Source: Anaerolineae bacterium (GTDB taxonomy: Bacteria > Chloroflexota > Anaerolineae > SpSt-600). From it: a stretch of DNA of 50,921 nt. This document shows positions 1-50,921 of this stretch, piece by piece. The notes beneath the pieces were generated by a model. The model worked only from the letters and a program-made list of their open reading frames with translations. It searched no databases and was not told the origin of the DNA. A program made the position numbers and the translations under genes. The stretch lies in contig JANXAG010000001.1 in NCBI GenBank assembly GCA_025062375.1, positions 1 through 50,921 on the forward strand, read 5' to 3'. How positions within the stretch are numbered: position 1 is the first letter of the stretch; each line of letters begins with the position of its first letter.

Positions 1-215
1 GGAGGAGAACATATGGGAAAGGCTCAGTCCAGTGGGTGTACGACTTGAGCGATGGATCTTCCCTTCACGTCACGGTCGCCCAGTGGTTTACTCCCAATTA
101 CCGCAAAGTGGAAGGGAACGGTCTTGAGCCCAACATTCAGGTGGAGCCGAAGGAAGGAGTTGATGCTTGGCTGGAGGAGGCGCTTAATTTTCTGAAAAAA
201 GGAGGTGCTGAATGA
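1..215 (+). CDS. C-terminal part of an S41-family (CtpA-like) peptidase, cut by window edge
   Basis: Reading from base 3, an open frame enters from the left edge and stops at 213-215. It shows GKGSVQ, which holds the catalytic lysine of S41 carboxyl-terminal processing proteases, then a VAQWFTP segment and the LEPNIQV strand that normally follow it. The same motifs occur in the same order in the next gene (GKGSVQ, ARWFTP, LIPDIEV), so this is the end of a close paralogue. Its stop codon overlaps the start of that gene (ATGA), implying translational coupling. The serine half of the active site lies outside the window. Confidence 0.85.
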   Translation, partial: RRTYGKGSVQWVYDLSDGSSLHVTVAQWFTPNYRKVEGNGLEPNIQVEPKEGVDAWLEEALNFLKKGGAE

Positions 216-1408
216 AATTTCTCAGAATTTTGATGGTAGCTTTCCTGAGTGCTTTGGCTGTAACGGCTTCTTTCCTGACAGGAATGGGCATTGGAATGTA
301 TCAGGTTTCTGCCCCGGCCGTTACACCGGCTGTTGCCCCGGCCAGAGAGGGGGAAAAGTTTGATTTTTCCGTTTTCTGGGAAGCCTGGGAAATCTTGGAA
401 AAGGAGTTCTACGGGGAAGTGCCTTCACCACAGGAAAGGATGTATTCGGCCATAAAGGGTGTGATTTTGTCCCTGGGTGACCCTTACACCTCTTTCCTGG
501 ACCCGAAGCATGCTTCCCTGGCCCGAGAGGATATAAAGGGAACCTTTGAAGGGATAGGAGCCATTGTGGATATGAGAGAAGGAAGGCTGGTGATTGTGGA
601 GGTGATAGAAGGGCAACCTGCGGAGAAGGCCGGCCTCAAAAGCGGGGATATAATCCTCAAGGTGGACGATAAACCCATTGAGAACATGAGCCTCCTGGAA
701 GCAGTGCTCCTGATCCGGGGCCCAAAGGGTACCCCGGTTAAGCTTACCGTTCACCGGGAAGGACTTGAGGAGCCCTTTGAAGTAACGATAATCCGCCAGC
801 GGATTGAAATACCCACGCTCTCTTATAAAATGCTGGAAGGGGGCATAGCATACATAAAATTAAGAGAATTCAACGAAATTGCCCCCCGGAAGCTCAAGGA
901 AGCTTTGAAGGAGCTCATGCCCAAGAATCCCAGAGGGATAATCCTTGACCTGAGGGGTAACCCTGGGGGACTTCTTTCGGCAGCGGTGGAGGTAGCAAGC
1001 CAGTTTGTGGACCAGAGTCCAATCCTCATTGAAAGATTGAAGAGCGGTGAACAGAAGCTTTTCAAACCTGTGCGCGGTGGCCTCGCTACTGATCCGAGAA
1101 TCCCTATGGTGGTTTTAATCAATGGGGCCAGCGCCAGTGCTTCGGAAATCGTTGCCGGAGCTATAAGGGACCACAAGAGAGGGATTCTTATAGGTGAAAA
1201 AACTCTGGGGAAGGGATCAGTCCAGCAGCCTTTTACCCTCAAGGATGGCTCTGAACTCCGGGTTACTATTGCCCGTTGGTTCACACCTTCGGGCCAAGCC
1301 ATCCATGGAGAGGGGCTAATTCCCGACATAGAAGTTAAGGCTGGCGAGGAAGGCCAGGACCCTCAGCTGGAAAAAGCGGTGGAGTATCTGCTCACATTGA
1401 GAAGGTGA
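212..1408 (+). CDS. S41-family carboxyl-terminal processing protease (CtpA-like), PDZ domain
   Basis: 398 residues. A hydrophobic N-terminal segment (about residues 5-30) suggests a signal anchor, so the enzyme should act outside the membrane. A PDZ domain follows (about 105-190, with GIGA and GLKSGDIIL), then the S41 core with LRGNPGG. The catalytic dyad is inferred by alignment to the family as S309 (in NGASASASE) and K334 (in GKGSVQ), 25 residues apart as in E. coli Prc. Family members cleave exported proteins near their C termini. The ATG overlaps the stop of an upstream paralogue and AAGGAGG lies just before it. smpB follows after 4 bases. Confidence 0.92.
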   Translation: MKFLRILMVAFLSALAVTASFLTGMGIGMYQVSAPAVTPAVAPAREGEKFDFSVFWEAWEILEKEFYGEVPSPQERMYSAIKGVILSLGDPYTSFLDPKHASLAREDIKGTFEGIGAIVDMREGRLVIVEVIEGQPAEKAGLKSGDIILKVDDKPIENMSLLEAVLLIRGPKGTPVKLTVHREGLEEPFEVTIIRQRIEIPTLSYKMLEGGIAYIKLREFNEIAPRKLKEALKELMPKNPRGIILDLRGNPGGLLSAAVEVASQFVDQSPILIERLKSGEQKLFKPVRGGLATDPRIPMVVLINGASASASEIVAGAIRDHKRGILIGEKTLGKGSVQQPFTLKDGSELRVTIARWFTPSGQAIHGEGLIPDIEVKAGEEGQDPQLEKAVEYLLTLRR

Positions 1409-1412
1409 AAGG

Positions 1413-1871
1413 ATGAGCGTGAAAGTTGTGGCCAGTAACCCTAAAGCTTTTCACGATTATTTCATTGAAGACCGATATGAGGCGGGTATTGTCCTTACAG
1501 GCTCCGAGATAAAGTCGGTGAGGGAGGGGAGGGTAAACCTGCGGGATAGTTTCGTCCTGATAAAAGACGGAGAAGCCTGGCTTATGGACGCCCATATAGC
1601 TCCCTATAAACAGGCAGGGCGTGAAAACCACGATCCCCGTCGCCCCCGCAAGCTCCTCCTCCACCGTTACCAGATAAATCGCCTCATGGGCAAAGTCAGG
1701 GAAAAAGGCTACACTATAGTCCCTCTCCAGATGTACATTAAGGGAAGATGGGCTAAAGTGGAAATAGCCTTAGCCAAAGGCAAGAAGCTTTACGATAAGC
1801 GCCGAGCCATAGCCGAAAGGGAGGCTGAAAGGAAAATCCGCCGTGCTCTCCGAGGGCTTGATGACTACTGA
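1413..1871 (+). CDS. smpB: SsrA-binding protein SmpB (trans-translation)
   Basis: 152 residues, the usual length. Characteristic segments are HDYFIEDRYEAGIVL, TGSEIKSVR, the HIAPYKQ strand and the basic tail KLYDKR followed by alternating Arg/Glu. SmpB binds the tRNA-like domain of tmRNA and brings it to stalled ribosomes; the basic tail enters the empty mRNA channel. It starts 4 bases after the S41 protease gene, with GGTGAAAGG as ribosome-binding site, so the two are probably co-transcribed. The tmRNA gene ssrA, often nearby in other bacteria, was not seen in this window. Confidence 0.97.
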   Translation: MSVKVVASNPKAFHDYFIEDRYEAGIVLTGSEIKSVREGRVNLRDSFVLIKDGEAWLMDAHIAPYKQAGRENHDPRRPRKLLLHRYQINRLMGKVREKGYTIVPLQMYIKGRWAKVEIALAKGKKLYDKRRAIAEREAERKIRRALRGLDDY

Positions 1872-1994
1872 ACTTGCCTTTCCTTAAAATACTGCTGCCC
1901 ATTCTGGGCCGAGTAGCCACAATAAATAGTTGTCCGTAGCTTTGATGTAGCCTATAAATCGTTTGTTTCTCCCTCTTTTTCCTGAAAACTGGCC

Positions 1995-2022
1995 TTGCAC
2001 CTCGCCCCTTGAGAGATATAAT
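1995..2022 (+). promoter_or_regulatory. Promoter for dnaE
   Basis: TTGCAC (1995-2000), 16-base spacer, TATAAT (2017-2022). Predicted transcription start is near 2029, giving a leader of about 14 bases before the dnaE ATG at 2043. The rest of the 171-base gap between smpB and dnaE shows no gene and no clear terminator. Confidence 0.6.
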
Positions 2023-2042
2023 TGGGGAAGGGGGTATGAAGG

Positions 2043-5000
2043 ATGGCTTTTGTGCATCTCCATGTCCACAGTGAATACTCTCTTCTGGACGGTCTTCCTC
2101 ATATTGATGAGCTTCTGGAGGCGGCCCGGAAGATGGGCATGCCCGCTCTGGCTCTTACCGATCACGGCGTCATGTATGGAGCCGTGGAATTCTACCTCAA
2201 GGCCAGGGAAAAGGGGGTGAAGCCTATAATAGGGTGCGAAATGTATATCGCCCCCAGGAGGATGCAGGATAAAGACCCCAAGCTGGATAAATTCCAGTTC
2301 CACCTTGTCCTTCTAGCCATGAACGATACCGGTTACCGGAACCTGATCAGGATAACCACCGCAGCGCAGCTGGAAGGCTTCTACTATAAGCCCAGAATTG
2401 ATAAAGAATTCCTGGCCGCCCACTCCGAAGGCCTTATCGCCCTCACCGCCTGCGAATCTGGAGAAATTCCCAAATTGATCCTGGAAGGGAAAAAGGAAGA
2501 AGCCTACAGGGCTGCAGCCTGGTTCAGAGAAGTCTTCGGTCCCGAAAGGTTCTTCCTGGAACTCCAGGACCACGAACCCGAAGAATACCGGCTCGTAAAC
2601 CGGGAACTTGTGGCCATGGGAAAGAAACTCGGGATACCAGTCGTGGCCACCAACGATGTCCATTACATCCACCCGGAAGATGCCCCCTATCAGGACATCC
2701 TCCTCTGCCTTCAGACAGGCTCTATCATAACCGATCCCAACAGATTGAGGATGGACGGCCTCACCTATTATATGCGTTCCCCTGAAGAAATGGCTTCCCT
2801 CTTTTCCGAAGTCCCCGAAGCCATCAAAAACACCCTCCTCATAGCCGAAATGTGCGAGTTGGACCTGGGACCGAAAACGTTCCATATCCCCCATTTCCCC
2901 GTCCCCGATGGATTTACCCCCGATTCCTACCTTGAAGCTCTGGCCCTGGAAGGCCTCAGGAAACGCTACGGGACCATAACCCCGGAAATTGAAGCCCGCT
3001 TCCGCCACGAGCTTGAGGTGATTAAAAGCTTGGGCTTTTCCGGATATTTCCTCATAGTGCAAGATATAGTCCGCTTCGCCCGGGAGAGGGGAATCCTGGT
3101 AGGGCCAGGACGAGGCTCAGCAGCAGCCAGCATCGTCTCCTATGCTCTTGGGATAACGGAGCTTGACCCTCTGCGGTATGACCTGATCTTTGAACGCTTC
3201 CTCAACCCGGGAAGGGTCTCCATGCCTGATATTGATATAGATTTCCAGGATGACCGCCGCGACGAGGTTATAGAATACGTGGTCCGGAAGTATGGCCAGG
3301 ACAGGGTGGCTCAGATAATAACCTTCGGGACCATGGGCGCCAGAGCTGCCATAAGGGATGTGGGGAGAGCTTTGGACATGCCTCCTGGCGAAGTGGATAT
3401 GGTGGCAAGGCTTGTGCCTCCAGGGCCCAGGGTCACCATAGATTACGCTCTGGAAGTTTCCCCCAAACTCCAGAAGCTCTACGAAGAAAGCGATTACATC
3501 CGCAAGCTCATTGACACCGCCCGCCGCCTTGAGGGGGTAGCAAGGCACGCTTCCACCCACGCTGCCGGCGTCGTGGTGGCCGACGCTCCCCTCACCCATT
3601 ACGTTCCGCTGCACCGCCCCACCAGGGGAGAGGAAGGGAGTGGAATCGTCACCCAGTACCCGATGGAGATCCTGGAAGAGCTGGGCCTGCTCAAGATCGA
3701 CCTTCTGGGGCTATCCACCCTCACTCTTATCAGGAAGACTTTGGATCTCATCCGGGAAAGGCGAGGGATAGACCTCAAACCTCAAGATATACCCCTCGAT
3801 GACCCTGAAATCTACAGGCTTCTCTCTTCGGGAGAAGTCACTGGAGTATTTCAGGTGGAATCGGCGGGGATGAGAAGGACTCTAATGAAACTGCAGCCCA
3901 CTGTTTTTGAGGACGTGATAGCCGTTCTGGCCCTGTACCGCCCCGGCCCGATGCACTACATTGACCTTTACATAGACCGCAAACACGGCCGGAAGGAGGT
4001 GGAATACCGGCATCCAGCGCTGGAACCAATCCTGAAAGAAACCTATGGAATCATGATCTATCAGGAGCAAGTTATCCGCACTGCTATGGACCTGGCTGGC
4101 TATTCAGCTTCGGAAGCGGACCTGATGCGTCGGGCGGTGGGCAAGAAGAAAGAGGAGGAGCTCAAGGCCCACCGAAACCGCTTCGTGGAGGGAGCGATCC
4201 AGAGGGGAATAGCCCCTGAGGTGGCTCATGAAATCTTTGATGATATTGAATTCTTTGCCGACTACGGTTTCAACAAAGCCCACGCTGCGGCTTATGCCGT
4301 TCTGACCTGTCAGACAGCTTACCTTAAAGCGCACTATCCCCTGGAATTCATGGCTGCGCTTCTCACAATAGAGCGCCACAACACCGACAAGCTTCCGCTT
4401 CTCATCGCTGAATGCCGCCGGATGGGGATAGAGATTCTGCCTCCGGATATAAACCGCTCGTCCACAGGCTTTACCATTGAGGGGAACGGCATTCGCTTCG
4501 GGCTTGAAGGGGTGAAGAATGTAGGGGCGGCGTCGGTAGAAGCGATCCTGAGGGCCAGGGAAAAGGGAGGGCCCTTCAGGAGCCTGGAGGATTTCTGCTT
4601 CCGGGTGGACCTGAGGGATGTTGGTAAGAGAGCGCTGGAGTGCCTCATAAAAGTTGGGGCCTTTGATTCCTTTGGAGAAAGGGCTTCCCTTCTGGCAGCG
4701 ATGGAAAAAATGGTGGCCCTGAGCACTGAGGCCCACAAAGCCAGGGGGATGGGTCAGCTTGTGCTTTCCCTCCCCATTTCTATCAAACTTCCGAAAGTAA
4801 AGCCCGCCTCCAGAAAGGACATACTGAGCTGGGAGAAAGAACTGGTGGGTGCTTATATTTCGGAGCACCCCATATCTCAGGTCCTCCGTTCTCTTCCTGG
4901 CCATATAGTGACCCATTACCTTGGGGAGATAAACGAGGAGCTGGAGGGGCAGAAAGTTTCCGTCCTTGGTCTTGTCACTTCAATAAGGGAAATAACTTCC

Positions 5001-5456
5001 TCTAAAGGCAAACCCATGGCTTTTGCCCAGATTGAAGACCTGCAGAGCAGCATCGAAGTGGTAATAAGGCCTCAGGTGTGGGAAAAGACAGCCCCTCTGT
5101 GGGAGGAAGGGCGAATTCTCCTTGTAAAGGGTAAGGTGGAGACAAGGGAGGGCAAACCATCCATCATTTGTGAAGATGCCCAGAACCATGTAACGCTGAT
5201 AAAGCCAGTTGAGCCCCCAAGGCACCTCCACGTGACCATTAGGCGCACAGGCAATCCGGAGGCTGATTCTGCGCTTCTGGAAAGAATTTACCATCTCCTT
5301 ACCCGCTACCAGGGCAAGGACAGGTTCACCATCTATCTGGAAGATTACGTCCTGGAATTTCCCGAAGCCCAGACCCGTTACTGTTCGGAGTTGGAGGAAG
5401 AACTTTTCTCCATCCTCGGCCCTGGTGCAGTGAGGGTAGAGATTACCAATCCGTAA
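2043..5456 (+). CDS. dnaE: DNA polymerase III subunit alpha
   Basis: 1137 residues, the standard DnaE length; there is no inserted 3'-5' exonuclease, so it is not PolC. Order of parts: PHP domain at the N terminus (HLHVHSEYSLLDG; LTDHG), polymerase palm with GRGSAAAS near 355-363 and the catalytic aspartate motif PDIDIDF (P395, with D396, D398, D400), fingers with YRPGPM and YGIMIYQEQ, a helix-hairpin-helix region around 800-860, and an OB-fold near 970-1045. It is the replicative polymerase catalytic subunit. It has its own near-consensus promoter and a purine-rich SD (GGGGAAGGGGG). Proofreading would have to be supplied by another protein. Start at the ATG, giving the expected MAFVHLHVH. 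Confidence 0.97.
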   Translation: MAFVHLHVHSEYSLLDGLPHIDELLEAARKMGMPALALTDHGVMYGAVEFYLKAREKGVKPIIGCEMYIAPRRMQDKDPKLDKFQFHLVLLAMNDTGYRNLIRITTAAQLEGFYYKPRIDKEFLAAHSEGLIALTACESGEIPKLILEGKKEEAYRAAAWFREVFGPERFFLELQDHEPEEYRLVNRELVAMGKKLGIPVVATNDVHYIHPEDAPYQDILLCLQTGSIITDPNRLRMDGLTYYMRSPEEMASLFSEVPEAIKNTLLIAEMCELDLGPKTFHIPHFPVPDGFTPDSYLEALALEGLRKRYGTITPEIEARFRHELEVIKSLGFSGYFLIVQDIVRFARERGILVGPGRGSAAASIVSYALGITELDPLRYDLIFERFLNPGRVSMPDIDIDFQDDRRDEVIEYVVRKYGQDRVAQIITFGTMGARAAIRDVGRALDMPPGEVDMVARLVPPGPRVTIDYALEVSPKLQKLYEESDYIRKLIDTARRLEGVARHASTHAAGVVVADAPLTHYVPLHRPTRGEEGSGIVTQYPMEILEELGLLKIDLLGLSTLTLIRKTLDLIRERRGIDLKPQDIPLDDPEIYRLLSSGEVTGVFQVESAGMRRTLMKLQPTVFEDVIAVLALYRPGPMHYIDLYIDRKHGRKEVEYRHPALEPILKETYGIMIYQEQVIRTAMDLAGYSASEADLMRRAVGKKKEEELKAHRNRFVEGAIQRGIAPEVAHEIFDDIEFFADYGFNKAHAAAYAVLTCQTAYLKAHYPLEFMAALLTIERHNTDKLPLLIAECRRMGIEILPPDINRSSTGFTIEGNGIRFGLEGVKNVGAASVEAILRAREKGGPFRSLEDFCFRVDLRDVGKRALECLIKVGAFDSFGERASLLAAMEKMVALSTEAHKARGMGQLVLSLPISIKLPKVKPASRKDILSWEKELVGAYISEHPISQVLRSLPGHIVTHYLGEINEELEGQKVSVLGLVTSIREITSSKGKPMAFAQIEDLQSSIEVVIRPQVWEKTAPLWEEGRILLVKGKVETREGKPSIICEDAQNHVTLIKPVEPPRHLHVTIRRTGNPEADSALLERIYHLLTRYQGKDRFTIYLEDYVLEFPEAQTRYCSELEEELFSILGPGAVRVEITNP

Positions 5457-5509
5457 ACTGACTAATACAAGTTTTTCCTGGGGCGGAGGTTTTACGGGAT
5501 ATCTGGCCT

Positions 5510-5791
5510 TTAGTGTTTCCCGAATGCGTTCCCGGCCTCCTTGATTCCAAGGCAATAGACAACGCCACTGGTGGGAGAAATTTGTAGAAGGCTGGGTTCT
5601 TTAATAGTGAGACTTAACCCAAAGGTTTGCAGTTCGCTCCAGAGGTTAGCACCCTTATAGGTTAAAGCCTGGTCTTCGGAGGGGAATTCTTTCAATTGCT
5701 GGCCCTTAGTTGGTGTGTCCTGCACAGCTTTCCATCCCGGAGCGGAGACAAACCCAAAAGGCCCTCGCTTTTTCCCACCCTGAGCTGGCAA
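5510..5791 (-). CDS. Unrecognised small ORF, possible gene remnant
   Basis: A 93-codon frame on the minus strand, opened by TTG (5791) directly after an in-frame TAG, with no convincing ribosome-binding site. The translation has mixed protein-like composition (for example GPFGFVSAPGWK and TIKEPSLLQISPTSGVV) but matches no family I recognise. It lies in the gap between dnaE and the tRNA operon, downstream of the tRNA genes on the same strand. It could be a C-terminal fragment of a decayed gene or a chance frame. No function is proposed. Confidence 0.22.
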   Translation of the reverse strand: MPAQGGKKRGPFGFVSAPGWKAVQDTPTKGQQLKEFPSEDQALTYKGANLWSELQTFGLSLTIKEPSLLQISPTSGVVYCLGIKEAGNAFGKH

Positions 5792-5871
5792 GGAAGGAAA
5801 AGGCTAAAAAACCTTTAGTTCTCTACCGATGCTAGAGCGTCTATAACCCCGGGTTATCGTAACAGTAAAGC

Positions 5872-5935
5872 TTGCCTGGATTTTCCTATGTCCTTCTATT
5901 TAAGGGTGGGCTTGAGGCCATAGGAAAGCAGGCAA
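5872..5935. repeat. Long imperfect inverted repeat between dnaE and the tRNA operon
   Basis: TTGCCTG (5872-5878), a 3-base bulge and TTTCCTATG (5882-5890) pair with CATAGGAAA (5919-5927), one unpaired base, and CAGGCAA (5929-5935). That makes a 16-pair stem around a 28-base loop. A smaller inverted repeat, ATAACC/GGTTAT, sits close by at 5842-5856. The structure is downstream of the tRNA operon and may be transcribed with it. It lacks a T-run, so it is not an obvious terminator. The rest of 5457-5995 holds only the weak ORF at 5510-5791. Confidence 0.5.
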
Positions 5936-5995
5936 TTGTCATTACATCGTCCGGCAAGCCCCGGAGGTGTTCATAGTGCATTGATAAAAATAAAA

Positions 5996-6069
5996 CGGGG
6001 CCGACGGGCCTCGAACCCGCGACCTCCGGCTTGACAGGCCGGTATTCTAACCAGCTGAACTACGGCCCC
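5996..6069 (-). tRNA. tRNA-Asp (GTC)
   Basis: Reverse complement folds as a cloverleaf: acceptor GGGGCCG/CGGCCCC, anticodon loop CTGTCAA (GTC), T-arm with GGTTCGAG. The discriminator is G, as expected for Asp. CCA is not encoded. It is the last gene of the tRNA operon; a T-rich stretch (minus strand TTTTATTTTTAT, 5984-5995) follows directly and may help termination. Confidence 0.96.
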
Positions 6070-6073
6070 AAAA

Positions 6074-6146
6074 CTGCGGGGGTGGGACTCGAACCCACAA
6101 CCAGACGGTTAACAGCCGCCCGCTCTCCCCGTTGAGCTACCCCGCA
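6074..6146 (-). tRNA. tRNA-Asn (GTT)
   Basis: Acceptor TGCGGGG/CCCCGCA, anticodon loop CTGTTAA (GTT) on a GGCGG-type stem, T-arm GTTCGAGTCC, discriminator G. CCA is not encoded. Only 4 bases separate it from tRNA-Asp. Confidence 0.95.
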
Positions 6147-6151
6147 TCCTA

Positions 6152-6223
6152 TGGCGCATAGGGGACTCGAACCCCTACTACGGGCTTGAAAGGCCCGTGT
6201 CCTAACCCTTAGACGAATGCGCC
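6152..6223 (-). tRNA. tRNA-Glu (TTC)
   Basis: Acceptor GGCGCAT/ATGCGCC, anticodon stem CGGGC with loop CTTTCAA (TTC), T-arm GGTTCGAGTCC. CCA is not encoded. It sits between tRNA-Phe and tRNA-Asn in the operon. Confidence 0.95.
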
Positions 6224-6229
6224 TCTAAT

Positions 6230-6302
6230 TGCCGAGGGTCGGAGTCGAACCGACGACCCTGCGGTTTTCAGCCGCATGCTCTACCACCTGAGCTACCTCG
6301 GC
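6230..6302 (-). tRNA. tRNA-Phe (GAA)
   Basis: Acceptor GCCGAGG/CCTCGGC with discriminator A, anticodon loop CTGAAAA (GAA) on a TGCGG/CCGCA stem, D-arm GCTCAGGTGGTAGAGC, T-arm GGTTCGACTCC. CCA is not encoded. Confidence 0.96.
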
Positions 6303-6306
6303 CCAG

Positions 6307-6378
6307 AGCGGGCGATGGGATTCGAACCCACGACCTCTTCCTTGGCAAGGAAGCGTTCTACCGCTGAACTACGCCCGC
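6307..6378 (-). tRNA. tRNA-Gly (GCC)
   Basis: Acceptor GCGGGCG/CGCCCGC with discriminator U, typical of Gly; anticodon stem CTTCC/GGAAG with loop TTGCCAA (GCC); T-arm GGTTCGAATCC. CCA is not encoded. Confidence 0.96.
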
Positions 6379-6390
6379 ACTTTCTATTTA

Positions 6391-6462
6391 TGGACCCGGC
6401 CGGATTCGAACCGGCGCTCTCCTCGGTGCAAACGAGGTGCCTTCCCACTTGGCCACGGGCCC
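6391..6462 (-). tRNA. tRNA-Ala (TGC)
   Basis: Acceptor GGGCCCG pairs with CGGGTCC, giving the G3-U70 wobble pair that marks alanine tRNAs. Anticodon stem CCTCG/CGAGG, loop TTTGCAC (TGC), discriminator A. CCA is not encoded. The loop contains GCA, which could be misread as a Cys anticodon, but counting the 7-base loop and the G3-U70 pair both support Ala. Confidence 0.93.
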
Positions 6463-6476
6463 CCCTTTTTAAAGAA

Positions 6477-6568
6477 CGGGGAGGCAGGGATTCGAACCCT
6501 GGAAGGAGCTTTTTAGGCCCCTTAACCGCTTAGCAGGCGGCCCCGTTAGACCTCTCCGGCACCTCCCC
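6477..6568 (-). tRNA. tRNA-Ser (GCT)
   Basis: 92 bases with the long variable arm of class II tRNAs. Acceptor GGGGAGG/CCTCCCC, anticodon loop CTGCTAA (GCT) on a GCCGC-type stem, discriminator G. CCA is not encoded. Confidence 0.95.
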
Positions 6569-6581
6569 TTTTAACGTGCCA

Positions 6582-6653
6582 CTGGGGGACGAGGATTCGA
6601 ACCTCGACTGGCGGATCCAGAGTCCGCTGTCCTGCCGATTAGACGATCCCCCA
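6582..6653 (-). tRNA. tRNA-Gln (CTG)
   Basis: Acceptor TGGGGGA/TCCCCCA, anticodon stem GCGGA/TCCGC with loop CTCTGGA (CTG), T-arm GGTTCGAATCC, discriminator G. CCA is not encoded. It is the first gene of the eight-tRNA operon, a few bases downstream of the predicted transcription start. Confidence 0.95.
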
Positions 6654-6666
6654 ATTTTCGGTATAT

Positions 6667-6695
6667 ATTTTATCACTGCCTTCTTTTCCTGTCAA
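6667..6695 (-). promoter_or_regulatory. Promoter of the eight-tRNA operon
   Basis: Minus strand reads TTGACA (6690-6695), exactly 17 bases, then TAAAAT (6667-6672). Transcription would begin near 6660, only a few bases before tRNA-Gln. A perfect -35 with a near-perfect -10 fits a strong stable-RNA promoter. Another copy of GCTTGACA lies 17 bases upstream (TTGACA at 6707-6712) without a matching -10, and it overlaps the -35 of the divergent dinG promoter. Confidence 0.8.
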
Positions 6696-6705
6696 GCACC
6701 GGCCA

Positions 6706-6734
6706 TTGTCAAGCCCTGGCTTTTATTGTATAAT
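6706..6734 (+). promoter_or_regulatory. Promoter of the dinG-type gene, divergent from the tRNA promoter
   Basis: TTGTCA (6706-6711), 17-base spacer, TATAAT (6729-6734). The predicted start near 6741 gives a leader of only about 10 bases before the ATG at 6751. This promoter occupies the region a TTG start at 6706 would need, so the gene must start at 6751. Confidence 0.75.
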
Positions 6735-6750
6735 CCCAAAAGGGGCGAAA

Positions 6751-9603
6751 ATGGGCCGAGTTTTTGTAGCTTTAGACCTTGAAACCACAGGGTTTGACCC
6801 AGAAAGAGATGCTATCATTGAAATAGGCGCCGTTAAATTCCGCGGCGATAAAGTCCTTGGCACCTTTTCTTCCCTCGTAAATCCTGGTCGCCCAGTTCCC
6901 TTTAAAGTCCTGCACCTTACAGGCATAACCCAGGCCGAGCTGGATAAAGCCTCCCCCCTTCGTTCCCTCCTCCGTCCTCTGGAAGAATTTGTGGGGGAAA
7001 GCATAATTGTAGGCCACAGCATTGATGTAGACCTGGCATTCCTCAGGCGGTGGGGTCTTTTTATCTTCCATCAGGCTCTGGACACCTTTGAACTGAGTTC
7101 AATTTTTGTTCCCTACGCTGCCCGTTACAGTCTCGTGAAATTAGCCGAAACCCTCGGAATAAAGGTCATAACTCACCACAGAGCTTTAGATGATGCCATT
7201 ACTTCCATGCGCCTCTTCAATGCCCTCCTAGATAAAGCCCTTGAACTTCCAGCCGAAACCCTGGAGGAAATTATAAACCTTGCAAAAAAGGCACGCTGGC
7301 CTATTGAGGCCTTCTTTCAAGAGGCCCTGGAGAGAAAACGGCGCCTCCCTTCTGCTCCGAGCCTGGCCCAGCAACTTAAAGCAAAAGGCCTGCTGGGGGA
7401 AACCCCCCTTACCTTACTCCTCAGGGAGGAAACTCCACCCCTCAAACCCGAAGCAGAAAGGAAACCCGTTGACCCCAATTTGATGGGAAGCCTCCTGGAG
7501 GAAGGAGGGCTATTTGCCAGGCGCTTTCCTGGTTACGAATACCGCCCACAGCAGGTGGAAATGACCAAAGCCGTGGCCAGAGCTTTGAACGAAAGCCACC
7601 ACCTTCTGGTTGAAGCTGGCACAGGGGTGGGAAAGTCTGTGGCCTATCTCCTGCCCGCCATTTACTTTTCAGTCCAGAACGGCGAAAGAGTAGTGGTCTC
7701 CACCAACACGATAAACCTCCAGGACCAGCTCTACCGGAAAGATTTACCAGACCTCAAAAGAATTTTGCCCTTTGACTTTAAAGTGGCAATTCTGAAAGGA
7801 CGCTCCAATTACCTGTGTATGCGAAAGCTTTCCATAATGCGTAATAGGGTGGAAATGCGCCCCGACGAAGCCAGGCTTCTGGCCAAAGTCCTGGTCTGGC
7901 TTCAAAGCACTTTATCAGGGGATGTAGCCGAGCTCTTTATCCCTGCAGTTGGGGAAAAGGCTGCCTGGGAGGAAATAGCCTCTGATCCCGAATCATGCCT
8001 GGGAGAGCGTTGCCCCTACCATCGGGACAAACGATGCTTTTTCTATGCAGCCCGAGATAGTGCCGAAAAAGCCCACATAGTGCTCATAAACCACGCCCTG
8101 CTCCTCTCTGACATAGCCCTGGAACATAAGGTCCTGCCCGATTATCGCTTCCTGATAATAGACGAAGCCCACCATTTAGAGGATGCGGCCACAAAGCAAT
8201 TGGGCTTTTCAATAGATCAGGTGGGGATTGAAGGGCTTCTCACATGGCTTGGGCGCGACGAAAAAAGCGGAGACCTCCTGGGCCAGCTTCTAAGCAAAAT
8301 AAGCCCCCTCGTATCCCGAACCTTCCGACCCCAGCTTGAAGAATTTATCCAGGCCAAAAGGAGAGAGATCAAACTTCTGCAGGAACACATCTTTTCACTT
8401 TTCTCCATATTGAAGGAATTCTTTACCCTTAGAAAGGATGAAGCGGGCGATTCCGAATACGATTATAAAATTAGGATTACCAGAGCCATAAGGACTCAGC
8501 CTGATTGGGCCAGAGTGGAAATAGCCTGGGAATCGGTGAATCGATCCCTTTCCAGGCTTATAGATGGGCTTTCACGCTTCCTCAGAGACCTTCAGAGTCT
8601 ATCAGAAATGGCCGAAGATTATTACCTTGAAAGCTTACTTCAAGAACTCGGGGGAACCTTATCCCGCCTTTTGGAGTGGCAGGCGAGAGCACACACTATC
8701 CTCGTGGCCCCATCCGAGCAGGGAATATACTGGGCCCACCTGAACCCTTCCGGCGGATACATCTCCCTAAATGCAGCCCCCCTCCATGTAGCTCCGGTGT
8801 TGGAAAAAAGCATCTTTAGCTCCAAGGAAAGCGTGATCCTGACCTCCGCTACCCTAAGGGTGGGAGAATCCTTTGAATACATACGGGAACGCCTGGGGAT
8901 AACCGAGGCAGAGGAGCTGGCTCTGGGTTCCCCCTTTGATTATCGCTCCTCAGCCCTTCTTTATTTACCCTCTGATATCCCTGAGCCCGATACCCCTAAC
9001 TACCAAAGGATGGTAGAAGAGGCCATCCTTAAGCTCGCCAAAGCTTTGGAGGGTAAAACCCTTGTGCTCTTCACTTCTTACCGCCAGCTCCAGCGGACGG
9101 CCAAAGCCATAACCCCTGCCTTAGCCGAAGAAGGGATCCTGGTCCTAGAACAGGGCGAGACCGCTTCTCGCACCCAGCTTCTTGAAACCTTCCGCACAGC
9201 CGAGAAGGCTGTGCTCATGGGCACAAGGAGCTTCTGGGAGGGAATCGACGTGATGGGAGAAACTCTCAGCTGTGTAATTATACCAAGGTTGCCCTTTTCA
9301 GTGCCCACGGACCCCATCTTTTCCGCGCGAAGCGAAACTTATGAGGACCCCTTCCACCAGTATGCCCTTCCTGAAAGCATTTTAAGACTCCGTCAGGGCT
9401 TTGGCCGCCTCATAAGGAGCAGGACCGACCGGGGCATCGTTGTCATACTGGATAAGCGCATCCAAACAAGACAGTATGGTAAACTTTTCCTCCAATCTCT
9501 ACCCCCCTGCACCGTGATGAAAGGCCCTCTTGAATTTCTGCCCTATGAGGCTTTGAAGTGGATGAACAAGTTAACAGGACCAGAACTTACCACGGGAAAA
9601 TAA
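6751..9603 (+). CDS. dinG: DinG-family helicase with N-terminal DEDDh exonuclease domain
   Basis: About 950 residues from the ATG at 6751, with AGGGG just upstream. The N-terminal 170 residues are a DnaQ-like exonuclease (ALDLETTGFD near residue 6; HSIDVDLAF; HRALDDA). Then comes a superfamily 2 XPD/DinG helicase: Walker A GTGVGKS (290-296), four cysteines placed as an iron-sulfur cluster (C356, C416, C421, C429), DEAH box D471-H474, and C-terminal SATL, GTRSFWEGID and QGFGRLIRS motifs. The fusion is typical of Firmicutes and Chloroflexota DinG. Known members degrade or unwind single-stranded DNA in repair; the exact substrate here is inferred. An upstream TTG at 6706 was rejected because it lies within the promoter. 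Confidence 0.93.
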   Translation: MGRVFVALDLETTGFDPERDAIIEIGAVKFRGDKVLGTFSSLVNPGRPVPFKVLHLTGITQAELDKASPLRSLLRPLEEFVGESIIVGHSIDVDLAFLRRWGLFIFHQALDTFELSSIFVPYAARYSLVKLAETLGIKVITHHRALDDAITSMRLFNALLDKALELPAETLEEIINLAKKARWPIEAFFQEALERKRRLPSAPSLAQQLKAKGLLGETPLTLLLREETPPLKPEAERKPVDPNLMGSLLEEGGLFARRFPGYEYRPQQVEMTKAVARALNESHHLLVEAGTGVGKSVAYLLPAIYFSVQNGERVVVSTNTINLQDQLYRKDLPDLKRILPFDFKVAILKGRSNYLCMRKLSIMRNRVEMRPDEARLLAKVLVWLQSTLSGDVAELFIPAVGEKAAWEEIASDPESCLGERCPYHRDKRCFFYAARDSAEKAHIVLINHALLLSDIALEHKVLPDYRFLIIDEAHHLEDAATKQLGFSIDQVGIEGLLTWLGRDEKSGDLLGQLLSKISPLVSRTFRPQLEEFIQAKRREIKLLQEHIFSLFSILKEFFTLRKDEAGDSEYDYKIRITRAIRTQPDWARVEIAWESVNRSLSRLIDGLSRFLRDLQSLSEMAEDYYLESLLQELGGTLSRLLEWQARAHTILVAPSEQGIYWAHLNPSGGYISLNAAPLHVAPVLEKSIFSSKESVILTSATLRVGESFEYIRERLGITEAEELALGSPFDYRSSALLYLPSDIPEPDTPNYQRMVEEAILKLAKALEGKTLVLFTSYRQLQRTAKAITPALAEEGILVLEQGETASRTQLLETFRTAEKAVLMGTRSFWEGIDVMGETLSCVIIPRLPFSVPTDPIFSARSETYEDPFHQYALPESILRLRQGFGRLIRSRTDRGIVVILDKRIQTRQYGKLFLQSLPPCTVMKGPLEFLPYEALKWMNKLTGPELTTGK

Positions 9604-9648
9604 AGATGGCTACTCAGGTCACCCGCCTGAAGATCGCCCATCAGTGCT

Positions 9649-9664
9649 CAACCAGTTGAGCCGG
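9649..9664 (+). repeat. Perfect short hairpin upstream of the carboxyltransferase gene
   Basis: GCTCAAC and GTTGAGC face each other across two bases. It lies in the 100-base gap after dinG, just before an AT-rich TTTATATAAC stretch and the next gene. It lacks a T-run, so termination is uncertain. A second weak inverted repeat (CTCAGG/CCTGAA) lies at about 9613-9631. The hairpin resembles a tRNA D-arm on the minus strand, but no cloverleaf can be completed. Confidence 0.4.
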
Positions 9665-9703
9665 GTTTATATAACAAGATAAAACTTCAAGGAGGGAGGC
9701 CAA

Positions 9704-11254
9704 ATGGGAATGAGAGAGCTAATAGAGGACCTCAGGAAGAAAAGAGAAGAAGCTCGGCTCGGAGGGGGATTAAAAGCTATAGAATCCCAGCACTCCAAGG
9801 GCAAACTTACCGCGAGGGAGAGGCTGGAGAAACTGCTGGATGAGGGTTCTTTCAAAGAGATAGACGTTTTTGTCACCCACAGGGCCACCGAGTTCGGAAT
9901 GGCCGAAAGGAAATACCTGGGAGATGGAGTGGTAACAGGGTGGGGTACTATCAACGGAAGGCAGGTTTTTGTCTTCGCTCAGGATTTTACAGTTTTCGGG
10001 GGTAGCCTGGGGGAGGCCCACGCCGCTAAAATCTGTAAAGTAATGGACATGGCCATGAAGATGGGGACGCCCATAATTGGCATCAATGATTCCGGAGGAG
10101 CCCGCATTCAGGAGGGTGTCATGAGCCTGGCTGGCTACGCCGAAATCTTCCTGCGCAACACCCTCGCCTCAGGCCTCATCCCCCAGATATCGGCCATTAT
10201 GGGGCCATGTGCGGGTGGGGCTGTTTACTCTCCAGCTCTAACCGATTTCATCATTATGGTGAGAGGTATTAGCCACATGTTCATAACCGGCCCTCAGGTT
10301 ATAAAAGCCGTTACCCGGGAGGATGTGACTTTTGAAGAACTGGGCGGCGCCGATGTCCACGCCACTAAAAGCGGGGTTGCCCACTTTGTAGCCGAAAATG
10401 AAGACCACTGCTTCCAGCTTATAAGAAGCCTCCTGAGTTACATACCCCAAAACAACATGGAAGACCCCCCCTTTGTCCCTACCGACGACGATCCCTATCG
10501 CCAGGATCCGGAACTGGATGAAATAGTTCCCGAAAGCCCTACTAAGCCTTATGATATCAAAGAGGTTATAAAAAGGGTTGTGGACAAGGGCGAGTTCCTG
10601 GAGGTCCACGCCGCTTACGCCCCCAACATTGTAGTAGGATTTGCCAGGCTTGGGGGATACAGCGTTGGGATAGTGGCGAACCAGCCCAAGGTTCTGGCTG
10701 GGGCCATTGATATAGATGCCTCTGTAAAGGCAGCACGCTTTGTCCGTTTTTGCGATGCCTTCAACATACCCCTTGTAGTTTTTGAAGACGTGCCAGGCTA
10801 TCTCCCGGGCGTTGCCCAGGAGCATGGAGGCATAATCCGCCATGGAGCCAAGCTCCTTTACGCCTTCTGCGAAGCCACTGTCCCCCGCATCACGGTTATA
10901 ACCCGTAAGGCCTACGGAGGTGCTTACTGCGTAATGAATTCCCGCCACATAAGGGGGGATCTCGTCCTGGCCTGGCCTACGGCTGAAATAGCCGTTATGG
11001 GCCCTGAAGGTGCTGTAAACATCGTCTTCCGCAAAGAACTGGAACAGGCACCGGATCCTGAAGCTATGCGGGAGAAACTCATAGAGGAATACAGGGCTAA
11101 ATTCGCCAACCCATACGTAGCAGCTTCCCAGGGCTTCATAGATGACGTGATAGAGCCCCATGAAACCCGCCCTCGCCTTATAGAGGCCCTGAAAGCCCTG
11201 CAGAACAAGCGAGACTCCAATCCACCCAAAAAGCACGGCAATATTCCCCTCTGA
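9704..11254 (+). CDS. Acyl-CoA carboxylase carboxyltransferase (propionyl-CoA carboxylase beta / MmdA type)
   Basis: 516 residues, the normal length. The N terminus has the [18 protein letters not shown] signature. Two crotonase-like halves follow, with the oxyanion-hole glycines in [11 protein letters not shown] and [12 protein letters not shown], and [12 protein letters not shown] and [10 protein letters not shown] in the second half. It transfers carboxyl from biotin to an acyl-CoA such as propionyl- or acetyl-CoA, or runs in reverse in sodium-pumping methylmalonyl-CoA decarboxylase. No biotin carboxylase, biotin carrier or membrane decarboxylase subunit is in the window, so substrate and direction cannot be fixed. 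SD AAGGAGGGAGG is strong. The next gene starts 9 bases after the stop. Confidence 0.93.
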
Positions 11255-11263
11255 TGGGTAGAA

Positions 11264-12241
11264 ATGGTTAAGCTCATAATCCAGATACCGTGCTACAACG
11301 AAGAGAAAAACCTCCCCCAAACTTTAAAGGATATCCCAAGGTCCATACCTGGTGTGGACCGGGTGGAAATCCTGGTGGTGGACGATGGGAGCACTGATGG
11401 AACTGTGAGGGTGGCCCAGGAAATGGGAGTGGACCATATACTCAAGCTCCCGGGCCACATGGGGCTGGCTAAAGCCTTCAAAGCGGGTATTGAAGAGGCC
11501 CTCAGGCTTGGGGCGGATATAATCGTTAACACTGACGCCGATAACCAATACCCTGGTAAATACATCCCCCTGCTGGTGGAGCCTATCCTTCGAGGGGAAG
11601 CAGAGATTGTAGTGGGAGACCGTGGAGTGACCAAAGTGCCTCATTTTTCCCCGCTCAAGCGTTTACTCCAGAACTTCGGTAGCACAGTAGTGGGTTTAGC
11701 AGCTGGAATGAAAATTCCCGATGCCACCAGTGGCTTCAGGGCCATGACCCGTCGGGCTGCCCTTCACACCATTGTAGTAAGCGAGTATTCCTACACCCTG
11801 GAAACCTTAATCCAGGCCGGTGTTCAAAAGATCCCCGTGAAATATATTCCCATTGAAACCAACCCCCCGATGCGCCCTTCGCGCCTCATAAAAAGCATCC
11901 CCCAATATCTCGCCATTTCTTTCTCCACCATCCTGCGCATTTACACCATGTATCGCCCCCTTAAGGTTTTCCTCCTCTTGGGCACCCTCAGCATCATGGG
12001 GGGTGTGGCTATAGGAATACGCTTCCTATACTTCTACTTCACGGGAAGGGGTGCGGGTCATATCCAATCCTTGATTTTGGCCGCAATACTATCCATCGTA
12101 GGCTTCCAGATCTGTTTGATAGGTCTGCTGGCAGATCTTGTGGGGTTCAACCGGAAGCTATTGGAGGAAATTTTGTTTAAGGTCAGAAAATTAGAGCTGG
12201 AAATTGAACACTTGCGGGAGGAAAAGGGAAATGGAGTTTAA
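11264..12241 (+). CDS. Family 2 glycosyltransferase with C-terminal membrane helices (DPM1-like)
   Basis: 325 residues. The N-terminal GT-A domain (about 1-230) begins [13 protein letters not shown] and carries [10 protein letters not shown] and NTDADNQYP, the acidic nucleotide-sugar and metal site. Two membrane helices follow (about 237-258 and 268-295), then a charged tail. This is the layout of polyprenyl-phosphate sugar transferases such as dolichol-phosphate mannosyltransferase homologues. The sugar and acceptor cannot be told from sequence. It overlaps the next gene by 11 bases, so it is probably co-expressed with the response regulator. Confidence 0.85.
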
Positions 12242-12947
12242 AAACAGGTTAATCCTCGTGGTGGACGACGAGAAAAAATTGGTGGACTTTATCAGGATGA
12301 ACCTGGAGCTGGAGGGTTTCAGAGTCTCTGAGGCTTACACCGGCATGGAAGCTTTGGAAAAGGTGAAGAAAGAGCTCCCGGATTTAGTGGTGCTGGATGT
12401 TATGCTGCCGGACCTTGATGGGTTTGAAGTCCTTGAATACCTGAGGGAATTTTCCCAGGTTCCGGTGATAATGCTCACCGTGAGAAAAGATGAAGAAGAT
12501 AAAATTCGAGGCCTTGAATTGGGCGCTGATGATTACGTCACCAAACCTTTCAGTCCCAGGGAGCTTGTAAGCCGAATAAAGGCAGTCCTTAGAAGAGTAT
12601 CGGCTATGGTTCCAGCTAGCGAGGTAGTTAAAGTGGATGATGACCTGAGTATAGATTTCCGCAACCGTGAAGTCATAGTCAGGGGGCAAAAGGTCAAACT
12701 CCGCCCCACCGAATACCGCCTGCTCTACCACCTGGTAAACAATGCAGGTTGGGTAATGCCCCACGAGATGCTTCTTTCAAAAGTTTGGGGCAGGGAGTAC
12801 CGGGACGATGTGAACCTTTTGAGGCTCTACATTAATTATTTGCGCCAGAAAATAGAGCCCGACCCCTCCAATCCTCGCTACATCCTTACGGAAAAGGGGG
12901 TAGGTTACAAGTTTATAGATTTCAAGCGGAGAGAATACAATGCTTAG
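12231..12947 (+). CDS. OmpR/PhoB-family response regulator
   Basis: About 238 residues from the ATG at 12231 (GGGAGG upstream); a TTG at 12204 would add nine residues inside the previous gene and lacks support. Receiver domain: acid pocket D12/D13, phosphoacceptor D56 in [10 protein letters not shown]83 and K105 in DDYVTKPF. Winged-helix DNA-binding domain at about 135-235, with LRPTEYRLL and the [13 protein letters not shown] recognition helix. No histidine kinase is adjacent, so its partner is unknown; the only kinase in the window is about 28 kb away. It overlaps both neighbours (11 and 8 bases). Confidence 0.94.
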
Positions 12948-13209
12948 AAAAATTCTTGAGGAAATAGCGTCGGGAAAGGCTATAAGCCTCAGAGAATTAG
13001 CCAATCACCTTGGCCTTGAAGAAAAAATTGTGAAGGCTATGCTGGAAGATTTGGAATTGAGAGGCTACCTCTCCTCCCGTTCCCCCGAGTGTTCTTTCCA
13101 CTGCGAAGGCTGCACCTTGAGGGAAACATGCGGAGTGGCCGGGATTGATAGAATCTGGTTCTTAACGGAGAAAGGAAGGAAAACCATCAAGGAGGAAAAG
13201 CATGGTTGA
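12940..13209 (+). CDS. FeoC-like winged-helix protein with four-cysteine cluster
   Basis: 89 residues. A small winged helix (1-47: [28 protein letters not shown]) is followed by C51-x3-C55-x2-C58-x5-C64, as in FeoC-like transcriptional regulators whose cysteines can hold an iron-sulfur cluster. FeoC proteins normally accompany FeoA/FeoB iron transporters, but none is near. Here the gene sits between a response regulator and a BtpA-family gene and overlaps each by 8 bases, so it may be an iron- or oxygen-sensing regulator of this operon. Family assignment is good; function is inferred. Confidence 0.75.
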
Positions 13210-14056
13210 ATGGAAAGAAAGGCTGGAAAGCCTTCGGTTAAAAACCCTTAAAGACCTCTTTGGGGTGGAGAAACCCATTATTGGTATGGTGCACCTCTGG
13301 CCTTTGCCTGGATCCCCTGGTTATACCGGCTACGGTATGGATTTGATCATTGAAAAGGCCCTTGAAGATGCTCATGCCCTGGTGGAGGGCGGGGTGGATG
13401 GCCTCATCGTAGAAAACATGTGGGATCTGCCTTACTTTGTGGGGAGCGAAATCCCACCCGAAGAGATGACCGCCCATGCTGTAGCTGCCCGCAAGGTAGT
13501 AGAGGCAGTAAAGGTACCGGTGGGGATAAATGTAGTGCACAACGGCGGAGTGGTAACTCTGGCCATTGCTGTAGCTTCCGGGGCCAGATTCATAAGGGTT
13601 TGCCTTTTAACTGGAGCCAGGGTTTGGGATACCGGAGAATTCGACCGCGGTTGTGCTGCCAGGCTCCTGCGCAAACGGAAAGAGCTGGGAGCAGAGCATA
13701 TAAAAATTTTTGCCGATGTAGATAAAAAACATTCCGTCCCATTTCCCGGCATTGACCTGGCCACCCACATAGAATGGACCGAGTTCTACATGGCCGATGC
13801 TATAATCGTTTCGGGCAAAATGACAGGGGATGCTCCTGAGGTGGAAAAAGTAAAGGCTGCCAAGGAGCTCAGTTCCCGTCCGGTCCTTGTAGGAAGTGGT
13901 GCTACTTTAGAGAATATCACCGAATTCCTCAAATACGCCGATGGGGCCATCGTGGGCACATACTTCAAAGTCAAAGGTATAGCAGAAAACCCGATTGATT
14001 TAGACCGGGTCCAGCGTTTTATGGAGGCGGTAAGAAAAATCCGGGGTAGCCTCTAA
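13202..14056 (+). CDS. BtpA/SgcQ-family TIM-barrel protein
   Basis: 284 residues matching the BtpA family throughout: IIGMVHLWPLPGSP near the N terminus, GVDGLIVENMWDLPY, VPVGINVVHNG, KIFADVDKKHS and GADGAIVGTYFKV. BtpA was named for a role in photosystem I stability in cyanobacteria. Most homologues are in non-photosynthetic organisms and are thought to be enzymes acting on sugar or nucleoside phosphates. No photosynthesis gene is in the window, so a metabolic role is likelier. It overlaps the FeoC-like gene by 8 bases and its stop overlaps the convergent membrane-protein gene by 4 bases. Confidence 0.87.
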   Translation: MVEWKERLESLRLKTLKDLFGVEKPIIGMVHLWPLPGSPGYTGYGMDLIIEKALEDAHALVEGGVDGLIVENMWDLPYFVGSEIPPEEMTAHAVAARKVVEAVKVPVGINVVHNGGVVTLAIAVASGARFIRVCLLTGARVWDTGEFDRGCAARLLRKRKELGAEHIKIFADVDKKHSVPFPGIDLATHIEWTEFYMADAIIVSGKMTGDAPEVEKVKAAKELSSRPVLVGSGATLENITEFLKYADGAIVGTYFKVKGIAENPIDLDRVQRFMEAVRKIRGSL

Positions 14057-14433
14057 TGGAGGCGGAAAAGGAGATAGCGCGGCGGGCGCCTTTCCATAAT
14101 TATAATGGAAGCCCAGGATAGGGCTATAGCTATTATGGATAAAACAATAAATGGGACATTCCAGCCCGAGCTTCCTGAGGAGCGAGCTCCAGGCATGAAC
14201 ATTAGAAGCCGCATTACAATATTAAGGCCCTGGACAAAGACTAAGAGGTTTCGGCCAGCCAGGGGGTTCAAAACCCCCGTATTCAGTCCCAAGAGAGCCA
14301 GCAGGAAAAGGACGAAAAGGCTGAGGGGGAGAACAATTATGGAGATTTCCCTCAACATTTTGGGAGGATAAAGGAAGAGGGAGATAACCTGTAAAAGTAA
14401 GACTCCGATAAGCCAGTAATATCTTCCCTTCAC
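14053..14433 (-). CDS. Small membrane protein at the end of the liv operon
   Basis: About 126 residues from a GTG at 14433 with AGGAGAGG six bases upstream; a TTG at 14469 is possible but poorly placed. Four hydrophobic segments are visible (beginning YWLIGVLLL, IIVLPLSLFVLFLLALL, LLVFVQGLNIVMRLLMF and VPFIVLSIIAIAL), ending in a basic tail. I do not recognise the family. It follows livF closely on the same strand and so is probably co-transcribed with the transporter; any role there is a guess. It ends convergently with the BtpA-family gene with a 4-base overlap. Confidence 0.6.
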   Translation of the reverse strand: MKGRYYWLIGVLLLQVISLFLYPPKMLREISIIVLPLSLFVLFLLALLGLNTGVLNPLAGRNLLVFVQGLNIVMRLLMFMPGARSSGSSGWNVPFIVLSIIAIALSWASIIIMERRPPRYLLFRLH

Positions 14434-14472
14434 GAGCCCTCTCCTCGCAATGGAATGTGCTGAAGCCAAGGT

Positions 14473-15189
14473 TTATTCTCCTCCTAAGTAAGCTATTTTG
14501 ACTTGAGGGTTCTCCCGGAGCTCTTGAGCTGTGCCTTCTATGGTTATGATACCAGCCTCCAGGACATATCCCCTGTGGGCCACTGAAAGGGCCATGTGAG
14601 CGTTTTGCTCCACCAGAAGGATGGTTACTCCCTGGCGGTTAATCTCTTTTATGGTTTCATAAATCTCTTCAATGAGGATGGGAGCCAACCCCATGGAAGG
14701 TTCATCCATAAGGAGAAGACGAGGGCGAGCCATAAGGGCTCTTCCGAGGGCTAACATCTGCTGTTCCCCACCCGAGAGGGTTCCGCCCATCTGATAGGCC
14801 CTCTCCTTAAGCCTTGGGAAAAGTTTGAAGACCCTTTCCAGGTTCTCCTCTATTTCCCTGCGATCTTTCAGAGTATAGGCTCCCATCTCCAGATTTTCCA
14901 GAACCGTTAAGTTGGCGAAGACTTTTCGGCCCTCTGGGACGTGAATTATCCCTTTTTTTACAATGACATCAGCTGGGAGGAGGGTGAGGTCCACTCCGTC
15001 GTAGAGTATTCTGCCTTTATCGGGAATAAGGAGGCCAGAAATTGTGCGCAAGGTGGTGGATTTTCCGGCGCCATTAGCTCCAAGAAGGGTTACAATTTCT
15101 CCTTCGTTCACGTAGAACGAGATGCCGTGCAGGGCTTTTATTGCTCCGTAGGAGACGTGCAAATCCTCTACCTTTAGAAGTGGTTCCAT
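14473..15189 (-). CDS. livF: Branched-chain amino-acid type ABC transporter ATPase LivF
   Basis: 238 residues from the ATG at 15189 (a GTG three codons upstream overlaps the SD). Walker A GANGAGKST, Q-loop region with HVPEGRKVF, signature LSGGEQQM, Walker B LLLMDEPSMGLAP, switch histidine in VEQNAHMAL. VPEGR and the short length mark LivF within the Liv/Urt/HAAT family. It energises uptake together with LivG. It lies directly downstream of livG (13 bases from the livG stop to this ATG). Confidence 0.94.
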   Translation of the reverse strand: MEPLLKVEDLHVSYGAIKALHGISFYVNEGEIVTLLGANGAGKSTTLRTISGLLIPDKGRILYDGVDLTLLPADVIVKKGIIHVPEGRKVFANLTVLENLEMGAYTLKDRREIEENLERVFKLFPRLKERAYQMGGTLSGGEQQMLALGRALMARPRLLLMDEPSMGLAPILIEEIYETIKEINRQGVTILLVEQNAHMALSVAHRGYVLEAGIITIEGTAQELRENPQVKIAYLGGE

Positions 15190-15202
15190 ACCTTTCACCC
15201 CC

Positions 15203-15988
15203 CTAACGGATTGCCAGACGACCCAGATAGGCTTCTATAACTTTCGGATTGTTGCGCACCTCCTCAGGCTTGCCCCGAGCTATCACCTCTCCAAAGTCCA
15301 TCACTGTGATCCACTCACATATGTTCATTATGAGGCGCATTCTGTGCTCCACCAGAAGGATGGTAAGGTTAAACCGGTCCCGGACGAAACGGATAAGTTC
15401 CATTAACTGGTCAATCTCTCTGGGGTTCATACCTGCCGCTGGCTCATCCAGAAGCAAAAGCTTGGGCTTTGTAGCCAAAGCTCTGGCGATCTCCAGTTTC
15501 CTCTGCATTCCGTAAGGCAAGCTTCCGGCAATATCGTTCTGTCTATCAGCCAGGCCAAAGATTTCCAGAAGCTCCTGAGCCAGCTCTGTTATCTCCTTCT
15601 CCCCTTTGCTGAATTTTGAGGAACGGAGGAAAGAATCAAAAATCCCATAGTTGACAAGGTAGTGGTGGGCTATACGCACGTTGTCCAAAACCGTCAGGTT
15701 AGGGAAAAGCCTGATATTCTGAAAGGTACGGCCTATCCCAAGCCTGATTATTTCATGGGGAGGGAGACCCACTAACTCCACACCTCTGAAACGGATGCTT
15801 CCGGCTGTGGGCCTGTATACTCCTGTGATAAGGTTGAAGACGGTGGTTTTACCTGCACCGTTAGGGCCTATGAGGCCCACCAATTCTCCATCCCTCAAAG
15901 TTATGGAGAAATCGCTCACCGCTTTAAGGCTATCAAAGTAATGGGTTAAACCCTTGATTTCAAGGATTACCGGCCTCTCCTCACTCAT
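15203..15988 (-). CDS. livG: Branched-chain amino-acid type ABC transporter ATPase LivG
   Basis: 261 residues. Walker A GPNGAGKTT, the LivG-typical GIGRTFQNIRLF stretch after the Q-loop, a linker of about 30 residues absent from LivF, LPYGMQRKLEIARAL in place of a canonical LSGGQ, Walker B LLLLDEPAAGMNP, and switch VEHRM. Its start overlaps the livM stop by 4 bases, with SD GGAGG. Confidence 0.94.
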   Translation of the reverse strand: MSEERPVILEIKGLTHYFDSLKAVSDFSITLRDGELVGLIGPNGAGKTTVFNLITGVYRPTAGSIRFRGVELVGLPPHEIIRLGIGRTFQNIRLFPNLTVLDNVRIAHHYLVNYGIFDSFLRSSKFSKGEKEITELAQELLEIFGLADRQNDIAGSLPYGMQRKLEIARALATKPKLLLLDEPAAGMNPREIDQLMELIRFVRDRFNLTILLVEHRMRLIMNICEWITVMDFGEVIARGKPEEVRNNPKVIEAYLGRLAIR

Positions 15989-17220
15989 GCTTTAGCCTCC
16001 GCCGCTTTCCGAACAGGAGGATAAGTCTGCCGCAGGAATGGGATCTCATAGCGTCCCATAAGCCCCTGGGGTCTTAAGAGCATAAGGAGAAGCAAAACCA
16101 GGGGGTAAATCACGTAACGCCAGTTCTCAAAGCCTGTGGGAAGAACAAGCCTTAGAACTCCTTCCAGCAAAAATACCCAGAAGAACCCCGTAATTATGGT
16201 GCCCGTCATGCTGCCAAGACCACCGAAGACAACGATGATAAGAGGGTTAAAGGAGGGGAGAAATCCGAACATTGTGGGGTGCAGGAAACCTTGGTCATGA
16301 GCTCTTATACCCCCAGCCAATCCAGCAAAGACGCTTCCTACTACAAAAGCCAGTATTTTAGTGCGCGCTACATCTATGCCCATAAGGGCAGCTGCCCTTT
16401 CATCTTCCTTGATGGAGACTATAGCCCTGCCTACGCTGGAATGCAGGAGATTGCGCATGAAAAGCACTACAAACATGAAGCACACAAAAACCCAGGGCCA
16501 TGTGGTCCACTTGGGTATTCCTACCATCCCTCTGGCCCCTTTCATCTCAGGGAACGGCAAAATTGTGTCAGAGTTATCTAAGAGGACCTTTACAATGATT
16601 GTAAACCCCAGAGTGGCAATCCCGAGATAGTCGGAACCAAGGGTTAGGACAGGAATTCCAAACAGGAAACTCACAATTCCAGCGATGGCTGTTCCTCCCA
16701 GCAAAGCCAGGAAGAATACAATCTGTCTTCCCACCGGCTCCGGAAGGCTCTGGATGAAAGAGTAAACAGCTGGCCCCAAGAGAGGGCGGAGATATTTGAC
16801 AGCTATGGCAAAACCAGCGACAGTGGCAAAGGCGTGGAAGACAAACTCGGTGAAAACACTTACACCGTAGAACCGCTTAAGGAAACTGGCCACGCCCCAC
16901 ATGAACAGCAGAGCCAGTATTGATCCTCCTATAACCACTACCAGTCCTGAGGGGTCTCCTCTTACCCAGCGCCAGGTAATATCAGCGGAAGTGTAAGCTC
17001 CCAGGGCATAGAACCCGAATTGACCGAGGGAGAATTGTCCGTTGAAACCATAGATCAGGTTGAGGCCGAGGCTCACCATAGTCATGGCAGCGCCCCAGAA
17101 GAGGATTGTCTGCCAGTAAGCATTGAGTCTACCTGTTTCTATCAGGAACTGGACTAAAGCGAAGATTAAAAGGGCACCGGTGAAAAAGAAAACCGCAGGG
17201 CTTTTGAGCTTCTGGACCAT
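15985..17220 (-). CDS. livM: Branched-chain amino-acid type ABC transporter permease LivM
   Basis: 411 residues with about ten hydrophobic helices. Family landmarks are GLNLIYGFNGQFSLGQFGFYALGAY near the N terminus, the coupling-helix segment SIKEDERAAALMGID, and the C-terminal GGLGSMTGTIITG and RPQGLMG. Longer than typical LivM (about 300-350 residues), owing to an extended loop with extra helices near 100-190. It pairs with LivH to form the membrane channel. SD AAGGAGGAAAGG is strong. Confidence 0.92.
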   Translation of the reverse strand: MVQKLKSPAVFFFTGALLIFALVQFLIETGRLNAYWQTILFWGAAMTMVSLGLNLIYGFNGQFSLGQFGFYALGAYTSADITWRWVRGDPSGLVVVIGGSILALLFMWGVASFLKRFYGVSVFTEFVFHAFATVAGFAIAVKYLRPLLGPAVYSFIQSLPEPVGRQIVFFLALLGGTAIAGIVSFLFGIPVLTLGSDYLGIATLGFTIIVKVLLDNSDTILPFPEMKGARGMVGIPKWTTWPWVFVCFMFVVLFMRNLLHSSVGRAIVSIKEDERAAALMGIDVARTKILAFVVGSVFAGLAGGIRAHDQGFLHPTMFGFLPSFNPLIIVVFGGLGSMTGTIITGFFWVFLLEGVLRLVLPTGFENWRYVIYPLVLLLLMLLRPQGLMGRYEIPFLRQTYPPVRKAAEAKA

Positions 17221-17230
17221 CCTTTCCTCC

Positions 17231-18535
17231 TTACACCTTTTCCCCAGGGGCCTCTCCGAAAATACCTTGAGGCCTTATAAGCAAGATGATTATCAGAAGC
17301 GAGAAAGCTACTGCATCCCGCATGGGGCTTGAAATTACGCCTGCACTGAGGACTTCAGCCATGCCTATGGTAAGGGAACCTACCAGAGCACCTGGGATAC
17401 TGCCAATCCCTCCCAGGACTGCGGAGATAAAGGCTTTAAGGCCTGGTAGTATCCCCATCAGGTGGTGGATTCGTTTAAAGGCAATGGCATAAAGGACTCC
17501 ACCTGCCCCTGCTAAAGCCCCTCCTATGGCAAAGGTTATGGCTATAACATAGTCTACGTTTATTCCCATAAGCCTTGAGGTGGGCTTATCGTAGGCTGAA
17601 GCTCTCATAGCCTTACCGACTTTCGTCCTGGTGACTATGTACTGAAGTGCCACCACCAGGAACACCGAGATGCTCATAATTACCAGCATCACGTTGGAAA
17701 TAGTCAAGTCCCATTTGATTATCCCCGAAGAGGGGAGAACCACCACAAGGCTCAGAATCAAGGTCAGAAGGCCGCCTAAATACAAGAAGAATTGAATGAC
17801 GGGATTGTGCCGCAACAGCGCGGCCTTAGAGTTCCCCCTGTTGCCCAGTCCATTGAGAACAAAGTATGTGGTAAGAGTGGTCAAAAACAGCCCGCTTACA
17901 AGCCCCAGAGCCCAGGGGGGAATATCTTCAGCTCTGAGGACTGTAAGTTCAAAGGGGCGAGGATATGTAATGTAGTTATTGGTGTAAACGAAAGGCAAGG
18001 CCCCGAAATACTCAAGGAAGAAGGAAACGCCTATAGCGGTAATTAGAGCGGCAATTCTTGGCATAGCCCTTAAGGGCCTGTAAGCGAACCTTTCTATAGT
18101 TACGGCCAAGAGGGAACATGTAATCATGGAGAGGATTATGACAGTGATTGAACCCAACAGCGTTCCAGCTGTGTTATTGATTCCTGGCCATAGTTTAAAG
18201 GGCCAGCGGTGGAGTTCCATAGCGGAGATGGCGAAGAAACTGGTCATGGCCCCCACCATGAAAACATCGCCGTGGGCAAAGTTTATCAGCCTTATAATAC
18301 CGTAAACCATAGTGTAACCAAGAGCGATAAGTGCGTAGAGAAACCCCAGCTGAATCCCGTTTAGGATTTGCTGAACGAAGACTTCAGGGCTTGCCATAAC
18401 CCTGCGAATAAAGAAAGCCAAAATAATAAAGCCTAAAAAGGCCATTATAACGCTTGTTGTCCGGTTCAAAATCGCACCATTGTACCTTTTGCGTAAAGCT
18501 ATCCTTCCCCTTTCCTCAAGCTCAGCAAAGGCCAT
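17231..18535 (-). CDS. livH: Branched-chain amino-acid type ABC transporter permease LivH
   Basis: About 434 residues from the ATG at 18535, chosen because AAGGAGG precedes it; the frame runs 21 codons further upstream, into the livK-livH terminator. LivH landmarks: QLGFLYALIALGYTMVYGIIRLINFAHGD, RTKVGKAMRASAYD (coupling helix), GGIGSIPGALVG and RPQGIFGE. LivH proteins are usually about 290-310 residues. The extra length comes from an N-terminal extension with one helix (about 27-45) and an enlarged middle region (about 170-290). It starts the membrane part of the operon. Confidence 0.9.
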   Translation of the reverse strand: MAFAELEERGRIALRKRYNGAILNRTTSVIMAFLGFIILAFFIRRVMASPEVFVQQILNGIQLGFLYALIALGYTMVYGIIRLINFAHGDVFMVGAMTSFFAISAMELHRWPFKLWPGINNTAGTLLGSITVIILSMITCSLLAVTIERFAYRPLRAMPRIAALITAIGVSFFLEYFGALPFVYTNNYITYPRPFELTVLRAEDIPPWALGLVSGLFLTTLTTYFVLNGLGNRGNSKAALLRHNPVIQFFLYLGGLLTLILSLVVVLPSSGIIKWDLTISNVMLVIMSISVFLVVALQYIVTRTKVGKAMRASAYDKPTSRLMGINVDYVIAITFAIGGALAGAGGVLYAIAFKRIHHLMGILPGLKAFISAVLGGIGSIPGALVGSLTIGMAEVLSAGVISSPMRDAVAFSLLIIILLIRPQGIFGEAPGEKV

Positions 18536-18550
18536 CCTGCACCTCCTTGA

Positions 18551-18580
18551 ATTAAAGGCCGGGGGGAATTCCCCCCGGCC
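18551..18580 (-). terminator. Intercistronic terminator/attenuator between livK and livH
   Basis: A perfect 24-base palindrome (18557-18580; each arm GGCCGGGGGGAA-like, centre GAATTC) directly follows livK on the minus strand and is followed by TTTAATT. The next gene starts 16 bases later with its own SD. Partial termination here would give more binding protein than permease, as in many ABC operons. Confidence 0.75.
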
Positions 18581-18602
18581 TCCTAATCGGCCCCGCAAGC
18601 CT

Positions 18603-19817
18603 TTACGGGGAAACGATGGTCACGAATTTGACCTGGCCGTCTTTAACATAGAGGATGGCGGCAGGCTTAACGGGGTTGTGTTGATCGTCAAAGGCCACCT
18701 CGCCCGAGACCACCTGGAACTTCATCTTCTCCATGGTCTTGGCTACCTGAATGGGATCATCGGTGCCGGCAGCCTGGATGGCTTCAAAGAGGATATAAGC
18801 AGCGTCGTAAGCCAGGGTGGCAAGGGCATCCGGGACCTTCCCATACTTGGCCTTGTACTTTTCAACCCACTCCTTTACAACGGGACGTGGGTCTTCAGGA
18901 GCGTAGTGGTTGGTGAAGTAGCCGCCATCTACGGCTTTCAGGTCAAGTTGCGGGGAGTCCCAACCGTCACCACCCATCATGGTAGCAGTGATCCCGAGCT
19001 GGCGGGCCTGAGCAGCGATCACGTTCACAGTGGAGTAGTAGTCGGGCAAGTAGAGGATGTCGGGCTTGGCTTCCTTGACTTTGGTCAGGATAGCGGAGAA
19101 GTCCGTGTCACCGGCGGTGTAGGTCTCCCAGACCACTACCTTGCCGCCGCCCTTCTCAAAAGCATCGCGGAAGAACTCAGCCAGGCCGCGGACGTAGTCG
19201 TTACCCTGGTCCAGAAGGACAGCTGCGGTCTTGGCCTTCAGGGTCTCCAGTGCGAACTTGGCACCCACAAGGCCCTGGAATGAGTCAATGAAGCAGGCCC
19301 TGAATACAGTGGGTTTGGCCTTGCCTGCCTCATCAATGGTGACTTTGGGGTTAGTGGAAGTGGGGGTTATCTGGAGGACACCCTTGGCCGTAGCGATTTC
19401 GGAGACAGGTATTGAGGCCTTGGAGCACACTTCACCGATGATGAACTTAACCTTATCCTGCTCAATGACCTTATTGGCAGCGGCGACAGCAGGCTCAGCC
19501 TCGCACATACTGTCCTCAATGATGGGGACGATCTTGCGGCCGAGGACCCCGCCTTTGGCGTTCCACTCTTCAATGGCCAGGAGAGCGCCGTCACGAGTGG
19601 ACTCACCGTAAGTAGCCACATCGCCGCTTAGGGGAGCCAGAATAGCAACTTTAAGTTCTGCCGGGGCTGGCGTCGGCGTTGGTGGAACTGGGGTCGGGGT
19701 TGGCGGAACCGGCGTTGGGGTTGCCGGTGCTGGTGTGGGCGTAGGTGCTGGCTTACAAGCTACAAGCCCCGCTACGATGGTGAGCAAGGTCAGCACCATA
19801 AAGATACGCTTACCCAT
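18603..19817 (-). CDS. livK: ABC transporter substrate-binding lipoprotein, LivK type
   Basis: 404 residues from the ATG at 19817, preceded by AAGGAGGGG; a TTG at 19844 overlaps the SD and was rejected. The signal peptide ends in a lipobox with C21 (GLVAC). A Pro/Thr linker (about 22-55, PTPTPVPP-type repeats) leads to a type 1 periplasmic-binding domain (ILAPLSGDVATYGES; VIEQDKVKFIIGEVCS; TPTSTNPKVT; GDGWDSPQ; LATLAYDAAYIL). It captures the substrate outside the membrane for LivHMGF. The ligand is probably a branched-chain amino acid or similar compound. A truncated copy of its 5' end lies at 22558-22796. Confidence 0.93.
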   Translation of the reverse strand: MGKRIFMVLTLLTIVAGLVACKPAPTPTPAPATPTPVPPTPTPVPPTPTPAPAELKVAILAPLSGDVATYGESTRDGALLAIEEWNAKGGVLGRKIVPIIEDSMCEAEPAVAAANKVIEQDKVKFIIGEVCSKASIPVSEIATAKGVLQITPTSTNPKVTIDEAGKAKPTVFRACFIDSFQGLVGAKFALETLKAKTAAVLLDQGNDYVRGLAEFFRDAFEKGGGKVVVWETYTAGDTDFSAILTKVKEAKPDILYLPDYYSTVNVIAAQARQLGITATMMGGDGWDSPQLDLKAVDGGYFTNHYAPEDPRPVVKEWVEKYKAKYGKVPDALATLAYDAAYILFEAIQAAGTDDPIQVAKTMEKMKFQVVSGEVAFDDQHNPVKPAAILYVKDGQVKFVTIVSP

Positions 19818-19846
19818 GTTAAACCCCTCCTTAGGAGTTTTCAACC

Positions 19847-19860
19847 GGCAAAGCCGGTTG
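19847..19860 (-). promoter_or_regulatory. Hairpin in the liv operon leader
   Basis: ACCGGC and GCCGGT (extending to AACCGG/CCGGTT) form a short stem with a 3-base loop, at the very start of the predicted liv transcript and about 30 bases upstream of the livK start codon. A 5'-end stem may stabilise the mRNA. No riboswitch class is recognised. Confidence 0.45.
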
Positions 19861-19867
19861 TTATTTA

Positions 19868-19895
19868 ATTATAACACAATTTTCCCCCTTGTCAA
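19868..19895 (-). promoter_or_regulatory. Promoter of the livKHMGF operon
   Basis: Minus strand TTGACA (19890-19895), 16-base spacer, TATAAT (19868-19873): both hexamers are perfect consensus. The predicted start near 19861 gives a 45-base leader. The promoter begins within a few bases of the end of a broken methyltransferase fragment, which suggests a recombination junction at about 19898-19903. Confidence 0.8.
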
Positions 19896-19897
19896 AT

Positions 19898-20100
19898 TCA
19901 CCGGGCGGTGATCCCAACTCCGCAACCAGCCTCAGAACGAGGAAGTTTTTATCAAAATGGCATAATTCAGGCGATTCCTTAATAGCCTTTAATCCATCCA
20001 TATGTTTAGTCAGGCCCCAAGAGGATTGCAGCGCAAAGTAGTAATCTTTTGACGAAAGCTTTTCATCTTTCGCCGCATGCTTTCCCACAGCCTGACTCAC
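19898..20100 (-). pseudogene. Truncated, frameshifted SAM-dependent methyltransferase fragment
   Basis: The frame from the GTG at 20100 reads like the N terminus of a class I methyltransferase: KHMDGLKAIKESPELCHFDKN..LVL resembles the usual helix before motif I. After LVL (codons ending at 19933) the frame goes wrong. Shifted by one base (19904-19930) the sequence reads AGCGVGITA, a proper SAM-binding motif I. One base deleted after CTG would explain this. In the shifted frame a TGA follows at 19898-19900, right at the liv promoter. In the original frame the reading runs on to 19861 without homology. It lies 15 bases after the DUF6506 gene. Confidence 0.7.
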
Positions 20101-20115
20101 TTGAAGGACACCCCT

Positions 20116-20442
20116 TTATTCTTCTCTTGAAAACCAGCCCTCCTTCTCCATAACTTTTGCCACAATTCTATTGCTCGGAGGATCCCCTCGAGCCACAAAA
20201 ATGCCTACGTTTTCCCCTACCGCTTTCGCCAGCTCCGCAATCTCTATGTGTGTGAACCCCGGGCAAAGAATGATCGCGTGAACGCCTTCCCTTTTGACAA
20301 GGTCCTGACAAACCTGTATTGCCTGAACCTGATTCTGGACCACCCTCACAAACAGCCTATATTTAGGGGTTTCAATCAAATATCCGTGTTTCTCCGGATC
20401 TGCATCGGGAGCATGAGCAACAAACAACGCATTGAACGCCAT
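20116..20442 (-). CDS. DUF6506 family protein
   Basis: 108 residues. The sequence (APDADPEKH near residue 11, ETPKYRLFVRVV, AIILCPGFTH, VGIFVARGDP) matches my memory of the small DUF6506 family, found beside redox enzymes and methyltransferases. No catalytic motif is evident and the function is unknown. It lies 77 bases after the KstD-like flavoprotein gene on the same strand and before a broken methyltransferase, so it is probably part of the same former operon. Confidence 0.65.
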   Translation of the reverse strand: MAFNALFVAHAPDADPEKHGYLIETPKYRLFVRVVQNQVQAIQVCQDLVKREGVHAIILCPGFTHIEIAELAKAVGENVGIFVARGDPPSNRIVAKVMEKEGWFSREE

Positions 20443-20519
20443 CGCTTGCTACCCCCTTCCCTTAATTGCCTATGGTTCTTCTCAGATTGAGTTTCGGTAT
20501 GGTTCCTTCATTTGGCTTC

Positions 20520-22187
20520 TCAGCCTCTCTCCCTGAGAGCACGTACTGCGTGTTGCATAGCAATGTAAGCAAAAGTACAAGCCAGGCCAATGGTTGAACC
20601 TGGTCCGGGGTAGGTGCCACCGAATAACGAAGCCGAGGCATTGCCTGTGGCATAAAGACCAGTAATGGGCTCCCCATCCTCCCGCACGACCTGACCCCAT
20701 TCGTTGGTGAGTAGTCCGCCTGCTGTCCCTAAATCGCCGGGATAGACAGCTGTCGCATAGAAAGGAGGCTGCTCCAGTGGTCCCAGATTGGGATTGGGCT
20801 TCACCCGTGGATCACTGTAGAAACGGTCGTACGCGCTTTCGCCACGATGGAAATCCTCATCTCGTCCGCGCCGTGCCATCTCGTTGAAGCGCACTACCGT
20901 GCGCTCAAGCCCATCGGGGTCCACTCCGATGCGCAAAGCTAAGTCGCGCAGGGTATCAGCGCACACCAGAAAGTGGGGACCGCTTGCCGAGCGCGGGGTA
21001 ACGCCAGGAGGCAACGTGCCGAAAGGATAGTATCGGCGATGCCGACTTTCCATAATCAACCAGGCAGGAATAGCTGGAACCTTCTGGTGACGCTCATACT
21101 GCCACCGCCAACAGTCCACGTAGGAGGCCGATTCATTCATAAAACGTTCACCCTTGCTGTCCACAATGATGGAAAAGGGCAGAGAACGTTCACCCACTAA
21201 AAACAATGCCTGCCCTTGAGGGGTGATCACCACAGGCCCACCCCATGCCTTGTCCATCAGGGCCACAGCCGCGCCAATAGCTTGAGCAGCCCGAATGGCA
21301 TCTCCTGTGTTCCCTGGTGCACCCACCGTCCAGTTCTTGCTTGTGGGTTTGGGTAAATACTGTTCGCGCATTTCCTGGTTGTGCTCAAACCCACCTGCGG
21401 CCAGCAGTACGCCCCCTCGGGCCCTAACCCGCAGTGGACGGCCGTCGTGCTCCACCACTGCACCAACCACGCGCCCGTTTTCGGTGATCAATTCAAGGAA
21501 AGGGCTTTCCAACCAGATGGACACGTTCCGCTGTAAGCATAGATACAAGAGCTGGCCAACCAGGGAAGCCCCCATACCCATGGGCACTCGGCCCCACAAA
21601 CGGGGGACCAAACGCCCGAAGATCCGCAGTACAGTAGTAAACCCCTGCAACGTGCGCAGCGAAACCATAAAGGCAGATACTTCGTTTATGTAAAAGGGGA
21701 TAGGGGGCGCGCCCGGGTATATGCGGAGTCGCTTCAGCCAAGGCCCAAGCTGACGCCCATCAAAGATGGCACCCTCAACAGCCCGCCCGAACTTGGATCC
21801 TCCCGGCTGCTCGGGATAATAGTCCGGGTAGCCGACGGCGGCATGCCAGCGAAACCCCAGCCTGCGCAAAAATTCAACCATCTTTGGACCATATTCCAGA
21901 AAGGCTCGCCGCCGCTCAGGGGAAGTCACCGGTCCGACGTCGGGCACCACTGCTTCTAAATAACGCCAGGCATTTTCAAAAGAGTCCTTCAACCCAGCTT
22001 CAAGCGATACCGGATTGTTTGGAATCCATAGGCCACCGCCTGACATGGCGCTCGAACCGCCTATCATGTCCGTTTTCTCAATTACCAATGGCTCAAAACC
22101 AGCTTCTTTAACGACCAGGGCTCCTACCAAGGCACCTGCTCCACTGCCAACGATAAGCACATCAACCTGATGATCAAAGGAATACAT
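20520..22187 (-). CDS. KstD-like FAD-dependent dehydrogenase (3-ketosteroid dehydrogenase / fumarate reductase flavoprotein family)
   Basis: 555 residues from the ATG at 22187 (SD GAGGAGG); the frame extends 81 codons upstream through the leader and promoter and was not used. The FAD dinucleotide fold is at the N terminus (VLIVGSGAGA, residues 10-19; VIEKTDMIGGSSAMSGGG). GLWIPNN and C-terminal GTYPGPGSTIG are typical of KstD-type flavoproteins, which desaturate ring ketones with an external acceptor. The true substrate is unknown. Arginine codons lean to CGC/CGT/CGG rather than the AGG common nearby, hinting at foreign origin. An operator-like palindrome lies on its promoter. Confidence 0.85.
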   Translation of the reverse strand: MYSFDHQVDVLIVGSGAGALVGALVVKEAGFEPLVIEKTDMIGGSSAMSGGGLWIPNNPVSLEAGLKDSFENAWRYLEAVVPDVGPVTSPERRRAFLEYGPKMVEFLRRLGFRWHAAVGYPDYYPEQPGGSKFGRAVEGAIFDGRQLGPWLKRLRIYPGAPPIPFYINEVSAFMVSLRTLQGFTTVLRIFGRLVPRLWGRVPMGMGASLVGQLLYLCLQRNVSIWLESPFLELITENGRVVGAVVEHDGRPLRVRARGGVLLAAGGFEHNQEMREQYLPKPTSKNWTVGAPGNTGDAIRAAQAIGAAVALMDKAWGGPVVITPQGQALFLVGERSLPFSIIVDSKGERFMNESASYVDCWRWQYERHQKVPAIPAWLIMESRHRRYYPFGTLPPGVTPRSASGPHFLVCADTLRDLALRIGVDPDGLERTVVRFNEMARRGRDEDFHRGESAYDRFYSDPRVKPNPNLGPLEQPPFYATAVYPGDLGTAGGLLTNEWGQVVREDGEPITGLYATGNASASLFGGTYPGPGSTIGLACTFAYIAMQHAVRALRERG

Positions 22188-22208
22188 AGCACTCCTCCTC
22201 TTTACATA

Positions 22209-22277
22209 ATAAACACCCGGGCGATTAAGCTCGACCCGGACGGCTTTTGTGGTGTGCTTCTTTGCCAGGGTGTTTAT
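22209..22277 (-). promoter_or_regulatory. Structured leader of the KstD-like gene
   Basis: A perfect 10-base inverted repeat (ATAAACACCC at 22209-22218; GGGTGTTTAT at 22268-22277) can close a long hairpin, with a second internal stem (CCGGG...CCCGG, about 22217-22240). It lies in the roughly 150-base leader between the predicted transcription start and the SD. It could control translation or mRNA stability. No known riboswitch was recognised. Confidence 0.45.
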
Positions 22278-22339
22278 CCTCTCTCGCCTGCTGCCTCCCC
22301 AGTATAAGAGGAGTGGGTGAGGCTTTTCGTTTTTATCAA

Positions 22340-22376
22340 GCGTTATAAATATAACGCAAATGTTTTGAAGTTGCAA
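22340..22376 (-). promoter_or_regulatory. Promoter and palindromic operator of the KstD-like gene
   Basis: Minus strand TTGCAA (22371-22376), 17-base spacer, TATATT (22348-22353). An 18-base palindrome (22340-22357; arms GCGTTAT/ATAACGC around four A/T bases) covers the -10 entirely. This is the geometry of a repressor site of the TetR or similar kind. No regulator gene is adjacent, so a repressor would have to be encoded elsewhere. Confidence 0.6.
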
Positions 22377-22466
22377 AATGACAACTGTTCGCACCACCGG
22401 CCCACCGCATAGTTTCTGACCAACCAGCAAGGGGCAAAAGGTACCAAACCCCGGTGGTATATGCGT

Positions 22467-22557
22467 TCACAGCCATCGGATTGAGGGGTAGCCAAAAAGG
22501 GCAAACAATCCATAGGACAGGATAAGTGCACCAGCAGTAAGGAGGACAGCAGCTTCA
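22467..22557 (-). pseudogene. Possible C-terminal remnant of a permease gene
   Basis: On the minus strand one frame from the livK' junction reads EAAVLLTAGALILSYGLFAL and continues FGYPSIRWL before a TGA at 22467-22469. It is a hydrophobic helix with a short tail, as at the end of many permeases. No start is present and the upstream part is replaced by the livK fragment. The bases between this stop and the promoter (22378-22466) contain only a weak inverted repeat (ACCACCGG/CCGGTGGT). The permease family cannot be named from so short a piece. Confidence 0.4.
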
Positions 22558-22796
22558 TTTGGCGTTCCACTCATCAATGGCCAGGAAGGCGCCGTCACGA
22601 GTGGACTCACCGTAAGTAGCCACATCGCCGCTTAGGGTAACCAGAATAGCAACTTTAAGTTCTGCCGGGGCTGGCGTTGGCGTCGGTGGAACTGGGGTTG
22701 CTGGTGTTAGTGTGGGCGTAGGTGCCGGTTTACAAGCTACGAGCCCCGCTACGATGGTGAGCAAAGCCAGCACCATAAAAATACGCTTACCTATCA
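22558..22796 (-). pseudogene. Truncated duplicate of the livK 5' end
   Basis: Nearly identical at DNA level to 19554-19817 in intact livK, same orientation. It encodes GKRIFMVLALLTIVAGLVAC, a shortened Pro/Thr linker, then AELKVAIL..LSGDVATYGES..GAF..DEWNAK, and stops at once at a TGA created by the junction. The ATG start has become ATA, the linker has lost about 25 bases, and there is no liv promoter or SD. Homology ends sharply at 22558 and near 22796. It is a dead copy, forming a direct repeat of about 240 bases around the flavoprotein module. The 100 bases beyond, up to the argS promoter, hold nothing recognisable. Confidence 0.9.
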
Positions 22797-22882
22797 CCGG
22801 GCCCGGCTGAAAGCGGTTGCCGAGGGAGATCACCGTCCAGCGCCCCCCGAATTTATACCCGTCACTCGTGGAACACGGTCCG

Positions 22883-22911
22883 TTGCATCTAACCACCAGT
22901 AGCACTATAAT
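22883..22911 (+). promoter_or_regulatory. Promoter of argS
   Basis: TTGCAT (22883-22888), 17-base spacer, TATAAT (22906-22911). Predicted start near 22918, about 20 bases before the argS ATG. Confidence 0.7.
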
Positions 22912-22937
22912 AAGAGCAAGCAGCGGAGGTGAATTTC

Positions 22938-24605
22938 ATGGTTAAAAGGCAGTTGGAGATATTGCTTTTGAACGCAATCGCAAAGGCTTGCGGGGAAGAA
23001 GGGTGGCCTTTTGCTCCGGAGGAAATCAGCGGCTCGCTTGTGGAACGCCCAAGGGAACCCCAATGGGGAGATTACTCTTCGCCCGTGCCCCTGCAGCTGG
23101 CTTCACGCTTCAAAAGAGCCCCGCGCCTCATAGCTCAGGCCATCGTGGCTCGCCTGCCAGAAACCGATATCCTGGAAAAAGTTTCAGTGGAAGGGCCGGG
23201 CTATATAAACTTTGTCCTGGCCTCTTCCTGGCTGGCAAAGCAAGTAAATGAAATCTTAAAGCAAGGGGAGGAGTACGGGAATGTAAACCTGGGGCAGGGA
23301 AGGAAAGTTCAGGTGGAGTTCGTGAGCGCTAACCCCACTGGCCCCCTGACCGTGGGCTCAGGCCGTAACGCTGTGATTGGAGATGTTCTGGCCAACGTTC
23401 TGGCTGCAGCGGGGTACAGGGTTCAACGGGAATATTACATTAACGATGCGGGCACTCAGATGCGCCTCTTCGCTGAAACCCTATATGCCCGCTACGCTCA
23501 AGCTTTAGGCGTAGATGAACCTATCCCCGAGGAAGGCTACCGGGGATCTTACATGATAGAACTTGGCCGGGAAATCGCTTCCGAAGAAGGCGATAGATTC
23601 CTGCATCTGCCACGCCAGGAGGCGGTAGAAGCCATCGGGGAGATAGGGTTGAAAAAGATGCTTGCCAGAATAAAGGCAGACCTGGAATTCATCGGGGTTT
23701 ACCACGATAACTGGTTCTCGGAGCGCAGCCTCTACAGAGAAGGCCTTTTTGAAAAAGTGATGGCAATCCTCAGGGAGAAAGGTTTCATCGCTGAGAGAGA
23801 GGGAGCCATCTGGTTCGTTTCTTCCGAACTGGGTGAGGATAAGGACAATGTTTTGATCCGCAGGACAGGCGAGCCCACTTATTTTGCCTCCGATATAGCC
23901 TATCATTACGATAAGTTCTTCCGCCGGGAGTTTGATTGGGTAATTGACGTTTGGGGAGCTGACCATCAGGGGCATGTGCCCAGGATGAAAGCTATGATGA
24001 AAGCCCTGGGGCTTGACCCCGAAAGGCTTTCGATAGTCCTCTATCAGATGGTAACCCTGAAGCGAGGCGGTAAGGAAGTAAGGATTTCCAAAAGAACTGG
24101 GGAAATTGTGACTTTGCGGGAGCTGGCTGAAGAGGTGGGGCCCGATGCTGTCCGCTTTTTCCTTCTGGCCCGCGCTCCCTCAAGCCATATGGATTTTGAC
24201 ATAGACCTGGCAGTCCAGCAATCTTCTGAAAACCCCGTCTACTACGTCCAATACGCCTATGCTCGCATCTGCAGCATATTCCGCAATGCTGGAGATCTGG
24301 ACTATTCCGATGGCGATGTCCGGCTCCTTACTCATCCCCGGGAGCTGGATCTCATAAGGCAATTAATCCGGCTGCCTGAAGTAATTGAACTGGTTGCAAG
24401 CCAGCTGGCCTCCCACTATCTGGCTTTTTACTCTCAAGAACTGGCCAGTTCTTTCCACCTTTTTTACCGCGATTGCCGGGTTCTTTCCGCAAACCCGGAT
24501 GATTTAGAACTCACCAAAGCCCGCTTGAAGTTGGTCAAGGCCACCCAAATAATACTGGGCAAAACTCTCAGACTTATGGGCGTAAGCGCACCTGAAAGGA
24601 TGTAA
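22938..24605 (+). CDS. argS: Arginyl-tRNA synthetase
   Basis: 555 residues from the ATG at 22938 (GGAGGTG seven bases upstream; the GTG at 22929 lies inside the SD). N-terminal additional domain at 1-110 (PREPQWGDYSSPVPLQLA), catalytic core with FVSANPTGPL followed by the HIGH-equivalent TVGS, then INDAGTQM and DVWGADHQGHV, KMSK-equivalent RISKRTGE, and a C-terminal anticodon-binding DALR domain (YVQYAYARI; HLFYRDCRV). The HIGH signature lacks both histidines. Similar degenerate forms exist in some ArgRS lineages, so the enzyme is probably active. The next gene starts 3 bases after the stop. Confidence 0.96.
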   Translation: MVKRQLEILLLNAIAKACGEEGWPFAPEEISGSLVERPREPQWGDYSSPVPLQLASRFKRAPRLIAQAIVARLPETDILEKVSVEGPGYINFVLASSWLAKQVNEILKQGEEYGNVNLGQGRKVQVEFVSANPTGPLTVGSGRNAVIGDVLANVLAAAGYRVQREYYINDAGTQMRLFAETLYARYAQALGVDEPIPEEGYRGSYMIELGREIASEEGDRFLHLPRQEAVEAIGEIGLKKMLARIKADLEFIGVYHDNWFSERSLYREGLFEKVMAILREKGFIAEREGAIWFVSSELGEDKDNVLIRRTGEPTYFASDIAYHYDKFFRREFDWVIDVWGADHQGHVPRMKAMMKALGLDPERLSIVLYQMVTLKRGGKEVRISKRTGEIVTLRELAEEVGPDAVRFFLLARAPSSHMDFDIDLAVQQSSENPVYYVQYAYARICSIFRNAGDLDYSDGDVRLLTHPRELDLIRQLIRLPEVIELVASQLASHYLAFYSQELASSFHLFYRDCRVLSANPDDLELTKARLKLVKATQIILGKTLRLMGVSAPERM

Positions 24606-24608
24606 GGC

Positions 24609-25397
24609 ATGATTTACGTGGGGACAAGTGGATTCAGTTATGACGATTGGGTTGGACCCTTTTACCCCGAGAACATGGCTCATCAGTACTGGCTCCCCTA
24701 TTATGCTCGCCACTTCAAAGCCTGCGAGCTCAACTTCACCTACTACCGCCAGCCCGACCGCTCTACCCTGAAAGGTTTGGCCAGAAGAGTCCCGAAAGGT
24801 TTCCTCTTCACAGTGAAAGCCTATCAAAAGATAACCCACTCCCGCGATGCAGGGGATGAGGACTTCCGGGAATTTCTAAGGGGTATAGAGCCCCTGATGC
24901 AGGAGGGAAAGCTGGGCTGTATCCTCGCTCAGTTCCCTTATTCCTTCACCCCTTCCCGTGAGAACAGGGATTATTTGAAAGTCATAAGGGAAAAAATACC
25001 TGAAATTCCCGTTGTGGTGGAATTCCGCAATGCCCGCTGGCTGGTGAAAGAAACCTTTGATTTTCTGAGGGAGAACAATCTGGGGTTCTGCTGTGTGGAT
25101 GAGCCTCCCCTCAAAGGCCTAATCCCCCCGATAGCTGAAGCTACCTCCGACGTGGCGTACGTCCGGTTTCACGGCCGCAATAAGGAAAAGTGGTGGGAAC
25201 ATGAAGAAGCGTGGCAAAGATACGATTACACCTATACCCGAGAAGAACTGCAGGAATGGGTACCAAAAATAGGTTACCTTCAGGAGAAGGCTAACATAGT
25301 TTTTGCCTTCGCCAACAATCACTGGCGGGGCCAGGCAGTGGATACAGCTCGCCTTCTGAGGGACCTCCTTCGAGAAGAGGGCTATCAGGTAGTTTGA
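24609..25397 (+). CDS. DUF72 family protein (YecE-like TIM barrel)
   Basis: 262 residues matching DUF72 throughout: YVGTSGFSYDDWVGPFYPE at the N terminus, FKACELNFTYYRQP, FLFTVKAYQKITH, LAQFPYSF, VVVEFRN..W, CCVDEP, AYVRFHGRN and the C-terminal FAFANNHWRGQAV. DUF72 proteins adopt a TIM-barrel fold with a conserved acidic/aromatic pocket; no reaction is established. Placed 3 bases after argS, so co-transcribed. Its end overlaps the convergent recN by 13 bases. Confidence 0.9.
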   Translation: MIYVGTSGFSYDDWVGPFYPENMAHQYWLPYYARHFKACELNFTYYRQPDRSTLKGLARRVPKGFLFTVKAYQKITHSRDAGDEDFREFLRGIEPLMQEGKLGCILAQFPYSFTPSRENRDYLKVIREKIPEIPVVVEFRNARWLVKETFDFLRENNLGFCCVDEPPLKGLIPPIAEATSDVAYVRFHGRNKEKWWEHEEAWQRYDYTYTREELQEWVPKIGYLQEKANIVFAFANNHWRGQAVDTARLLRDLLREEGYQVV

Positions 25398-27118
25398 AAG
25401 GAGCTTTTGAAGGCTTCTACCTGGCGAAGCATCTCTTCAGCGCTCTGGTAAGCGAGCGGTGTTGAGGACCCCAACATTAAAGCCAGTTCTTCAATCCTGG
25501 CTCTTCTTTCCAGCTCTTTAACTCTGGTCACTGTTCGCTGGTTTATTTCCACTTTCTCCACCCTGAAATGAGCATCGCCGTAGGCTGCCAGCTGAGGCAA
25601 GTGGGTCACACACAGGACCTGGTGGTGCTCCGAGAGGCGCCACATCTTCTCTCCTACCACCGCCCCCATTCTCCCCCCTATTCCAGCATCAATTTCGTCA
25701 AAGATAAGGGTTGGGGTATCGTCCGCTGCGGAAAGCACGGTCTTCAAAGCCAGCATGAGGCGGGAGGTCTCTCCACCCGAGGCCACTTTCGCCAGGGGTT
25801 TCAGGGGCTCGCCGGGATTCGTGGAAACCAGAAACTCAACCCGGTCAATACCTGTGGAATCAAAAGCATAGCGTTTATTGTCCACCCAGACCCCATCCGG
25901 GTCTTCCTTCCAGGTTATGCTTACCTGGAACCGTGCTTTGGCCATGCCCAGTTCTGCCAGATGCTTTTCAACCCCTTCTGCCAGCGAAGCGGCTGCCTCC
26001 CTGCGTCTGAGGGAAAGCTCACAGGCCAAGGCCCCTATCTCGTGCAGAAGTTTCTCCTCTTCCCTCGCCAGCTCTTCAATCCTCTCCTGATTTGTAGATA
26101 TTTCCGCCAGCTCCCTCCGGGCGGCTTCTGCATATTCCAGAATTTCCTCAATAGTGTCGCCGTATTTGCGCTTCAGGGAATTTATGAGCTGGAGGCGTTC
26201 TTCTACCTGCTGAAGCCTTTCGGGGCTGAATTCAATTCTGTCCCGGTAATCCCTGATCCGATGGGCTATTTCTTCAGTCCAGGCCATTGCTTCCTCCAGG
26301 GCTTTATAGAGCTTTTCCATCTCCGGCTCTATTTTCCCCAGCCCCTGGAGGGCATTGAGGGCTCGGGCCATCTGGTCCAAAGCTGAGTTTTCCCCTTCGG
26401 CCCCTTCGTAAAGGGCGCTGTAAACCTCGTCGGCCAGAGATTGCAATTTTTCGGCGTTTAGCAGACGGCGCCTCTCCTGAGCCAGCTCCTCATCCTCTCC
26501 AGACTTCAAATTAGCCGATGTTATCTCCTGAACCTGGTATTCAAGCTGGTCTATGCGTCTGGCTATTTCCCTCTCGTCGCGCCTCAGTTTCTCCAAAAGG
26601 GCCCTGACTTCCCGCAGGCGCTTGACCTTTTCAGCCACTTTATTTCTGAGTTCCTCAAGCCCCCCGTATCGGTCTAAGAAATCCCTCTGGCGTGCTGGGC
26701 TCAGCAGGGCCAGATGTTCGCTCTGGCCGTGGATATCAATGAGATAGGGAGTTATCTGAGACAAAACCCCTGCAGGCACAGTTCGGCCGTTTACCCGACA
26801 TATGCTTCTTCCTTCGCGGATTTCTCTGGATATGATGAGGATGTTGTCTGTAATCTCCAGGCCATATTCCTCAAGGGTGGGCTTTATAAGGGAAACGTGA
26901 GCTTCGTCCAGGATGAAAACTCCCTCTATGTAAGCCTCTTCTGTTCCTGACCTTATGACGTCGCTTGTAGCGCGGCCTCCGAGGAGGGTGCTTATAGCAT
27001 CAATAATTATAGACTTGCCTGCACCTGTTTCTCCAGTAAAAATATTGAAACCCGCCCGCAAGCGCAGGCGCAACTCATCAATTATCGCAAAGTTCCTGAT
27101 AGTTATCTCGCTCAGCAC
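25385..27118 (-). CDS. recN: DNA repair protein RecN
   Basis: 577 residues. SMC-like layout: N-terminal half ATPase with ITIRNFAIIDEL and Walker A GETGAGKS (about 31-38), a short central coiled coil (about 150-350, rich in Glu/Arg/Leu), and the C-terminal half with the signature VASGGETSRLMLALK, Walker B TLIFDEIDAGIGG and VTHLPQLAA. RecN gathers broken DNA ends during recombinational repair. The start is a GTG (giving MLSEITIRNF). It has its own promoter in the 58-base gap after trmD. Confidence 0.95.
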   Translation of the reverse strand: MLSEITIRNFAIIDELRLRLRAGFNIFTGETGAGKSIIIDAISTLLGGRATSDVIRSGTEEAYIEGVFILDEAHVSLIKPTLEEYGLEITDNILIISREIREGRSICRVNGRTVPAGVLSQITPYLIDIHGQSEHLALLSPARQRDFLDRYGGLEELRNKVAEKVKRLREVRALLEKLRRDEREIARRIDQLEYQVQEITSANLKSGEDEELAQERRRLLNAEKLQSLADEVYSALYEGAEGENSALDQMARALNALQGLGKIEPEMEKLYKALEEAMAWTEEIAHRIRDYRDRIEFSPERLQQVEERLQLINSLKRKYGDTIEEILEYAEAARRELAEISTNQERIEELAREEEKLLHEIGALACELSLRRREAAASLAEGVEKHLAELGMAKARFQVSITWKEDPDGVWVDNKRYAFDSTGIDRVEFLVSTNPGEPLKPLAKVASGGETSRLMLALKTVLSAADDTPTLIFDEIDAGIGGRMGAVVGEKMWRLSEHHQVLCVTHLPQLAAYGDAHFRVEKVEINQRTVTRVKELERRARIEELALMLGSSTPLAYQSAEEMLRQVEAFKSSFQTT

Positions 27119-27141
27119 GCTTCAACCACTTTCCATAATAT

Positions 27142-27170
27142 ATTTTAGAGCCTCTGGTGGATTTCGGCAA
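27142..27170 (-). promoter_or_regulatory. Promoter of recN
   Basis: Minus strand TTGCCG (27165-27170), 17-base spacer, TAAAAT (27142-27147), in the short trmD-recN gap. No SOS-box-like palindrome was seen there. Confidence 0.5.
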
Positions 27171-27176
27171 ACTACC

Positions 27177-27932
27177 TCAAGGCTGGAGGCCTTCTTCCAG
27201 TTTCCGGAGGAATTCTCTATCTTCTTCTGTAAGGCGGGCCTTTTTGAGGAGGTCAGGGCGACGTTGCCAGGTAATGAGTAAAGATTGCTGCCTGCGCCAA
27301 CGCGCAATGGCTGCATGGTTTCCCGAAAGTAGAACCTCCGGAACCTTATAGCCTCGAAAATCAGCCGGACGGGTATAGTGAGGATATTCCAGGAGCCCCT
27401 GGGAGTAGGAATCTTCAAAAGCTGCCGCCGGATCCCCGAGCACCCCGGGGATTAGCCTGGCTACGGCGTCCACAATCACCATGGCAGGGATTTCTCCTCC
27501 AGTAAGAACGTAATCCCCAATGGAGATTTCATCATTGGCCAGATAAAGCCTCACCCTTTCATCAACTCCTTCGTAATGGCCGCAGATCAGGACGATGCGA
27601 GAGTGGCGGGAAAGCTCCCACGCCACTTCCTGGGTAAACAGACGGCCCTTAGGGCTCAGGAGGATCACAGGAACATGGGGTTTCTGACCTTCCTCCAGGC
27701 CAAGGATGCTTTCCACGGCCCGGAAGATGGGCTCTGGTTTCATAACCATACCCCCACCACCTCCGTAAGGGTAATCATCAGTTACTTTATGCCTGCCAGT
27801 GGCGTAATCTCTGATGTTGTGAATGGCAATGGAGACCAGGCCCCTCTCCCGGGCCTTCTTCAGTATGCTCTCCTCAAAAACCCCCGCAAACATTCCAGGA
27901 AAGAGGGTCAGGATGTCAAAGTGAATGGCCAT
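27177..27932 (-). CDS. trmD: tRNA (guanine-N1)-methyltransferase TrmD
   Basis: 251 residues, normal length. [11 protein letters not shown] at the N terminus, [14 protein letters not shown], the trefoil-knot SAM site [11 protein letters not shown] and [20 protein letters not shown], and the C-terminal [22 protein letters not shown]. It methylates G37 next to the anticodon and prevents frameshifting. trmD usually sits with rpsP, rimM and rplS; here it is instead one base downstream of an unrecognised conserved gene. Confidence 0.96.
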
Positions 27933-27933
27933 A

Positions 27934-28701
27934 TTACCCCGGAACTGAAGGGACTACTGGCGGTTCTCCCTTGATCTTCTCCACGATTTCAAAGGCTTTT
28001 CGGACATTCTCGTCGGGCCCTTCCACCAGAAGCACCACTGCCCCCTGGGATTCTCCCAAACCGCCGGCGGCGAGCATGGTGGCTTCTACTCCTGCCAGGA
28101 TTCTGAGGGCCTCTATCTCCGTCACTACCTCAGCCCCATGGACAACCATAAGGCCCACTTTGTCGCCCGTAGCATACTTGAGGCGATAAATTCCGCATTT
28201 CTTTGCTGCTTCCGGGACCGAGGGCACGAGCTTTTCCAGGCCTACTGGGACGATGAGGTGAGCACCTCTGGCCATTATCGTCCCCAAAGCCATCCCTATG
28301 GTTCCGCCCAGATCGTTGGACATTAAAATGCCCACATGGCCCTGGGGATCAATAGCATTGGCGCCTTTTATGAACACATCATCCGCACCAAAGGAGCGAA
28401 TGGCCACTTTGGCTTCAGTGTTTACGGGTTCACCTTTATAGAAAATGAAGGGAGTCTGGCGTATTTCGGGAGGGGTGGATGACAGCTTCCCGTGGCCGAT
28501 ATATCCCGCGGCATAAGTAAATTTATCCAAGGGTTTACCCATGAGCTCTTCGGCAATATAAGCAGTGGTAGTGCCATTGGCCACAATTACCCACCCTTCA
28601 GTGAAAGCCCTCTTAACATGAGGGAGCTGGACCACCGCTTTGGCTATAAGCCTCTTGGATTCGGGCGGATTAAGGACCATTACTCCAGCAACGTTTTCCA
28701 T
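27934..28701 (-). CDS. Conserved protein of unknown function, alpha/beta fold
   Basis: 255 residues from the ATG at 28701 (SD AGGAGGTGA; a GTG three codons upstream is part of the SD). The sequence looks highly constrained: [19 protein letters not shown] (resembling the GSTT-AY phosphate-binding loop of RpiA/NagB-like proteins), [43 protein letters not shown] (recalling LUD-domain proteins) and SNDLGGTIG. The C terminus has a ferredoxin-like stretch ([25 protein letters not shown]). I cannot assign a family or reaction. It has its own promoter and is coupled to trmD by a 1-base gap. Confidence 0.7.
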
Positions 28702-28731
28702 GGCGGTCACCTCCTGGAAGGTTCTGAGAGT

Positions 28732-28760
28732 ATCTTAAATTAAAAGGCACAGGTTGTCAA
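28732..28760 (-). promoter_or_regulatory. Promoter for the unknown gene and trmD
   Basis: Minus strand TTGACA (28755-28760), 17-base spacer, TAAGAT (28732-28737), about 25 bases upstream of the start codon at 28701. It separates this unit from the udg gene upstream. Confidence 0.7.
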
Positions 28761-28785
28761 TGAAATGAAGAAGCTCGCTTTGGTT

Positions 28786-29385
28786 TTAGAAAAGGCTGAG
28801 CTGCCGCGCTTTGCTTTCGTCCTGCACCTCCAGCCTATCCAGTTCTTCCAAAATTTGAGGGATGCGTTTGAAATCCTCTTCCAGAATCTCGCGCCACCTG
28901 GGCTGGTGCAGGGCGGCAGCAGGATGCAGAACTGGATAGCAGATCATCTTCCCAACCTTTACAGGTTGACCTCGCACCTTGGTTATGGAAGCTTTGGGGA
29001 GAAACTTGGCCAGAGAATACCGCCCGAGGGTTACCACAAGTTTTGGCTTTATTATCTCCAGCTGGCGATCAAGGTAGGGTGCGCACGCATCAATCTCATC
29101 CTTCATGGGGTCCCGGTTGCCTGGTGGACGGCATTTGATAACATTGCAAATGTAAACCTCCTCGCGCTTTAAGCCTATACTGGCTAAAAGCTCATCCAGG
29201 AATTGCCCCGCTGCTCCCACAAAAGGTCTGCCCTGCCGGTCCTCGTGAAAGCCCGGGGCTTCCCCTATGAACATTATCCGGGCATTTTCAGGCCCTTCCC
29301 CCGGAACAGCTCTGGTTCGGCTCTGATGAAGCCGACATTTAGTGCAGTTTTTAATCTCTTCATAAAGGCTTTCCAGTTCACCCAT
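28786..29385 (-). CDS. Uracil-DNA glycosylase, family 4 (iron-sulfur type)
   Basis: 199 residues. Four cysteines arranged for a [4Fe-4S] cluster: C14 and C17 (NCTKCRL), C85 (NVIKCRPP) and C101. The family 4 active-site motif is GEAPG (41-45), with QGRPFVGAAGQFLDELL, and HPAA later. It removes uracil from DNA, a common lesion at high temperature. It overlaps rimI by 8 bases at its start and closes the tsaE-tsaB-rimI-udg run. Confidence 0.95.
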   Translation of the reverse strand: MGELESLYEEIKNCTKCRLHQSRTRAVPGEGPENARIMFIGEAPGFHEDRQGRPFVGAAGQFLDELLASIGLKREEVYICNVIKCRPPGNRDPMKDEIDACAPYLDRQLEIIKPKLVVTLGRYSLAKFLPKASITKVRGQPVKVGKMICYPVLHPAAALHQPRWREILEEDFKRIPQILEELDRLEVQDESKARQLSLF

Positions 29386-29920
29386 GACTTTCCTCCCTAA
29401 GTCTCCGTTCTAAGTTCTCCCGGTTTTTAGCCAGAAGCGAGCGATACTTCGGGGTGTTTATGTCAAAAACTGTCATGATGAGAGCATCTTCCCCATCGGA
29501 ATAATAACCCTTGCGCCTTCCTACTACCTCAAAGCCATATTTTCGGTAAAGGTTCTGGGCAGCTTTGTTGGAAACTCTAACTTCCAGGGTAGCAAGCTCC
29601 GCCCCGAGGCGGAGGGCTAGGTTTATGAGAGAATACAAAGTAAGCTCTCCGATCCCTCTGCCTCTCCATTCGGGCTTCACGGCGAGGGTGCATATGTGAG
29701 CTTCACCTACGAGGAACCAGAAGCCGCCGTAGGCTATGAGGGGCCCTTCCCCCTCCTCGGCCTTGAGCCGAACCACCAGGTAGAAGCTGCGGTCATTGCG
29801 GGTAAGCTCATATTGATAAGCCGATTGAGACCAGGGCATCTTGAAGCTCGCTTTCTCTATTTCCATAACCTCCGGCAAATCTTCAAGGGTCATGGGCCTG
29901 ATTATAAAAGGTATTTCCAT
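29378..29920 (-). CDS. rimI: Ribosomal protein bS18 alanine N-acetyltransferase RimI
   Basis: About 180 residues from the ATG at 29920; a GTG one codon upstream shares a base with the tsaB stop and is an alternative. GNAT fold: IRPMTLEDLPEVMEIEKASFK at the N terminus, acetyl-CoA loop EWRGRGIGELTL, then TLEVRVSN..AQNLYRKYGFEVVGRRKGYY. The C terminus is extended by about 25 residues. RimI beside TsaB/TsaE is a classic arrangement, strengthening the call over a generic GNAT. Confidence 0.92.
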   Translation of the reverse strand: MEIPFIIRPMTLEDLPEVMEIEKASFKMPWSQSAYQYELTRNDRSFYLVVRLKAEEGEGPLIAYGGFWFLVGEAHICTLAVKPEWRGRGIGELTLYSLINLALRLGAELATLEVRVSNKAAQNLYRKYGFEVVGRRKGYYSDGEDALIMTVFDINTPKYRSLLAKNRENLERRLREESHG

Positions 29921-29922
29921 CA

Positions 29923-30591
29923 CTAAATCCCCTTAAGGTAGATGGGCGAAAGGGAAGCGGGATCATCTTTGTGGGAGGACAGCCATAACTGGTAAGCCAT
30001 CTGGGCCAGAAACCCAGCCCTCCTGAGGGAAAAGGCGGGATCTGCTACCTTGGCTCTCTTCCCGAAAACTTCTTCTATGAAATCCCTTCCATACTGGTCA
30101 ATTTCTCCGCAGAAAATAAAGCTACCATTCTGCACTCTGGAAGGCAACTCCTCCCAGGCCAGAGCCATATACTCGGTGAGCCTTTTCCATCGCTTCCCCA
30201 CCCTTTTATAACCTGCGGTATAGATTCTGCCGCGCCCCGCCTCTAGGACACTCCATACCGGTAGAGGCTGGTAAGATAAGGGGTAGGCCAGGAAATCCAA
30301 AGTTGGAACACCCACCAGGTCAATCTTAAGGGAAAGAGCGAGACCTTTAGCCACAGCCATCCCTATACGCAGTCCAGTGAAAGAACCTGGCCCGAGGGCT
30401 ACCCCGATTGCCTTGAGGTCTGCGGGCTTCAGGCCCTGAGTCTCCATCATCCTGACAATCCTGGGCATAAGCTGGAGGGTGTGACTTTCACGGGAAAACC
30501 AGTTCTCCTCCGCCAGGATTTTCTCCCCGTCAAAAAGGGCTATGCCCGAAAATTTAGTGGAGGTATCAATGGCCAGAAGCATAGTTTTCAT
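29923..30591 (-). CDS. tsaB: tRNA N6-threonylcarbamoyladenosine biosynthesis protein TsaB
   Basis: 222 residues. LAIDTSTKFSGIALF at the N terminus (ASKHA phosphate-1 loop), then HTLQLMPRIVRMM and GVALGPGSFTGLRIGMAVAKGLA, both diagnostic of TsaB. It is the scaffold partner of TsaD in adding threonylcarbamoyl to A37 of ANN-decoding tRNAs. TsaD itself is not in the window. Its start overlaps the tsaE stop by 4 bases. Confidence 0.96.
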   Translation of the reverse strand: MKTMLLAIDTSTKFSGIALFDGEKILAEENWFSRESHTLQLMPRIVRMMETQGLKPADLKAIGVALGPGSFTGLRIGMAVAKGLALSLKIDLVGVPTLDFLAYPLSYQPLPVWSVLEAGRGRIYTAGYKRVGKRWKRLTEYMALAWEELPSRVQNGSFIFCGEIDQYGRDFIEEVFGKRAKVADPAFSLRRAGFLAQMAYQLWLSSHKDDPASLSPIYLKGI

Positions 30592-31094
30592 TTAAAACCG
30601 AACGCCGATTCTTTGAAAGCGTCTAAAAGCTGAACATACCTCTTACCACTGGCTTCCATCAGAAGGCTTCGCTGATGTCTATCAAGGTGGTTGAAGGTTA
30701 TCCACAGCCTCTCTGGTGGGATTATCTCCCGCGCTCTATCAGCCCATTCTATCACGCATACCCCGTCGCCGTAAAGCTTTTCTTCTATCCCGATAGCCAG
30801 GGCCTCCTCCACGGGATCGCTGAGGCGGTAAAAATCAATATGGTAAAGGGTCAGGCCGGATGAGGTTCTGTACTCGTTTATTAGGATAAAAGAGGGACTT
30901 GTTATGGGCTCTTCCACCCCCATCCCGATTCCTATCCCCTGGACAAAGCAGGTTTTTCCGCTTCCTAAGGGGCCTTCCAGACAGATCACATCCCCAGCCT
31001 GGAGAAGCCTCCCAAGCCTTATTCCAAGGCGTCTTGTTTGCTCTTCGCTGCGGCTTATGAAAGAAATAACCGCTCCCTTGAGGATTGGGCTCAT
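30588..31094 (-). CDS. tsaE: tRNA threonylcarbamoyladenosine biosynthesis ATPase TsaE
   Basis: 168 residues. Walker A GPLGSGKTCFVQGI, PITSPSFILINEY, LYHIDFYRL and VIEWADRA are all TsaE hallmarks. It is an ATPase that binds and resets the TsaB-TsaD complex. First gene of the operon, with SD AAGGAGAG and its own promoter. Confidence 0.96.
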   Translation of the reverse strand: MSPILKGAVISFISRSEEQTRRLGIRLGRLLQAGDVICLEGPLGSGKTCFVQGIGIGMGVEEPITSPSFILINEYRTSSGLTLYHIDFYRLSDPVEEALAIGIEEKLYGDGVCVIEWADRAREIIPPERLWITFNHLDRHQRSLLMEASGKRYVQLLDAFKESAFGFK

Positions 31095-31114
31095 TTTCTC
31101 TCCTTCAAGGGGTA

Positions 31115-31144
31115 ATTATACACCAGATTTGGAGGAGGAAACAA
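31115..31144 (-). promoter_or_regulatory. Promoter of the tsaE-tsaB-rimI-udg operon
   Basis: Minus strand TATAAT (31115-31120) with a weaker TTGTTT (31139-31144) 18 bases upstream. The leader would be about 15 bases. Confidence 0.6.
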
Positions 31145-31251
31145 AGCTTCCGAAAGCAGGCAAGTGCTGGCTCAGGAAAGATAGAACCCCTCAACATTTA
31201 AGGTTGCGCAGTGCACCTTGGATGCACATGCGGTCACAGGCTCCGGGAGAT

Positions 31252-31371
31252 TCAATTGTGAGGAGCAACGCCGATGCCGAGAGGCTTCCCCCTTTCGTCT
31301 TCAATTGCTTCCAGATATTGGCCACGGGATTCCTCATCGGCAGCGCCGCTGCGAGCAATGATAGAAACCAG
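31252..31371. repeat. Possible degenerate inverted-repeat (MITE-like) element in a decayed gap
   Basis: The left end (plus strand TTGTGAGGAGCAACGCCGAT, from about 31256) and the reverse complement of the right end (ATCATTGCTCGCAGCGGCGC, to about 31371) are imperfect inverted copies. Both recall the CATTGCGAGGAGCGAAGCGA-type palindromic units dispersed in many Chloroflexota genomes. The surrounding 31095-31824 has no credible gene. A minus-strand frame at 31252-31476 is open for 75 codons but lacks any start, and plus-strand frames near 31400-31700 look like chance. The gap appears to be decayed sequence. Confidence 0.33.
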
Positions 31372-31768
31372 GCCCTCAGCTTTCTGGCAATCTAAGAAGT
31401 GGCAGATGCATTCCTTGTGGGAAAAGGGAAGCAGGCCATCAGGTTTGCCTGTTTTTCCAGTTTTTGCAAAGAGGCCTTAAGTAGGAAAGCTGGAGGCAGG
31501 TTATACGGTGCAATTGGCTTTCCATCTCACAAAAAGTGCATCTGGCATTGTGGTCCGAGGCGACATTGGCCCCGTTGGGGCGGGTGCCATCGTGAAAAGG
31601 AGCCGGCGTATGGCCCTTTTGCTCCCCCAGAAGAATCCATCCATAAGGTGGAAACGCAGCTTCATGGGCGAGCCTCTTCGAAGGGTTGATGAATTTTAAA
31701 ACCAGAGGAAGACTTTACGGGCTCCTTCTTCCCCTGACCCTTTATCCGCTGCGCGCCAGCCGATAAGT

Positions 31769-31798
31769 TTGACTCACGGACCTTCATTCTGTTATAAT
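31769..31798 (+). promoter_or_regulatory. Promoter of the DUF4013 gene
   Basis: TTGACT (31769-31774), 18-base spacer, TATAAT (31793-31798), start near 31805, about 20 bases before the ATG. Confidence 0.65.
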
Positions 31799-31824
31799 GG
31801 TAAAAACCAACCAAGGGGGCCATC

Positions 31825-32475
31825 ATGGATATAGGAAAAGCTTTCAGTTATGTATTTGAGGACAAAAATTGGCTTGTCAAACTTCTCATCGGCGGCGTAC
31901 TTCTCCTTATTCCCATCGTTAATTTCATCTCCATAGGCTATGCTCTAAGGACCCTTCGCAATGTTGCCGAAGGAGAGGAAAAACCTCTTCCCGAGTGGGA
32001 CAATTGGGGTGATTACTTCACCAAAGGGCTGATGGTTTTCCTGGCCACCCTGCTTTATTTGTTACCCTTCTATATCCTCTTAGGCATTGGTGGAGCCCTT
32101 GTAGGCATTGCTGGGGCCAGAGAAGAGGGCGCTTTGGCCTCTATTGCTGCCTTATGTGGCTCTCTCGCGTACTGCCTGACCAGCGTTTACGGCTTAGCTT
32201 TTAGCCTCTGGCTCCCAGGAGCTTTAACCTTTTACCTGTTTAAAGGAAACTTCGGCTCCATGTTCAGCTTCAGCGAAATATTTCGCTATATCTCCGCCAA
32301 CATCGGCAATTACCTTATAGCCTGGATAATTTCCGTTGTGGCATCGTTCGTGGCTTCTTTCGGGGTGATTCTCTGCGTCATAGGCGTTATATTTACCCTT
32401 TTCTGGGCTTACCTGGTCTGGGCCCACCTATTCGGCCAGGTTTGGAGGGCGGCTTCAGGAAAAGCAGTAGTGTAA
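31825..32475 (+). CDS. DUF4013 membrane protein
   Basis: 216 residues. The N terminus (DIGKAFSYVFEDKNWLVKLLIGG..IPIVNFISIGY) and EGEEKPLPEWDNWGDYFTKGL match DUF4013, a family of multi-pass membrane proteins widespread in Chloroflexota and archaea. About five helices are visible (roughly 16-38, 67-95, 102-128, 130-150, 160-210). Function is unknown; members may help insert or organise membrane proteins. SD AAGGGGG precedes the ATG and a promoter lies upstream. The next gene begins 5 bases after the stop. Confidence 0.87.
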   Translation: MDIGKAFSYVFEDKNWLVKLLIGGVLLLIPIVNFISIGYALRTLRNVAEGEEKPLPEWDNWGDYFTKGLMVFLATLLYLLPFYILLGIGGALVGIAGAREEGALASIAALCGSLAYCLTSVYGLAFSLWLPGALTFYLFKGNFGSMFSFSEIFRYISANIGNYLIAWIISVVASFVASFGVILCVIGVIFTLFWAYLVWAHLFGQVWRAASGKAVV

Positions 32476-32480
32476 ATCGT

Positions 32481-34022
32481 ATGAGACGGATCCTGTTTTT
32501 CTTAGCGGTTCTGTTTTTGTTTACCCAGCAAACCCTGGCCCAAACACCGCCCCCCCCATTATCCCTCCCTGAAAAGGGGGATGAAGGGGGGGTGGTTAAA
32601 GTTTATTTGTTCCATAGCCCTGCTTGCCCCCATTGCCGCCGCATAATTGAAGAATTTTTGCCGAAAATCCAGGAAAAATACGGAGCTTCTCTGGAAATCA
32701 CCCTCCTCGATGTTCAGGAACCGGAGAACTACCTATTCCTGCTCACAATAGAAGAACAGGCGAAAATCCCACAGGAATACCGCGGTATTCCTTTAATGGT
32801 CATCGGGCGCCACATTCTGATCGGAGCGTTAGACATCCAGCAACGCATGGAAGAAGTGGTGGATTTTTACCTCAAACAGGGAGGGGTGGATTACTTAATC
32901 CCGCCGGAGAAAATAAAGGAAACCTTCATGCTCCCTACCCCTCAACCCCAAACCAGGCCAGTGCACCTCGCTTATTTTTACCTTTCTGGCTGTCACGAAT
33001 GTGACCGTGTTTACCAGGACCTGGAATATCTGAAGAAACGCTACCCTTATCTTAAGGTTCATGCCTTTGATGTGCAGAAAGAGGCCCCACTTCTGGAGTG
33101 GCTGGGCGATAAGTTCGGTATCCCTCAGGATAAAAGATTAACAGTTCCGGCAATTTTTGTCGGAAACGATTACCTTTTGGGGAAAGATGTCGCCTTTGAA
33201 AGGCTTGAAGAATTGATTGATAAATACTCCTCAAGAGGAGCAGAGCCCTTCTGGGAAAACTGGGATAAAGAAGAAGCGGTGGCTGGTATTTTGAACCGCT
33301 TCCAATCCTTCGGACCCTTTACCGTAGCAGTGGCCGGGCTTGTGGATGGTCTTAACCCCTGCGCCTTTGCCACTTTGATTTTTCTCATTTCATACCTCAC
33401 CATTACAGGACGCAACAGATTTCAAGTTTTAGCGGTGGGTTTAGCCTTTACCTTGGGGATCTATGTAGCGTATTTGAGCATAGGAGCTGGATTCCTGAAG
33501 GGGCTCCAATCCCTCCCCTGGCTTCGCGGATTTTCCAAAGGCATATATGGCATAACAGCAATCCTATGCTTTGCCCTGGCTTTGGGCAGCCTCAGAGATT
33601 ACCTCAAAGCCCGACGCGGTGCTGTAGAAGAAATGAGCCTGAAATTGCCTGTCCGTCTGCGTCGTGTGGTGAACAAAATTATAAGGGAAAGCATGAAAGC
33701 CCGTCACCTTGTTCCCCTCTCCCTGCTGGTAGGCTTTACCATAGCTCTGATTGAATTCACCTGCACCGGACAGATTTACCTGCCCACGCTCCTCTTCGTC
33801 CTGGGCATTCCCGAGATGCGAGCGAAGGCTTTCGCTTACCTTCTTCTCTACAACCTGGCCTTCGTCTTCCCAATGATAGCAGTTTTCACCACAGCCTTCT
33901 TTGGAGCTTCCTCGGAACAGCTTGGCCTTTTCCTGAACCGACACCTGGTTTCTATAAAACTGGCTACGGCCTTAATTTTCCTGGCTCTGGGCGGCTGGCT
34001 CATATATGCCTTCTTAACCTGA
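32481..34022 (+). CDS. Two thioredoxin-like domains fused to a CcdA/DsbD-type transmembrane domain
   Basis: About 513 residues from the ATG at 32481. A signal peptide (1-20, ending TLAQ) is followed by two extracytoplasmic thioredoxin-fold domains with C49-P-H-C52 and C171-H-E-C174. The membrane part (about 275-513, six or more helices) has N292-P293-C294 and C428 (EFTCTG), the cysteine pair CcdA/DsbD uses to pass electrons across the membrane. It should carry reductant from cytoplasmic thioredoxin to the outer face for disulfide reduction or cytochrome c maturation. DsbD normally has thioredoxin at its C terminus; two N-terminal ones are unusual. Linked to the DUF4013 gene and to a metallo-beta-lactamase-like gene 11 bases downstream. 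Confidence 0.85.
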   Translation: MRRILFFLAVLFLFTQQTLAQTPPPPLSLPEKGDEGGVVKVYLFHSPACPHCRRIIEEFLPKIQEKYGASLEITLLDVQEPENYLFLLTIEEQAKIPQEYRGIPLMVIGRHILIGALDIQQRMEEVVDFYLKQGGVDYLIPPEKIKETFMLPTPQPQTRPVHLAYFYLSGCHECDRVYQDLEYLKKRYPYLKVHAFDVQKEAPLLEWLGDKFGIPQDKRLTVPAIFVGNDYLLGKDVAFERLEELIDKYSSRGAEPFWENWDKEEAVAGILNRFQSFGPFTVAVAGLVDGLNPCAFATLIFLISYLTITGRNRFQVLAVGLAFTLGIYVAYLSIGAGFLKGLQSLPWLRGFSKGIYGITAILCFALALGSLRDYLKARRGAVEEMSLKLPVRLRRVVNKIIRESMKARHLVPLSLLVGFTIALIEFTCTGQIYLPTLLFVLGIPEMRAKAFAYLLLYNLAFVFPMIAVFTTAFFGASSEQLGLFLNRHLVSIKLATALIFLALGGWLIYAFLT

Positions 34023-34033
34023 AGAGAAGGACC

Positions 34034-34882
34034 ATGGTAAAGGTTGGAGATAAAATCTTTGTAGAAACAAACTTCCGCGAAGGCAACGTCGGGCTCATAA
34101 AGCTGGAAGAAGGCGCAATTCTTGTCAATGTCCCTCCCTCCCCTGCGGAGGTGGATAGATGGCTTCAAGAATTAGAGGAAATTAACGGCGGACCATTGCT
34201 TTACGTTGTGGTCACCGATTGCCACCCTCTCCGCCTCCTGGGCCTGTTAAAAGTGCCTCTGCCCAGGATTGCTCACTATAATATGCGGGAAGAATTGCTC
34301 GGTGCCAGATCTTACTACAAGCTCATCTTTAGAGAAAGCTACCAGAAATTTTACGACGGAGAACCCCCTGAAACCTTTGAGGCCTTTTTGCCCACATTAG
34401 CTTTCAAGGGAATCATGACCCTGCACCGTGGTCGGGATATAGTTAAATTGATATCAGCAAGCGGACCTACTTCAGCCAGCATAGCTGTTTATTTGCCCCG
34501 GGATAAAGTCCTTTTTGCCGGCGCACTGGCGGTTCAGGGAACCCATCCGGATTTAAGATTGGCCCTGTCGGGCAGATGGATCAGGAATCTGAAGCGATTA
34601 AAGGCTTTGCCCGTAAATACCGTGATCCCGGGACATGGGAGCCCCTGTGGGCCCGAGATTTTTGACAAGATGATAGAATATCTCACCAGCGTAAGGAGAG
34701 CCGTAAAGGAATTCTATCTGGCTGGGAAAGGACGCCCCGATATATCCAGGCTCGTGAACAATTTGTTACCCCTCTTTCCCTACCCCCCTGAACAGGAGGA
34801 GGAAGTGCGCAATCTCCTCAAAGCCGGCCTCTCTCACCTTTACGACGAAATCAGAGCTAGAGAACTAAAAGCTACGAGCTAA
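34034..34882 (+). CDS. Metallo-beta-lactamase-fold protein lacking most metal ligands
   Basis: 282 residues with the outline of the fold: N-terminal strands (NVGLIKLEEGAILVNVPPSP), ASIAVYLPRDKVLFAG, and VIPGHGSP with its histidine. The ligands are mostly gone. The HxHxDH site reads T61-D62-C63-H64-P65-L66-R67, the usual GHTPGS is GPTSAS, and GD after the FAG strand is GA. It is therefore probably not a hydrolase and may bind a ligand or partner. It sits 11 bases after the thioredoxin-CcdA fusion and is followed by a terminator, so it likely belongs with that gene. Confidence 0.72.
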   Translation: MVKVGDKIFVETNFREGNVGLIKLEEGAILVNVPPSPAEVDRWLQELEEINGGPLLYVVVTDCHPLRLLGLLKVPLPRIAHYNMREELLGARSYYKLIFRESYQKFYDGEPPETFEAFLPTLAFKGIMTLHRGRDIVKLISASGPTSASIAVYLPRDKVLFAGALAVQGTHPDLRLALSGRWIRNLKRLKALPVNTVIPGHGSPCGPEIFDKMIEYLTSVRRAVKEFYLAGKGRPDISRLVNNLLPLFPYPPEQEEEVRNLLKAGLSHLYDEIRARELKATS

Positions 34883-34908
34883 TTCTTGTTGGCCGAAATT
34901 TAACCCGA

Positions 34909-34934
34909 GAGAAAGCCTGCTTTCTTTTAATTCT
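34909..34934 (+). terminator. Rho-independent terminator after the degenerate hydrolase gene
   Basis: AGAAAGC and GCTTTCT pair across a two-base loop and run into TTTTAATT. It ends the 31825-34882 operon just ahead of prs. Confidence 0.6.
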
Positions 34935-34947
34935 CCCGGTTTTGATA

Positions 34948-34953
34948 TATAAT
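34948..34953 (+). promoter_or_regulatory. -10 element of the prs promoter
   Basis: TATAAT at 34948-34953; only a weak TTTTAA-like -35 is found 17 bases upstream. A start near 34960 gives a leader of about 30 bases. This rules out a TTG start at 34953. Confidence 0.5.
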
Positions 34954-34991
34954 TGAAAAGTGACCTTAACCTCTTCAGCGGAGGCGCTTAT

Positions 34992-35960
34992 ATGTACAAG
35001 ATGTACGGTGACCTCGCCGTCTATAGCGGAAGAGCCCATCCTGAGCTTGCCAGGGAAATCGCCAGCTACCTGGGAGTAGAACTCGGAAAGATTGAAATCT
35101 TTGAATTCCCCAACGAGAATATCTTTGTCCGGTTGCTTTCCAGTGTAAGAGCCAAAGACGTATTTTTTATTCAACCCACATGCTCCCCTGTAAACCGCAA
35201 TCTGGTGGAACTCCTTATAGCCATTGATACCCTGAAGAGGGATTCGGCCGGGCGGATAACCGCTGTTGTTCCCTATTACGCTTACGGCCGAACCGATAAA
35301 AAGGACGAACCAAGAGTGCCGATAACCGCCAGGCTTGTGGCAGACCTCATAACCGTAGCTGGAGCTGACAGAGTTCTCACTGTGGACCTGCACGCACCTC
35401 AAATTCAGGGGTTTTTCAACATACCGGTGGATGAAATCCACGTCTCCTTCCTTTTGGAAGAATATTTCATAGAGAAAAATATTCCCGACCTCGTGGTTCT
35501 GGCCCCCGACGTTGGTGCAGTCAGAAGAGCCCGCAACTTCGCCGAAAGAATTGGAGCCCCATTGGCTATCGTGGAAAAAAGACGGTACACCGAGCCAGGG
35601 GGCTCAAGAGTGATTGATTACGGGATAATTGGAGATGTAAAAGACAAAAACGTTCTTATAGTTGATGATGAGATTGATACCGCTTCCACCATCGCTCACG
35701 CTTATGCTGCCGCCAAGAAGTTCGGCTGCAAAGATGTTTACGCTTGCGCTATCCACCCCATCTTCTCACCACCGTTTTGCTATCAAAACCTGGAAGGTCT
35801 TGAAATAAAGGAAATCGTCGTCACCAATACCGTCCCCATAAGCCCTGAAAAAAGAGCAAGGTTGCCTAAAATCCAGGTTATATCCATAGGCCCATTGCTT
35901 GGAGAAGTTATAAGACGCATCCACATGGGCGTATCGGTAGGGGCGCTGTTCAACGAATGA
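34992..35960 (+). CDS. prs: Ribose-phosphate pyrophosphokinase
   Basis: 322 residues from the ATG at 34992 (GGAGG seven bases upstream). PRPP synthetase landmarks: [41 protein letters not shown] (flexible loop and ATP site), [25 protein letters not shown], and the PRPP-binding loop [14 protein letters not shown]. It makes PRPP from ribose 5-phosphate and ATP for nucleotide, His and Trp synthesis. The family usually has VDDMIDTAGT; this one has EIDTAST, a small deviation. secA follows 10 bases later. Confidence 0.95.
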
Positions 35961-35970
35961 GGAGGATAAA

Positions 35971-38900
35971 TTGCTCAAAAAGTTACTGAGCACGGTCTTG
36001 GGCGAATCCAACGAGCGGGAGCTTAAAAAACTTGAACCCCTGGTTCAAGAGATTAACTCCCTGGAACCAGAAATGGAAAGACTTTCAGATGAAGAACTCC
36101 GGAAGCTTACTGAGGAGTTCAGGAAAGAGCTTCGCAAAGAAACAGCCTCGCTGAGGGAAAGGGTGGAGGAAAAGAAAGCGGAGCTCGAAGCTGAAGAGGA
36201 GCCAGATTTAAGGGAAAAGCTTGAGGAAGAGTACAACCGCTTGGATGAAGAGCTGAGGAAAGCTGAAGAGAAATTTTTAAATCGCATTCTCCCCAAGGCC
36301 TTTGCGGCTGTAAGAGAGGCTTCCAAGCGCACTATAGGCCTTCGCCATTTTGACGTCCAACTTATGGGAGGGATCGTCCTCCACCAGGGCAAAGTGGCTG
36401 AGATGAAAACCGGAGAAGGCAAAACCCTGGTGGCCACACTGCCCGTTTATCTCAACGCCCTCACCGGCCGCGGGGTCCATGTGGTAACCGTAAACGATTA
36501 TCTGGCTAAAAGAGATACCCAGTGGATGGGCCCCATTTACCACCTCCTGGGCCTCAAAGTAGGAGTTATTCAATCCTTAGCCGCTGATCCTGCTATGAGC
36601 TCTTTTATTTACGACCCCGATTACCTATCCGAAGATGACCGCTATCAACACCTGAGGCCTGTCTCCAGGCGTGAAGCTTACCTTGCCGATGTCACTTACG
36701 GCACCAATCACGAGTTTGGGTTTGATTACTTGCGGGACAACATGGTCCAGGACCTTTCAGAATGCGTGCAGAGGGGGCTAAACTACGCCATTGTTGACGA
36801 AATAGACAACATCCTTATAGATGAAGCCAGGACCCCTCTTATAATCTCGGGCCCGGCTCAGGAATCAGCCGAACTTTACAAAACTTTCGCCCACCTCGTT
36901 CCGCAACTTACCCCCGGCATTGATTATCAGGTGGACGAGAAAGCGCGCATCGCAACCCTGACCGAGGAAGGGATTGAGAAGGTGGAAAGGATGCTGGGGA
37001 TTGAAAACCTCTATTCCTCTCAGTATTTCCACCTTTTACCTTATTTGGACAACGCCCTTAGGGCTTATGCCCTCTATCACCGGGATAAGGATTACATCGT
37101 CAAAGACAACGAGGTCATAATAGTGGATGAATTCACCGGCAGGCTCATGTATGGCCGCCGCTATTCCGAAGGCCTCCACCAAGCTATAGAAGCTAAAGAA
37201 GGAGTCCCAATCCAACGGGAAAGCCTTACCCTGGCTACAATTACTTTCCAGAACTACTTCCGCCTTTACAAAAAGCTTGCCGGCATGACGGGCACCGCCG
37301 CTACCGAGGCCGAAGAATTCTACAAGATTTATGGCCTTGATGTAGTAGTAATTCCAACCCACAAACCCATGATACGCATTGATTACCCCGATGTAGTTTA
37401 CAAAACAGAGGAAGCCAAATTCAGAGCTGTAACCAAAGAAATCCTTCAGCTTCACTGTCAGGATCGACCGATCCTCGTAGGCACCCTTTCCATAGAGAAA
37501 TCCGAGCATTTAAGCTCGAGGCTTTCCCCTCAGAGGCTCCAGGACCTGGCGAGAGTCATCATCCTCAGAGATGCTCTAAACTCTCGAAACGACATAGATT
37601 CCAGCCAAAGGGAAAAATGGAACAAAGCCCTCAACGTTCCCCTCGAAAAACTTGACCCCAGAGAAATAAACTCTATGGCGCGGAAACTGGGGGTCAACCC
37701 CAACATCCTGGCTCACGAGAACATCCTCCGGCTGGCGCAGGTTCTGGGGGTGGAAAATGTTCAGAAGCTGGAGAAAATTCTGCGGGAAGGAATACCCCAC
37801 CAGGTTCTGAACGCTAAATATCACGAGAAAGAGGCCCAAATAATTGCCCAGGCCGGGAGGCCAGGAGCTGTCACCATCGCCACCAACATGGCTGGAAGAG
37901 GCGTTGACATCCTCCTGGGAGGCAACCCGGAGGGGTTAACCCGGGAGAAACTTCGCCAGGAAGGCTTTGATTTAACCCAGATCCGTTCTTCCGAGTGGGA
38001 TGAAGCCCTCAAGATGCTGCGCCGTGGCGAGGACCCATCAGTTCGTTTCCCCACTCGTTGGGCACAAGTATTGGCAGAGATGTATAAAAAATGCCAGGAA
38101 GACCACCAAAAAGTAGTAAAACTCGGTGGCCTCCACGTAATTGGCACAGAACGCCATGAAGCTCGCCGAATTGACAACCAGCTCAGGGGAAGGGCAGGCC
38201 GTCAGGGTGATCCTGGCTCCTCTCGCTTTTACGTCTCTCTGGAGGATGAATTAATGCGAAAGATGGGAGGAGCTCAGGGCCTGCTGGAAAAAGTATGGGC
38301 TGATGAGGACATGCCCATCGAACATGGTTTGGTTACGAAAGCCATAGAACAAGCCCAGATTCGGATGGAAGGCTATAACTTTGACTACCGCAAGCACGTT
38401 CTGGAATACGACGATGTGGTAAACAAACAGAGGGAAGTAATCTACCGGCAGCGAAGGGAAATACTCAGGCAGAAGAACCTGCGGCCCTTCGTTATGGATA
38501 TCCTGAAAGAGAAACTCTCAGCTCTGGTGGATTCCTATGCAGCTTCAGGAGAGGACGGCCGTCCCGATTGGAAAAGCCTTCATTCGGCAGTAAAAGCAGT
38601 GATACCGCCTGAATTCCTTCCTTCCCCTGATAGCTGGCGAGGCAAAAGCTCCCGTCAGATAGAAGAAGAGCTTCACGTTTTGGCTGAAAAGGCCTATGAT
38701 ACCCTCTCTTCGGCCATGGCCCGCGAGTTCTGGGATACTATGGCCGAACAGGGCAAACGCCTCATGGACCTTTCTCTGGAGCCCAATCCGATCTTCCGTT
38801 TAGTTTATGATTTTATATCTTCAGAACTGAAGGAGGAGCTGGAATCCATTAAGGGCAAGCCCTTCTCAGCTCTGGGGCGAACTTTGAGGGAAAGGCTCGA

Positions 38901-39309
38901 AAAGCCAATAGCTAAGGCATTGGCTCTGGGGCGGGATCGCTTCGTAATGCTCAGAGCGGTGGATTCCCTTTGGGTCAGGCACCTTACGGACCTTGATGAG
39001 CTTAAAGAAGGCATTGGGCTGAGAGCTTTCGGGCATCAGAACCCCCTCATAGCTTTTAAGCGGGAAGCTCATGAAATGTATGAGAACCTCCTGGCTCAGA
39101 TAAGGGATCAAATAGCCCAGGGAGTCCTTTACACCTTCGTTGCGGTGAAGAAACCAGAACCTGCGATGCCGCGATTGAGAGTTCCTGTCCCAGCGCAGGT
39201 CCCACAGGGTCAGAGACGCCCTGGACGAAATGAGCCCTGCTGGTGTGGAAGTGGGAAAAAATACAAACACTGCCATATGCGACAGGATGAGGCGATGGGC
39301 AGACGTTAG
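35971..39309 (+). CDS. secA: Preprotein translocase ATPase SecA, enlarged form
   Basis: 1112 residues, against about 800-900 in most bacteria. TTG start with SD GAGGAGG. Order: NBD1 with Walker A MKTGEGKT (145-152) and [11 protein letters not shown], preprotein-binding domain, NBD2 with [13 protein letters not shown] and [13 protein letters not shown], helical scaffold ([19 protein letters not shown]), wing, and a C-terminal SEC-C zinc motif C1090-x-C1092-x8-C1101-H. Extra length is seen as a charged coiled-coil expansion near 45-95 and an insertion of about 90 residues in NBD2 (about 518-604) between [12 protein letters not shown] and [16 protein letters not shown]. It drives protein export through SecYEG. 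Fourteen bases precede the next gene. Confidence 0.96.
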
Positions 39310-39323
39310 AAAGGTATCAGACT

Positions 39324-39701
39324 ATGGAGGAGAAAGACTTCTTGGAAGGCTTTGACCCGGAGCTCCGGGAGTTCGTAAGGGAGAAAATTGATTCTTTTAT
39401 AAAATGGGACCTCCTCAAACTTCTCTATTCTAACCCCCACACCGTTGATACTGCCGAGAGGTTAGCCCGTCAGTGTGGGAGGTCCGTAGAAAGCGTCCTT
39501 AAAAATCTGGAAGAGATGGTTCGGGAAGGGCTTCTGGAAATGCACCTTGTAGCAGGCATTCCGGTCTATTCCATCACGAAAAATGAAAACACCCGCAGGC
39601 TCATAGAAAACTTCCTGGAGGCTTGCAAAAATCGCCAGGTAAGGGTGAGGGTGGTTTACCACATCTTGAAGAGACAGGAGGTGAGTTTTGAAAAGGGTTA
39701 A
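39324..39701 (+). CDS. Small helix-turn-helix protein ahead of the KaiC-like gene
   Basis: 125 residues. A winged-helix-like core is visible at about 25-85: WDLLKLLYSNPHTVDTAERLARQCGRSVESVLKNLEEMVREGLL, then the wing strand VAGIPVYSIT and a C-terminal helix. No sensor or metal site is apparent. It overlaps the next gene by 14 bases and so is translated with it. The pairing suggests a regulator or DNA/adaptor partner for the KaiC-like ATPase; this is inference. Confidence 0.65.
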   Translation: MEEKDFLEGFDPELREFVREKIDSFIKWDLLKLLYSNPHTVDTAERLARQCGRSVESVLKNLEEMVREGLLEMHLVAGIPVYSITKNENTRRLIENFLEACKNRQVRVRVVYHILKRQEVSFEKG

Positions 39702-40446
39702 AACGGGGATTCCAGGCCTTGACGAAATGCTCTCGGGAGGGTTCTTCCCCGCCAGCGTCAACCTGGTGGAGGGAGCTCCAGGGACAGGTAAATCCACCCT
39801 GGGGATGCAATTTATCTACAACGGTATTGTCAAGTTTGATGAGCCTGGCTTGCTTATCACTTTTGAACAATTCCCCGAACAATATTATAGAGATGCGGAA
39901 AATTTTGGGTGGAATTTCCGCAATCTGGAAAAAGAAGGTAAGCTCAGGGTCATTATGACCAGCCCTGAAATCTTCAGACTGGATATGGAAAGGGTGAGCG
40001 GGATGGTGGAGCAAGCAGTTATAGAAATGGGGGCCAGAAGGATTGTGATAGATAGCATAACCCACTTTGAACGATTAACTTCTGACCCCGTGGAGTTGAG
40101 AAACCTTGAATATTCTCTCGTCAATGCTCTGAAGCGCCTGGATCTGACCGCCATCCTCACCCGGGAAAGCCCCACCCTCTTAGGGGGCGAAACGGGAACT
40201 TATCCGCTAAGTTATATCGTGGACTCTTACATCCTCCTTAGGTATGTGGAAATAGATAGCCGGATCCACAAAGCCATCCTTGTCCTAAAGTTCCGGGGGA
40301 GCGACCACGCAAAAGACATACGCCGCTTTGAGATAACTCCAAACGGCATTGAGATCCTGGAGAGGTTTGAGGGTAGGGAGGGCCTTATGAGTGGAACTCC
40401 CCGGCGTATGGCTGAATCCTTTATAGAAGCTTTTGTAAGGAAATAA
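39688..40446 (+). CDS. Single-domain KaiC-like RecA-superfamily ATPase
   Basis: 252 residues. TTG start with SD GGAGGTG. KaiC/RadA-type landmarks: TGIPGLDEMLSGG at the N terminus, Walker A G29-A-P-G-T-G-K-S-T37, LLITFEQFPEQYYRDAENFGW, Walker B RRIVIDSIT, LTAILTRE, and the C-terminal KFRGSDHAKDIRRFEITPNGIEI. It has one KaiC domain, unlike the double-domain clock protein, and no kaiA/kaiB is near. Such proteins often work with histidine kinases, and a multi-GAF kinase is encoded three genes on. Likely an ATP-dependent signalling switch. Confidence 0.85.
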   Translation: MKRVKTGIPGLDEMLSGGFFPASVNLVEGAPGTGKSTLGMQFIYNGIVKFDEPGLLITFEQFPEQYYRDAENFGWNFRNLEKEGKLRVIMTSPEIFRLDMERVSGMVEQAVIEMGARRIVIDSITHFERLTSDPVELRNLEYSLVNALKRLDLTAILTRESPTLLGGETGTYPLSYIVDSYILLRYVEIDSRIHKAILVLKFRGSDHAKDIRRFEITPNGIEILERFEGREGLMSGTPRRMAESFIEAFVRK

Positions 40447-40453
40447 AGAGAGC

Positions 40454-40735
40454 ATGGAGAACTTATTGCAACTTTTTTCCTGGACCCTTTTTAGCTTAAT
40501 TCTGGTGGTCGTGATGTTTATCGCCAGGTTTTACGAGAGAAAAAGCGGCCGGAGGACCTTCTACCAGTTTTATCCCCTGGCTATTTTCCTTTTTCTGGCA
40601 GCAGCTTTAATCTACACAGGAAAAGGGGGCGATTTCGTAGGAGATTTCCGGGGAGACGTCTTCTTTTCCCTGGGAGGATTGCTTACTTCTGCACTGGCGG
40701 CTTACCTCTTTGAACTGATGATGGGGAAACGATGA
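40454..40735 (+). CDS. Small membrane protein of the KaiC/kinase cluster (first)
   Basis: 93 residues with three hydrophobic helices (about 5-23, 38-53, 66-87) and a basic patch RFYERKSGRRTF after the first. No family recognised. It begins 7 bases after the KaiC-like gene and overlaps the next gene by 4 bases (ATGA). Confidence 0.65.
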   Translation: MENLLQLFSWTLFSLILVVVMFIARFYERKSGRRTFYQFYPLAIFLFLAAALIYTGKGGDFVGDFRGDVFFSLGGLLTSALAAYLFELMMGKR

Positions 40736-41070
40736 TAGAATTAGGGGTTGCCCTTTTAAGTTCTGGTGCCCTGGTAGGCGCTATATACCTATGCTTCGTG
40801 CTTATGGAGCTCAGCCGCAAGCTGGGTCAGGTTCTAAAAATGCCACCTTATTATCTGGTTTTTTACCCTGCTGGTATCTGTCTGATGGTAGCGCTTTTTG
40901 CCAGGTTGATCAAAACTTCTCTGCTTCTTGTCCCTCAAGAAGCGAGGCCCCCTCTCTTGAACTCATCCCAGTTCTACTCTGTGGCTTATCATTGGCCTCT
41001 TTTGCTGGGGATGCTTCTGGCTTTTTTGGTTACAATAAAATATTGGGGGTGGATTTTCTGGGAAAGGTAG
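40732..41070 (+). CDS. Small membrane protein of the KaiC/kinase cluster (second)
   Basis: 112 residues, three hydrophobic helices (about 3-23, 38-58, 84-105). The start overlaps the preceding membrane-protein gene and the stop is 6 bases from the kinase gene. The two small proteins together could form a membrane anchor or sensor for the soluble kinase. No sequence family is recognised. Confidence 0.65.
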   Translation: MIELGVALLSSGALVGAIYLCFVLMELSRKLGQVLKMPPYYLVFYPAGICLMVALFARLIKTSLLLVPQEARPPLLNSSQFYSVAYHWPLLLGMLLAFLVTIKYWGWIFWER

Positions 41071-41076
41071 TGGGAG

Positions 41077-43587
41077 ATGTTTCCGGATTATGTGGTGGGG
41101 GATCTCTTCTCAAAACTGCAGGGAATTTTCCCGGCGGCTGAACCCATCCTGGCCCTTTACTGGCAGGAAAGAAACGGCTTTAGGGTTCTGACCCGGGGTG
41201 GGGAAAGGTGGGTGCCACTAGGGGAGGCGGGGGCAGAAGGATGGGTTTTGAAACTGCTTTCTTCAATTATAGTGAAGGATTGGAGGAAAGAAAGGGAAAC
41301 TTTGCCGGTGAGCTATTCCCTCCACGGAACCCCAGGAGCCTGGATGGCTACACCCCTGGTAGGCAAGGAAGGGCCCCTGGGGGTTCTATCCCTATCCAGC
41401 CCTTTACCTGGGGCCTTTGACGAACACCACCTCAGACTTCTTGAATCTTTTGCCTCTAACCTGACCCTGAGCCTTGAGAATGTTTTACTTAGCGAAAGGC
41501 TTCAAAAGCAGAGAAGAGGTTTTGAGCTTGTCCGGAAGATAAACCTTCAGATGGCTTCCGCCTCTGATCTCAAATCTCTGATTAAAGTAGCTCTGGATGG
41601 ACTTGTCAGGCTGTTTGGAGCCAGCGCTGGGTGGATAGACCTCCTTGAACAGGGGGCAATGGGAAGCCCGGAAGGGGTTGAATGGGCCAGAGGTTTCCTG
41701 GCTAAGGCTTTAGATAAAGGAGCTGCTGTAATAGCTGAAGAGTTAGGTTCAGGTTCTCCTTTCAGTTCTGTCCTTTCCCTCCCTCTGAAGAAAGGGTTTA
41801 AAAAGTTCGGAGCAATGGCTCTGGCCTTTTCCACGCCCCACTACTTCGATGAAATTGAACTTTACTTGGCTGAAGTTTTGGCCGAACAGATAGCACTGGC
41901 AGTGGAGAATTTCGCCCTCATTGGGGAAAAAGAGCAAAGAATCAGAGCTCTATCCCTCCTCAATGACCTAAGTAAAACTATCTCCTTGAGCCTCAACCTG
42001 GATGAGATAGAAATTACGGCGAGAAATTTCCTCAGCCGGACCTTTCCAGTTAAAGCCGGCGCCCTCTATCTGGAATCGGCAGGAGAAATGAAGCAGGTGG
42101 CACGCTGGGGGGAAGAACCAAAGCTGGTGGATTTTATCAGCCCTGGAATTATTGAGGAGCGTCTTGAAAGCTACAGCCCCTTTGAAATAACAGGACCCTA
42201 TGGTATGCCCACTTTTGTGGCCCCAATCCAGCTGGGCAACAAATCCATGGGTTTCATTTTGCTTATAGGCTACAAACTAAGCGAGGAAGAACAGCTCTTT
42301 TTGAGCTCAGCATGCAGCATTTTGGCAGGAGCTTTCCACAGGGCTTACCTCTCAAGGGAGATGGAAAACCGCCTGGCTGAAATGGTCACCCTCCATGCCA
42401 TATCTGAACAGGTAATGTTGAGCCTTGAGCTTCCAGTAGTCCTGGAAACCATTGTGGAAATAATAAAGCACGTGATGGATTGCCGTGCGGCCTGTATCTT
42501 CCTGCTGAACGAAGAAACCGGTTTGCTGGAGATCAGAGCTTCCAGTGGAATAACCTCTCGCTGGCGGACAGAGGCTAAACTTCGGGTTGGGGAAGGGATA
42601 AGCGGCAAAGTTGTCGCTCTTGGTCAGCCCATTTACGTTCCGGATACTTTGCTTGAACCCGATTTCATATTCTTTGATCGCTCAGTTCGCTCCATTTTGG
42701 TAGTGCCTCTGAAAGTAAGGGGCAAAGTAATTGGCACTTTGAGCGTTGACCATACCATCCCCAATGCCTTTACTTCTGACGATGAGAGGTTTCTGTCCAT
42801 TGTGGCTGTTCAGGCCGCAATCGCTATAGAGAATGCCACCCTCTACGAACGCATCAAGGAGAAAGCAGAAGCTCTTAAAAAGGCCTACGACGAAGTAAGT
42901 GAGCTGTCTCGTTTTAAGAGCGAACTTCTCCAGAACGTGTCCCACGAGCTTCGCTCCCCCCTTACCTTCATAAAGGGTTACGTGGAGCTCCTGAAGGAAA
43001 AGTCCATGGGTCCACTAACGCCCGAACAGGAAGAAGCCCTTGAGATAGTTTCCGAAAAAACGGACATCATGACCAGGCTTGTGGAAGAGATGATTGTCAT
43101 GCAGAAGTTGGAGAGGGAAAAGTTGAAGCTTGAGCCAGTTTCCCTGGAAGAAATCGCCCATCTGTCCGTTCGCTCTGCTACTTTCATGGCCCAGAGCGCT
43201 GGGATTGAATTTAAGATAGAAATACCTCCAGGTCTTCCCCCGGTGATGGGCGATAAAAGCCGGCTCATTCAGGTTTTTGACAACCTCATCAATAACGCTA
43301 TAAAATTCAGTCCCAACGGTGGGACTATAACAGTGCGCCTCAAAGACATGGGAGAGTATATCCAGGCGGAGGTAGAAGACACAGGTATAGGCATACCTGA
43401 GGATAAGCTGGATAAAATCTTTGAACGCTTTTATCAGGTAGATAGCTCTTCCAAGCGCCAGTTCGGAGGCATGGGGCTTGGCCTGGCCATAGTAAAAAGC
43501 ATAGTGGAGGCCCATGGTGGAAAGGTCTGGGCCAGGAGCAAACTGGGGAAAGGCAGCACTTTTTACTTCGTAATACCTAAGGCTTGA
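41077..43587 (+). CDS. Multi-GAF sensor histidine kinase
   Basis: 836 residues without a membrane segment. Four GAF-like domains in tandem: about 10-145 (degenerate), 150-285, 288-430 and 435-590. The last is the most canonical, with LHAISEQVM..LPVVLETIVE and VAVQAAIAIENATLYERI. A short coiled coil leads to HisKA with H623 in NVSHELRSPL, then HATPase: N-box with N736 (NLINNAIKF), DTGIGIPEDK, FERFYQVD and GMGLGLAIVK. The bound signal of the GAFs is unknown. No response regulator is in this cluster; the OmpR-type regulator at 12231 is a distant candidate. Confidence 0.92.
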   Translation: MFPDYVVGDLFSKLQGIFPAAEPILALYWQERNGFRVLTRGGERWVPLGEAGAEGWVLKLLSSIIVKDWRKERETLPVSYSLHGTPGAWMATPLVGKEGPLGVLSLSSPLPGAFDEHHLRLLESFASNLTLSLENVLLSERLQKQRRGFELVRKINLQMASASDLKSLIKVALDGLVRLFGASAGWIDLLEQGAMGSPEGVEWARGFLAKALDKGAAVIAEELGSGSPFSSVLSLPLKKGFKKFGAMALAFSTPHYFDEIELYLAEVLAEQIALAVENFALIGEKEQRIRALSLLNDLSKTISLSLNLDEIEITARNFLSRTFPVKAGALYLESAGEMKQVARWGEEPKLVDFISPGIIEERLESYSPFEITGPYGMPTFVAPIQLGNKSMGFILLIGYKLSEEEQLFLSSACSILAGAFHRAYLSREMENRLAEMVTLHAISEQVMLSLELPVVLETIVEIIKHVMDCRAACIFLLNEETGLLEIRASSGITSRWRTEAKLRVGEGISGKVVALGQPIYVPDTLLEPDFIFFDRSVRSILVVPLKVRGKVIGTLSVDHTIPNAFTSDDERFLSIVAVQAAIAIENATLYERIKEKAEALKKAYDEVSELSRFKSELLQNVSHELRSPLTFIKGYVELLKEKSMGPLTPEQEEALEIVSEKTDIMTRLVEEMIVMQKLEREKLKLEPVSLEEIAHLSVRSATFMAQSAGIEFKIEIPPGLPPVMGDKSRLIQVFDNLINNAIKFSPNGGTITVRLKDMGEYIQAEVEDTGIGIPEDKLDKIFERFYQVDSSSKRQFGGMGLGLAIVKSIVEAHGGKVWARSKLGKGSTFYFVIPKA

Positions 43588-43598
43588 GGAGGCTTATT

Positions 43599-44504
43599 AT
43601 GGCTATCACCACTTTCGGCCAGCTTATGGAGGAAGCACGCCGAAAAGGCCCCAAAATTGTAGCGATTGCTGCAGCCCATGAGGAAGAAGTCCTCCTGGCG
43701 GCCCAGGATGCGGAAAGGCTTGGCTTGGCTGAGTGCATCCTTGTGGGCGATCACTCTCTAATTCGTCGCATCGCTTCCGAGGAAGACATTGACTTGGGAC
43801 GCATGATGGTAATCCATGAACCTGATCCCATGTTAGCTGCCCGAAAGGTTATGGAGCTGGTCAGCCTTGGCCATGCCCAGCTGGCTATGAAAGGAAAGGT
43901 GGAAACAGGTCATTTCCTCAGGGCTGCTCTGGATAAAGAGATAGGCATAAGGATGGGGAAACTTCTGACCCACGTCGGAATATTTGAAATTCCCGGTTTT
44001 GACCGTCTTATCTTCATAAGCGATGCCGGCGTCGTGGTGGCACCTACCCTGGAAGAGAAAGTGGTCATAGTTCAGAATGCCATAGACGTGGCCCAGGCTC
44101 TGGGAATAGAATGCCCTAAAGTGGCTATTCTGGCTGCTACGGAAATGGTGAACCCCAAGATCCCCTCTACCCTTGATGCAGCTAACCTTTCTAAAATGGC
44201 CGACAGAGGCCAGATAAAAGGGGGAATAGTGGATGGCCCTCTGGCTTTGGATAACGCAATAAGTGAGGAATCGGCTAGGATAAAGGGAATCCAGAGCCCT
44301 GTTGCAGGCAAGGCCGATATCCTCATTACCCCGGATATAGAGGCAGGGAACGTCCTGGCCAAAGCTATAACTTATTTTGCCGGGGGAAAAATGGCCGGCG
44401 TAGTAGTCGGAGGTAAATGCCCACTGATAGTGGCTTCTCGCTCCGACCCGCATGAGACCAAGCTCATATCTATAGCTCTGGGGGTCCTTTTAGCTCCAGC
44501 TTAA
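43599..44504 (+). CDS. ptb: Phosphate acetyl/butyryltransferase family protein (first copy)
   Basis: 301 residues from the ATG at 43599 (SD GGAGG); five further codons upstream are unlikely. Landmarks: ITTFGQLMEEA at the N terminus, FISDAGVVVAPTLEEKV, VAILAATEMVNPKIPST, IKGGIVDGPLALDNA and DIEAGNVLAKA. This is the PTA_PTB family that swaps phosphate and CoA on short acyl groups. The length and MVNPK motif fit Ptb rather than Pta. No acyl kinase is in the window. A close paralogue lies two genes downstream. Confidence 0.87.
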   Translation: MAITTFGQLMEEARRKGPKIVAIAAAHEEEVLLAAQDAERLGLAECILVGDHSLIRRIASEEDIDLGRMMVIHEPDPMLAARKVMELVSLGHAQLAMKGKVETGHFLRAALDKEIGIRMGKLLTHVGIFEIPGFDRLIFISDAGVVVAPTLEEKVVIVQNAIDVAQALGIECPKVAILAATEMVNPKIPSTLDAANLSKMADRGQIKGGIVDGPLALDNAISEESARIKGIQSPVAGKADILITPDIEAGNVLAKAITYFAGGKMAGVVVGGKCPLIVASRSDPHETKLISIALGVLLAPA

Positions 44505-44514
44505 TGAGGAAGCC

Positions 44515-45600
44515 ATGTTCTTTCCTCAGCTCAGAGAAAAAATAAAGCAGTTCCCCAAAGTAGATCTGCACCGCCACTTGGAGGGCTCTATCCGTTTTTC
44601 CACCATAGTGGAGATAGCCACGCGAGAACAAATCCCTCTGCCTACACGCGATCCAGAAGAACTCCGGCGTTATGTCCAGGTGAACGAGCGGGAAACACCG
44701 GATTACCATGCTTTTCTAGAAAAATTCCGAATTCTAAGGCGCATTTATTCCAGCCGGGAAACAATCCAGAGGATCGCCTACGAAGCTGTTGTAGACGCTG
44801 CCGAGGATAACGTCCGTTATTTGGAATTGAGGTTTAATCCCTTAGCTTTAGCTCAAATGCAGGGTTTCCCAATCCGGAAGGTCAGCGAATGGGTCATTGA
44901 AGCGGGTCTGAAGGCTGCTGAAGAGAGGAAAATTCGCCTCAATTTCCTCATAACTATAACGAGGGATACTGATCTGGATACGGCGAAGGAGTTAGTCCAA
45001 CTGGCTCTGGAACTCAGGGGTAAGAGAGTGGTGGGGCTGGACTTGGCAGGCGATGAAGTTAACTACAGAGCTTACCCTTTCGCCTCCCTTTTCAGGGAGG
45101 CACGTCGCAAAGGCCTTGGCATAACCATTCACGCTGGAGAAGTTACCGGGCCAGGAAGCATATACGAAGCAGTGGAAATCCTGGGGGCTCACAGGATCGG
45201 CCATGGAGTCAAAGCCATTGAAGATGTGAACGTTCTGGACCTACTTATGTTCAAAAAAGTTGTGTTAGAAATGTGCCTGACCAGCAACCTTCAAACGGGC
45301 GCCGTCAAAAGGCTTGAGGAGCATCCATTTATGGCCCTCTTCCGCCTCGGAGTTTTTGTAACTTTAAATACCGATGACCCTGGAATTTCCGGCACAAGCT
45401 TGACCGATGAATATTTGCTGGCTCTCAGGGGATTGAAGATAACGCAGGAAGAGCTTCTGGCGGTAATCAGGAACGGCATTTTGGGAGCTTTTATCTCCCC
45501 CGCAGAAAAAATAAAGCTGGCAGAAGGCTTCAACCGGGAATTCCAGAAGTTTAACCTTCCCTCTATGCCCAAAGAAGAGGAGGTGTGGATATGGCCATAA
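44515..45600 (+). CDS. add: Adenosine deaminase
   Basis: 361 residues. Metal and catalytic motifs: KVDLHRHLEGSIR (HxH), GITIHAGEV (His and catalytic Glu region), GAHRIGHGV, and LNTDDPGISG (aspartates). It deaminates adenosine to inosine in purine salvage; related adenine or aminofutalosine deaminases cannot be excluded. It lies between two phosphate-butyryltransferase paralogues, 10 bases after the first and overlapping the second by 10 bases. Confidence 0.92.
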   Translation: MFFPQLREKIKQFPKVDLHRHLEGSIRFSTIVEIATREQIPLPTRDPEELRRYVQVNERETPDYHAFLEKFRILRRIYSSRETIQRIAYEAVVDAAEDNVRYLELRFNPLALAQMQGFPIRKVSEWVIEAGLKAAEERKIRLNFLITITRDTDLDTAKELVQLALELRGKRVVGLDLAGDEVNYRAYPFASLFREARRKGLGITIHAGEVTGPGSIYEAVEILGAHRIGHGVKAIEDVNVLDLLMFKKVVLEMCLTSNLQTGAVKRLEEHPFMALFRLGVFVTLNTDDPGISGTSLTDEYLLALRGLKITQEELLAVIRNGILGAFISPAEKIKLAEGFNREFQKFNLPSMPKEEEVWIWP

Positions 45601-46493
45601 GGAATTTCGCTCAGCTTGTAGAGGCAGCCAAAACACGAGGTCCTAAACGCTTAGCCATTGCTTTTTCCCATGAACCAGCTACAATCATAGCGGCGCGAAA
45701 AGCTTACGATGAAGGGATCGCTATCCCCATCCTTATGGGAGAGGTGAAGCTCATAAGGGAAATTGCTGCTCGCGAGGGGGTTAACCTTAACGATTTTGAG
45801 CTTGTTCAGGAGAGCAACGAACGGGAAGCTTGTGCTCGGGTGGTGGAAATGGCCAGAACTGGCCAGGTAGACCTTATAATGAACGGTCTGGCTCAGCCGG
45901 GCCACCTTTTAAGAGCGGCTCTGGACAGAGAAAAAGGCCTCCGCACCGGGAAATTGGTCACTGATGTAAGCATCTTCGAGATCCCGGGCTGGGACAAGTT
46001 GCTATTCATAAGCGATATAGGGGTGGTGGTTTCCCCCACCCTGGAACAGAAAGTGGAGATTGTCCAGAATGCCATAGATGTGGCGCATGCCCTTGGAATA
46101 GAATGCCCCAAAGTGGCCATTCTGGCGGCCACAGAGATGGTAAACCCTAAAATTCCCGTCAGCATGGATGCAGCTAACCTAGCCAAGATGGCCCAACGCG
46201 GACAGATAAAAGGCGGGATAGTGGATGGACCTCTGGCTTTGGACAATGCTATCTCCTCTCGTTCAGCTGAAATAAAAGGCATAAAAAGCGATGTAGCCGG
46301 CGACGCTGACATCATAATCGCTCCTGACATAGAAGCCGGCAATATCCTGGCCAAAGCTATAATCTACTTTGCTCGGGGCAAAATGGCAGGGGTTGCAGTG
46401 GGGGCTAAATGTCCCCTGGTCCTTCCATCCCGGGCCGATCCCCCTGAAACCAAGTTCGTATCCATAGCTTTCGGGGTATACCTGGCTTCATAA
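45591..46493 (+). CDS. ptb: Phosphate acetyl/butyryltransferase family protein (second copy)
   Basis: 300 residues from the ATG at 45591 (SD GAGGAGGTG; the GTG at 45585 is too close). Same architecture as the copy at 43599, with long identical stretches such as ALGIECPKVAILAATEMVNP and GQIKGGIVDGPLALDNA. The N-terminal third differs more (IRNFAQLVEAAKTRGPKRLAI). A local duplication followed by divergence is likely. It overlaps the convergent hydrolase gene by 6 bases. Confidence 0.87.
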   Translation: MAIRNFAQLVEAAKTRGPKRLAIAFSHEPATIIAARKAYDEGIAIPILMGEVKLIREIAAREGVNLNDFELVQESNEREACARVVEMARTGQVDLIMNGLAQPGHLLRAALDREKGLRTGKLVTDVSIFEIPGWDKLLFISDIGVVVSPTLEQKVEIVQNAIDVAHALGIECPKVAILAATEMVNPKIPVSMDAANLAKMAQRGQIKGGIVDGPLALDNAISSRSAEIKGIKSDVAGDADIIIAPDIEAGNILAKAIIYFARGKMAGVAVGAKCPLVLPSRADPPETKFVSIAFGVYLAS

Positions 46494-47114
46494 GTTGACC
46501 AGGAAGGGGTTATGAGTTTTCTCTTGGCCAATAGTTGTGGAGGGACCATGCCCGGGATAAACGATGGTTTCGTCGGGCAGGGTGAGGAGTTTGTTCTGAA
46601 TGGAGTCCATGAGAACGTGGTAATCTCCGCCGGGGAAATCCCAACGCCCGATACCCATGTAAAAGAGCACATCACCACTGAAAAGGATGTTCTCTTCCGG
46701 GGAATAAAGGGATATACTTCCCGGGGAATGGCCGGGAGTGTGGAGGACCCTGAGGTAAGCTTTGCCGATTTTTACCACATCTCCTTCCTGAAGGTACAGA
46801 TCCGGAGGAGGACTTGAGGCGATAAGCCCTAAGAAAAGTAGCCCGCCTCCTTTTCGCAATAGATTTTCGTCCTCTTTGTGGATGGCGAGAGAGGCGCCAG
46901 TGGCTTCAATAATGTTTTTATTGGCCATTATGTGGTCAAAATGGCCATGGGTGTTTATCACCAGAGATATTTTAACCCCAAGTTTATCTACTACCCTGAG
47001 GATTTTTCCCGCATCCCCTCCGGGGTCAATTATCACCCCTTTGCCGTTGAGCTCGTCGGCAACAACATAACAGTTGGTTTGAAGTGGACCCACTGTGATG
47101 CGTTCTACAATCAT
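46488..47114 (-). CDS. Metallo-beta-lactamase-fold hydrolase (glyoxalase II-like)
   Basis: 208 residues with all metal ligands: NTHGHFDHIM (HxHxDH), HTPGHSPGS, FSGDVLF and YPGHGP. The N terminus (ERITVGPLQTNCYVVAD) is that of YcbL/GloB-type hydrolases, which open thioesters such as S-lactoylglutathione or related thiols. It lacks the C-terminal helical domain of true GloB. Its own promoter lies upstream. Confidence 0.9.
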   Translation of the reverse strand: MIVERITVGPLQTNCYVVADELNGKGVIIDPGGDAGKILRVVDKLGVKISLVINTHGHFDHIMANKNIIEATGASLAIHKEDENLLRKGGGLLFLGLIASSPPPDLYLQEGDVVKIGKAYLRVLHTPGHSPGSISLYSPEENILFSGDVLFYMGIGRWDFPGGDYHVLMDSIQNKLLTLPDETIVYPGHGPSTTIGQEKTHNPFLVNL

Positions 47115-47139
47115 GGAACCCCTCCTTTCTTGGGGTAGG

Positions 47140-47168
47140 AGTTTAGCACAAAAGTAGCGAACTGTCCA
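47140..47168 (-). promoter_or_regulatory. Promoter of the glyoxalase II-like gene
   Basis: Minus strand TGGACA (47163-47168), 17-base spacer, TAAACT (47140-47145), about 25 bases upstream of the start. The remaining gap to 47342 contains a short direct repeat (AAAATTGG twice, about 47206-47224) and no gene. Confidence 0.55.
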
Positions 47169-47342
47169 GAACTGAAGCCGGGAAAAAACCTCTCCAAAGG
47201 CGGGAAAATTGGTGATAAAATTGGCAACGCTTTTGCTTCGGAGACCTGGGGGTGCGTTAAATCAGTCACGGCTGGGTCTAAAGCTTGGGCCTGGAAAGAT
47301 AGGGCAAACTCGAAAAGGGCAGCCGAGGGTCAGGAGGTAAAA

Positions 47343-48086
47343 ATGAGAAGAAACAAAAACCTTTTACTCTTAATCGTGGGTGCTATTGGCCTTCTGGGGA
47401 TAGGATTCATCTGCGGTTTCCTTGCAGGGTTGGGAGTTTCTCTTCTGCCCAGCGGGCCTTTCCCGGTTCCGGTTCAAACCCCTACACCTTCTTTCCCTCC
47501 CCTGCCTCCTGAGGGTTTCTGCGTGCCGAAGACCGCAGCCCAGGAAGCTTTAGCGGTCGCCGTTCTGGACGGAGATACCATTGATGTGAGCTTGGAAGGA
47601 AAAATTTATAGAGTTCGCTACATAGGAATAGATGCCCCTGAAGCCGATGAGCCCTTGTTCCGGGAAGCAACTCAGGCTAATGCTTCTATGGTTCTCAACA
47701 AAAAACTGATTTTGGTCAGGGATGTATCTGAGACCGACCGACATGGGAGATTGCTCCGGTATGTTTTTGCAGACGGAGTTTTTGTCAATTATGCTCTGGT
47801 CAAGAATGGCTATGCAAAGGCTCTAACTTACCCGCCCGATGTCTCGTGCGCTAATTTGTTCCTTGAGGCCGAAAGAGAAGCGCGCGAAGCAAACCTTGGC
47901 CTATGGAAGGAAGCAACCCCCACCCCTGTCGCTTCCGCTTGCGATCCTTCTTATCCTGAGGTTTGCATTCCTTCCCCACCACCGGACTTAGACTGTAAAG
48001 ATATTCCTCACAGGCGCTTCAAAGTCCTTCCTCCCGATCCTCATCACTTTGATCTGGATAAGGATGGCATAGGGTGTGAACGGTAG
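47343..48086 (+). CDS. Membrane-anchored thermonuclease (SNase) with C-terminal excalibur domain
   Basis: 247 residues. A single N-terminal helix (about 8-36) should anchor or export the protein. A Pro-rich linker leads to an SNase domain (about 65-195) with VLDGDTIDV, VRYIGIDAPE and TDRHGRLLRYVFADG; the two arginines and acidic residues of the active site appear present. After a second Pro-rich linker comes an excalibur calcium-binding motif (DLDCKDI, DLDKDGIGCE). It probably degrades extracellular nucleic acids. SD GGAGG. It ends 2 bases from the convergent polX. Confidence 0.92.
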   Translation: MRRNKNLLLLIVGAIGLLGIGFICGFLAGLGVSLLPSGPFPVPVQTPTPSFPPLPPEGFCVPKTAAQEALAVAVLDGDTIDVSLEGKIYRVRYIGIDAPEADEPLFREATQANASMVLNKKLILVRDVSETDRHGRLLRYVFADGVFVNYALVKNGYAKALTYPPDVSCANLFLEAEREAREANLGLWKEATPTPVASACDPSYPEVCIPSPPPDLDCKDIPHRRFKVLPPDPHHFDLDKDGIGCER

Positions 48087-48088
48087 CT

Positions 48089-49813
48089 CTAATGGCGGCG
48101 GTTTCTCTTCAATGTTCTGAGGAACTCCTCCAACGGGAGTGTGTTGACCACATCTTTCGGTTCAGCCCAACCGCGGCGAGCCATTGCTACTCCGAATTCA
48201 AGGGCATCAAGGCCATAGAGGTTATGAGCATCGCTGTCTATGGCCAGTTTTATCCCCATTTCCACAGCCCGGCGGATGTAAACATCATCCAGGTCAAGCC
48301 TATCAGGGGTGCCATCTACCTCCAGGATGGTCCCCGTCTCCCTGGCTACTTTTAAGACTTCGTCCATATCCACAGCGCTTTCTTCTCTCTGACCCAGGAT
48401 GCGTCCCGAGGGATGACCTATTATATCAACGTAAGGGTTGCGCATAGCGTTTATAACTCTGGCCGTAATGCGTTCTTTTTCCTGCCTCAGCCCTGTATGA
48501 ATGGAGGCGATGACTAAATCCAGTGAAGCTAACACTTCATCGGGATAATCGAGGGAACCATCAGCCCTAATTTCCACTTCGGCGCCTTGCAAAAGCTTAA
48601 AATCATTCCAGCGTTCGTTGAGTTTCTGGATGATGGCCCTTTGTTCCATAAGCTTTTCAGGGCTGAGGCCCCTGGCGATCCCAAGCCCGTGGCTGTGGTC
48701 GGATATAACCAGGTATTGATAGCCCCGACGACGGGCAGCCTCGGCTATCTCTTCAATAGATGAAGCTCCGTCGCTCCAGTTAGTGTGAACATGGAGATCG
48801 CCCTTTATATCTCCGAGCTCTATAAGGCGCGGAAGCCTTTTTTCTCTAGCTGCTTCAATCTCCCCTCTGTTTTCCCGCAGTTCAGGCGGAATCCATTCCA
48901 GACCTAAAATCCGATAGACATCTTCCTCCTCTGGGCAAAGGATTTCCTCTTCACCACGCTTAAAGCCGTATTCGCTCAGGCTGAGGCCCATTTCCAGAGC
49001 TATCCCTCTCAAAGCTACGTTGTGCTCTTTAGAGCCAGTGAAGTATTGAAGGAGCGAGCCATATCTCTCAGGTGGGAGAACTCTCAGGTCCACCTGAAGG
49101 CCGTTGTGGAGAAAAACCGTGGATTTGGTGGGTCCTTTCATGGAAACCTCGGCGACGTGGGGCAAGCGAGTGAAAGTTTCTATAACCTCCTCTGGTCTGT
49201 AGGATGAAGCCAGAATATCAATATCCCCTATGGTGGCTTTCATGCGGCGGAGGCTTCCAGCAGCGGTAACCTTTAAAGCATGAGGGGTGGCGTCCATGAT
49301 AGCCTGGATTATTTCCCTGGCCACGGGGAGGGCCGTAGCCAGGGGAATGCGCTCTGAACGCCGGTAAAGAGCTTCAATCCCGGCTAAAATTTTGGCTTCA
49401 GATTTAACCCCGAGGCCCGGAAGGGTCCGGAGTTTGCCCTCCCTGGCGGCCCTCTCCAGTTCAGGGATGGAGGTTATCCCCAGTTTTTCCCACACAAGCT
49501 TGGCTGTTTTTGGCCCTACTTCCGGAACCTGAAGCAGACTTACCACACCCGGTGGTATTTCTTCCTTAAGCTCCTCGTAATAACTCATTTTCCCGGTGCG
49601 GAAAAGTTCATCCAGTTTCTCCGCCAGGGACTTGCCCACCCCTGGAATTTCGGTGAGTTTGCCTTCTCGCCAGACATCCTCAATATCGCGGCCCAGATAT
49701 TCAATGTTATCGGCGGCTCTCCGGTAGGCCAGGGCCTTGTAGACGATTTCCCCCTTTATCTCCAGCATGTCGGCTATACGCCTCAAAATCTCCGCTACTT
49801 CTTTATTGGTCAC
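48089..49813 (-). CDS. polX: Family X DNA polymerase with PHP domain (PolX)
   Basis: About 574 residues from a GTG at 49813 giving VTNKEVAEILRRIADMLEIKGE, the usual PolX N terminus. The frame extends 21 codons upstream inside the neighbouring gene and was not used. Parts: 8-kDa and helix-hairpin-helix region (1-150, PGVGKSLAEKL; VPEVGPKTA), polymerase beta-like core with GSLRRMKATIGDIDIL (metal-binding aspartates), and C-terminal PHP phosphoesterase with GDLHVHTNWSDG and VISDHSHG. It fills short gaps in base-excision repair and can trim 3' ends. Its start overlaps the glycosyltransferase stop by 4 bases (GTGA), implying coupling. Confidence 0.93.
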   Translation of the reverse strand: MTNKEVAEILRRIADMLEIKGEIVYKALAYRRAADNIEYLGRDIEDVWREGKLTEIPGVGKSLAEKLDELFRTGKMSYYEELKEEIPPGVVSLLQVPEVGPKTAKLVWEKLGITSIPELERAAREGKLRTLPGLGVKSEAKILAGIEALYRRSERIPLATALPVAREIIQAIMDATPHALKVTAAGSLRRMKATIGDIDILASSYRPEEVIETFTRLPHVAEVSMKGPTKSTVFLHNGLQVDLRVLPPERYGSLLQYFTGSKEHNVALRGIALEMGLSLSEYGFKRGEEEILCPEEEDVYRILGLEWIPPELRENRGEIEAAREKRLPRLIELGDIKGDLHVHTNWSDGASSIEEIAEAARRRGYQYLVISDHSHGLGIARGLSPEKLMEQRAIIQKLNERWNDFKLLQGAEVEIRADGSLDYPDEVLASLDLVIASIHTGLRQEKERITARVINAMRNPYVDIIGHPSGRILGQREESAVDMDEVLKVARETGTILEVDGTPDRLDLDDVYIRRAVEMGIKLAIDSDAHNLYGLDALEFGVAMARRGWAEPKDVVNTLPLEEFLRTLKRNRRH

Positions 49814-50921
49814 CTCCGCACCCCCACATTGTAGTAGCGTCCCTTCCAGGCCACTCCTTTTCCAATAAGCGAGCACCTCACGGAGTTAATAATCATAAGC
49901 AGAGTCAAAGCGACGGTCAAGACATTGAAAAAGGGCGAGAGCATTGATAGTTTAAACCGGCGAGCCACTGTGTAATGCATGAGCCAGGCTAAGGCGATTT
50001 GAAAGGAAGGGACCCAGAAGGTCAAGAACTGAAATTCCCGCAAGGCTAAACTCTGAAAAACCAGAAAGTAAGGGTAAAGGAAAAGGCTCCAGCCAGCAAT
50101 GATGTAAAGCGCAGCCGTCGTCAGAGAGTAATCCAGCGCGCCGAATATACTTTTGGACAGGCCGTTCCATATCTCCCAAAAATCGCGGTAAAACCGCACC
50201 GAGACCAGCTCTGTTCCGTCCATTATGGCAACCCGCCCGCCTGTTTTTTTGATTTCCCTGGCTAGAGCTATATCGTCCACTATGTTATCGCGTATTGCCT
50301 CGTAGCCTCCAGCCCTGCGGTAAGCCTCCCTTCTTACCAGCATAAAGGGGCCGATAGCCATTGCCGCGCGAGGATGAGGTATTGAATTCATGAAACCAAG
50401 GGGCCAGAATCCCAGCAAGCCGAAAGGTATCACCGGTAAAAGCACCTTCTCCCAGAAAGATACGCAAACGATTCTGGGTATCAGGCTTAAAAAATCAATC
50501 CTGTCAGCAACAGCTGCTCTTAGAGAAGATGAAATGGAATAGGGGGAATGAACGGTATCCGCATCGGTGAAAAGGAGCCATTCTCCCTGGGCTGCCTCCG
50601 CCAGCTGATAACAGGCGTAGTTTTTGCCTATCCATCCGGGGGGTAATGGTTTACCTTTGATCAGAGCAAGGCCTGGAGTCCTGGCAGCCATTGTTTCGAC
50701 GATCAGAGCGGTCCTGTCAGAAGAGTCATCGTCCAAAACTATTATTTCCTTTGCAGGATAATCTTGGGCCAGAAGAGATGAAACGCAATTCTCAATATTG
50801 CGCTCCTCATTTCTGGCCGGGACCAGCACCGAAACCATTGGCAAATAAGACGGCAATGGGCCTTCGGCTGGCGGTTTGCGGATTAAACGCAGGTTATTTA
50901 GGAGGTTGAGGAAAACCAGTA
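49810..50921 (-). CDS. Membrane glycosyltransferase family 2 (CruC-like), 5' end beyond the window
   Basis: The frame stays open to the right edge. Residues before PSYLPMVSV read LVFLNLLNNLRLIRKPPAEG, a membrane-helix end and linker typical of CruC/CrtQ-like glycosyltransferases, so a TTG at 50856 is probably not the true start. GT-A domain: VLVPARNEERNIE, VLDDDSSDRT, FTDADTVHS, VDDIALAREIKKTGG. Several helices follow at the C terminus. CruC-like enzymes glycosylate carotenoids or other lipids, but the acceptor here is unknown. Translationally coupled to polX. Confidence 0.85.
   Translation of the reverse strand, partial: LVFLNLLNNLRLIRKPPAEGPLPSYLPMVSVLVPARNEERNIENCVSSLLAQDYPAKEIIVLDDDSSDRTALIVETMAARTPGLALIKGKPLPPGWIGKNYACYQLAEAAQGEWLLFTDADTVHSPYSISSSLRAAVADRIDFLSLIPRIVCVSFWEKVLLPVIPFGLLGFWPLGFMNSIPHPRAAMAIGPFMLVRREAYRRAGGYEAIRDNIVDDIALAREIKKTGGRVAIMDGTELVSVRFYRDFWEIWNGLSKSIFGALDYSLTTAALYIIAGWSLFLYPYFLVFQSLALREFQFLTFWVPSFQIALAWLMHYTVARRFKLSMLSPFFNVLTVALTLLMIINSVRCSLIGKGVAWKGRYYNVGVRR

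Follow-up and report, generated by a model that had tools for sequence, protein, structure and literature searches.

The draft genome G000 consists of 94 contigs with a total of 2.15 Mb and is 95% complete. The window, the whole stretch of DNA that was analysed, is made up of bases 1 to 50,921 of its contig C1. Between the genes livK and argS it contains a block of about 2.65 kb that is bounded by two joints (Table 1). The gene livK encodes a substrate-binding lipoprotein of an ABC transporter. The block contains two intact genes, which encode a DUF6506 protein and a FAD-dependent dehydrogenase, and these are flanked by the stub of a methyltransferase gene on the livK side and by two further gene remnants on the other. 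The GC content of the block (47-58%) is the same as that of its surroundings, and composition does not mark its boundaries.

Table 1. Features of the block and of the adjoining livK region (window coordinates)
Feature	Position	Strand	Basis
livK, intact, branched-chain amino-acid-type ABC transporter substrate-binding lipoprotein, ATG at 19817	18603..19817	-	
liv promoter-like site, TTGACA-16-TATAAT, 12/12 consensus bases	19868..19895	-	consensus match, predicted
9-mer GCCCGGTGA, joint between stub and liv promoter region	19898..19906	-	window occurrence search
Motif I EAGCGVGITA, adjacent frame, end of the homologous stretch	19904..19933	-	profile, motif match
Methyltransferase stub, residues 1-56, GTG start	19933..20100	-	homologue alignment and profile search
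DUF6506 gene, intact	20116..20442	-	
KstD-like FAD-dependent dehydrogenase, intact, 555 aa from inner ATG	20520..22187	-	
Heme-copper oxidase subunit I (COX1) gene remnant, frame-broken, with internal losses	22368..22555 (about)	-	
Second livK 5' end, truncated, ATA as start codon, then stop	22558..22794	-	
Second GCCCGGTGA, abutting the truncated livK copy	22794..22802	-	

A search of Rfam over the window returned tRNAs only, none of them inside the block; eight tRNA genes are clustered at 5996-6653 on the minus strand. Elsewhere in the window, two similar proteins, both containing NAIDVA.ALGIECPKVAILAATEMVNPKIP, are encoded at 43584-44504 and 45585-46493 on either side of a deaminase-like gene. 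Judged by eye from their translations, these two are probably the product of a local duplication.

Methyltransferase stub and its homologues

The stub occupies most of an open frame of 79 codons (20100..19861, minus strand). Together with motif I, about 66 residues are left, split over two frames. Matches to residues 1-63 were found in 13 of 100 genomes including its own (12 of the 99 others). The 17 matches from other genomes lie in open frames of 259-334 aa, 16 of which have no internal stop. In a phylum sample of 400 genomes, seven, the own genome included, matched the 66-residue read-through stub at E <= 1e-4. At least 10 loci in GTDB genomes were confirmed as relatives, and the best of the GTDB matches listed shows 62% identity over residues 21-65.

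The read-through stub was aligned with 14 of the 17 non-own matches, namely those with a stored locus, and shares 38-53% identity with them. Invariant positions include F22, G29, T31, K32, G36, E45, L46, C47 and the GCG.G of motif I. A profile built from these 14 homologues, with the window sequence left out, was searched against all six frames of the window and gave a single significant match, SSKDYYF...VLR (32.2 bits, i-E 2.2e-11), which ends at profile position 45. The second-best match was EAGCGVGITA, which covers profile positions 45-54 and is contiguous in sequence, in the adjacent frame; by itself this piece scores 1.1 bits only. At the place expected for motif I, it agrees with the motif set derived from the homologues at 9 of 10 positions, a level reached by none of 200,000 base shuffles and at no other of the 101,782 positions on both strands of the window. 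The two complete relatives that were examined are Methyltransf_11/25 proteins. The stub thus has the family-specific N-terminal segment and a correctly placed, glycine-rich motif I, although the latter stands in the neighbouring frame, and both point to a class I SAM methyltransferase origin. The complete Rossmann-like domain in one open frame that a functional enzyme of this class has is absent, and homology stops at 19904. The methyltransferase identity had been proposed in a sequence-only reading of this DNA and is borne out by the alignment and the independent profile; the search with the frame-corrected sequence, which that reading had recommended, did return methyltransferase homologues.

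A chance resemblance to methyltransferases would fit the silence of Pfam, which has no match for the stub either alone or read through, and the match in NCBIfam is weak (E 0.0071). In a complete relative the Pfam domains start near motif I, so that the stub lies mostly outside them, and this accounts for the silence of Pfam. With the profile score, the identity to 14 relatives and the 62% match to a named genome set against it, the probability of chance resemblance is practically negligible.

The closest named relative among the matches listed is a locus of a Methanocellales archaeon (L067, JASEEY010000001.1, 5953-6348; 62% over 45 residues), which is itself a frame of 131 aa only and departs from the family after LPFD. 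In view of this locus, relics of the family may be common. Another relative, G086:C82:50195-50338, has an internal TGA, and a further copy lies about 1 kb from it.

Between the stub, which runs to 19933, and motif I there is a net loss of one base. This one-base slip, also claimed from sequence alone, is present in the assembly, where the profile runs contiguously from the stub into the neighbouring frame. It rests on one base of one assembly and could be a sequencing or assembly error. The truncation is independent of the slip and stands whether or not the slip is real. Most relatives go on after motif I with CYLA or similar, whereas the window runs after 19904 into GCCCGGTGAATTTGACA and continues the family in no frame. 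Motif I ends at about residue 60 of L003, a relative of 272 aa, which means that some three quarters of the gene are missing; the earlier claim of truncation holds, but its estimate of two thirds is too low for homologues of 259-334 aa. No second piece of the gene was found when the own genome, in its draft state, was searched with the L003 protein. Besides the stub, that search returned two further methyltransferases, with frames of 272 and 292 aa, at 38-41% over the general domain. As assembled, the frame is broken and the gene lacks most of the length that intact homologues have, which makes the stub a pseudogene or gene remnant.

Joints of the block

At the livK side, the liv promoter-like site starts 8 bases beyond the end of homology. 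The last homologous codon, GCC (to 19904), doubles as the start of GCCCGGTGA (19906-19898), which leads to TTGACA at 19895; this makes 19904-19907 the best position for the joint. The sequence-only reading had correctly predicted that a joint abuts the liv promoter, but had placed it at about 19898-19903, beyond the end of homology. The promoter had been called a perfect consensus within ten bases of the fragment; this is right for the hexamers and the distance, but the spacer is 16 nt. A hairpin, CAACCGGCAAAGCCGGTTG, lies in the livK leader at 19842-19860 and is followed by a T-rich stretch on the plus strand only.

The 79-codon frame might instead be a functional small gene that lies between DUF6506 and livK and acts on liv expression as a translated leader or through a small protein. 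Its GTG start lies 15 bases past the DUF6506 stop, and from its end it is 27 bases to a Shine-Dalgarno-like AAGGAGG and 43 to the livK ATG. Against such a gene, its last residues are translated from the liv promoter region and have no counterpart in the family, and residues 1-56 correspond to those of complete enzymes, whose motif I has here slipped out of frame. The matches in other genomes lie in long frames, and a conserved short version was not found among them. A live short gene is accordingly very unlikely. Slightly less likely still is a stub kept as a short translated leader that would couple expression of the FAD dehydrogenase and DUF6506 genes to the liv transporter through the new joint, a promoter-side fusion in the making. 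The stub is, with high probability, a dead, truncated methyltransferase gene at a recombination joint.

The 9-mer GCCCGGTGA occurs just twice in the window, once at each joint. At the far joint it abuts the 5' end of livK in a second, truncated copy, which has the same orientation as livK. The two copies share 83% identity over 264 columns, with an in-frame gap of 27 nt, and differ at 17 bases, of which 8 alter the residue. In the truncated copy a stop follows directly after the last shared codon, and the coordinates indicate that, compared with the left copy, it lacks 81 bases of promoter and leader. For the match between the 8 bases upstream of the right copy and the 40 bases upstream of TTGACA, a rough hand estimate gives a chance of about 1 in 2,000; because the match was noticed after the fact, it is a clue and not a test.

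The truncated livK copy is joined to an internal remnant of a COX1 gene. An intact paralogue is present on contig C17 of the same genome, and a tblastn search with this paralogue as query aligned 22553-22368 at E 8e-8, the alignment containing a stop and gaps. The DNA alignment of the remnant with the paralogue shows small and large internal losses. An assignment of 22555-22368 to an MFS transporter remnant was dropped, as tblastn and the DNA alignment identify COX1.

The whole arrangement might also be an assembly artefact: the slip would be due to an error in the consensus, the joint would be a false union of two places, and the organism would have the complete gene. The genome is a draft in 94 contigs, and the joint adjoins sequence that is partly repeated 3 kb away. 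The two livK copies, on the other hand, differ by the 17 bases and the 27-nt gap given above, the 9 bases common to the joints are short for confusion of an assembler, and the other parts of the methyltransferase gene are on no contig. Furthermore, the remnant of an unrelated second gene stands at the other joint, and the remaining long genes of the window, frames of 1137 and 1112 aa among them, are uninterrupted. An artefact is consequently unlikely.

Intact genes between the relics

The FAD dehydrogenase has its full length, with 80% identity to a gene in genome G212 and 70-71% identity to genes in G220, G264 and G272. Its top-scoring model is that of 3-ketosteroid dehydrogenase, but the score is below the model cut-off. 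The DUF6506 gene is also full length; it was found in 7 of 400 genomes including its own, and its best relative (58% identity) is in G230. A literature search on DUF6506 returned no papers.

No methyltransferase of the stub's kind was found near DUF6506 in the four neighbourhoods read (six non-own genomes matched; the G230 contig ends about 0.9 kb past the gene) or near the FAD dehydrogenase in the two neighbourhoods read (ten non-own genomes matched). Such a methyltransferase was present in only one of the 11 genomes with a DUF6506 or FAD dehydrogenase relative (G258), on another contig. The idea that the genes for the FAD dehydrogenase, DUF6506 and this methyltransferase make up a conserved operon was rejected, as the partners are not adjacent in the neighbourhoods read and co-occur in that one genome of 11. 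Because the partners were not found as neighbours elsewhere, the block looks like a patchwork and not a conserved operon. The sequence-only reading had described the module as decaying. This applies to both ends, which are relics. The DUF6506 and FAD dehydrogenase genes that they enclose are open over their full length, and with these two intact, decay is not evident for the entire block.

Origin of the block and comparison with known systems

The best explanation of the locus as a whole is a class I SAM methyltransferase gene of which a dead 5' quarter is left, at the place where a rearranged block meets the liv promoter; confidence in this explanation is considerable. The block is interpreted as an ordinary scar of recombination that includes a partial duplication of livK.

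One or more illegitimate or single-crossover events would have set the block beside livK, and the piece from GCCCGGTGA through livK codon 88 would have been duplicated upon its arrival. A possible route is single-crossover integration of a circle bearing a livK fragment; template switching at short shared sequences is an alternative. The outer livK copy would have lost its promoter and then decayed, and the non-functional parts of the block would have decayed afterwards, while two genes remained open. The stub would be inert, and livK would be expressed from its own promoter. This particular history, with duplication of the livK piece on arrival of the block, is tentative and falls a little short of an even chance. 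A mobile element as the cause is unsupported, as no terminal inverted repeats were found at the block ends and no recombinase among the block genes. The uninterrupted (empty) site was sought in two genomes: the contig of the same-genus genome G001 ends inside argS, and no such site was seen in G002. A relative that still has the empty site would make it possible to test in which order the events took place.

The locus illustrates the scars that recombination leaves in bacterial chromosomes, with three unrelated gene stumps and two intact genes between livK and argS. For annotation, the 79-aa frame should be recorded as a methyltransferase pseudogene and not as a hypothetical protein.

The stub shares the N-terminal segment YF.LQA..G.TKHMGG...T.ELIELCHI and motif I with the Methyltransf_11/25-type class I SAM methyltransferases of Chloroflexota and other groups, but lacks their substrate-binding and later motifs. 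Campbell-type single-crossover integration leaves one truncated and one full copy of the target. The block resembles its products in that a truncated livK 5' copy and a full livK form direct repeats flanking the insert. It differs from them in that no integrase, plasmid gene, circular donor or empty site was seen and in that the livK copies have diverged. Truncated, frame-shifted gene remnants at rearrangement joints are a well-known general kind in bacteria. The stub, which has no feature that distinguishes it from this kind, shares with such pseudogenes its truncation, its frame slip, its position at a joint and the presence of further remnants adjacent to it.
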